From Pseudomonadales bacterium (GTDB lineage Bacteria; Pseudomonadota; Gammaproteobacteria; Pseudomonadales; Alcanivoracaceae), in the NCBI GenBank assembly GCA_022360555.1, contig JAKSCQ010000262.1, forward strand, positions 1-33,846: DNA of 33,846 bases, read 5' to 3'. Shown here one piece after another: positions 1 to 33,846 of the stretch (the stretch's first letter is position 1; each line of letters begins with the position of its first letter). The position numbers and the translations under genes were made by a program. The notes under the pieces were generated by a model. The model did no database searches. It worked only from the letters and a program-made list of their open reading frames with translations, and was not told the DNA's origin.

Positions 1-1767
1 AGCATCGCCATCCATACGAACAGACTGACAGCGAGCAAAACTAGTAACATCAAAGTTACCAGTTACCCCAACCGTCCCAGAAAGTGAGGTGAAGTTACTT
101 GAGCCTCCAAGTAGAATGTCTGTAGCGGATTGAATCTGTACACGATTAGCAGCCGAGTCAACCAAGTAGCCATTTGCTAATGTATTTTGCCCGAAAGCAA
201 TAAAGCCACTTCCAAATAAACCAGGTATACCAAGAATCTTACCTATTTGCAGATGCTCTACATTATTACCCCTGAACGAAACATTGCTAATAGTGGCCGC
301 TCCAGATCCATCAAATATAGCTTGAGGGGTAGCGGCATTGTTATCAAACCTAGCTTGCGCCGTAAATGTATTTGTATTAGAGAACGTCTGAGATGTACCA
401 AGCATAGCAAAGGTATCGCTTGCACTTATATTCGGTAAGGTTACCGTGGCATCGCCAGTCTGCGAGCCACTTCTATTTACCGTAACAACAGACTCAAGGT
501 TCGGGTTTCCAAGCCTAAGTGTGCTACTGTCAAATATAAATGCGCCCTCACTTATATAGTTTGTACCCGTCCATTCTTGCGGCGTGCCAAGCGTGCCAAA
601 GTCTATAGCTGCAAGCGTGTCGTCAGTTGTGATTGCTGGAAGATTAAGGGTTCTGTCGGCGGTAATAGCGGCTGTGGCTATAGTGTAACTAAACGTGGCG
701 GCAGGATTTGCGAGCGTAAGGCCATCGTCGGTAATGCGAGCAATCTCCCTAGCCACCCCCCCTCCATCAGGCTCTACTCTAAAACGTATATCGGTGGGCA
801 CAGAATCGGCGGCAACAGTGCCGTTAACAACAAACTCTATTAAAGCTCCGAAAGTATAGTCCGTACCATCATAGCCAAGAGCAGATAAACTTGCTAGTGT
901 GTCGCCATTCAAAACAGCAGTAGGTGATGAATGGGTACCGCGCGACTTGGCAAGAGTAATTGCAGCGGGTAGATTAGCACTGTCTGCGTGCCTGTTGGCC
1001 AGATAACAGAAGTTCTCACCAGTAGAATTTGTATGTGCCGCAAAGTGCACTTCATAGGTAAAGCCATCAACAACAATCTCGCTGTCAAAGAAGTCACCCG
1101 CACCAACAGAGCCTGGCACATATATATCATTAGCAGCTACAAACTTTTGTTGACTCTCATCCCACGCAATAGTTTGCTTATCGACAATACCCGTAATATC
1201 TATGCGAGGATTACGACGGATAGCCGTACTTACACCACCACCAGAAACATCAGCAAGCTTGCGCTCTAACTCTTCGTGGATCTCACGCTTAGCCTTATTA
1301 ACAAGAAACTCAACATCTTCTCTGTTAATATACTCAGATATGTCAGGGATAAGAGCCTCAACCCTTATAGCCTCGCCGGCAATCTCCTCTTGGACTTGCT
1401 CTATAGCCTGCCTTAAAGCCTCGCTCAGAAGCTCATTTGCCTGCTTAATCTCACCAATGCCGTTAGACTGGGAAGTCTCAACCATATCAATACGAGATTG
1501 CAATAGCTCAACAACGCTATTAACAGCATCAGCCCTGGCAAACGCTTTTAAATCATCAGCATTAGCCTTCAACAACAAGAAGTCATCAACCTCTTGCTGG
1601 GTATACTTATCCCTATCTTGCTCAGGAAACTCTATACTAGATATCTCTCGATCAACAATATCAAGGATATGGCGCACAAGGTCGTGCACAAAGAATGAGC
1701 TTTTACCTAACGGTGTTTCGCCCTCAACCCGTATAGGCGTGCCCCTGCTAAACTTACGCGCAGACAC
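1..1767 (-). CDS. Second tail fibre/spike protein, N-terminal 589 codons (cut by window start)
   Basis: This open frame of 589 codons runs off the window without a stop. The start is a GTG at 1767, just after the stop of the preceding Lys-rich gene; the only nearby ATG (1769) is in another frame and soon stops. Residues about 1-30 could be a virion-binding tip. Residues about 50-180 are charged, heptad-like and probably coiled coil. From about residue 210 the protein is Gly/Ser/Thr/Asn-rich with short beta-type repeats, as in trimeric fibre shafts. The missing C-terminus lies at 33679-33846 in the same frame, giving roughly 642 residues once joined. It is probably the adhesin that decides host range. 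The fibre role is inferred from composition, size and position after the lysis genes; I recognise no enzymatic domain. Confidence 0.75.
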   Translation of the reverse strand, partial: MSARKFSRGTPIRVEGETPLGKSSFFVHDLVRHILDIVDREISSIEFPEQDRDKYTQQEVDDFLLLKANADDLKAFARADAVNSVVELLQSRIDMVETSQSNGIGEIKQANELLSEALRQAIEQVQEEIAGEAIRVEALIPDISEYINREDVEFLVNKAKREIHEELERKLADVSGGGVSTAIRRNPRIDITGIVDKQTIAWDESQQKFVAANDIYVPGSVGAGDFFDSEIVVDGFTYEVHFAAHTNSTGENFCYLANRHADSANLPAAITLAKSRGTHSSPTAVLNGDTLASLSALGYDGTDYTFGALIEFVVNGTVAADSVPTDIRFRVEPDGGGVAREIARITDDGLTLANPAATFSYTIATAAITADRTLNLPAITTDDTLAAIDFGTLGTPQEWTGTNYISEGAFIFDSSTLRLGNPNLESVVTVNRSGSQTGDATVTLPNISASDTFAMLGTSQTFSNTNTFTAQARFDNNAATPQAIFDGSGAATISNVSFRGNNVEHLQIGKILGIPGLFGSGFIAFGQNTLANGYLVDSAANRVQIQSATDILLGGSSNFTSLSGTVGVTGNFDVTSFARCQSVRMDGDA

Positions 1768-1769
1768 AT

Positions 1770-1943
1770 TTATTTCTTCTTGGTGGTAGTTTTCTTCTTG
1801 GCTACTGGCTTCTTAGCTGGCTTTTCTTCAGCCGCAGGTGCAACCTCAGCAATAGCTTGCTTCTTAGTGAAAACAACACGCGGACGCTTATCACGTGTAG
1901 TGCGTACTTTTAAAACACCAGAATACTCTTTTTGACTAGTCAT
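1770..1943 (-). CDS. Small Lys/Ala-rich protein, unknown
   Basis: A protein of about 57 residues starting MTSQKEYSG, with a C-terminal tail of Lys/Thr/Pro/Ala repeats (AAEEKPAKKP then KKKTTTKKK). I chose the ATG at 1943 because GAGGT lies four bases upstream. An alternative ATG at 1988 would overlap the previous stop as ATGA, like the neighbouring genes, and would add 15 residues. The tail resembles nucleic-acid-binding or histone-H1-like tails, but composition alone proves nothing. It sits between the lysis cassette and the second fibre gene, whose GTG start begins immediately after its stop, so the two are probably translationally coupled. Function unknown. Confidence 0.6.
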   Translation of the reverse strand: MTSQKEYSGVLKVRTTRDKRPRVVFTKKQAIAEVAPAAEEKPAKKPVAKKKTTTKKK

Positions 1944-1984
1944 CTCGACCTCTTCGGTTTGATCCTCGTACAATATACACCAAA

Positions 1985-2188
1985 TCATTTCTTACCGCAA
2001 CGGCTATGAAATATAGCATTATGCTCTTTTATCTTTTCTTGCAGCATGCCTACAGCCTTGTCATCCCTATATCTCTCGAGGGCATAGGGGTTTAAGCTCT
2101 GATATATACCGCACTCAGCAGCATTCATTATCCTAGGCTTGCAGGCAAACATTGTTAGCGCCATAAGCACAAGACATATCAATCTCAT
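1985..2188 (-). CDS. Small exported lipoprotein-like protein (candidate outer-membrane spanin)
   Basis: A 67-residue protein with an N-terminal hydrophobic signal (about residues 3-15) ending TMFAC, so Cys16 could be lipidated, although Met at -3 makes the lipobox imperfect. The mature part is short, charged and carries two more Cys (26 and 64), which could form a disulfide. The ATG overlaps the endolysin stop by four bases (ATGA), so it is translated with the lysis genes. A small lipoprotein directly after an endolysin suggests an o-spanin, which bridges to an inner-membrane partner to disrupt the outer membrane. It lacks the Pro-rich linker of Rz1 proteins, so the spanin call is weak; an exported protein with another role is equally possible. 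Confidence 0.65.
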   Translation of the reverse strand: MRLICLVLMALTMFACKPRIMNAAECGIYQSLNPYALERYRDDKAVGMLQEKIKEHNAIFHSRCGKK

Positions 2189-2718
2189 AAATCACTACCC
2201 TGTTTGTAAAGTTCACTCTCAGCTTTTCTCCTTAATACGAGACCCCGCAACTTCCTGCCGCCAGCAAACACCCAACGCCTAAACTCACCTATAGCAGCCT
2301 CATCGTCACCCTCATTAACCCTTCTTAGCAGCGTCGACCCCTCCAGGTTTCCATGCCCCAGATTAAACGTAAAGCTCACCAGCGCGTCAAACTGCAATTG
2401 AGATACGCCCGTATAGGCAAGAAGACTTACACTCCTCTCCGCGCTAGCTAGGTCTTTTTCGAGCAGCCCCTCTGCCTGGGTAAAGCTAAGCGGCTCATCA
2501 AACTCTTCCCCATCACGTATTAAATGACCATAACCAATAGTGGGGTGGCCCGCTGCATCAATGTAAGTAACCGGGCTAAACCCCTCAAAGTGCTTAACAA
2601 TAGTCTTACCAGCAAAGCTAGTGGTGCAATTTTCACACACCGCCTTGTCTGGTAGATTAAGCGTTAGAAAAGCTCCAAATCCAATGGCAACAGTGACAAT
2701 AGGGACAATAGCTACCAT
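2185..2718 (-). CDS. SAR endolysin, glycoside hydrolase 24 (T4/P21-type lysozyme)
   Basis: A 177-residue muramidase that cleaves the glycan strands of peptidoglycan. The catalytic triad E-x8-D-x5-T is visible: Glu45 in KHFEGFSP, Asp54 in YIDAAG and Thr60 in HPTIGYGH. Downstream FNLGHGNLEGSTLL and the C-terminal RRWVFAGGRKLRGL segment are typical of the family. Residues 1-25 form a weakly hydrophobic, Gly/Ala-containing segment with no clear cleavage site, as in signal-anchor-release (SAR) endolysins such as P21 R. Cys28 and Cys31 follow this segment (CENC) and might take part in disulfide control. A very strong ribosome site (AGGAGG) lies five bases upstream inside the end of the preceding gene. 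Activation would depend on membrane depolarisation by a holin, probably one of the small membrane genes upstream. Confidence 0.92.
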   Translation of the reverse strand: MVAIVPIVTVAIGFGAFLTLNLPDKAVCENCTTSFAGKTIVKHFEGFSPVTYIDAAGHPTIGYGHLIRDGEEFDEPLSFTQAEGLLEKDLASAERSVSLLAYTGVSQLQFDALVSFTFNLGHGNLEGSTLLRRVNEGDDEAAIGEFRRWVFAGGRKLRGLVLRRKAESELYKQGSDL

Positions 2719-2720
2719 AG

Positions 2721-3182
2721 TTACCTCCTGTTAAACATGCCGCCCACCAGGAAGTAAGCATTTACCGCACCCATTTGCGCAAACAGGGCGGGGATAATTA
2801 CGATGCCATTGAACTTGCTCCAAGTAATTTCCTTGGGGCTTTCAATCTCAAATAGACCAAATAGAATAGAAACGGTAGTAGGCTCATTCTGCTGCCCATA
2901 CCATATGACGGTATCGGGGTCATTGTAACCTATCCAGAGCAGAGCAAGCATTACTACCTGCGGAACCATAGCTAATATAAACCTAGTAGCATTGCCCCAG
3001 AAATTATTGGTTCGCCTAGCAAGGGCATCAAGAGCCTTGACATTTACACGGGATCTCTCAGCGAGCATCATACTCTTTTGCTGGTCAGCCTCCTGCTTTC
3101 TATCCCACAGCTTAATGAATATAGTTAGAACGGCGGTTACAATAGAACCACCACCAAACGCCGTAACAGCAGCTTCAAGCAT
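2721..3182 (-). CDS. Membrane protein in lysis cassette (holin-type candidate)
   Basis: A 153-residue protein with about three hydrophobic segments: near residues 8-25, 66-85 and 125-145. The first is followed by a charged stretch (DRKQEADQQKS). It lies directly upstream of the endolysin, and its last codons contain the endolysin ribosome site. Small multi-pass proteins in this position are often holins or holin regulators, but I see no family signature, and four candidate membrane proteins lie side by side here. It also resembles uncharacterised phage inner-membrane proteins found next to lysozymes. The role is inferred from position only. Confidence 0.7.
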   Translation of the reverse strand: MLEAAVTAFGGGSIVTAVLTIFIKLWDRKQEADQQKSMMLAERSRVNVKALDALARRTNNFWGNATRFILAMVPQVVMLALLWIGYNDPDTVIWYGQQNEPTTVSILFGLFEIESPKEITWSKFNGIVIIPALFAQMGAVNAYFLVGGMFNRR

Positions 3183-3188
3183 AACACC

Positions 3189-3401
3189 CTACCCCTTGAG
3201 CAACTTTTCCTTTCGCCGCTCTTGCTCTATGCGGTTGACCAACAGGGTATACACCCCGTAGAAAAATGCGCCAACTCCCGCTAACGTTATAATATGCTGC
3301 TGAAAGAAAACAATTACCAAGCCAGCAACAATCCAGAATGCACCACCAACCGTTTCAAAGTTAGCAAAGCGCTCCTGTATATCTTTTATAATCTTGTTCA
3401 T
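3189..3401 (-). CDS. Small two-helix membrane protein (holin candidate)
   Basis: A 70-residue protein with two adjacent transmembrane helices (about residues 18-35 and 38-55), a charged N-terminus and a strongly basic C-terminus (RIEQERRKEKLLKG). That layout matches class II holins, which have two membrane spans and a Lys/Arg tail. Its ATG overlaps the upstream stop by four bases (ATGA). Of the membrane proteins in this cassette it is the best match to a canonical holin, the protein that permeabilises or depolarises the inner membrane and so activates a SAR endolysin. No experimentally known homologue is recognised. Confidence 0.7.
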   Translation of the reverse strand: MNKIIKDIQERFANFETVGGAFWIVAGLVIVFFQQHIITLAGVGAFFYGVYTLLVNRIEQERRKEKLLKG

Positions 3402-3739
3402 TTCACCCCCGCATCAAGCCACAAGTAAAAAGCACTAGAGCCTGCAAGAAGACCCATGCCACTCAATATCCAGCTAAACTTTGTAAATGTATTAATACTC
3501 TTGGCAAGATCCTGAACAGCAGACCTGATATCACTAAGACTCTCATCAAGGTGATCGATATCCTTGCGGTGCAAATTCATCTGATTTGCTAGGTAATGCT
3601 TAGCATCTCTCACGGCGTCCATTTCCTTATCCAGTATTTCCACTTTCGTTTGAAGTTGTGTATTTTCACGCACAATGCCAAGAATTGTCTTATTCATCTC
3701 CTGAAAGCGAGCATCTATTGCACTAAATTCTTCATTCAT
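3398..3739 (-). CDS. Coiled-coil protein with C-terminal membrane anchor (XhlA-like)
   Basis: A 113-residue protein. The start at 3739 is chosen because its ATG overlaps the previous stop as ATGA; a longer frame upstream would lie inside that gene. Residues about 10-85 are charged and heptad-like, and residues about 90-108 form one hydrophobic helix before a short tail. Cytoplasmic coiled coil plus a C-terminal anchor is the layout of XhlA-type haemolysin/holin-associated proteins, but the sequence match is only at that level. The topology is opposite to typical i-spanins, which carry an N-terminal anchor. It is translated between two other membrane proteins and is probably part of lysis control. 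Confidence 0.65.
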   Translation of the reverse strand: MNEEFSAIDARFQEMNKTILGIVRENTQLQTKVEILDKEMDAVRDAKHYLANQMNLHRKDIDHLDESLSDIRSAVQDLAKSINTFTKFSWILSGMGLLAGSSAFYLWLDAGVK

Positions 3740-4260
3740 AATACTACCGCAATTAACCACAAAGTTGAACGAAAAATTCCCATAGACCATTCAGCTGGAG
3801 CCGTATCTACACCAAACAGATCCCTACTGAAATAATAAATATAACCCTGCAGCCCCATAAGAAGGCCAAGGGGAGCAATCCACGGGACACCAAGGAGGAA
3901 GGAAAGGGCGATAAAAGCAGGGAGGTCATACAGGCCGCGCAGGCCGCCCCACACAATGCCATAAGCGCGATACTGGGACACACGGTCAATAGGAACAAAG
4001 AGCCAGTCAGCAATCTTAGTTACCCACTTCTTCTTATTTCTATTGCGATAATGCCTTGCCTGACCATGCATAGCCAGGAATTGCTCCCCCCAACCATCAT
4101 AACGCCATATGGCAAAGGAGATACCTGCGAGGATGGCTAATTGCCAGTTCTGCGCCCACAGAAATGCCTCGCAAGCAATGACAAGAGGCATAAGGGATCT
4201 TTCATACTTAACCTTACCAACACCAACAAGGCGTGTGGCAATAGCTTGAGTAACTATCAT
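3736..4260 (-). CDS. Multi-pass membrane protein, unknown
   Basis: A 174-residue protein with hydrophobic segments near residues 25-40, 45-62, 115-140 and 155-174. The start at 4260 is chosen because its ATG overlaps the upstream stop as ATGA; an alternative TTG at 4290 would add ten residues. Aromatic and charged patches occur between the membrane segments (WRYDGWGEQFL and WGGLRGLYDLP). I do not recognise a characterised family. It opens the run of small membrane proteins before the endolysin, so a role in lysis timing or in altering the host envelope is possible but unproven. Confidence 0.65.
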   Translation of the reverse strand: MIVTQAIATRLVGVGKVKYERSLMPLVIACEAFLWAQNWQLAILAGISFAIWRYDGWGEQFLAMHGQARHYRNRNKKKWVTKIADWLFVPIDRVSQYRAYGIVWGGLRGLYDLPAFIALSFLLGVPWIAPLGLLMGLQGYIYYFSRDLFGVDTAPAEWSMGIFRSTLWLIAVVL

Positions 4261-4445
4261 AGGCCCATAGCGCTTTGATGCGCCTCCCAAGCGGTTAAAA
4301 CCTCAGTCGTCCATATAGCAGACGTATCAAGGCCAAGCTCTGCTGCACGTGCCGCGTCGCCAGGGGCTAGGCTCTCACGGTGATAAACACCATTATTGGT
4401 AGTTCTAATTTCAATTTGCCCCATGCTTTGTACGAATATTTCCAT
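4257..4445 (-). CDS. Small protein after first fibre, unknown
   Basis: A 62-residue soluble protein beginning MEIFVQSMGQIEIRTTN. It starts three bases after the stop of the first fibre gene and ends in a four-base overlap with the next gene. The C-terminal half is rich in Ala, Glu and Trp (TEVLTAWEAHQSA) and likely helical. Position directly after a fibre gene suggests a fibre chaperone or tip accessory protein, but there is no recognisable tail-fibre-assembly motif. Confidence 0.55.
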   Translation of the reverse strand: MEIFVQSMGQIEIRTTNNGVYHRESLAPGDAARAAELGLDTSAIWTTEVLTAWEAHQSAMGL

Positions 4446-4448
4446 AAT

Positions 4449-5792
4449 CTATGCACTTATGTATGTGAATGAACCGCGAATAAATGTTGATGCCCCACTA
4501 AACTGACCGGCAGTAATTTGCTTCTCTCCAACCGCATCACCTGTTTCCGCCAGCGTAATAACCGTTTGAGCGCTACCACCCTGCATCTTCATGTCAGAAT
4601 AACCGGCAGTTAAGTTAGTGTTGGTAAAGTGCAACTGACCACCGCCGAAGAACATATTAGAAGAAGTCTGCATTGTGAATGGAATACCCGAGATAAACGC
4701 ACCGTTTGTCGTTGTTCCTGTGGGTGCGCCCGCAAGCTCTATTCGGAACTGAATAAATACAAGGTTGCCCACCTTAATATAGTCACCAACCTGCCCAGTC
4801 GTAGGGTCATATGTAAACGATGCACCCGTAGAGGTTAGTGCAGGTGTCCACGTTCCCGTCTCAATAAAATCACTTTGGAGAGCTGTGGATAAGTTAAGCT
4901 TAGTAATCTTTCTGTTATTATCAGAATCACTATTATCAGCTACCAGAAATTGATCTGCGTCTTGCAGGGTGGTAATAGCCACATGCTCATTAACAAGCGT
5001 GTCGCTAATTTTAGGCTCAGTAATAGCGTTGTTAGCAACCTTAACCGTCGTTACAGAGCCATCTGCTGGTGTTGTTGTCGCGGCGGATTGAACCTGGTTA
5101 ACCACCTCCACATTATTCGTTCCAGATCCAGGAGCTACCGTAAAGCTAATAACATTGCCTGTCGCAGTAAAGTCCGTACCTGGAAGCTGATAAGCACCAC
5201 CCACATGCACAAGAAGTGCGTTCTGAGTGATTACGGTCGAAGAGAGTGTAAAGTCCGTCTGGCTTCCAGTGCCATCAAACGTATCAATAGTATAGTTACC
5301 CACCACAGTAGAATCTACCAAGCTGGTATATGTCAATCCGGTCTCGCCAGAGTTAACAACAACAGCGCGCCCAGAGTTACCAACAGGGTCTTCAATAGTG
5401 TAATTTGTAGTGCCAGAAGATTCAGGAAGAGTAACTGCGCGGTCTAGCGTCTCTTGTAATTGCTGGTCACGAATAACAGAGCGATCTAGCCCCTCTTCAT
5501 GTGCAGCGCTAGGGAAGTTGTCGCCCTCTTCGTAGTCAATGTCTTGAGTAAATGGCTCATTACGTAAAAGAACAACACTAATCCCGCTAGCAGGAGCGGT
5601 AAGAAAAGTAACAGTGCCACCATTATCATTACCAACACCAGAAACAGTATAGTGCGTAGTAATTGTCTGAAGTACTCCGTTAGAGTAAACTGCAATGTCA
5701 TTCTCCGAGAATATCTTAAAGCTGTATGTGAACGACACATTGGAGCCGTTTCCGGTGTATGCATTCCTATTTGTACTAGATCCAATGGTCAT
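4449..5792 (-). CDS. Tail fibre with T7 gp17-like N-terminal domain
   Basis: A 447-residue protein. Its N-terminus matches the pattern of the T7 tail-fibre attachment domain: YTGNGSNVSFTYSFKIFSEN, then VYSNGVLQ, APASGISVVLLRNEP, and a helical REQ-like stretch (DRSVIRDQQLQETLDRAV) at about residues 103-120. That domain (about 1-150) anchors fibres to the tail. Two later blocks resemble the same fold again (FDGTGSQTDFTLSSTVITQN near 170), suggesting an internal duplication. The C-terminal third is Gly/Thr-rich and beta-type. A good ribosome site (CGGAG) precedes the ATG, and a sigma-70-like promoter overlaps the end of the upstream gene. It is probably an adaptor or short fibre that carries the second fibre. 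Confidence 0.85.
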   Translation of the reverse strand: MTIGSSTNRNAYTGNGSNVSFTYSFKIFSENDIAVYSNGVLQTITTHYTVSGVGNDNGGTVTFLTAPASGISVVLLRNEPFTQDIDYEEGDNFPSAAHEEGLDRSVIRDQQLQETLDRAVTLPESSGTTNYTIEDPVGNSGRAVVVNSGETGLTYTSLVDSTVVGNYTIDTFDGTGSQTDFTLSSTVITQNALLVHVGGAYQLPGTDFTATGNVISFTVAPGSGTNNVEVVNQVQSAATTTPADGSVTTVKVANNAITEPKISDTLVNEHVAITTLQDADQFLVADNSDSDNNRKITKLNLSTALQSDFIETGTWTPALTSTGASFTYDPTTGQVGDYIKVGNLVFIQFRIELAGAPTGTTTNGAFISGIPFTMQTSSNMFFGGGQLHFTNTNLTAGYSDMKMQGGSAQTVITLAETGDAVGEKQITAGQFSGASTFIRGSFTYISA

Positions 5793-5807
5793 ATCTTGTT
5801 TCTCCGT

Positions 5808-5843
5808 GGGTTAGATCATACTATATTTTGTGTTAATAGCCAA
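5808..5843 (-). promoter_or_regulatory. Sigma-70-like promoter for fibre and lysis genes
   Basis: On the minus strand TTGGCT (5843-5838) and TATGAT (5820-5815) are separated by exactly 17 bases; the expected start is near 5808, about 15 bases before the fibre ATG. The -35 matches 4 of 6 and the -10 matches 5 of 6 consensus positions. It overlaps the last codons of the gp16-like gene and would boost fibre and lysis transcription inside the long late operon. Confidence 0.5.
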
Positions 5844-8800
5844 AATGTTTTCTTGTGTCCGCATCAGCTGTCTGCATCAACCACCTGAGATAGAACAGAT
5901 TGTTGTAAGGCATAAGCTTGCGTAGGTTTCTTCTGTCAGAATCACTTAATTCTTCACTGCTTGCGACAGAATAAATACCCCTACCAACATTAGAAATCGT
6001 ACCGATAGTTGGGCCTAGCAAAGCCTCATCAAGGCTGCGAGAATAATAACGACTTGGAGCAGCGGCGCCAGATAGAGAGTGCAACCCAGGTATGCCAACC
6101 TTCTCAGCAACATTATTAACCTCCATGAATACGTTCAAGATGCCACTTCTATCCACACCCTGTGTGATTAGATTCTCCGGCGATAGGTCAGGTTCCTTAC
6201 CAGCCTCAAGCATCTTAATGACATAAGTCATGCTACCAAGGGCTACCATAGTGCTAATGCCCTGCAATACAGCAGCATCTCTACGCTGTAATGCCGTTAG
6301 GAATGTCTTATTCATTGTTGCAAAGATAAATGACTTAAACTGAAGCATAAGCTGACCAGCGGCGGTATTAGCTAACAAAGGAACATCACCAAGCTCTCTT
6401 TGTATTACCACACTCTCGACATCTTTTTTAAGCGCACCTCTAAATAGCTTTATAGCATCAGCGTCAGTCCAGTTCTGCGTATTGGCTTTAATAAAGCCGT
6501 CTTCAGCATTACGCGCATGCTTACCAACCTCAATAGAAAGCCTATCAATCTCATTCTTACCAAGACCTAGTGCAGATAGATATTCCTTCTCACGCTTTCC
6601 AATGTCCTCACCCTTCGCAATAGCGCGTACATTTTTCAGTATTCTACGCTGGGACATAAGACCCGCCATAGCTTCCATAGCGTTGTTCCAGTCAACAATG
6701 CCAGTAGCGCGGCTAAACACTTTAGTAGAGCTATCAATAAAGCGCTCAAAGTTATTTTGCCTTCCATACCTATGACCCAAATCAGCAAATGTCATAGCGC
6801 GAGAGTTAGTAAGATGCTGAATGGTAACGCCAGCAAATTTTAACTCCTCTAGCTCTTCAGGGCGTATACCCCGAATAATCTTTGGCAAACTCTTAGCAAA
6901 AGGCTTAAATCCATCACGGTAGAAGTTAAGGAAGCCATTATACGCAATCTGCTTACCAACATCAGGAATAGATGAAATAGCTACACCACCAAGCAAGCGA
7001 ATATAGTTAAACGCCAACGTGGTTCTGCCAAGCTGTGACCAGAAGTCATCTTTGCTGTACATGTTGCCTGGGTATGTGCCGCGTAGCAGTTGATACACCC
7101 CCTCAACATCCTTGATATCTCTATCAAATTGCTTACGCGCCTTTGTCGCCGCGTCTCCCGTAAGATCTGCCGTCTGCTCCTTAAACTCACGAGTAATAGG
7201 CTTGATAATCTCCGCAAGCTCCAATGTGCCAAATTTATTCATTAGCTCAACATCAGTGCCCATAGTTCTAGCATAACGCTCAGCAACAATACTCGCATCG
7301 TTAATTAGAAAACGCTCCACATTCTCATCGGGAATAAGAAACTTTTGCCCCTTGAGCACACCGCGCTCAGCAATATCAAACTTGAACTCAGGACTTACCT
7401 TATCTAAACCAAGGATGTTATCAGTTATCTGACCCACCACCTCATCAGTGTAGTCATCAACACCCATCTCATTGATAATTTCTAGCTCATCTTCCTGCTT
7501 AGCATTTATTCTTGCAAGCTTCGTGCGAAGCCTTTCCTGCCTAGCCGTGCTTTGCTTAGAGCTAAGCTCAACAACCTTTTCACGGAACTCCTTCAAGCGA
7601 GGCTCAGTAAGTAGAATCTGGCCACGCGCATAATCTTTTGGCTTAATGCCAAGCTGATTAATAGTATCTTCCACATCCTTGAAGTAATAGAAATCATTTA
7701 AGGCATCTTCATCGCCGATACGAACACGCTCACCAAGGCCGCGAAGCTCATCGTCAATAGCCTCAACAAGCTCATCAACAGTAGGGCGCTCCGCATTAGC
7801 AGGGAAGTAACCGCGCTCCCACATATCAACAGCGATATCATCAAGATCCCTACCGCCCTCTATGCGCTCATTAGTAAGCCTGCGACGGTTAGCCTTGTTC
7901 CACTCGGTAACATCATCTGTTTGCCTGCCAATAACGCGAGTCCAATCATCTATGTCAATGCCGCCGCCTTCGGCAATGGCTTTCAACATCGTCTTTGGCT
8001 TTCTTGGCTTACCCTCTGCTAGTATCTCTAAACTAGCCTTAATATCGTCAACAGTAAGACCCAGCTGGCCACCCTCTATTTCGGCTTGCTCTTGCAGGAA
8101 TGAAGCCTTGCGGAATTTATTAACCTCAAGACTATCAATCTCAGACTGGATGTTGCTGCGAATGCGCTCATACTTTGCGTTAGTACGACCAACACTTTCT
8201 TCAACCTGGCCGCGCACCCAATCACGCACAGTGGCATCAAACTCATTTCTGTTCTCAACAATCTTCTCAGTATCAAACATGCGGCTAAAGTAACTCTCTG
8301 CCGTCTTCCTGTTTGGTAGCTCCTTCCATATACCCGCACGAACAGCCTCGTCACCCATGCGATCAAACATCTTGCGGTACTCTTTCGCAGACTTGGAAAT
8401 AAATTCATTAGGGTGCTCACCGTTACGACGCACAGCCTTGCCCACCTCATCCATAAAAGACGACTCAGGAACAGTGCGACCCATCTTCTTGCGCACCTTA
8501 TTAAGAACATCACTTTGTGTTAACGGCATAGAAGGAAGGCCGCGCTTAGCAGAATCCTGCTTATACTTCTTATAAAAGTCTGTAGCCTTTTGCTGTGTGC
8601 GTAAATAATCAGCCGTATATAGCTCCCTTAGCTGCTCAACAGATTGCTCGGTAGCCTCAAAGTTAGCATTCTTAGACACCTGCAGTGGGTTGTTAATTAG
8701 CTTCTGCATAATAATTCGGCTTTGCAGATATGGGCTTTGCAGCGCACGAAGCAATGGCGTCACCTTACCCAAAACCTTTTCCATCTTTGCCGCATCTTTA

Positions 8801-9663
8801 ATACTTTCCCCAGCCAGAATAGCAGCCCTACCCCTCTCTGCTATACGACCAGTATCAATATCGCGTGATACAGCAGCGGCACTCACGCTTTGCTTTAAAT
8901 CCTTGGAGGTTGATTCCAGGTCGAAATCATTCTTAGCAAGGGCATCTTGGAAATCAATTACATCCGCACGCATATCATCTTCAATTTGCCTCTGCAGAGC
9001 TTGGTACTCAGCAGGGTTAGAGCGCCTAAATGCAGCGGCACCAGCAGCGCCCAATGCGCCAGCAAGTAATGTACCACCAGCAACTGTATATAAGCTTTCC
9101 TCCTTTGTGCGAAGGAACTGGTTTGTTTGTAGCACCGTCTCTTGCAAGCCAATAGCAGCACCTGCACTACCGGCAAACACAGCAGCCTTTCCAACCACAC
9201 TGGCAACCTTTGCCACACCAAGAACAGGAATTAAAGACGTTGGGCTTAATACCCCTGCAGCAATATCAGCAAGAAGACCCATAGTGCCAGCACGGCGCTG
9301 TATATCAATGTCTCGTTCTTCACGGTCTAACCTCTCCTTTAGGAAGTTCGAGTGCTCCCTATTTTGAGCAAGCGCAAGAATGCCAGCCTTACTCTCATAG
9401 CCCTTAAGATTGTCCTCAGAGAGGGGATCAAAGGCATCATCATACGCCCAGTAGTTAGCGCTGTCGCTAATAGCTTCATACGCATTATAAACATCAGACT
9501 CACGGCGTATCGATGCACCGAATATTTCAGATGTAGTAGGCTCAGCCGCAACCACACCAGTTGTTACACGGCCAGTTCTATCGGGCTGTGGGGCAAACCC
9601 GGCAATTGGCGTTGGCGTAGCACCCAACCTTTGCGCCGCTTCTTGCTCATCTAAAAGGGGCAT
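5833..9663 (-). CDS. Internal virion/DNA-ejection protein, T7 gp16-like
   Basis: A 1276-residue protein, close in size to T7 gp16 (about 1300) and in the same position after gp14- and gp15-like genes. Such proteins leave the head first and extend a channel across the host envelope for DNA entry. Residues about 126-175 and 190-212 are Gly/Ala-rich hydrophobic helices that could insert into a membrane. The rest is largely charged helix, with another hydrophobic zone near residue 900. The N-terminus shows no lytic transglycosylase motif of the kind that opens T7 gp16, so peptidoglycan cleavage, if any, must come from elsewhere. The gene overlaps the end of the gp15-like gene by 17 bases and has AGGA about six bases before its ATG. 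The assignment rests on size, order and composition. Confidence 0.8.
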   Translation of the reverse strand: MPLLDEQEAAQRLGATPTPIAGFAPQPDRTGRVTTGVVAAEPTTSEIFGASIRRESDVYNAYEAISDSANYWAYDDAFDPLSEDNLKGYESKAGILALAQNREHSNFLKERLDREERDIDIQRRAGTMGLLADIAAGVLSPTSLIPVLGVAKVASVVGKAAVFAGSAGAAIGLQETVLQTNQFLRTKEESLYTVAGGTLLAGALGAAGAAAFRRSNPAEYQALQRQIEDDMRADVIDFQDALAKNDFDLESTSKDLKQSVSAAAVSRDIDTGRIAERGRAAILAGESIKDAAKMEKVLGKVTPLLRALQSPYLQSRIIMQKLINNPLQVSKNANFEATEQSVEQLRELYTADYLRTQQKATDFYKKYKQDSAKRGLPSMPLTQSDVLNKVRKKMGRTVPESSFMDEVGKAVRRNGEHPNEFISKSAKEYRKMFDRMGDEAVRAGIWKELPNRKTAESYFSRMFDTEKIVENRNEFDATVRDWVRGQVEESVGRTNAKYERIRSNIQSEIDSLEVNKFRKASFLQEQAEIEGGQLGLTVDDIKASLEILAEGKPRKPKTMLKAIAEGGGIDIDDWTRVIGRQTDDVTEWNKANRRRLTNERIEGGRDLDDIAVDMWERGYFPANAERPTVDELVEAIDDELRGLGERVRIGDEDALNDFYYFKDVEDTINQLGIKPKDYARGQILLTEPRLKEFREKVVELSSKQSTARQERLRTKLARINAKQEDELEIINEMGVDDYTDEVVGQITDNILGLDKVSPEFKFDIAERGVLKGQKFLIPDENVERFLINDASIVAERYARTMGTDVELMNKFGTLELAEIIKPITREFKEQTADLTGDAATKARKQFDRDIKDVEGVYQLLRGTYPGNMYSKDDFWSQLGRTTLAFNYIRLLGGVAISSIPDVGKQIAYNGFLNFYRDGFKPFAKSLPKIIRGIRPEELEELKFAGVTIQHLTNSRAMTFADLGHRYGRQNNFERFIDSSTKVFSRATGIVDWNNAMEAMAGLMSQRRILKNVRAIAKGEDIGKREKEYLSALGLGKNEIDRLSIEVGKHARNAEDGFIKANTQNWTDADAIKLFRGALKKDVESVVIQRELGDVPLLANTAAGQLMLQFKSFIFATMNKTFLTALQRRDAAVLQGISTMVALGSMTYVIKMLEAGKEPDLSPENLITQGVDRSGILNVFMEVNNVAEKVGIPGLHSLSGAAAPSRYYSRSLDEALLGPTIGTISNVGRGIYSVASSEELSDSDRRNLRKLMPYNNLFYLRWLMQTADADTRKHFGY

Positions 9664-11461
9664 ACTTTTCCTGCTTTTCCATTAAATCTATGAACCAACC
9701 TTGACCATCATTGATAGATCTGCGCTTCTTGCGCAACTCAAGCCTTCTACCCTCTAAAGCTTTCTCTTGATCCCACATAAAACGGCCAACATATTCAGGA
9801 AACTCCTCGTCGCCAGTAACGATAAATATGCCATAGCTAGGAGCAATGCCTCGCTGAACCTCTTCTTGTGTCGTTCCATCAGCAACAACACGAAGCTGCT
9901 CATAATTTACCTCTTTATTAAGCTCCGTAGATATAGCCTCTTCCAGCTGTCCTCGCATCCACACGTGATTTAAGTCCTCGTCTACCGTCTGGAAAAGTGC
10001 ATGGCTGTAGAAGCTCTCAGGTGGATAATCTGTCACATACTCATCGTCGTTTGTGATTCGGCTGACACCATGATTTTTTCTAAACACCTCTTCCGCGCGC
10101 TTCTGAGCCACATCCTTATTACCCGTCATTAGGTAATAGCTCTCATATAGATCGCGATATTTAGCTTCATATGCAATCTGCTTACCAGGAACATCAAGAA
10201 TATCTGGTTCAAACGCAAAGATACCCGGATCAAACATATCTGCTATATCAATCTCAGGCTTAGCGTCACCTGATTTTAGCTCTTCCTTGCGCACACTAAG
10301 CACAGCAGGGTTCTCAGGATTAATGCTAGCTTGCACGATATTAAGTGCATCCTGCTCAGGAACGCCGTCAGTCTTTAGTGTGTCGTACATAACAGCTTCA
10401 GTAATCTGCTTGTCATTAAGACCTGTAGTGGTTCTAACAATAGCTGGGTTTTTCTTGTTAAGGTCAGCAATAAACTGGTAGGCTAAGTCCTTACTTGCCC
10501 CCTCTTGCCCAACATAAGCAGCCCTTACATAACCAGCCATAGTTTCAGGCAACACGCCCGTTGTATTTGTTAGGTTCATGGCCTGTGTCATTGCAATAGA
10601 TTGCTGAACAGGATCGCCAGAGAACAGTGCGGGCTCAATATTGTTCTGAAACACCCGATCCACACCGGCCCTAAACTCTTTACTCTTAGGGTCAACAAAG
10701 TCACTCTTGCCCTCAAGGTACTTAATAACGTCATTATCTACAGCAGTTTCCCTCTTCTGCCTAGCAAGCGCATCTCTATACGCACCTATATCATCCGCCG
10801 TAAGCTCTTTGTTGTACTTCTTATCCGCAATAAGGCGACCAACTTCACCAAGATCACCCTGCTCAAACAGGTAATCAAGCCTTGCCTTCTTTGTGGCATA
10901 AACACCCTGCTCTCTTAACTCACGCTCACGGCTAGGACTTAAGAAGCTAGCAGAGCGCTGACTTGCCTCATTGATCATACGAAGACCCTGCTCATCACTC
11001 ATGCCGTTACGAACAGCACCGGCAATATCATCCATAGAGCTCGTAAGGTCATTAATGCGGCCAGCCTGTACCTCTCTCGCTTGGTTAGCTACTGCACGCT
11101 TACCATAAGCAGAGTTCATGCGCTGGAATGTTTCATCAAGATCTATCTTAGCAAAGTCATTGGGCGCACCTGCCAGCAGCTCGTTGCGCTTTGTCTTATA
11201 CTTATCAAAGAATATCTGGCTAATTTGCTCCGGACTCTCAGCCTCTACAGTTGCCTGCTCCAGCGCCTCTTGACCAAACATATCTAATTCAGTTTGAGCC
11301 TTAGCGTTATATGCATCTGCGTCCCTGCGCTCTTTCTGCTCAAGCAATTGACCCACGCCAGCCGCAAGGCCGCCAACCTGCGCAAGTGGATCGGTGCGCT
11401 GCACAACATCCTCACGACCAAGACTTACACTAGCAAAGTTTAAATCTCTTACCTTTACCAT
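9647..11461 (-). CDS. Internal virion protein, T7 gp15-like
   Basis: A 604-residue mostly helical, charged, soluble protein (T7 gp15 is about 750). It sits between the gp14-like and gp16-like genes, which is the T7 order of ejection proteins. N-terminal residues about 20-60 include a likely coil (LAAGVGQLLEQKERRDADAY) and the middle is rich in Asp/Glu/Lys and Ala. Its start ATG shares bases with the upstream stop (TAATG). It should form the periplasmic tube section of the ejection channel together with its neighbours. No enzymatic motif is visible. Confidence 0.8.
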   Translation of the reverse strand: MVKVRDLNFASVSLGREDVVQRTDPLAQVGGLAAGVGQLLEQKERRDADAYNAKAQTELDMFGQEALEQATVEAESPEQISQIFFDKYKTKRNELLAGAPNDFAKIDLDETFQRMNSAYGKRAVANQAREVQAGRINDLTSSMDDIAGAVRNGMSDEQGLRMINEASQRSASFLSPSRERELREQGVYATKKARLDYLFEQGDLGEVGRLIADKKYNKELTADDIGAYRDALARQKRETAVDNDVIKYLEGKSDFVDPKSKEFRAGVDRVFQNNIEPALFSGDPVQQSIAMTQAMNLTNTTGVLPETMAGYVRAAYVGQEGASKDLAYQFIADLNKKNPAIVRTTTGLNDKQITEAVMYDTLKTDGVPEQDALNIVQASINPENPAVLSVRKEELKSGDAKPEIDIADMFDPGIFAFEPDILDVPGKQIAYEAKYRDLYESYYLMTGNKDVAQKRAEEVFRKNHGVSRITNDDEYVTDYPPESFYSHALFQTVDEDLNHVWMRGQLEEAISTELNKEVNYEQLRVVADGTTQEEVQRGIAPSYGIFIVTGDEEFPEYVGRFMWDQEKALEGRRLELRKKRRSINDGQGWFIDLMEKQEKYAPFR

Positions 11462-11931
11462 TAATCCGCTAAGCTCCCGCCAGTTGTACGTGAAATTCTC
11501 TCAAGTGCCTCCTGCCTTTGGCGACTCTGCTCGAACAGGCCACCAACCTGCAAGCCAGAGCGAAGTAATCCTGACTGTCCTCTCCTTACAGCTTCAGCTC
11601 CCCTCTGTATCTCGCCTTCTGCCTCTATGTTGCCCTGCTGCTGAATGCTAAATAGCTGCAATTCATCCTGCTCTATCTGCTCTTCAATGAGCCTCTTGGC
11701 CGATCCAGTAATACGAACACCCGCTTTAGCAAACGCAGCCCTTGTCGCACCCCTACGCCGCTCTTGCGCCTGCTTGGTTTGCTCCTGCTTAATCTTGCTT
11801 TCTGCCAGAATCCGGCCGGCATTACGACCACGCGCCTCAGCCTCAGCCTCACCAGCCCTTGCCGCACCAATGCCCTGCAATGCAGTACCAGCAACTTGTG
11901 CTATAAAAAACGCTTCAGGCCCAAGGCACAT
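11461..11931 (-). CDS. Internal virion protein, T7 gp14-like
   Basis: A 156-residue protein starting MCLGPEAFFIAQ. It shares the MC start, the Ala/Gly-rich N-terminal hydrophobic stretch and the following long charged helix of T7 gp14. The segment AAFAKAGVRITGSAKRLIEE matches the gp14-type turn between two helices. Gp14-type proteins form the outer-membrane pore of the ejection apparatus. The ATG overlaps the gp12-like stop (TGATG) and its own stop overlaps the next start, so the three ejection proteins are tightly coupled. Confidence 0.8.
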   Translation of the reverse strand: MCLGPEAFFIAQVAGTALQGIGAARAGEAEAEARGRNAGRILAESKIKQEQTKQAQERRRGATRAAFAKAGVRITGSAKRLIEEQIEQDELQLFSIQQQGNIEAEGEIQRGAEAVRRGQSGLLRSGLQVGGLFEQSRQRQEALERISRTTGGSLAD

Positions 11932-14174
11932 CAGTTAGCCTCCACTTGTAATCTTGCCATGAGGGAAACAACCGTACAAGGCAAGGGTAAATTACTACGT
12001 ATATATACCGTCGCAGCGCGAGTCCAATTTCCATTGAATGGTATCTTTAACTCGTCAGGGTATTCTAACCCAAATTTCGGAACAGCGGTATCCATATTAT
12101 CGCTTGTTGACCTGAAGGGAACAGTCTCCAAGTTATTGACATCACGGCCAACCTGCAGCCCAACCGTCTCAGAAAGAATGAGCACAATCTCATCAATGCG
12201 TGCCCTAATCGTTTGTGACGTTCCGCCTGTTTGCTGTAATGGCACATCAATGGGCATAATCTCTAAATCAGCATTATATTCGTGGCCAACAATAGCTTCT
12301 TCAAATGCAGGCTTACTACTAGGAACCGTTACACTACCACCCGATACAACAAAATCACCATAATACGCATTATCACCAAGCAACCCAACTGTCTCACCCT
12401 CTAGGTGATCTAGCCCAGTTACCGTGCGCGTAGCAGCCCCGTCATACACAATAGAGCTATCCATATACACATCATACGTAGACTGATCTACCTGCTCTAC
12501 ATACCGCCTTGTAGCCCCGTTAATGGTGCGCTCAATAACCAAGTAAACTTCATCTTCACCCGTCGTATTGGGTGCGGTGCTTACAGACTCAATATCGCCA
12601 TTTACCGTAAACTCATACCAGCCAGCAATAGACTGCGTAGTATCGCGGCTAAGTAACTTCAAATCCCCTCCGCTTGGCATAATCGCTGTATTATCTGGCT
12701 GCTCAACAGTAGCTAAATACTGGATGTCTGTGCCCAATATATCAGGATTAAAATCATTAAGGTCAGTACTACGATACTTCAGCAAGATGTCATCATACTG
12801 CGTCTCATATAGGGACTTATTACTGTTATGTAAGTAGATAACCTGGTTGTTAATCTTTGCACCTTGCACGCTACTAGCCCCGTAAGAGCTACCAACCCTT
12901 GCACGCGGCGTGATAGTGGTGTCAGTAATGTCAAAGCGAATAAAGCTTAGGCCGCCAAGTGTACCCCCAACAAGGAAATCACCATCGCTGGTTAGCCATT
13001 GTATGTCGTTAATTTGACCAACAAGATCGAATATTAAGCCGTCATCTGCACTAGCGTCATCGATGTCGTAGTTCTCATACGCCCCGCCGGTAGTAGACCC
13101 AACCACAACAAGCGGCCTTTCATCTACGCCGCCCCAGAACAACCTACTCTCATGGAAAGCCACAGCCTTGGGATAACCCTTAACGCCCGACCACGTAGCT
13201 TCTTTCCAGTTGGTGCTAGCAGTAGTAGTTACAGGTGTTAGGTCTGTCTGATTGGTAAAGGTGGCTACGGTAGAACTTGAAAAGCTAGCCATACGAGCAT
13301 AGCCAATAATAGACTGATCATCGTGCTTAGCAATAGCCCACACAGAACCAACATGCGCCGATTGGAAGATGCCAGAGCTTGCTGTCCAAGTGCTGGTGCC
13401 TCCCTTCGTAAGCGTTGCTGATAGCGTGATTGTTGTTCCCGTTTCATTGAAGTCCTCAACTGGGCCAAGTTGATTATCTAGGTCAGATATTGTCCAGGAT
13501 GTTGCTGAACTTCTAACCAATTTCTGTGGGCGTACAGATTTACCCCCAGCTGCAATATACATGATATCACCCAATTGGTCATACTTTAAATTGGATAGAT
13601 CGGAAGTGCTGTATGGGGAGGCTATCTCATACACCCTCTTGGCAGTGCCACCAGTAACATACGCAGAAAAAGCTGTGCCATCTATGTTGTTTCCATCAAT
13701 ATCTGTTAGCTCAAATGTGTTAGCCGTAACATTAGCAACCCTATAACGCTTATCATTAAGCTCTATCATGCCCTCAACGGATTCAATTCTCACCTCGTCG
13801 CCGTTACTGTATCCATGCCCAGTGATAGTAACTACAACAGGATTGGCTTGCGTAGCCGCCGTAATGCTCTGCGTAGCCTCAAATACACTATCGCCATTCT
13901 GGAAGAATCTAATATAGCCATTACCAAACTCTAAATGGAATGATGTGGTGGCGCTGAACTTAAATGGAATAAGGCGACTAGCAACAGAGCTATCTTTTGT
14001 CTCAGCAATGAACCGTGTACCCTTTCGCTTTATAGCTGGGCCTTGTACCGTTGGCCTAAAGTTCTTCATTACCTTTGCGCCAGCTCTGTAGAAAGCAGCA
14101 TCCCTACGCGCACGGAGGGTCTTACCCAGCAATCCAAAATTAAACTGTTCTTGGTTGTAATATACTCTCGCCAT
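11931..14174 (-). CDS. Tail tubular protein B (nozzle), T7 gp12-like
   Basis: A 747-residue beta-rich protein (T7 gp12 is 794). The N-terminus has the family pattern of a repeated structural protein: QEQFNFGLLGKTLRARRD, then KNFRPTVQGPAIKRKGTRFI with the RPTVQG/G-T-F core, and FSATTSFHLEFGNGYIRFF. It should form the tail nozzle below the gp11-like adaptor and close the channel until adsorption. The start directly follows the stop of the gp11-like gene (TAGATG). Order, length and N-terminal motifs agree. Confidence 0.88.
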   Translation of the reverse strand: MARVYYNQEQFNFGLLGKTLRARRDAAFYRAGAKVMKNFRPTVQGPAIKRKGTRFIAETKDSSVASRLIPFKFSATTSFHLEFGNGYIRFFQNGDSVFEATQSITAATQANPVVVTITGHGYSNGDEVRIESVEGMIELNDKRYRVANVTANTFELTDIDGNNIDGTAFSAYVTGGTAKRVYEIASPYSTSDLSNLKYDQLGDIMYIAAGGKSVRPQKLVRSSATSWTISDLDNQLGPVEDFNETGTTITLSATLTKGGTSTWTASSGIFQSAHVGSVWAIAKHDDQSIIGYARMASFSSSTVATFTNQTDLTPVTTTASTNWKEATWSGVKGYPKAVAFHESRLFWGGVDERPLVVVGSTTGGAYENYDIDDASADDGLIFDLVGQINDIQWLTSDGDFLVGGTLGGLSFIRFDITDTTITPRARVGSSYGASSVQGAKINNQVIYLHNSNKSLYETQYDDILLKYRSTDLNDFNPDILGTDIQYLATVEQPDNTAIMPSGGDLKLLSRDTTQSIAGWYEFTVNGDIESVSTAPNTTGEDEVYLVIERTINGATRRYVEQVDQSTYDVYMDSSIVYDGAATRTVTGLDHLEGETVGLLGDNAYYGDFVVSGGSVTVPSSKPAFEEAIVGHEYNADLEIMPIDVPLQQTGGTSQTIRARIDEIVLILSETVGLQVGRDVNNLETVPFRSTSDNMDTAVPKFGLEYPDELKIPFNGNWTRAATVYIRSNLPLPCTVVSLMARLQVEAN

Positions 14175-14807
14175 CTAGAAGTACTCCGACAAGAAGCCGC
14201 TAACCTCAAGCCTATTAAATACACCCTGTTGGCTATCAATAGACTGATACTCAGCAAGCTCTCGCTCAAAGATTTGAAGCTGGGTGTCTCTTTCGCCCCT
14301 GGAGCCAGTTAACCTAAATGCAATCTTTACAGCTATCCACCTAGCAAGCAGCTCAACAAATGTGGCGCTAAATTGCTGCGTATCTTCTATGTCAGCTACA
14401 TATACCAGGTTTACATTATCATCATAGCTTAGAAGCTTCTTGCCCTCTATGCGATACTTATCCACGCCTCCATAGCTAGGCACATCATGTACATATAGAT
14501 TACTGTTTACCACCTGAGACGTTCCCGACTGGAACTGCTCTTCTAGTCCCGTCATTACCGAGTACAGGAAGTCAGCAGGTAGTGTAAATTCATTTCCGTA
14601 GTTAAATGCGGGTGTAGATGCGTCCTTGTTTAGAGCAACCCTCTTAATAGCAAAGTTCCACAGGTGCATTTGAAGCAGCGACCTGCGGCAAGATTCATAG
14701 CGCAATTTACATTCGTTAGCGCTGGTAGTCTTTTCATTCAGGGAAGTAATGGTGTCTGCACCTAGTTCCTGTAATGCATAATTGCAAATATCTACCTTAG
14801 ATACCAT
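14175..14807 (-). CDS. Tail tubular protein A (adaptor), T7 gp11-like
   Basis: A 210-residue protein starting MVSKVDICNYALQELGAD, the typical opening of gp11/gp4-type head-to-tail adaptors. It continues with ECKLRYESCRRSLLQMHLWN and an L-P-ADFL motif (FTLPADFLYSV). T7 gp11 is 196 residues. It forms a ring between portal and nozzle. It lies directly upstream of the nozzle gene and follows a non-coding gap of 72 bases containing a strong hairpin. Confidence 0.88.
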   Translation of the reverse strand: MVSKVDICNYALQELGADTITSLNEKTTSANECKLRYESCRRSLLQMHLWNFAIKRVALNKDASTPAFNYGNEFTLPADFLYSVMTGLEEQFQSGTSQVVNSNLYVHDVPSYGGVDKYRIEGKKLLSYDDNVNLVYVADIEDTQQFSATFVELLARWIAVKIAFRLTGSRGERDTQLQIFERELAEYQSIDSQQGVFNRLEVSGFLSEYF

Positions 14808-14827
14808 AACGCCATTCCTTAAATAAC

Positions 14828-14872
14828 CCTCTAGGGTGAGGCAGGGGAGTAACTACCCACCCCACCCAGAGG
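14828..14872 (-). terminator. Strong hairpin between decoration and adaptor genes
   Basis: In the minus-strand transcript CCTCTGGGTG (14872-14863) pairs with CACCCTAGAGG (14838-14828), with a single bulged T. Inner G-rich and C-rich tracts can extend it. Only a short weak U stretch (GTTATTT) follows, so it is more likely a partial terminator or an mRNA processing or stability element than a full stop. It would lower expression of tail genes relative to capsid genes. Confidence 0.5.
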
Positions 14873-14879
14873 AGTAGTG

Positions 14880-15368
14880 TTAACCTTTTTTAGCAACAAG
14901 TGCGTGTACTGTAATTGTACCCGCCGCAGAACCAACCGTGTTGGCAGTGATAGCTACGTCATATTGCTTTTGTGGGTTCTCTGTAACGCCGCTTACTAGA
15001 TCCCAAACAGGCAGATTAAGCTCTGCGATGTCAGGAGCGGTAAGAACGTTAGTCTTGTCACCTGCAGATGCAACGCTGATACCATCAGCAAATACATCCT
15101 TATCAACAACAGCACCGTCAGTAGTGATATCGTAAAGGCCGATATCGTAGTCAGAGCCGCCAGTGATAGCGTCGTTAGATAGCTCAAGTGAATAAATCAC
15201 ATCAGAGCTATTGATGCGGAACAAGCGATAGATAGAGCCGTTGTCATCCGCAGCAGCTACTTCAAAAGTAACTACATAAGGAACAAGCTCAGACCCACCA
15301 TTTACATGTGAATCAAGAAGTTCGCCATTAGCAAAGTTCGTTGTAACATATTTATTTTCTACAGCCAT
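14880..15368 (-). CDS. Probable head decoration protein
   Basis: A 162-residue acidic beta-rich protein directly downstream of the major capsid gene. A consensus-like ribosome site (TAGGAG) precedes its ATG. It has many Asp, Thr and Val residues and no Cys; SDVIYSLELSNDAITGGSDY is typical of its composition. Proteins of this size and position in podovirus head modules are usually capsid-stabilising (decoration) proteins or closely associated virion proteins. I recognise no specific family, so the role is from context. Confidence 0.6.
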   Translation of the reverse strand: MAVENKYVTTNFANGELLDSHVNGGSELVPYVVTFEVAAADDNGSIYRLFRINSSDVIYSLELSNDAITGGSDYDIGLYDITTDGAVVDKDVFADGISVASAGDKTNVLTAPDIAELNLPVWDLVSGVTENPQKQYDVAITANTVGSAAGTITVHALVAKKG

Positions 15369-15383
15369 TAGTCATATCTCCTA

Positions 15384-16283
15384 TTAGCTATTAGTTACAT
15401 CGATTTTACATACTTTCGCTGGCTCTGTACGAAGAGCACCAAGGCGGAAGATAGCTTTAACTTGCTTAGAATCAACAAGGTCGTAACGAGGTTCTACGCG
15501 AACATCGATTTCACTGTTGATACCCGTGCAAAGGCCATCATGCGCCGCAGCAAAGCATGTACGAACAGATCCTGAAGTACCCAGGATTGCTGTGTCATCG
15601 TTAGGATCTGATGGGAATACAACCACATCCATACCAAGGATGTTAGTTACCTTACCACTGTCAACCACATAGTCTGTACGACGATAGTCAGTAGAGATAA
15701 CTTCTACTTGATCCATCAACGTAGAGTGCTCAACATCAGAGATGTAAAGCGTGATCTTCTCATCAGCGTGTAGACCAACACCCTTAGACAGGAACTTTTG
15801 CTTAACCTCACGAAGCTTGTCGTAAGTCAAACCAGAACCAGCCGTTACAGTTAGGCCGTTCTCACCAGAGAAAGTAGTTGTTGTAGTTAGGTTCTCACCA
15901 GTTAAAACATCACCGATTGCAGCTTCAGCGTTTACGCGGTCGAACTTACGAGCCATCATAGCAGCTAATGCCTGTACATATGGTGACTGCAAGTCAATTA
16001 AGCTTTGCAGATCATCATTGTGATCAAACAGGAATGTCTTAGTGAAAGATTGAACTAATGCACCACGGCGTTCGTGCTTAGGTGAAGCCGCAGTAACTTG
16101 TTGGTGACGTGCAGTGATAATGTCTGCATCGCCTGCGGAAGCAAGATTTTGATAGTCAAACTTCTTGCCGTTTACTGGCTTAATAATAGTACGCCCACGC
16201 ATGAAAGACTCTTTCTGTTGAGCCTCATGGTTTACCATATCGGTAAACTGGGTGACTAAAGCCTGATTCAAAGTGTCAGCCAT
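15384..16283 (-). CDS. Major capsid protein
   Basis: A 299-residue protein with the layout of podovirus capsid proteins of the BPP-1-like type (HK97 fold expected). An N-terminal helix (LNQALVTQFTDMVNHEAQQK) comes first. An E-loop-like region (RTIIKPVNGKKFDYQNLASA) follows. A long helix sits near residues 140-170 (LTYDKLREVKQKFLS). The C-terminal segment is SKQVKAIFRLGALRTEPAKV. It is preceded by scaffold and followed by a probable decoration gene, the usual order. The ribosome site GGAGG seven bases before the ATG and an upstream promoter-like sequence fit high expression. Identity is strong from context and pattern, though the fold itself cannot be seen. Confidence 0.88.
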   Translation of the reverse strand: MADTLNQALVTQFTDMVNHEAQQKESFMRGRTIIKPVNGKKFDYQNLASAGDADIITARHQQVTAASPKHERRGALVQSFTKTFLFDHNDDLQSLIDLQSPYVQALAAMMARKFDRVNAEAAIGDVLTGENLTTTTTFSGENGLTVTAGSGLTYDKLREVKQKFLSKGVGLHADEKITLYISDVEHSTLMDQVEVISTDYRRTDYVVDSGKVTNILGMDVVVFPSDPNDDTAILGTSGSVRTCFAAAHDGLCTGINSEIDVRVEPRYDLVDSKQVKAIFRLGALRTEPAKVCKIDVTNS

Positions 16284-16438
16284 TGCTAACCCTCCATAAC
16301 TTTAAATTGAACAAAGATTATCTATTCAAGAAAAAGCTACCCGTTGTTAGTAACGGACTCATCTCTACAGGTTTAGAGCCACCCTGCATGGCTAAGGACT
16401 ACAAGATGTAGCTACCCTCGCTACTTGTTATACCATAT
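16284..16438 (-). other. Capsid mRNA leader with small hairpins
   Basis: This 155-base gap between scaffold and capsid genes holds no gene. The minus-strand RNA can form several short stems: CCGTT/AACGG (16356-16341) followed by GTAGCTTTTTCTT, AGCC/GGCT and CTCT/AGAG stems, and the palindrome GTAGCTAC. The first could act as a weak attenuator. Together with the promoter-like sequence at its upstream edge, the leader may set capsid dosage. Confidence 0.4.
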
Positions 16439-16455
16439 CTAGCCCTGGGCTGCAA
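16420..16455 (-). promoter_or_regulatory. Extended -10 promoter candidate for capsid gene
   Basis: On the minus strand TTGCAG (16455-16450) and TATAAC (16432-16427) are 17 bases apart, and TGG directly before the -10 gives an extended -10 element. The expected start is near 16420. The -35 is weak (3 of 6). It overlaps the scaffold stop and would add capsid transcripts. Confidence 0.4.
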
Positions 16456-17161
16456 GACCATACAAACGCTGTGCCTCTGCATGCTTTGCTTGTGCCTGCT
16501 TATACTGACCAGCACTGTGTAATCTGCGCGCCTCTGCCGCCATCTCTCTTGCTTTCTCAGCCATATTAACCGACTCAGCAGGACTAGGTGCATCACTTAC
16601 ACCATCAGGCTGTGTCGCAGCGGCAACTCTCTTCTCAATATCACCTATCTGCCTCTCCCACTCACCCATAAGCTCATTAAAAGGCATAGCAATAGTATTG
16701 ATTAACTCCTGGAATCCTTCAGAACTCATGCCATACTTATGTGCAACACCCGCAATGGCATCCAAGAAGTCATCGGTATAGTAGTCATCCTTACTACCAT
16801 CAGGTAGGTCAAACTCATACTTACCATCTTCTGGTCGGCCAATTGCATCAAGCAACTTCTCGCGGTACTCTTCTTTAGCTTCTTCGGTAGCACCCTCACC
16901 CGGATCAATTAGACCCTTCTTACCAATCAGTGAGTTTAAACCTTCTACCCACTTCTCATGCTTCTCAAAGCTATCCACATTATTCTTCTGTAGCATCTCT
17001 TTGTATGAATCACTGCGCCCATCAAGAAACTTATCAAAAGCATTCTCATCAACGTTAAGTGTTCCCGTTGCATCAGAAACCTTTACCTCTACTTGCGCGC
17101 CTTCTGGCTCGGCAGAAGCTGCGGGTGCATTATCAACATTATCATTAGCATCATTATCCAT
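16439..17161 (-). CDS. Scaffold (capsid assembly) protein
   Basis: A 240-residue highly acidic N-terminal and Ala/Glu-rich helical C-terminal protein. The order portal, small protein, scaffold, capsid is standard. Residues 1-50 are disordered and acidic. The middle has an IGRPEDGKYEFDLPDG motif seen in many phage scaffold or capsid-assembly proteins. Residues about 195-240 form an Ala-rich helix (EKAREMAAEARRLHSAGQYK) likely to contact the capsid. Scaffolds guide procapsid assembly and then leave. The ribosome site GGAGGG stands seven bases before the ATG. Confidence 0.85.
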   Translation of the reverse strand: MDNDANDNVDNAPAASAEPEGAQVEVKVSDATGTLNVDENAFDKFLDGRSDSYKEMLQKNNVDSFEKHEKWVEGLNSLIGKKGLIDPGEGATEEAKEEYREKLLDAIGRPEDGKYEFDLPDGSKDDYYTDDFLDAIAGVAHKYGMSSEGFQELINTIAMPFNELMGEWERQIGDIEKRVAAATQPDGVSDAPSPAESVNMAEKAREMAAEARRLHSAGQYKQAQAKHAEAQRLYGLAAQG

Positions 17162-17172
17162 GATATGCCCTC

Positions 17173-17511
17173 CTATTCAAATTCAATTGGATCTTTTTCA
17201 TATGCTTCAATCGAAGCAGTTAATGTATCCGCCACAGCCTCCCGCTCCTTTATAACCACCGACATGGTGTTAAGAACAGTATAGCAAACGAATTTCTTTC
17301 CCTGGTCAAACAGGCTGGCTCCCATGTTGTCGGGGCTTCTAGGGTTTGGCACGTACGGTGAGAACCAACCTGCTTCCTTGAGGATGTCCTGCAATACCTT
17401 GCTTCCTAACTCATCCCCAAAAACCTTTCGGTACGCCTTCTGCTTCTCTTTGTCGTTTGTAAAAGGTGATTTAGCAAGATGTACCGTAAATTTCTCTAAA
17501 CCTCTATCCAT
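17173..17511 (-). CDS. Bbp19-like phage protein
   Basis: A 112-residue protein between portal and scaffold. The pattern VFGDELGSKVLQDILKEAGW, FSPYVPNP, then FDQGKKFVCYTVLNTM matches the Bbp19-like family of small proteins first noted in Bordetella phage BPP-1, normally encoded next to the portal. No biochemical role is established for the family. The ATG directly abuts the portal stop (TAGATG), so expression is coupled to portal synthesis. Confidence 0.7.
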   Translation of the reverse strand: MDRGLEKFTVHLAKSPFTNDKEKQKAYRKVFGDELGSKVLQDILKEAGWFSPYVPNPRSPDNMGASLFDQGKKFVCYTVLNTMSVVIKEREAVADTLTASIEAYEKDPIEFE

Positions 17512-19134
17512 CTATCCCTGTATATCCTGCACTGCGCCCGCTACTTCTGCTACTTGCTGCGTGGCCTGCAATGCTTGCTGCTGTTGCTGGGCTTGTGCTC
17601 TCTGCTCTCTAATGTCTTGATAACCAACATCCTCACCACTAGTCTGCTTCGGCCTCATGATTCTTTCAGGAACACCGCGTATTTCTGCCATCTCTGTAGC
17701 AACACTATCTGGATCCACCCTGTCAAATACTTCTGGGTAAACCTGACCAACTGCAGCAAGATCCTGGAAGTACTGCAAGATATTGTTTGCATCCTCTAGC
17801 CTCTGCGCCTGAGCAAGTGGATTCATATAAGAAACACGCAGCTCGCCAGGATCTTCAGCCAAGGCACGCGGAACAATTAGCTCACCACGACGTATTAACT
17901 CAATCAGCACCATCTCTGCAGCTGGGCCAATTATATCAGCTTGAAACTTGGCCATCTTAGGAGCAACGCTACGAAGCCTTTCCTGGTTACGGATAGCAGC
18001 CTCTGTAGCCGTCATGTTAATATCCATAGCAGTCTGGAATACATCAACATAGAAAGCTGTACGTATTTGCTGACGCTTAGTTTCCATCCAGGCAAATGCA
18101 TTAGTTACACCTGCACCGTTTGTGCGCATTTCTCTTACAGAGTCGTTAGGATTACCGCGGCCAACATTAACCGCACCCGCACTTGTATCCAACTTACCAA
18201 ACTTAGCTTCACTCGATAGGAATAACGTAGGCTTTAGCTCTTTTTCCATCGCAACAATCATTGCGCGGTCAGCAGCCTGCATCATCTTAACGTTACCAAG
18301 AGCTACGCGACCAGGACTATCAGGCCATTTTTCATTCTCAATGCGATCCCAGTGGCTTACCGCTACGGGACGCTCATTGTGGAAGCCCTGACGAATCAGC
18401 GTCTTTTCTTCCTTCAGGTAATAGTTACTGTGGTACTTTGCCGTCTTAACAGTAGCAAACTCAGCATTAGGATCAAAGTCTGGGTTACGCAAGATATGAC
18501 GAACGATACGAACCTTATCATCATCGTTGCGACTTAGGATATCGCCCGGGATTTCCCAGTCATCCGTCTCCGCCTTAGACTTAAGCATAGCAACTGTATA
18601 CTCGCGCTCAAAAAACACCTCATCCACACTGCCGGTAAAGTCCTCAGTGTAGTTATAGTTCTTGGGGCTTTCAGAGCGGAATCTAATAACGTTATCTTCA
18701 TCGATATCCATCATCAGCATTCCCGTGCCAAATGCACCGGTTAGCTTAGCAACAGTATATAAGTTGGTATAGAAGCGTGTGCGTGGATTGTTGAATACAG
18801 CAAGCACTTTACGCTGCGCCTCATCCATAAAGAGCTGCACCTCACGGTCTTCTAAAAGCTCTACATTGGTAGGCTGGAATGAAATGAATTTAGTAGCTTG
18901 GTTGGCAACAAGTCCGATAGTTGAGCTAGCAAATGTACCTAGTGAATACTCACCAGTTGGATCAAAGATAGGTCTCCTGCGACGATTCTCGTTTGCACGT
19001 GACGCAAAGTAGCGATAGAAGTCTTGCTGACCAGGATACATGAACTCGCCAATCTCACGCCATAGCGCTATGATTGTCGTCTTCTCACCCTCTATGCGGT
19101 CATATAGCTCAAAAATCTTATCGACATTAGCCAC
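17512..19134 (-). CDS. Portal protein (T7 gp8-type head-tail connector)
   Basis: A 540-residue protein (T7 gp8 is 536). The N-terminus has the family signature: IFELYDRIEGEKTTIIALWR, EIGEFMYPGQQDF and RRRPIFDPTGEYSLGTFASS. TGAFGTGMLMMDID lies near residues 130-145. The C-terminal RMLRP-type motif is RGVPERIMRPK, followed by a Gln-rich tail. Portals form the dodecameric ring at the packaging vertex and dock terminase and tail. The start is a GTG at 19134 that overlaps the end of the upstream small gene by eight bases; no usable ATG exists nearby. Confidence 0.93.
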   Translation of the reverse strand: MANVDKIFELYDRIEGEKTTIIALWREIGEFMYPGQQDFYRYFASRANENRRRRPIFDPTGEYSLGTFASSTIGLVANQATKFISFQPTNVELLEDREVQLFMDEAQRKVLAVFNNPRTRFYTNLYTVAKLTGAFGTGMLMMDIDEDNVIRFRSESPKNYNYTEDFTGSVDEVFFEREYTVAMLKSKAETDDWEIPGDILSRNDDDKVRIVRHILRNPDFDPNAEFATVKTAKYHSNYYLKEEKTLIRQGFHNERPVAVSHWDRIENEKWPDSPGRVALGNVKMMQAADRAMIVAMEKELKPTLFLSSEAKFGKLDTSAGAVNVGRGNPNDSVREMRTNGAGVTNAFAWMETKRQQIRTAFYVDVFQTAMDINMTATEAAIRNQERLRSVAPKMAKFQADIIGPAAEMVLIELIRRGELIVPRALAEDPGELRVSYMNPLAQAQRLEDANNILQYFQDLAAVGQVYPEVFDRVDPDSVATEMAEIRGVPERIMRPKQTSGEDVGYQDIREQRAQAQQQQQALQATQQVAEVAGAVQDIQG

Positions 19135-19375
19135 CTAACTGACCCCCATTTTGCTCACCAAGTGGAGCAACTGTTACGTCTACAGGTCTGCGCTGTGCTG
19201 TCTTACGCTTACGCTCTCTTTCAAGCTCTTGCTCAGCAGCTTTACGCTCAGCTTCTCTCGCAGCCTCTGATGCAGCGGCAGCTCTGCGTGCCTTCTTCTC
19301 AGGATCTGGGCCAACCAGGCCACCAGTTACAGTACTTAATAGGCTTCCTATTATTCCGCCTCCGCCTCCGCACAT
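19127..19375 (-). CDS. Small Gly-rich, charged-helix protein before portal
   Basis: An 82-residue protein starting MCGGGGGIIGSLLSTVTGGL. It has a Gly/hydrophobic N-terminus, then a long Ala/Glu/Arg helix (residues about 30-65) and a Gly-rich tail. The MC-plus-Gly start is common in small podovirus virion-associated proteins and superficially recalls gp14-type proteins. It overlaps the portal start. It is likely a minor virion or assembly protein; the exact function is unknown. Confidence 0.55.
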   Translation of the reverse strand: MCGGGGGIIGSLLSTVTGGLVGPDPEKKARRAAAASEAAREAERKAAEQELERERKRKTAQRRPVDVTVAPLGEQNGGQLGG

Positions 19376-19377
19376 AT

Positions 19378-19701
19378 CTACCTCACTGTGATTATAGGGA
19401 TGATTTTTACTTGAACCGCACCTGCACTCGATACAGCAGCAAGGTGCGTATCCCCAACAGATGCACGGATAATAACAGGGTTAGCCCCACCTTTAACAGG
19501 TAGACTATCTGTTGCCGAAGCCTCGACTGTGCTGTCGCCAAACTTAATATAGGCAAATGCACCAGCAGCGGCAGTGTTTGTATCTATTGCGTAAAATCTT
19601 GAATCGTCAGGTGAGTCAGTTCTTGCGTTTAGGGCAACTCGACTACTTGTGCCCGTTGCAGATAGGCTTTGCCCATCACCAGTTACTTGAATTGCAGTCA
19701 T
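19378..19701 (-). CDS. Small beta-rich virion-type protein, unknown
   Basis: A 107-residue Ser/Thr/Ala-rich protein beginning MTAIQVTGDGQSLSATG, predicted as mostly beta strand. The ATG at 19701 is chosen because it forms an ATGA overlap with the upstream stop and has GGAG eight bases before it; an in-frame ATG at 19707 is an alternative. It resembles small domains that decorate heads or tails in composition (SLPVKGGANPVIIRASVGDT). It lies in the packaging-portal segment. Function is inferred only as structural. Confidence 0.5.
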   Translation of the reverse strand: MTAIQVTGDGQSLSATGTSSRVALNARTDSPDDSRFYAIDTNTAAAGAFAYIKFGDSTVEASATDSLPVKGGANPVIIRASVGDTHLAAVSSAGAVQVKIIPIITVR

Positions 19702-20153
19702 AGCCATTTCTCCAATAAGACTTTTTGATGCTCATAACCAAGCCTACCAAGATATTTCGCAAGTGCCGGCTTTGATATTCCGAACACTATCTTATCAGCT
19801 TTTGTGTTTTTTTCAACAAAATCTAGTAGGCCGCCACCAACCTTACCCCTATATCTGGGATCAACATACCAGTAAGCCTCATTGGCAGTAAGTGTTCCGT
19901 AGTTCCATAGCTCAGGAATAATATACAATCCCAGGCCACCTATGCACCTGCCCTGCCCATTAAACGCACAGTATATTTCCATTGGAGAGTGCTTAATACT
20001 CATCTCTACAGTAGAGCGCATATCTGCCTCTACCCACTCTTCGCCCAATTCATCCATGAGCTTACACATCATGTCACCCACGACATCTATTAGCGCATCC
20101 CCCTGCTCTTCGTATGTTACCAGCTTATATGTAATCGTCGATGGTGAAGTCAT
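19698..20153 (-). CDS. GNAT-family acetyltransferase-like protein
   Basis: A 151-residue protein with the acetyl-CoA-binding pattern of GNAT enzymes: AYWYVDPRYRGKVGGGLLDF with R100/R102-G-K-V-G-G-G at about residues 100-108. A C-terminal strand-helix (LAKYLGRLGYEHQKVLLEK) as in the family follows. GNAT-like proteins recur in podovirus head modules beside the terminase; their substrate is not known, and some may act on virion or host proteins. It overlaps the terminase end by 29 bases, with GAGGT eight bases before its ATG. Confidence 0.7.
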   Translation of the reverse strand: MTSPSTITYKLVTYEEQGDALIDVVGDMMCKLMDELGEEWVEADMRSTVEMSIKHSPMEIYCAFNGQGRCIGGLGLYIIPELWNYGTLTANEAYWYVDPRYRGKVGGGLLDFVEKNTKADKIVFGISKPALAKYLGRLGYEHQKVLLEKWL

Positions 20154-21450
20154 TGTTTACTACCTCTACTCTTATGTCAGTGTTACCCAAATCGTCATAA
20201 TCAAACTCGTAAGCCATATCCCTATCTTCTGCGCAGTGGATGGCAAAGTACCTAAATGCATCAGCCGCGTGGCTATGCTCGTCATGATAAGGCTTGTCCT
20301 CGAACTTGTTCTTTTGCTCATTCCAGCGCTTACGGTATCTCTTCAGGTGCTTCAGCCCGTCATGGCACTTCTCTTTGTCAAAGGCACATCGCTTAATGAA
20401 TGCCCTTACCGCCATAATATCGCTGTTAATATCCCGTGATGGTGGAAGCTTATCTAGCTCGTGGCTATCAGGAAGTAGTGCTTGTAGCTGCTCTAGTACA
20501 GTTCTGCCCCCCATGCCTAGACGTAAGTGCCCAGCATCATGTGGGAGGTGGTGTGTTCTGTAATTATACTTCCTTCCTCGTATCTCATTGGCGTAGTACT
20601 GAAGCTCTTCCCCATTAGCTTGCACGTAATCTATCAGGTGATACCTGTAGCCTATCTTCTGCACAAACCAGATAGTCGTATAGTCTGACATACCAATGTC
20701 CCAGTATGTATCTACCAGGAACTCACTGTTGTAAGGTATCTCGGTGATATTACCCCCTTCCCTTAGATCTGCTAGCGCCCTTGCAAAGTAGCTACCCTCA
20801 CCGGCCTTACGTATCTTACCTTCCCATATATGCTCGTACTCATCAGGGTTGTTTACCTGGTCATACTTGCGCTGTTCGTCCGATTCATTGCTGAACCACG
20901 GATTATCGTGATAGTTTATCTCAGCAACGCGTGAGTTTTCAGGAGGTTCATTAATCACAAAGCGCTGATATACTTCGTCATCTTCATCGTCAGGGTTAAA
21001 AGTAATCCATATCTCGCTACCTTCCTTACGGATGGTTGGTAGTAATAGCTGTAATGATTTCTTGGTAATGCGGTGGGCCTCCTCAATCCATACGATGTCA
21101 ATGCCCTCAGTAGACTTAATCTCGTCAGCGTTGAACCTAAGACCCTTGAAGATAAACTCTGTGCCATTCTTGTGTCGTATAAAGCTCTCACCCACACTGA
21201 ATTGACTCTGTAAGCCCAGCCTCTCAATAGTATCTGCTATCAACCTATGACTAGAATCACGTATAGATTTCTGTAGCTCACGAGCACATAGGATAAGTTT
21301 CTTACTCTTAATAGCCTCTACGACAAGCATCTGGGCAAATGTCCATGACTTACCAGAGGCGCGACCTCCGTATGCTACCCTATATGTTGCTTTTTCTGAA
21401 AAGACCGCACCTAGCTTCTCAGGAATCTGTATCTTTAGTTCCTTGCCCAA
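20125..21450 (-). CDS. terL: Terminase large subunit (headful P22/PBSX-type)
   Basis: A 441-residue packaging motor. The ATPase domain has Walker A GGRASGKS (28-35), Walker B IDIVWIEEA (117-125, with Glu123/124) and the coupling motif ITFNP (149-153). The nuclease domain has the RNase-H-like acids: Asp251 and Asp256 in WDIGMSD, Asp274 in LIDY, and Asp397 in HSHAADAFRYF. It translocates DNA into the procapsid and cuts it. Similarity is to P22/PBSX-type enzymes, which usually cut by headful filling. The start is a TTG at 21450 overlapping the small-subunit gene; the next Met lies past Walker A. Confidence 0.95.
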   Translation of the reverse strand: MGKELKIQIPEKLGAVFSEKATYRVAYGGRASGKSWTFAQMLVVEAIKSKKLILCARELQKSIRDSSHRLIADTIERLGLQSQFSVGESFIRHKNGTEFIFKGLRFNADEIKSTEGIDIVWIEEAHRITKKSLQLLLPTIRKEGSEIWITFNPDDEDDEVYQRFVINEPPENSRVAEINYHDNPWFSNESDEQRKYDQVNNPDEYEHIWEGKIRKAGEGSYFARALADLREGGNITEIPYNSEFLVDTYWDIGMSDYTTIWFVQKIGYRYHLIDYVQANGEELQYYANEIRGRKYNYRTHHLPHDAGHLRLGMGGRTVLEQLQALLPDSHELDKLPPSRDINSDIMAVRAFIKRCAFDKEKCHDGLKHLKRYRKRWNEQKNKFEDKPYHDEHSHAADAFRYFAIHCAEDRDMAYEFDYDDLGNTDIRVEVVNNDFTIDDYI

Positions 21451-21805
21451 TTCCTGCTAGCTCTATCTTGATTGAAGTTATTGGCTCACCATCAGAATCT
21501 ACTAGCTGTTGACCCTTACTGAACTCATCCTTTGCCTTACGCTCCAAGAACCACTTAGATGACTCAATATCACGTGCATTTTGGATGTCTTTTGATAGGT
21601 TCAAACGGGCGTGTAACTTAGGCTGATCCTTAAGTTGCTGCTTTCGCTCTTTAAATTTAGGATTCTTCTCTTGCCACTTATAGAAAGGAGCCAAGCTGAT
21701 ACCCGCGTATAAACAGGCTTCTGAGTCTGTGCAACCATGTGAATAAGCTTCTTCTAATTTAGAGATGACCTCTTCAGTCATAACGGATGGTCTACCGGCT
21801 GGCAT
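21419..21805 (-). CDS. terS: Terminase small subunit
   Basis: A 128-residue protein with an N-terminal helix-turn-helix region (about residues 8-45: EEVISKLEEAYSHGCTDSEA then CLYAGISLAPFYKWQEKNP), typical of small terminases that select phage DNA. A helical oligomerisation region (RLNLSKDIQNARDIESSKWF) and a flexible acidic tail follow. It sits directly before the large subunit with a 32-base overlap. Just upstream lie two perfect 12-bp repeats that are candidate binding sites for it. Confidence 0.85.
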   Translation of the reverse strand: MPAGRPSVMTEEVISKLEEAYSHGCTDSEACLYAGISLAPFYKWQEKNPKFKERKQQLKDQPKLHARLNLSKDIQNARDIESSKWFLERKAKDEFSKGQQLVDSDGEPITSIKIELAGIGQGTKDTDS

Positions 21806-21815
21806 ACATATACTC

Positions 21816-21859
21816 CATATGTGGTGTTATTATTATAATTATCTTAGCATATGTGGTGT
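21816..21859. repeat. Two 12-bp direct repeats upstream of terS (candidate pac or operator)
   Basis: CATATGTGGTGT occurs at 21816-21827 and again at 21848-21859, exactly 32 bases apart, about three helical turns, separated by AT-rich DNA. A TATAAT sequence for the minus strand lies immediately upstream (21867-21862). Directly repeated sites beside a small-terminase gene suggest a recognition (pac) site or an autoregulatory operator. Not verified. Confidence 0.6.
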
Positions 21860-21904
21860 GTATTATACAGGAATTATCCCAAAAGAAAACCCTAGATAAT
21901 CCAA

Positions 21905-22045
21905 CTACCTTTTCTTTGCGGTACGCTTAGCTTTAGCAAAAGCCTTATCTGTTGGAGCGCCTTTATCACCCTTCTTTCTCATCTTTTCACCGGATCCACC
22001 AGCAATTCTTTTTCTCTTGGCGTGAATGTTTTTATATAAGCTCAT
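21905..22045 (-). CDS. Small basic phage protein (DUF6321-like)
   Basis: A 46-residue very basic protein. The core NIHAKRKRIAGGSGEKMRKK followed by GDKGAPTDKAF matches a motif found in many short phage proteins encoded near structural or terminase genes (DUF6321-like). Function is unknown; the charge suggests nucleic-acid contact or virion packing. The ATG at 22045 overlaps the preceding stop by four bases (ATGA). The gene is very short but the conserved motif supports it. Confidence 0.75.
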   Translation of the reverse strand: MSLYKNIHAKRKRIAGGSGEKMRKKGDKGAPTDKAFAKAKRTAKKR

Positions 22046-22260
22046 TTCTTCACACTCCTTTTACCCTGGCATCCCCAAGCTCTTCGCCTGGCTTTGACTT
22101 TAGCAGTTCGCTTTTGACCGCTTGACCTTGCGCAATACGCATTTCCGCGCTTGGTTCCAGGGGAAGAAACCCTTCTGTGAGTCTTTCCCTCACTGTCTTT
22201 GTACTTAGTCCCATCAGCATACTTTCTATCTGCTTCAGCTTTCGTTAGTTTTTCAGACAT
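22042..22260 (-). CDS. Small basic protein with conserved KYADGTKYKD motif
   Basis: A 72-residue protein beginning MSEKLTKAEADRKYADGTKY and containing THRRVSSPGTKRGNAYCARS, then a Lys/Arg-rich tail with a Cys near the end. This pattern recurs in small proteins of many phages, usually next to DUF6321-like genes as here. The ATG at 22260 has GAAGGA almost adjacent. The frame continues upstream to a TTG at 22428 and there encodes a clear hydrophobic segment, so a longer 128-residue membrane-tethered form cannot be excluded. Function unknown. Confidence 0.65.
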   Translation of the reverse strand: MSEKLTKAEADRKYADGTKYKDSEGKTHRRVSSPGTKRGNAYCARSSGQKRTAKVKARRRAWGCQGKRSVKK

Positions 22261-22411
22261 TTCCTTCACCCAGATTAACATTACCGGGCTAAAGAATAAC
22301 ATTATAACACTTATGGGTACAGCCAAAAAGAAAACCCCAACATAAACTAATATATTGAGGTCTTCTGAAGCCTTACGAGAAAAGCAATACAAGGGATGTA
22401 AGGCAAGATAT

Positions 22412-22639
22412 TTATTCCACACTATCAAGTAGCTTGGTTCTTAGTACGGCATCTCTATTCTTGTGCAATCTATCGGCTTCCAGTGCCGCCTTGTCAGCCT
22501 GATTGTAAATTACACTATGCCACCTTTTTCCATCGTAGGTTTTAAAGACTGTCCCATTAAGGCTTTTCAGTATATACCCACGGTCGCCAGAGACTACATC
22601 AAAGGTATTCTCCTTGATCCAGTTGCGAATATCCTTCAT
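22412..22639 (-). CDS. Hypothetical protein
   Basis: A 75-residue mixed alpha/beta protein: MKDIRNWIKENTFDVVSGDR, a beta-like core GYILKSLNGTVFKTYDGKRW, then a charged C-terminal helix. I recognise no family. It follows the secreted Tyr/Asn-rich gene by four bases and precedes the small basic genes in the leader segment of the late operon. Confidence 0.55.
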   Translation of the reverse strand: MKDIRNWIKENTFDVVSGDRGYILKSLNGTVFKTYDGKRWHSVIYNQADKAALEADRLHKNRDAVLRTKLLDSVE

Positions 22640-22643
22640 AAGC

Positions 22644-22898
22644 TTAATACCCTAAGCGAAACTTATCATTATTGTACAATGTTCCATATCCATTATCTAT
22701 TCTATCAGGACGTTGCTGGATTTGCCGCTCGTATCTATCACGACGCTCATCTTCCTGCGTATATCTATCACCACCATATACCGGGCTGTTAGTATACCTA
22801 TCATAGTTACCACCTGAATTATAATCATAACGGTTATAGTTCTGGGCATGTGCTGGCATAGATACAACTATCACCAAAATCATTAAAACTATTTTCAT
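22644..22898 (-). CDS. Secreted Tyr/Asn/Arg-rich small protein
   Basis: An 84-residue protein with a textbook Sec signal peptide: MK, a hydrophobic core and a SMPAHA cleavage site before Gln20. The mature chain of about 65 residues is low complexity and rich in Tyr, Asn, Asp, Arg and Gly (NYNRYDYNSGGNYDRY), without hydrophobic core or Cys. It should reach the periplasm or beyond. Export at the start of the late operon could serve envelope modification or superinfection exclusion, but there is no recognised relative. An ATG at 22898 is used because the frame from 22903 stops at once. Confidence 0.65.
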   Translation of the reverse strand: MKIVLMILVIVVSMPAHAQNYNRYDYNSGGNYDRYTNSPVYGGDRYTQEDERRDRYERQIQQRPDRIDNGYGTLYNNDKFRLGY

Positions 22899-22904
22899 TT
22901 CATT

Positions 22905-23084
22905 TTACTCCTTATGTATCTTAAACACAGCTATATCTTTGTAGGCAACTCTGCCAGCTTCCCTTAAAACCATAGCCCTCGATAGCTTCTCAACAAACTT
23001 GTCTACAATAACCTTTCCGCATGAAAGCTTTATGTAGACCCTTTTACCCCTTTTGCACGAAAAGTGATTAGGTGTTCGCTTCAT
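22905..23084 (-). CDS. Small conserved-type phage protein (59 residues)
   Basis: A short basic beta-type protein beginning MKRTPNHFSCKRGKRVYIKL, then SCGKVIVDKFVEKL and GRVAYKDIAVFKIHKE. The pattern (MKRxPNHFSCKRGKRV, later a G-x-V-x-x-x-D-I stretch) resembles small unnamed phage proteins of similar length. Ribosome site AAGGAA precedes the ATG at good spacing. It is the first gene after the late promoter. Cys10 and Cys22 are the only cysteines. Confidence 0.65.
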   Translation of the reverse strand: MKRTPNHFSCKRGKRVYIKLSCGKVIVDKFVEKLSRAMVLREAGRVAYKDIAVFKIHKE

Positions 23085-23268
23085 AATTATTCCTTACGTA
23101 TCCCATGGGGTTAGCAAACCCATCAACCAACCCCACGAGAATTCACAAAATTCACTGGCAGCTTATTAAGTGCCACCCCACTACCACAGGGCGTCCAAAA
23201 CATAGCCCGCTAAAGCTATATGACACTTATTCAAATCCATAATACCTCAAGTTCCCAACCTGGAAACA
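23085..23268 (-). other. Leader of the late operon with stem-loops
   Basis: The 180 or so bases between the late promoter and the first late gene hold no convincing gene. The minus-strand RNA can form TGGCA/TGCCA (about 23173-23155) and GGGGTT/AACCCC stems close to the first ribosome site. A 19-codon frame (MDLNKCHIALAGYVLDALW) with GAGG four bases upstream is a possible leader peptide but is unsupported by anything else. Confidence 0.3.
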
Positions 23269-23303
23269 CCTATTATTATAACAATAACGTCAACACATAT
23301 CAA
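23268..23303 (-). promoter_or_regulatory. Strong sigma-70-like late promoter
   Basis: On the minus strand TTGATA (23303-23298) and a perfect TATAAT (23280-23275) are separated by exactly 17 bases, with expected start near 23268. It points into the terminase and structural operon. It is the best promoter in the hub and shows that host RNA polymerase can read the late genes, in line with the lack of a phage RNA polymerase. Confidence 0.7.
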
Positions 23304-23306
23304 CAC

Positions 23307-23329
23307 TTAATGTATGGTCGATACATTAA
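23307..23329. promoter_or_regulatory. 23-bp palindromic operator at the late promoter
   Basis: TTAATGTAT and its exact reverse complement ATACATTAA flank a 5-base centre (GGTCG). The palindrome ends four bases upstream of the late -35 box, a position used by activators that touch RNA polymerase or by repressors. The likely binder is a dimeric phage or host regulator. Confidence 0.6.
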
Positions 23330-23331
23330 AT

Positions 23332-23399
23332 AGCGCCATGCGAAGGAATCGAGCCTGCGCCCTTTGCCTTTTGAGGGGCAGGGCTTGCTCGACCTTCTT
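23332..23399 (-). other. tRNA-like fragment (T-arm and partial acceptor only)
   Basis: The minus strand contains GCAGG-CTCGATT-CCTTC, a plausible T-arm with one mismatch, then GCATGGC, whose TGGC can pair with GCCA 60 bases upstream. A D-arm and a regular 7-base anticodon loop are missing; a hairpin with CCTCAAAA in its loop stands in the anticodon position. This is a degenerate tRNA or a tRNA mimic at most. Confidence 0.2.
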
Positions 23400-23463
23400 T
23401 GGCTTGAGGGAATAATATAGGTAGTAAAGAGGGATAGTGGAGAAGTTTTATATATTTTTAACC

Positions 23464-23501
23464 CCCCGCAAGAAAAAGACGTATTTCTCCTTCTCGCTGG
23501 G
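23464..23501 (-). other. Imperfect long hairpin in the hub
   Basis: In the minus-strand RNA CCC-A-GCGAGAAGGAG pairs with CTTTTTCTTGC-G-GGG around an 8-base loop, 14 pairs with three G-U and one A-G mismatch. In the plus-strand RNA the three G-U positions would be A-C mismatches, so it is more stable on the minus strand. No U tract follows, so it is not a standard terminator. Confidence 0.4.
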
Positions 23502-23674
23502 AATGAATATTATAACCTTGTAAGCTTGCTGTAACTTAATACTTTTGCTGGCTGACTTCCGCTACTCCAGCGCCTACAGTTCAAAGTCGGGGGCATATAT
23601 CATCTAGGTTATCAAATGATACGTGCCTGCTAGTCATAGTTTCTTATGCTAGCACTTACTCCCTTTGCTAAAGA

Positions 23675-23861
23675 GAGTTAGTTAGGTGGGTGGGATTCAC
23701 AGCAGACATTAAGGCCCTTACCCACTATCGCGCCTAAGTATATTTCAACTTATGTGGCTGGCCTTAACGTGGGCTGGTTACCACAGTGTTTGCCAGTTAA
23801 CAACGCCATCGTCCATAGACTTTATGCATGGATACCCCCATGCTGGCCACCTAACTAACTC
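23675..23861. repeat. Exact 15-bp inverted repeat spanning 187 bp
   Basis: GAGTTAGTTAGGTGG at 23675-23689 has its exact reverse complement at 23847-23861. The enclosed 157 bases hold several shorter stems. The left arm overlaps by four bases an alternative local hairpin (23658-23678, ACTC-CTTT/AAAG-GAGT with a 3-base loop), so two exclusive folds are possible. The exact length-15 match across a gap is unlikely to be random in a region this size. Confidence 0.75.
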
Positions 23862-23991
23862 CCCTTATTCACCTGCCGGTCTTAGTCCCAGCGCTTTTCG
23901 TGCTTTAAATATATACAACACATATACAGCATTGAATATATTATCCCACACAGGGCGTCTCAGTGTTTTTTCGCTAATGCGTATTTTGTGC

Positions 23992-24026
23992 TTGGAAAAT
24001 TAACCAGAAATGGTATATTCAGATTA
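23992..24026 (+). promoter_or_regulatory. Extended -10 early promoter (rightward)
   Basis: TTGGAA (23992-23997) and TATATT (24014-24019) are 16 bases apart, with TGG directly before the -10. The start is expected near 24026. It reads through two terminator-like hairpins into the gene at 24163. A perfect 10-bp palindrome AGATTAATCT (24021-24030) covers the start and could be an operator. Confidence 0.55.
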
Positions 24027-24056
24027 ATCTTTTGGGCAAAAAAAGATTACCTTTTT
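24025..24056 (+). terminator. AT-rich hairpin just after the early promoter
   Basis: TAATCTTTT (24025-24033) pairs perfectly with AAAAGATTA (24041-24049) around a 7-base loop, followed by CC and five T. The stem is AT-rich, so termination would be weak. Its position at the very start of the transcript suggests attenuation. Confidence 0.4.
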
Positions 24057-24066
24057 AATGTACATG

Positions 24067-24106
24067 AAGCAACCCCTTTTTTTAATTAAATTGGGGTTGT
24101 TTTTTA
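24067..24106 (+). terminator. Rho-independent terminator upstream of first rightward gene
   Basis: AAGCAACCCC (24067-24076) pairs with GGGGTTGTTT (24093-24102, one G-U), with an inner AATT-rich loop, followed by TTTTATTTA. Only the rightward direction has the T tract. It lies about 56 bases before the start codon at 24163, so rightward RNA must either end here or read through. Confidence 0.8.
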
Positions 24107-24162
24107 TTTAGCTGCGTGCAACGATACTCCTACACACAAACACACACACTTAGGAGACACAT

Positions 24163-24525
24163 ATGTTTATTAAAATCTATGAGCCAGCAAAAGACACAAG
24201 CACAGACCTTGTATCAGGAAATTGGCATATATTCGAGAATGTAACAGCGTTAAAATTCAGCGCAAACCGCACAGAAATCAACAACCCAGAAGAATTAATG
24301 GAATGGAAGTACGCAAACTTCCCCATGGCTTACGGCGAAGTATGTGTTAATTGCGTTATCTGGGACTTTGGGTGCGAAGCACTGATAAGCAAGAGTGAAG
24401 GTACTAACGTAACTGCAATCTCATTCAAGGGCACACAAGACCCAATCTGGCATTTCATCACCATTGGTGACACAACAGCATATGTCTGCGACGACAACGG
24501 CAAAACAATGCAGGTGATAAATTAA
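24163..24525 (+). CDS. Hypothetical protein, first rightward gene
   Basis: A 120-residue soluble protein, mainly beta-type, with three Cys in the middle (VCVNCVIWDFGCEAL). Ribosome site TAGGAG is seven bases before the ATG. I recognise no family. It stands alone between the regulatory hub and the convergent leftward operon, downstream of an attenuated-looking promoter. That suggests a very early or separately controlled host-takeover protein, an inference from position only. Confidence 0.65.
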   Translation: MFIKIYEPAKDTSTDLVSGNWHIFENVTALKFSANRTEINNPEELMEWKYANFPMAYGEVCVNCVIWDFGCEALISKSEGTNVTAISFKGTQDPIWHFITIGDTTAYVCDDNGKTMQVIN

Positions 24526-24531
24526 ACCTAT

Positions 24532-24930
24532 CTACTGGTAATGCTCCTGAACGTACTCACGGTGCTTCTCACCCAGATATACCTTCGGCTGCCCAGTCTC
24601 TAACACCTTATTGCGAATAAAATATAAATACTTGCCCACACTATCGAACTGATAGGGTACCGGCAATGATGATGCATCATAAAACGGCGTAAAGTATTTA
24701 TTACGCTGGTTATAGAGTACCCCTATCTGGTATTTTAAGACGCTTCTAACGCACGCTTCCATTTCCGAGGTACGGGTATAGCCTGTTGACGCAAAGAAGT
24801 CTCTAAGGCCCGCTTCTGCCTCTTTATGGATATCTTCATCCATCTTTTCTAGTTCTTTAACTTGTGATTCTAACAAGTGGTAGTTTACTTGCTGCTCACC
24901 ACTTCTTTCATATCGCTTAAGCATTGTCAT
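24532..24930 (-). CDS. Hypothetical protein at the end of leftward operon
   Basis: A 132-residue helical, charged protein. Residues about 15-50 form a likely coiled coil (LLESQVKELEKMDEDIHKEA) and the rest includes SEMEACVRSVLKYQIGVLYN. The ATG overlaps the preceding stop by four bases (ATGA), with AAGGAG thirteen bases upstream. It converges with the rightward gene at only six bases distance, without a terminator between them, so their messages must overlap. Function unknown. Confidence 0.6.
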   Translation of the reverse strand: MTMLKRYERSGEQQVNYHLLESQVKELEKMDEDIHKEAEAGLRDFFASTGYTRTSEMEACVRSVLKYQIGVLYNQRNKYFTPFYDASSLPVPYQFDSVGKYLYFIRNKVLETGQPKVYLGEKHREYVQEHYQ

Positions 24931-25214
24931 CCCTTTACACTCCTTAATTTTACGACGTTATTTTTTTTCGACACACTACCTACACCCACCAACCAGGGAA
25001 TAACATAATTATGCCAATATTTGTGATCCTTGTGTTTGTAAAGAAATGGGAGGGTGTTATGCACATCCACCCTCCTTTTTCCATACCCATTTTCCAAGAA
25101 GACCAAGGTAACAGTATGCGTTTTATTGTCGTGGCTGCCTTCGTACCACTTTATCTGCTCAACCTTAACCACCTTAAATTTTCGCCTTTTAAGAAAGTTC
25201 TTGATGAACATCAT
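24927..25214 (-). CDS. Small basic protein, unknown
   Basis: A 95-residue basic protein starting MMFIKNFLKRRKFKVVKVEQ, with beta-type stretches (THTVTLVFLENGYGKRRVDV) and aromatic residues. The ATG at 25214 is chosen because it forms an ATGA overlap with the upstream stop and has AAGGAG nine bases upstream; a longer frame from 25247 has its Shine-Dalgarno nearly touching the start. The basic N-terminus would suit nucleic-acid binding, but no domain is recognised. Confidence 0.55.
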   Translation of the reverse strand: MMFIKNFLKRRKFKVVKVEQIKWYEGSHDNKTHTVTLVFLENGYGKRRVDVHNTLPFLYKHKDHKYWHNYVIPWLVGVGSVSKKNNVVKLRSVKG

Positions 25215-25582
25215 CTTTCCATACTCCTTCTTATCCAGTTGCGCCATGCTCCTGGCCAGTCTTTCTTTACGGGGTTTTTAGCATCAGGGCTTGTAAAGTA
25301 TTCTACAAATAAGTCCCACTGCGCCCAATCAGCAGATATGTTTGCACAAGGTTCTGGCATGCAGTTCGTCGGATCATCACCTTCCTGAAGGTCATGTTCT
25401 GCTGACATCCATTCAACAAGCCTCTTGCCAGGCTTAGCTCTAGCAGCACTAGTTGCCGCAGCCTTTGCCGATTTATACTCTCCGCAGAAGTGGTCAGCTG
25501 TTAAACCCTCAACCCAAGAAGGGTAACGGGCACAAGCAAGAGCCTCCTCAACGAAATATTTACATGAACTGCATTCACTCAT
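25211..25582 (-). CDS. Cys-rich (zinc-ribbon-like) protein with DnaT-like C-terminal segment
   Basis: A 123-residue protein. Cys4-x2-Cys7 ... Cys17 ... Cys33 in CSSCKYF and CARYPSW and HFCGEY form a small metal-site pattern seen in short phage proteins. Residues about 82-122 (SADWAQWDLFVEYFTSP then VKKDWPGAWRNWIRRS) match the end of DnaT and phage primosome proteins (F-x-x-YF ... K-x-DW-x-x-x-WRNW-x-RR), which binds single-stranded DNA or helicase-loading partners. It may help recruit host replication proteins to phage DNA. It sits in the operon with a VRR-NUC nuclease. The function is inferred, the motifs are visible. Confidence 0.65.
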   Translation of the reverse strand: MSECSSCKYFVEEALACARYPSWVEGLTADHFCGEYKSAKAAATSAARAKPGKRLVEWMSAEHDLQEGDDPTNCMPEPCANISADWAQWDLFVEYFTSPDAKNPVKKDWPGAWRNWIRRSMER

Positions 25583-25842
25583 TCTGGTCGCTCCAAATCA
25601 CCATTGTCGTATAAGCATTCATACAAAAAGCCCTGAATAGAAGGCTCATAATCTTCCAAACTCACCTGAAGGTACCTGCGAAGAAATCTACGCTGGCGCA
25701 TAGTTAGCTCAAACTGACTGGATAAAAAGCCATGCATAGTATCCACAATGCCATCAATGTCTTTGCGTATCTCAGCATCCAGCTCATCTTCTGTTGGCTC
25801 CACAATCCTTGGCGGTACAGGAAATTTAATAACATTAGACAT
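25579..25842 (-). CDS. Hypothetical protein
   Basis: An 87-residue protein beginning MSNVIKFPVPPRIVEP, a start seen in many phage and plasmid regulatory or replication-associated small proteins (SNVIKFP), then an acidic helical part (DELDAEIRKDIDGIVDTM) and RQRRFLRRYLQVSLEDYEP. I chose 25842 because AGAGGA lies nine bases upstream; an ATG at 25851 is too near. Overlaps are four bases downstream and eight upstream. Function unknown; likely acts with its operon partners in replication or recombination. Confidence 0.6.
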   Translation of the reverse strand: MSNVIKFPVPPRIVEPTEDELDAEIRKDIDGIVDTMHGFLSSQFELTMRQRRFLRRYLQVSLEDYEPSIQGFLYECLYDNGDLERPE

Positions 25843-26263
25843 AGATATCATTCCTCTCTAGTAGTTGTTTAATCTCAGGCTTTAATAATCCCCACTCAAG
25901 CAAAGTACCCAGAAACTCTTCTTCAGTTCTGAAGACGCAGCTGGGTATATCCATCTCGTCAAGCCGCCTCTTGTACTTCTTCTGCTCAGGACTAAGATAT
26001 GTCTTGCGAGTAGAGCCAAATATACCCTTTTCCAATTTAGCTTCCATCTCACCATAACCACCCTTCCATTTAACGGCATAATCAAACGCACCCTTCATAA
26101 CGCCGATTCTTTTGTTACGGATGTTTTGCATCTTGCTTGCACTCTCATTTGCCACATGATTGATGATAAATGGCTGTGCAACCATATTGTGGAAGACAGC
26201 AAAATCTACCCACCCCATACACGCCGCACATAACCTATCTTCGGGAGTAGCCCTGCTAGACAC
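25835..26263 (-). CDS. VRR-NUC family nuclease
   Basis: A 142-residue protein with the order of motifs of VRR-NUC (PD-(D/E)xK) nucleases: HVANES (36-41), the acid in GAFDYAVKW (Asp61), E-x-K in GEMEAKLEK (Glu74, Lys76), and YLSPEQKKYKRRLDE (89-103) with Gln94. VRR-NUC enzymes cut branched or structured DNA and are common in phage replication modules, where they may resolve recombination intermediates before packaging. The operon starts with a ribbon-helix-helix protein that overlaps it by eight bases. The fold is inferred but the motif order is good. Confidence 0.7.
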   Translation of the reverse strand: MSSRATPEDRLCAACMGWVDFAVFHNMVAQPFIINHVANESASKMQNIRNKRIGVMKGAFDYAVKWKGGYGEMEAKLEKGIFGSTRKTYLSPEQKKYKRRLDEMDIPSCVFRTEEEFLGTLLEWGLLKPEIKQLLERNDIYV

Positions 26264-26489
26264 TTTGCCCCCTATTGCGAAGTAGCTGCTTTACATTCTC
26301 ACGCAATAATAGCACATCAACCTCGCCGTTTACACCCTGCCCAGATGAGCCGAATAAATAATATGCAAGCGCCGCGCGAGCCACGTCAGTCTTATTAAGA
26401 CCGCACCTAGAAATATAATCCAATACCTCATGCAGATCGCTATCTAAGCGAAAGTTAAAGTGTTTTCTTCCTGATGGTGGTCGTCCCAT
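26256..26489 (-). CDS. Ribbon-helix-helix (CopG/Arc-type) DNA-binding protein
   Basis: A 77-residue protein. FNFRLDSDLHEVLDYI (about 11-26) is the beta strand and first helix and GLNKTDVARAALAYYL (30-45) the second helix of the ribbon-helix-helix fold, which binds DNA as a dimer on palindromes. A short C-terminal helix follows. It is the first gene of the leftward operon and lies next to a divergent promoter with a 19-bp palindrome, so it is a good candidate for an autoregulator and switch of the rightward recombination operon. Confidence 0.75.
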   Translation of the reverse strand: MGRPPSGRKHFNFRLDSDLHEVLDYISRCGLNKTDVARAALAYYLFGSSGQGVNGEVDVLLLRENVKQLLRNRGQSV

Positions 26490-26516
26490 AATATTTCCCT
26501 TTTTGTGTTTTTTGTG

Positions 26517-26552
26517 TTGACAGGTATTAACGTAACGGGTATTCTCCTAATT
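26517..26552 (+). promoter_or_regulatory. Sigma-70-like promoter for rightward recombination operon
   Basis: Perfect -35 TTGACA (26517-26522), 17-base spacer, -10 TATTCT (26540-26545, 4 of 6), expected start near 26552. On the opposite strand another TTGACA (26557-26552) faces the leftward operon, but its best -10 (TACGTT) is poor. Confidence 0.6.
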
Positions 26553-26570
26553 GTCAATACGAAATTGACA
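26552..26570. promoter_or_regulatory. 19-bp palindromic operator candidate
   Basis: TGTCAAT and its exact reverse complement ATTGACA are separated by ACGAA. The site covers the expected transcription start of the rightward promoter and contains the leftward TTGACA. A bound dimer would block both directions; the adjacent ribbon-helix-helix protein is the natural candidate. Confidence 0.5.
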
Positions 26571-26593
26571 TCAACCAAGTAGGAGTAACAACG

Positions 26594-26773
26594 ATGTACA
26601 ATACGGCACTTAAGCGACACACATTGTCTACGCAGGTCATATTAGACCTATTTGACCATGGGGAGTTCGAGTTATTAGATTTTGAGGGTGTAACCCCGTC
26701 TGATATTGGAAGGCTTTTAGGTAAGGACGCAGAGGTCATTTACCTTGATTGGATTTACAGCAACTTAAAGTGA
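26594..26773 (+). CDS. Small protein, first gene of rightward operon
   Basis: A 59-residue acidic protein (MYNTALKRHTLSTQVILDLF, then VTPSDIGRLLGKDAEVIYLD). The leader ACCAAGTAGGAGTAACAACG before its ATG is nearly identical to leaders of three other early genes. The segment around DIGRLLGKD could be a helix-turn-helix-like element, though this is speculative. Function unknown. Confidence 0.6.
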   Translation: MYNTALKRHTLSTQVILDLFDHGEFELLDFEGVTPSDIGRLLGKDAEVIYLDWIYSNLK

Positions 26774-26783
26774 GTACATAGCC

Positions 26784-26918
26784 ATGAACGACAACAATCC
26801 ATTAGAGAAAATAGAAATATCAACACTAGAATGGTTTTTTATAGCCTTAGCGGTTGCTATATTCGTTATAATCATTGCTACGGCAACGGGCTTAATATTC
26901 ACATATTGCAAGCTCTAA
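26784..26918 (+). CDS. Single-pass small membrane protein
   Basis: A 44-residue protein with a soluble N-terminus (MNDNNPLEKIEISTLEW) and one strong hydrophobic helix (about residues 18-41: FFIALAVAIFVIIIATATGL). It follows the previous gene by ten bases. No clear Shine-Dalgarno precedes it, so translation may depend on the upstream gene. Tiny early membrane proteins often block superinfection or alter the host membrane; this is inference. Confidence 0.55.
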   Translation: MNDNNPLEKIEISTLEWFFIALAVAIFVIIIATATGLIFTYCKL

Positions 26919-26960
26919 TGAAGATACAGCCAGTCAAACCACCATATAGGAGTAATAACA

Positions 26961-27101
26961 ATGTTAAACGGCGTAACGTACCTACCACGAGTAGAAAGAA
27001 AAAAGACAATACAAGAAACAAAGGAACCGGCAGTACAGTGGATATTCTTGTTCATCACTACCGGGCTACTAGTTCCAATGATTTTACATGCGGTGAATTA
27101 A
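26961..27101 (+). CDS. Single-pass small membrane protein
   Basis: A 46-residue protein: a charged N-terminus (LPRVERKKTIQETKEP) and one C-terminal hydrophobic helix (WIFLFITTGLLVPMIL). The frame is chosen over an overlapping 63-codon frame because the conserved 20-base leader with TAGGAG stands at the proper spacing before this ATG. It ends one base before the Rad52-like start. It may be a takeover or exclusion protein; function unknown. Confidence 0.55.
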   Translation: MLNGVTYLPRVERKKTIQETKEPAVQWIFLFITTGLLVPMILHAVN

Positions 27102-27102
27102 T

Positions 27103-27777
27103 ATGAGTGACTACGATTTTACCGAAGACGTTATTTATAACCTGAATCAGCCGCTAGAGCAAAAACATATTAAACAGCGTGAAGGCAGCTTTGGAAAGCA
27201 ATTAAGTTACATTGAGACGCATCATGCCATAAGGGAGGCAAACCGCATATTTGGCTTTGATGGCTGGTCTTGTGTAACGAAAAAGCTAGAGGCAATACAC
27301 CCACCTTATGAGTATCAAGACCGTAAGGGGAATAAGAAATTTGTCACCGCCTATCTCGCGACCGTTGAAGTTCGGGCTGGTGGCGTGTCTCGCGAGGGAT
27401 CTGGTTATGGCAACGGCATAGCCAGCTCCCCACAAGATACATATGAGCTTGCACTGAAGGAGGCTGAGTCTGATGCGCTAAAGCGTGCGCTGAAGAACTT
27501 TGGCGATCCGTTTGGTTTGGCCTTGTATGATAAGGAGCAAGCGCATGTAACTAGCCAAAACGTAATGAGTTACGATGAGGTGCAAGATTTGCAAGATCAG
27601 TGGCTAAGCCAAGCAAAGCAAGAGCTGTCTGATATGGCATCTTTGGAAGAAGCGGAAGCTTGGTGGGATAAGTATGAACGACCACGAAAGCGTATGGCAA
27701 AGAACAGGCCGGATTTATACAAAAAGCTTGAAGATTGTTACGAAGAAATCAACAAGCAACTAAAGGAGCACAGTTAA
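27103..27777 (+). CDS. Rad52/Rad22-family single-strand annealing protein
   Basis: A 224-residue recombinase of the Rad52 superfamily. Visible core: SYIETHHAIREANRIFGFDG, W-S-x-x-x-T-K, a beta hairpin TAYLATVEVRAGGVSREGSG, YGNGIA, and the helix ELALKEAESDALKRALKNFG followed by DPFGLALYD. These are the family hallmarks, including the GxG and the E-x-x-A-L-K helix. It anneals complementary single strands, giving recombination and probably the concatemers needed by a headful terminase. The C-terminal third is helical and charged. Its stop overlaps the next start (TAATG). Confidence 0.92.
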   Translation: MSDYDFTEDVIYNLNQPLEQKHIKQREGSFGKQLSYIETHHAIREANRIFGFDGWSCVTKKLEAIHPPYEYQDRKGNKKFVTAYLATVEVRAGGVSREGSGYGNGIASSPQDTYELALKEAESDALKRALKNFGDPFGLALYDKEQAHVTSQNVMSYDEVQDLQDQWLSQAKQELSDMASLEEAEAWWDKYERPRKRMAKNRPDLYKKLEDCYEEINKQLKEHS

Positions 27778-28424
27778 TGGATAAAAAATCTAACACGGGT
27801 AACTGGAACACTGGTGACAGGAATGCGGGTGACTGGAACACTGGTAACTGGAACACTGGTGACGGGAACACGGGTGGCGGGAACGCGGGTTACAGGAACA
27901 CGGGTAACTGGAACACTGGTAACTGGAACACTGGTGACAGGAATGCGGGTTACAGGAACACGGGTAACTGGAATACGGGTGACAGGAATACGGGTTACTG
28001 CAATAGTGTCACGCCAGAGGATTGCCTTATCTTTAATAAACCGGCCAAAATATCGGATTGGGAAAATGCTAAAAAACCAAGATGGATGTATGTTGATTTG
28101 ACGGAATGGATTGATGCAAAAGATATGTCCAGCAAAGAAAAGGAAGCATATCCATCATACATCACAACTGGAGGCTATCTGAAGTGCTATAGCAGCCTAA
28201 AGCATGCCTATGTTGATGCCTGGGAAAAGGCAAGTGATGGGGATAGGGAGCTAACAAAACGCTTGCCTAACTTTGATCCAGATGTGTTTGAAGAGGTGTT
28301 TGGGTTCAATCCATTCAAGAAAGCAACAAAAACAATCACCATCGACGGAAAGAATATTGAAATAAGCGAGGATTCTTTTAATGAATTCAAGAAACAATTT
28401 ACGGAAGGAAATACAAATGATTAA
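27777..28424 (+). CDS. Pentapeptide-repeat protein with conserved phage C-terminal domain
   Basis: A 215-residue protein. Residues 6-75 are 14 tandem pentapeptides of the form N-(T/A)-G-x-x (NTGNW, NTGDR, NAGDW and so on), a pattern like the N-x-G repeats of mycobacterial PPE proteins and expected to form a right-handed beta helix. Residues 76-215 (NSVTPEDCLIFNKPAKISDW onward) form a domain found after such repeats in other phage proteins, of unknown role. The ATG at 27777 shares bases with the Rad52-like stop; a longer frame upstream is inside that gene. The protein is translated within the recombination operon. Pentapeptide proteins can mimic DNA, so a gyrase- or nuclease-directed role is conceivable but not shown. 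Confidence 0.85.
   Translation: MDKKSNTGNWNTGDRNAGDWNTGNWNTGDGNTGGGNAGYRNTGNWNTGNWNTGDRNAGYRNTGNWNTGDRNTGYCNSVTPEDCLIFNKPAKISDWENAKKPRWMYVDLTEWIDAKDMSSKEKEAYPSYITTGGYLKCYSSLKHAYVDAWEKASDGDRELTKRLPNFDPDVFEEVFGFNPFKKATKTITIDGKNIEISEDSFNEFKKQFTEGNTND
27792..28001 (+). repeat. 14 tandem 15-bp repeats with 60-bp superperiod
   Basis: Fourteen in-frame 15-bp units encode N-(T/A)-G-x-x. After two initial units, the Ala-containing variant returns every fourth unit (units 3, 7, 11), giving three 60-bp superunits, i.e. 20 residues each, which equals one coil of a pentapeptide beta helix. Units are nearly identical in DNA (AACACTGGTAACTGG type), showing recent duplication. Confidence 0.85.
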
Positions 28425-28644
28425 AATAGGGGCCTTATGGAACTCACAAGGAAAGCCATTTGCAACGGGTAAACTAGGGCAGTACGCAAAGCTTATTGTA
28501 CTTCCTAACAATAAGAAGCAAAACGAAAAGTCGCCAGACTACTGGGTTTTCTTGGCAGAGGATGAGAAGAAAGAGGGCGGCCTTACACCACCACCTACTT
28601 CACAATCGACACCGCCAGAGCCACTTGACCCGGTTCCTTTTTAA
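28417..28644 (+). CDS. Small SSB/DUF736-like protein
   Basis: A 75-residue protein: MIKIGALWNSQGKPFATGKL, GQYAKLIVLPNNKKQNEKSP, DYWVFLAED and a Pro-rich tail. The N-terminal IGALW followed by G-K-x-x-x-T-G-K-L and a beta strand with P-N-K-K resembles small phage DUF736-like proteins encoded next to annealing proteins, perhaps OB-like single-strand binders. The Pro-rich acidic-like tail (PEPLDPVPF) recalls the partner-binding tails of SSB proteins. Overlaps the preceding gene by eight bases; AAGGAA at good spacing. The function is inferred from neighbours. Confidence 0.6.
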   Translation: MIKIGALWNSQGKPFATGKLGQYAKLIVLPNNKKQNEKSPDYWVFLAEDEKKEGGLTPPPTSQSTPPEPLDPVPF

Positions 28645-28647
28645 GCC

Positions 28648-29049
28648 ATGAAAACATACGGCTGCATTATACAAAACGGCGTACTTGTCAACCCCTCACT
28701 AGAAGCTGACCTAAAGAAAGCTGAGGGGCTACGGGTGCACGTATCAATACAGCGAGCAGAAAAGAAACGAACGCCAGAGCAGAATGCATATCTGTGGGGT
28801 TTGGTATATCCGATGCTTGCGCAGCACTACCAGGAAAACCCAGGTGATTTTATACGTGATGTCCTGAATGCAACGAAGGCTGAAATGACACAAGGCTTTG
28901 TGCATGAGTTATGCAAGACAATGTTTAATGGCGGCCACACAACGACAGGCATGAATACAGCGCGCATGACTGATTATATCGAACATATACGCGCCTATGC
29001 CTTAATGAACCACAAACTAGACATACCAGAGCCCGAGGAAAAGAGCTAA
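28648..29049 (+). CDS. NinB-like recombination protein
   Basis: A 133-residue protein. The block RTPEQNAYLWGLVYPMLAQH, later FNGGHTTTGMNTARMTDYIE and a final LDIPEPEE, matches the order of motifs in NinB (Orf) proteins of lambda-like phages (RS-x-x-QN-x-x-LW ... T-S-x-M ... E-x-x-E). NinB/Orf assists recombination by binding single-strand DNA and works with the annealing protein. Position next to the Rad52-like and SSB-like genes supports this. Confidence 0.7.
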   Translation: MKTYGCIIQNGVLVNPSLEADLKKAEGLRVHVSIQRAEKKRTPEQNAYLWGLVYPMLAQHYQENPGDFIRDVLNATKAEMTQGFVHELCKTMFNGGHTTTGMNTARMTDYIEHIRAYALMNHKLDIPEPEEKS

Positions 29050-29243
29050 TGCCCCTACAGATAGTTAAGCGCTACGGAGAAACCATAAACATTGAAGACA
29101 GAAAGTCGGGTGAGGTTCTTGCCCAGATAGCAGTCGACAAAGAAAGTAAGATGCAATTCCGCGCCCACATTGCTTTTAACGGCGACAAAATCAAAATATC
29201 CAAAAATATTCCATCTGATATCAATAAACGTGTTGACACGTGA
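29049..29243 (+). CDS. Possible CsrA-like small protein
   Basis: A 64-residue protein with LQIVKRYGETINIEDRKSGE, then a beta strand (EVLAQIAVD) and FRAHIAFNGDKIKISKNIP. The opening L-x-I-x-(K/R)-R-x-GET-I-x-I matches CsrA, the dimeric RNA-binding regulator of about 61 residues that blocks ribosome sites, and several phages carry CsrA-like genes. The C-terminal R-E of classical CsrA is not visible, so RNA binding is doubtful. The start overlaps the upstream stop by one base (TAATG). Otherwise unknown. Confidence 0.4.
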   Translation: MPLQIVKRYGETINIEDRKSGEVLAQIAVDKESKMQFRAHIAFNGDKIKISKNIPSDINKRVDT

Positions 29244-29268
29244 TACACGTATAGCTAATATACACACA
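29233..29268 (+). promoter_or_regulatory. Near-consensus promoter for third rightward block
   Basis: TTGACA (29233-29238), exactly 17 bases, TAATAT (29256-29261); start near 29268. The -35 lies inside the end of the preceding gene and is followed by a direct repeat ACACGT-GAT-ACACGT in the spacer, which a regulator could bind. It supplies the small-gene block from 29291. Confidence 0.6.
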
Positions 29269-29290
29269 TAACCAAGTAGGAGTTAGTACA

Positions 29291-29581
29291 ATGAAAACCA
29301 TTTCTTTTTATAGTAACGATCCATTTGATAGCTGGGAATTTACCGGTAAGTCATACAAGGATGTGGAGCAGCAAGTTATACAGGCTATGTTTGACTATGA
29401 TGAGTTCCGCACGTTGGTGGATTGGAAGACCAATATCAGTATGGATGGCGTAGAGCTTACCGTTAAAGAAGCTAACGCCCTTATTGACTATTACAACAGC
29501 GTATTCGATGAAGAGTTAAAAGATTACCATGCCCAAGAAGCGCATATCGAATCAATGCGCAGGCATAGCAAGCTTCACTAA
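29291..29581 (+). CDS. Hypothetical protein
   Basis: A 96-residue acidic helical protein: MKTISFYSNDPFDSWEFTGK, FRTLVDWKTNISMDGVELTV and a charged C-terminal helix ending RRHSKLH. Its ATG carries the conserved early leader ACCAAGTAGGAGTTAGTACA. First gene after the 29233 promoter. I recognise no family. Confidence 0.6.
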   Translation: MKTISFYSNDPFDSWEFTGKSYKDVEQQVIQAMFDYDEFRTLVDWKTNISMDGVELTVKEANALIDYYNSVFDEELKDYHAQEAHIESMRRHSKLH

Positions 29582-29593
29582 CCCTAGTGCAAG

Positions 29594-29631
29594 GGGCGGC
29601 AGCTCGCAACCTGTCTCGCAAAACGCCGCCC
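29594..29631 (+). other. GC-rich hairpin upstream of the Myb-like gene
   Basis: GGGCGGC (29594-29600) pairs exactly with GCCGCCC (29625-29631), loop of 24 bases, ending 13 bases before the AGGAG of the next gene. No T tract follows, so it is not a terminator; it may shield or stabilise the mRNA. Confidence 0.5.
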
Positions 29632-29656
29632 AACCAACCAAAAAGGAGTAACAAAA

Positions 29657-30007
29657 ATGGCCAAACCATGGACATACGAAGAAGATAAACGCCTATACCA
29701 ATGGGAAGTGGGCCCAACAAAAACGCCAGTAGCAGAGCAGGCTAAATCATTAGGTAGAACGGTAAATGCTGTTTACACAAGGCGTAGCCAACTGAAGGAG
29801 ACCTTTGAATTTACCAAGCAGTATACACACTCCCTGGAGTATGATTGTATGTTTCTAAACACAAGGCTGAAGGAGGAGTTGTTAAGGGCTGAATCGGCTA
29901 AATCAGCGGTCAATGAGCTGAGAGATAGGCTTAAAAGTGGCCACCTGACGATAGGAATATGTCTACTAGTTAACGTGGCCTTATGGGTCATCATCTTAAT
30001 GTCTTAA
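29657..30007 (+). CDS. Myb/SANT-like domain, coiled coil and C-terminal membrane anchor
   Basis: A 116-residue protein in three parts. Residues about 4-47 (PWTYEEDKRLYQWE, then AEQAKSLGRTVNAVYTRRSQ) have the tryptophan, acidic patch and R-T-x-x-A-V-x-x-R pattern of Myb/SANT helix-turn-helix domains. Residues about 60-93 are a charged coiled coil. Residues about 97-115 (LTIGICLLVNVALWVIILM) are one transmembrane helix. A DNA-binding domain fixed to the membrane could tether phage DNA there. The conserved early leader precedes the ATG. The combination is visible; the function is inference. Confidence 0.65.
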   Translation: MAKPWTYEEDKRLYQWEVGPTKTPVAEQAKSLGRTVNAVYTRRSQLKETFEFTKQYTHSLEYDCMFLNTRLKEELLRAESAKSAVNELRDRLKSGHLTIGICLLVNVALWVIILMS

Positions 30008-30021
30008 GCGGAGTAAGTGCA

Positions 30022-30333
30022 ATGTATGCAATGATTGAAGAGGGTGTGGAAATCAAAAAAGACCGCACATTCGAGGACTATCACAATGCTAACCCACATA
30101 TTTATGCATTGTTTCTTAGGTATACTTTTGAGCTTATAGCGGCAGGAAGAAAGCATTATGGTGCCAAGGGTGTCATGGAGCGCATACGCTTTCATACAGC
30201 CATATGTTCCGATGAGGTGCTCAAGGTAAACAACAACTACACAGCAGGTTATGCTAGGATGTTTGCCAAGCAATACCCGCAACACAAAGACTTCTTTAAA
30301 ACGCGTAAGCTAACAAGCAATAGGAATAAGTGA
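30022..30333 (+). CDS. Conserved-type phage protein, unknown function
   Basis: A 103-residue protein starting MYAMIEEGVEIKKDRTFEDY, then NPHIYALFLRYTFELIAAGR and RIRFHTAICSDEVLKVNNNY, TAGYARMFAKQYPQ. The pattern (F-x-x-NP-x-x-Y, E-R-I-R-(F/W), N-N-x-Y-x-x-x-YARM) is recurrent in small phage proteins of unknown function. CGGAG sits before the ATG at 30022, preferred over an internal overlap start farther upstream. Confidence 0.65.
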   Translation: MYAMIEEGVEIKKDRTFEDYHNANPHIYALFLRYTFELIAAGRKHYGAKGVMERIRFHTAICSDEVLKVNNNYTAGYARMFAKQYPQHKDFFKTRKLTSNRNK

Positions 30334-30956
30334 TGAAATATAAAATAGTAAGTCCGCATTGTGGAAAAAAAGAGGCAGAAGCTTTGGTCGAAGAGGCTAA
30401 TGAGTTTATGAGGAAGCAGTATGAGGATGATCTTGACTCGGTGGTAAATCACTTTGCTCATGACATGGCGCGTCAACTAAAAAGCAAGTTATCTTTTCCT
30501 GAATTTGTCGCCAAGAGATTAACCGCACTTCTTGAGTCATATGATGATGGCGAAGACTTGAACGTCCCAGAGATCAATGGTTGGTTTTCTGTTTATAATA
30601 ATCTTGGAAGAGATTTACTCTTTATGGCCGATAGAATTGAGGGGTTAATTAATGGGCTTGAGGTGAAGGGGGATGCACAAGATGTCAAGGAATTGTACGA
30701 TTTATTAGACGGGTTTAGGGAGCGTATAAATTGCGCAGAACAATTTGAGCCACAACAACTGACAGAAGGCGGAGCAGTGCGACAGGAGTTTTTAAACGGC
30801 GGCGCAAATAAATACTCTGCTGAGCTTTATGAGGTTTTGCAGGGAATGCTAAGGAACTGGGATTTACGCCACGATGACCATTTCAGCGGCCCATCTGAAA
30901 AACTAAAGAAAATGGCTGAAGACATCCTAGCAAAAGCGAGAGGTGAGCATGGGTGA
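30333..30956 (+). CDS. Hypothetical helical protein
   Basis: A 207-residue acidic, mostly helical soluble protein (ALVEEANEFMRKQYEDDLDS; FMADRIEGLINGLEVKGDAQ). No motif recognised. The ATG shares a base with the preceding stop (TGATG), with AGGAA in reach. It is the largest gene of the third block. Confidence 0.6.
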   Translation: MKYKIVSPHCGKKEAEALVEEANEFMRKQYEDDLDSVVNHFAHDMARQLKSKLSFPEFVAKRLTALLESYDDGEDLNVPEINGWFSVYNNLGRDLLFMADRIEGLINGLEVKGDAQDVKELYDLLDGFRERINCAEQFEPQQLTEGGAVRQEFLNGGANKYSAELYEVLQGMLRNWDLRHDDHFSGPSEKLKKMAEDILAKARGEHG

Positions 30957-31248
30957 TAGTTTTTACGTTATTGACGAGTTTGATTACAGGCTTGTGAAGA
31001 AATATGGCACCGAAGCGGATGTTGCCATCCACAGGGTTGATGCATACGACTATGAAGAAGCAGCAGAGTCCGTCGCAGAGGAAGATTATGACTATGAACC
31101 ATGTAACCCAGCTAACTTCACCCCTTGTTACTATGTGGCTAGTGCAGCCGAGTATGCCACAAACACATGGAGGAAGGTAAAGATATCTGCGGATGTGCAA
31201 GTGGTATTTAGTGCGACACTAGAAGCAGCGTTTAAAGGAGAAGAGTGA
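30949..31248 (+). CDS. Hypothetical protein
   Basis: A 99-residue acidic protein (MGDSFYVIDEFDYRLVKKYG; DYEEAAESVAEEDYDYEPC). Start 30949 is preferred because GAGGTGA lies four bases upstream, inside the end of the preceding gene. Very acidic small phage proteins are sometimes DNA mimics, but there is no direct sign here. Its stop shares a base with the next start. Confidence 0.6.
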   Translation: MGDSFYVIDEFDYRLVKKYGTEADVAIHRVDAYDYEEAAESVAEEDYDYEPCNPANFTPCYYVASAAEYATNTWRKVKISADVQVVFSATLEAAFKGEE

Positions 31249-31506
31249 TGGATAAAATAGTTATAGTTGCTAGAGCCCACGAAGACGCGAGGTATTTTGC
31301 AAGAGAGAATAATATACCAAGGGATGGCTTTGTATACCTAGATTCACGAGAGAAGATTCTTGGCATGGAGACCCCCCCGGGTTGCACTCCTTCCTGGCTG
31401 GGAAATGCATAAGCACGCGAGAGAGTTATATCTTGAGCTCCTTTGCAGGCGCGCCATTGGTGTTGACGGAAACCCACTAACGCGGAGATTTATAGGAGAA
31501 GAGTGA
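31248..31506 (+). pseudogene. Small phage gene split by a frame change in a 7-C run
   Basis: From ATG 31248 the frame codes for MDKIVIVARAHEDARYFARE and FVYLDSREKILGMETP, then would end at 31410-31412 after a few unrelated residues. The +1 frame from 31378 continues with RVALLPGWEMHKHARELYLE, LLCRRAIGVDGNPL and a stop at 31504-31506. With six Cs instead of seven at 31372-31378 the product would be one protein of about 85 residues whose L-x-LPGW block is typical of a small phage protein family. It is either a real or sequencing frameshift, or programmed slippage. Confidence 0.7.
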
Positions 31507-31510
31507 AGTG

Positions 31511-31645
31511 ATGCAATTAGCGCCTGATTGGTGGATTTACTATATGGCCTTTTCGCTTTTTCTTACGTGCGTGGCTATTATCCGTGAGATGTCCGCAGAG
31601 ATGCGAAGAGATATATTTGATAAATTTGGAGTAAGTGATGACTGA
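31511..31645 (+). CDS. Tiny membrane protein
   Basis: A 44-residue protein: MQLAPDWWIYYMAFSLFLTC, then VAIIREMSAEMRRDIFDKFG. One hydrophobic helix (about residues 7-25) followed by an amphipathic charged tail. GGAGAAGAG precedes the start as in neighbouring genes. The next gene begins inside its end. Function unknown. Confidence 0.5.
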   Translation: MQLAPDWWIYYMAFSLFLTCVAIIREMSAEMRRDIFDKFGVSDD

Positions 31646-31838
31646 ATTAATCTTATATTTGCTTCTGGGGTATGTAGTTAACTGCACTTGCCTAGCAAAA
31701 AAGCGTTCTTCTGGTATTGACCTTGACACTTCAGACATGTTTTTCGCACTGGCCTTTTCATTTATGTGGCCCCTAATTTTTATTTTTTATTTTCTTGTAT
31801 ACCTAACAAACAAAGTTCTGGAGAGATTGAATGACTAA
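31638..31838 (+). CDS. Small two-helix membrane protein
   Basis: A 66-residue protein with two hydrophobic stretches: LILYLLLGYVVNCTCL near the start and FFALAFSFMWPLIFIFYFLV in the second half, separated by a charged loop. GGAG stands six bases before the ATG at 31638. It may be an early membrane-acting protein; nothing more can be said. Confidence 0.55.
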   Translation: MTELILYLLLGYVVNCTCLAKKRSSGIDLDTSDMFFALAFSFMWPLIFIFYFLVYLTNKVLERLND

Positions 31839-32082
31839 ATGGCAACCAATAGAAACAGCGCCTAAGGATGGGACTTTAGTGTTCCTGTATCATGAAAACT
31901 GGAATGTAGCATATCTGGCGCATTGGGGCCTGCTGGAAGGTGGGGATGAAGATACTGGCGAAGGCTATATATTCGCTTGGCTTCTTCAACAAGAAGATGG
32001 CGGAGCAATGGGAGATGGGATTTTGTGGCAGGATGAGGATTTTATGCCGACTCATTGGATGCCAGTGCCGGAGGTAGAGTGA
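31831..32082 (+). CDS. DUF551-like protein
   Basis: An 83-residue protein beginning MTKWQPIETAPKDGTLVFLY and ending FMPTHWMPVPEVE. The order W-x-P-I-E-x-x-P-K-D-G ... THWMP(L/V)PE is the DUF551 signature found in many phage early genes, sometimes as a separate gene. Function unknown. Its C-terminal codons supply the next gene's ribosome site (GGAGG). Confidence 0.75.
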   Translation: MTKWQPIETAPKDGTLVFLYHENWNVAYLAHWGLLEGGDEDTGEGYIFAWLLQQEDGGAMGDGILWQDEDFMPTHWMPVPEVE

Positions 32083-32486
32083 TGACTAAATATTATTACA
32101 CAGACCCGCTTAAAGCGGCGTATATGGCCAGAGAGTTTGGTGTTGTGTTTACGACAGAGCTAGGGGGCGCACCGGTAGGTAATAACGCAATAGCTATAAT
32201 TGGCTTTGATTATTTAACCATCATGTACGACGCGATGTATATAACAACAATGACGCAAACGGACAAGATGACGGTACACTCAGGCTCCCACCACATCTTT
32301 GAGCCTGTGGCTGGTGACGAAGCGACAATGTACCATCCGCAAAAGGGTATGAGAAAGGTGGTGTTTGATGGCGCGCACTGGTGCCTAGCTAACATTATTC
32401 CCGACACGCCAATAGAAGAAGGTTTTGTACTAACTGACTACGACAAACGAGACAACAAACAATTCTTTATGCCGGAGGTGGAGTAA
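32082..32486 (+). CDS. Hypothetical protein
   Basis: A 134-residue protein (MTKYYYTDPLKAAYMAREFG; IFEPVAGDEATMYHPQKGMR; FFMPEVE at the end). Start 32082 overlaps the DUF551-like stop (TGATG). Its last codons repeat the end of the DUF551-like gene (MPEVE), and its start resembles that of the gene at 33272, suggesting shared cassette borders. No known domain. Confidence 0.6.
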   Translation: MTKYYYTDPLKAAYMAREFGVVFTTELGGAPVGNNAIAIIGFDYLTIMYDAMYITTMTQTDKMTVHSGSHHIFEPVAGDEATMYHPQKGMRKVVFDGAHWCLANIIPDTPIEEGFVLTDYDKRDNKQFFMPEVE

Positions 32487-32752
32487 TGATTTATTGCATG
32501 AATTCAGACACGGTTGTTGAAACGGAAGATATAACGGATGTGCCAATTCACGACAAAGAGAGGTGTTTATTTCTACTTGATAAGCAGGACAAGCAAATAA
32601 CTAAATTACAAGCACGACTAGAGCACGTTGAGGCCGCATTAGAGATAGCTGAAAAGGAGCTAGATCAGAAGAGGTTCGAACTTCAGTCTGCGTATCAATA
32701 TATTACACATACGAACATAAAACGAAAAGAAAAGGAGAAGAGTAATGGATAG
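32486..32752 (+). CDS. Coiled-coil protein, unknown
   Basis: An 88-residue protein. After a short N-terminal part (MIYCMNSDTVVETEDITDVP) residues about 27-75 form a clear coiled coil (QDKQITKLQARLEHVEAALE then IAEKELDQKRFELQ). The start overlaps the preceding stop (TAATG). Likely oligomeric; function unknown. Confidence 0.6.
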   Translation: MIYCMNSDTVVETEDITDVPIHDKERCLFLLDKQDKQITKLQARLEHVEAALEIAEKELDQKRFELQSAYQYITHTNIKRKEKEKSNG

Positions 32753-33032
32753 AAAACATACAAATAATTTTGAAGATTATGTAGAGGTCGTGAAGGTGAG
32801 AGACAAGGAATATGAGGTAAACTATATCGTGTTTATAGATAGCGACCCGCCCGCTCCGACCCCGTACGGAAAACATGTGGCCTGTGTAACGACATGGGAC
32901 AGAGAATACGCCATGGTGTTTGCAGAGGCGCTAGCTGCACAAAAACGCATAGATGTTATGTACGTTCCGCTTGTGAAGGGGAAGAAGGCTAAATTTACAC
33001 CAGATGATAAAGTGAGAGGTGAACATGAGTGA
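32745..33032 (+). CDS. Hypothetical protein
   Basis: A 95-residue mixed-charge protein (FEDYVEVVKVRDKEYEVNYI; TTWDREYAMVFAEALAAQKR). It overlaps the previous gene by eight bases, with GGAG nine bases before its ATG. No family recognised. Confidence 0.6.
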   Translation: MDRKHTNNFEDYVEVVKVRDKEYEVNYIVFIDSDPPAPTPYGKHVACVTTWDREYAMVFAEALAAQKRIDVMYVPLVKGKKAKFTPDDKVRGEHE

Positions 33033-33279
33033 AGAGCCAATAACAGCAACTGAGGCACTTAAGCGGCATAAAGAAAATGTTAAGCATGCTAAGGTTACTA
33101 ATATAAGGCAGGAACTGATAGACCTTTTTGTAGAAGAAAGTGTTAAGCGTTTTAAAAAGAAACACCCAGAGCATTCAGAGTTAAACGCTGCGGATGAAAG
33201 TCTGCTTCGCGTGGTGTACATAGGGATGGCAGAGAATTCTTTAGATGGGCTTGTTAAGAAGGGGAAGGGTGATGACTAA
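33025..33279 (+). CDS. Hypothetical helical protein
   Basis: An 84-residue Lys/Glu-rich helical protein (MSEEPITATEALKRHKENVK; DLFVEESVKRFKKKHPEHSE). The ATG at 33025 has GAGGTGA four bases upstream; a GTG at 33019 is an alternative. Overlaps eight bases on both sides. Function unknown. Confidence 0.6.
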   Translation: MSEEPITATEALKRHKENVKHAKVTNIRQELIDLFVEESVKRFKKKHPEHSELNAADESLLRVVYIGMAENSLDGLVKKGKGDD

Positions 33280-33421
33280 ATACATCATTACACAAGAGCA
33301 GCTATCACAGATAACTAACCTGCTTGGCGAGATGCCAATGAAGTCAGAAGCGTACGTAAAGGGTATAGTTCAGGTTCTTAAGGGCTTACAGGTGCTAGAG
33401 ACTCGGGAAGAAGGCGAATAG
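33272..33421 (+). CDS. Last rightward small protein
   Basis: A 49-residue protein (MTKYIITQEQLSQITNLLGE then KSEAYVKGIVQVLKGLQVLE), probably two helices. Starts inside the end of the previous gene. It runs 44 bases into the convergent leftward gene, with no terminator visible, so rightward and leftward RNAs overlap here. Confidence 0.55.
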   Translation: MTKYIITQEQLSQITNLLGEMPMKSEAYVKGIVQVLKGLQVLETREEGE

Positions 33422-33635
33422 TAATTTCAACTTCACCATTATGGGTGACTGGCATTTCTGTTTCGTTAAATTCTTTCATTGCGCCACCAGTAGAACCAAG
33501 CTCCCAAGAGTTGGTCTGTATTAATGTAATAACATCATTAACATTTTGGCCAGCAAGTAGTGGCTGTTTTGTGGTAACAGCCGTAGTATCCTCAAACTTT
33601 GGAACACTTTCGGTAGTAATAGTAAATTCAGACAT
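33378..33635 (-). CDS. Small protein after the second fibre gene
   Basis: An 85-residue beta-type acidic protein (MSEFTITTESVPKFEDTTAV; GAMKEFNETEMPVTHNGEVE). GAGGA stands seven bases before its ATG. It follows the fibre stop by 43 bases and is the last gene of the late operon. Position suggests a fibre accessory or virion protein, but no motif supports this. Confidence 0.55.
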   Translation of the reverse strand: MSEFTITTESVPKFEDTTAVTTKQPLLAGQNVNDVITLIQTNSWELGSTGGAMKEFNETEMPVTHNGEVEITIRLLPESLAPVSP

Positions 33636-33678
33636 GGTAAAATCCTCAGAGTTATTTTATCAAGTTAACATATTTCTT

Positions 33679-33846
33679 TTAAGTGTTCCAGTATGGAATG
33701 ACAACATCTTGTGTGCCCACTGAAGCTTTTATGTATCCGTCCGGTGCGTTCATATCTACGGTTGATGAGGTTGTCCACCCAGGATCCGTTGTAGGGGTAT
33801 CAGTTACGCCGTGTATTGTGTTTGTAGAAGCAACCCCACCAGCATC
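33679..33846 (-). CDS. Second tail fibre/spike protein, C-terminal 55 residues (cut by window end)
   Basis: An open frame entering from the window end and stopping with TAA at 33681-33679. It ends NAPDGYIKASVGTQDVVIPY plus WNT, the aromatic VPYW-type ending common to the C-termini of phage fibres and spikes. The frame agrees with the open frame at the window start, and both ends carry GATGCT, so this is the missing end of the gene at 1-1767 in a circular map. No chaperone-type cleavable domain is visible. Confidence 0.75.
   Translation of the reverse strand, partial: DAGGVASTNTIHGVTDTPTTDPGWTTSSTVDMNAPDGYIKASVGTQDVVIPYWNT

What the first reader, a model, noticed from the sequence alone, without database searches (positions are those of the whole stretch)
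23085..24162. One-kilobase gene-free hub with dense secondary structure
About 1.08 kb lacks convincing genes in an otherwise tightly packed genome, and holds two promoters, a palindrome, multiple hairpins, possible pseudoknot pairs and terminators. Large structured RNAs such as GOLLD or ROOL are known in phages, but I cannot match this one to any; it may be a new RNA, an origin or a packaging element.
Basis: partly seen in the sequence, partly recalled or inferred. Interest (0 to 1): 0.75.

Follow-up and report, generated by a model that had tools for sequence, protein, structure and literature searches.

The report
Orphan structured phage RNA candidate
A gene-free kilobase just upstream of a phage's late genes holds one strong promoter and, beside it, about 550 bases that fold unusually well as RNA on one strand; it may be a new large phage RNA, but no relative was found that could prove it.

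Summary
The window is most likely a complete circular phage genome (about 33.84 kb) with HTVC010P-like gene order. 23085-24162 is its largest internal region without genes, and it is not uniform. 23085-23268: leader of the late transcript. 23275-23303: minus-strand promoter, the only 11-of-12 site in the genome. 23307-23329: a dyad just upstream of it. 23330-23875: folds far better than shuffles on the minus strand (z -6.7), only mildly on the plus strand (-2.9); 58 control windows go no lower than -4.1. 24066-24109: one good plus-strand terminator before gene 24163-24525. The core has no Rfam match even at E 5, no DNA match in phages, plasmids or family genomes, and a covariance model of it found nothing credible in 67 related loci, 293 order-level and 369 class-level genomes. 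Best reading: a leftward structured non-coding RNA, of a kind comparable with GOLLD or ROOL but not a member of either. Transcription is untested and covariation could not be tested, because no close relative of the phage is held.

The parts
23330..23875 (-). structured core: candidate non-coding RNA, read leftwards
   Evidence: z -6.70 on minus (100 shuffles) against -2.86 on plus (100 shuffles); 29 control windows per strand, lowest -4.12 and -3.35
23669..23867 (-). domain closed by a 21-bp stem (23847-23867 with 23669-23689), with an inner 11-bp stem (23760-23770 with 23706-23716)
   Evidence: inverted repeats I2 and I4; mean pair probabilities 0.97 and 0.99; 0 of 200 shuffles reach the best-stem score
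23592..23682 (-). chain of three hairpins (23654-23682, which competes with the outer part of the 21-bp stem; 23629-23653; 23592-23627)
   Evidence: 23580-23692: z -6.13 on minus, -2.31 on plus (200 shuffles each)
23461..23504 (-). 18-bp hairpin with one internal mismatch, G-U-rich on the minus strand only
   Evidence: -22.3 kcal/mol on minus, -12.3 on plus
23335..23403 (-). interrupted stem-loop near the 3' end of the core
   Evidence: helices of 4, 5, 6 and 5 pairs with probabilities 0.90-0.98
23307..23329 (.). 9-bp dyad with 5-nt centre, just upstream of the -35 box: probable regulator site
   Evidence: 1 match in the window, 0.03 expected
23275..23303 (-). probable late promoter TTGATA-17-TATAAT with TG before the -10 box; fires away from the core, towards terminase
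   Evidence: only 11-of-12 site in the genome
23085..23268 (-). presumed leader of the late transcript; holds a 19-aa mini-ORF at 23240-23181
   Evidence: position; folding only mild, z -2.38; mini-ORF
24066..24109 (+). intrinsic terminator in front of gene 24163-24525 (attenuator-like position)
   Evidence: stem followed by a T run; z -4.57

Best explanation
The core 23330-23875 is a structured non-coding RNA read leftwards (minus strand, the direction of the late genes). It lies upstream of the late promoter, which fires away from it, so the RNA must come from a start further right (a weak site at 23963-23935) or from read-through of the leftward genes 26489-24532. The phage then uses it as a stable folded RNA, either free or as a cis element on a leftward transcript that enters the late operon. 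The rest of the hub is ordinary control DNA: late promoter, dyad, leader, and one terminator before gene 24163-24525. Shown: absence of recognisable genes, strand-specific excess folding, uniqueness of the promoter and of the dyad. Inferred: transcription, direction, processing and role.
For: Minus-strand z -6.70 against -2.86 on the plus strand, outside the range of 58 control windows. Single hairpins are much more stable on the minus strand because their imperfect positions are G-U there. A strand-blind count of mismatches in inverted repeats of the core gives 9 G-U on minus and 1 on plus (6 other), against 143 and 122 (513 other) in control windows; by hand the chance is about 0.02. No coding signal.
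Against: One sequence only: no relative, hence no covariation. No good promoter for the RNA (the candidate is at chance level) and no intrinsic terminator at its 3' end. The syntenic gaps of 13 relatives are mostly unstructured. The 200-nt tiling does not single the hub out.
Confidence: 0.55

Rival explanations
1. Only a DNA control region: late promoter with regulator sites, divergent from gene 24163-24525; the inverted repeats are protein-binding sites or leftovers, and no RNA acts.
For: Unique strong promoter and dyad; in 9 of 11 HTVC010P-type phages the same gap carries short conserved DNA elements and most of these gaps are not unusually folded.
Against: Control sites need far less than 550 nt, and DNA-level repeats do not explain why the minus strand folds so much better than the plus strand.
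Confidence: 0.22
2. The structured RNA is a cis element of late transcription: a put- or Q-like antitermination signal that lets polymerase pass the terminator at 22366-22329 into the terminase operon.
For: Layout: late promoter, three small genes, a strong minus-strand terminator, then terminase; no Q-like protein recognised among 20 proteins scanned with PHROGs and 10 with Pfam.
Against: The core lies upstream of the late promoter, so only a transcript started further right could carry it; the leader proper is only mildly structured (z -2.38). put RNAs are far smaller (recalled).
Confidence: 0.13
3. Replication origin or packaging (pac/cos) site, with hairpins acting as DNA.
For: Position next to the terminase operon, and the gap lies at the ends of several pelagiphage records.
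Against: No iterons, no perfect DnaA box in the hub and no more boxes than chance would give in the window as a whole (47 against 38.1, reached by 7 of 100 shuffles). Strand asymmetry is not expected of DNA hairpins.
Confidence: 0.1

Closest known systems
GOLLD RNA (Rfam; passages of PMC12286853 seen)
   Same: Phage-borne, large, structured, without known function; expression reported to rise during phage lysis.
   Different: No model match at E 5; no tRNA in the window, whereas GOLLD often lies near tRNA islands; shorter (about 550 nt against often more than 800).
ROOL RNA (Rfam; passages of PMC12286853 seen)
   Same: Similar size (the 659-nt example), phage setting, no known function.
   Different: No model match; no tRNA neighbourhood; no evidence here of multimers or pseudoknots.
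Gap upstream of the late operon in HTVC010P-type pelagiphages
   Same: Same place in the same gene order: leftward late operon, gap, rightward block, leftward block, rightward recombination block (6 genomes seen whole).
   Different: Gap of 192-613 nt in 10 of 11 and 980 nt in HTVC010P (in five of them read only up to the record's end), A+T-rich, mostly not unusually folded; carries conserved short DNA elements (9 of 11) that the window lacks at that place.

Membership tests
GOLLD / ROOL | match to the family's covariance model | tested here: not met
   no Rfam family at gathering score in the window; at E 5 in 22900-24200 five unrelated weak matches far below their cut-offs
GOLLD / ROOL | often beside tRNA genes (a tendency, not a strict criterion) | tested here: not met
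   no tRNA or tmRNA in the window
GOLLD / ROOL | extensive structure supported by covariation | not testable with these tools
   no relative of the core found
GOLLD / ROOL | homo-multimeric cage | not testable with these tools
   needs cryo-EM or native gels
HTVC010P-type phage | gene order around the late operon | tested here: met
HTVC010P-type phage | close protein similarity | tested here: not met
   capsid protein 27-30% in the listed pelagiphage rows, tail tubular B 34-37%: a distant relative
Lambda-type late control (Q and late promoter) | late promoter upstream, with a terminator before the main late genes | tested here: met
   promoter 23303-23275, terminator 22366-22329
Lambda-type late control (Q and late promoter) | Q-like antiterminator protein encoded nearby | tested here: inconclusive
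   none recognised among 20 proteins scanned with PHROGs and 10 with Pfam; several neighbours match nothing

The most novel reading that the evidence does not exclude
A new family of large structured phage RNA, about 550 nt, encoded upstream of the terminase genes at the switch to late transcription and without tRNA neighbours; perhaps a free or multimeric RNA, or an RNA part of DNA packaging or of late control.
Probability: 0.35. Interest if true: 0.75.

Novelty: new variant of a known kind. Interest (0 to 1): 0.42.

Why it matters
Large structured phage RNAs are few and the functions of the best-known ones are poorly understood (passages). One at the late-gene switch of a 34-kb phage would be tractable: a small genome, one candidate transcript, and a clear neighbouring promoter to test against. 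At present it is a strong prediction from one sequence, no more.

Tried and rejected
Searches for relatives of the core that led nowhere: Rfam at gathering score and at E 5; blastn against phages and plasmids; DNA in 46 family genomes (own genome only) and in 18 related records (25 short matches at E 0.27 to 7.2 in 5 records, taken as noise); blastn with 7-base words against 126 of 130 held loci, four copies of the window left out (two matches at E 0.20); neighbour proteins 24532-24930 and 24163-24525 in viral contigs and 24163-24525 in phages; exact 17- and 16-base pieces of the core in viral contigs (3 and 11 contigs, none matched by the covariance model).

Covariance model R1 in 369 class-level genomes gave three matches outside the own genome, all rejected: one is a long G-rich inverted repeat with most of the model deleted, outside or at the edge of any ORF of 40 aa; the other two share CCATGSATAAAG but lie inside ORFs of 301 and 455 aa.

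Ideas dropped: tRNA-derived attachment site (no second copy in the own genome within 3 mismatches); a decayed gene (9 open frames match nothing in PHROGs or Pfam); a DnaA-box origin. Close relatives of the phage through terminase, portal or capsid protein: best 53% over part of terminase and 43% over nearly all of it, 39% for the capsid protein.

Full report
WHAT THE WINDOW IS. The two ends share 6 bases and the tail-fibre frame runs open across the joined ends, so the contig is most likely a complete circular phage genome; 6 bases alone would be weak, the open frame is the better argument. It is contig 178 of a 3.8-Mb bin. Virion genes (terminase, portal, capsid, tail, internal virion protein) lie on the minus strand at lower coordinates. 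The capsid protein's best matches are Manatee Spring phage MW202485 (39%) and HTVC010P-type pelagiphages (27-30% in the listed rows); tail tubular B matches pelagiphages at 34-37%. Gene order agrees with six HTVC010P-type genomes seen whole: leftward late operon, gap, rightward block, leftward block, rightward recombination block. The finding is that gap.

THE OBSERVATION. 23085-24162 is the largest internal gap (1,078 nt; next 582 and 341 nt). ORFs in it lack coding character, and nine open frames match nothing in PHROGs or Pfam. Promoter-like sites in 22000-25000 are at chance (8 found, 7.7 expected), with one exception: minus-strand TTGATA-17-TATAAT at 23303-23275 is the only 11-of-12 site in the genome. 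A perfect 9-bp dyad lies just upstream of it at 23307-23329 (one match, 0.03 expected). Terminator-like sites in 22000-25000 exceed chance (6 against 2.3), but only a weak one (23376-23390, +) is in the hub; a better one, with a larger loop, is at 24066-24109 on the plus strand. The strongest listed one lies outside, at 22366-22329 on the minus strand.

STRUCTURE AND STRAND. Folding 23300-24120 gave z -6.24 (minus) and -3.57 (plus) with 20 shuffles each. The signal sits in 23330-23875: minus z -6.70 (100 shuffles; -6.18 with 30), plus -2.86 (100 shuffles). In 29 control windows of the same length on each strand the mean z is near zero and the lowest values are -4.12 (minus) and -3.35 (plus) (15 shuffles each). 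Other parts of the hub are weak on the minus strand: 23870-24070 -1.61, 23085-23268 -2.38; within the core, 23400-23585 taken alone is also weak, -1.44. Main minus-strand helices: a 21-bp stem 23847-23867/23669-23689 enclosing an 11-bp stem 23760-23770/23706-23716; hairpins at 23629-23653 and 23592-23627; an 18-bp hairpin 23461-23504; an interrupted stem-loop 23335-23403. A further hairpin, 23654-23682, competes with the outer part of the 21-bp stem. The best-stem score (15) is above all of 200 shuffles of the hub (maximum 12). Several stems are longer on the minus strand because their imperfect positions are G-U there: the 18-bp hairpin has -22.3 against -12.3 kcal/mol, the stretch 23580-23692 z -6.13 against -2.31. 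A strand-blind count of mismatches in inverted repeats of the core gives 9 G-U on minus, 1 on plus, 6 other; in control windows 143, 122 and 513. By hand the bias has a chance of about 0.02: modest support for selection on a minus-strand RNA.

RESULTS AGAINST. A 200-nt tiling with 12 shuffles does not single out the hub: its lowest z is -3.45, 5 of 326 windows elsewhere fall below -3, and the lowest in the genome is a tandem-repeat gene at 27801-28000 (-8.86). No relative of the core was found in phages, plasmids, 46 family genomes, 18 related records, or with the covariance model in 67 of the loci then held, 14 loci with exact short pieces, 293 order-level genomes or 369 class-level genomes (three matches outside the own genome, rejected). 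The own genome is counted in both draws, and they overlap. A model made from one sequence reaches only fairly close relatives. So covariation could not be tested. The syntenic gaps of 13 relatives are mostly not structured: lowest late-strand values are Vibrio phage 1.182.O -4.61, HTVC034P -3.86, HTVC010P -2.72; the other ten lie between -1.24 and 1.02 (20 shuffles).

MECHANISM. The late promoter fires leftwards, away from the core, so the core is not its leader. A minus-strand RNA of the core must start further right: at a weak site (23963-23935, 9 of 12, chance level) or by read-through from the leftward genes 26489-24532. I see no intrinsic terminator at the core's 3' end; the dyad there lacks a T run. 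The RNA may therefore be cut from a longer transcript or continue into the late operon. I commit to a structured non-coding RNA (0.55) and leave open whether it acts free or in cis. The remaining hub is ordinary: late promoter, dyad for a regulator, leader with a 19-aa mini-ORF, and a terminator before gene 24163-24525 that could act as an attenuator.

COMPARISON. GOLLD and ROOL are the nearest known kinds by size and setting (passages of PMC12286853). Membership fails on the sequence-structure model, and the tRNA neighbourhood is missing. In pelagiphages the same gap carries a short conserved DNA element (ATACATGG or AGACCGG) in 9 of 11 genomes; the window hub has one 7-base match at another place, which I take as chance. 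Passages of the Skadi paper (PMC10504331) report sigma-70 promoters, no terminators, no phage RNA polymerase and no phage DNA polymerase in that phage; 'noncoding', 'non-coding' and 'intergenic' do not occur in its text. The five literature searches (listings with starts of abstracts seen) showed no paper recognisable as describing a structured RNA at this place; the main HTVC010P-type genomics paper (PMC8477408) is not held, so this is no proof of absence from print.

VERDICT. Real gene-free region, real one-sided folding signal, one real promoter and dyad, no known family, no relatives. A fair candidate for a new phage RNA, unproven.

Noticed in passing
window 1 and 33846: The ends share 6 bases and the tail-fibre frame continues across them: the contig is probably a complete circular phage genome sitting in a bacterial bin.
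   Followed up: yes
window 27792-28000: Array of 13.9 copies of a 15-base unit inside ORF 27735-28424 (NTGNW/NTGD-type repeats), with the lowest folding z of the genome.
   Followed up: partly
window 26515-26580: Plus-strand promoter-like site TTGACA-17-TATTCT (26517-26545, 10 of 12) next to an inverted repeat TTGTCAAT/ATTGACA seen by eye: possible divergent early promoters with an operator.
   Followed up: no
window 22042-22428: A strong minus-strand terminator (22366-22329) lies inside this ORF, whose codon score is non-coding (-0.04): the ORF start is probably wrong, and late transcription may be controlled here.
   Followed up: no
L115 (HTVC010P) 34637-34892 and 1-724: This 980-nt unannotated gap seems, by eye, to hold a small unannotated ORF followed by a terminator.
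   Followed up: no
L124 (Vibrio phage 1.182.O) 32936-33599: Gap after ninG with late-strand folding z -4.61 against -1.37 on the other strand: could hold a structured RNA or missed small genes.
   Followed up: no
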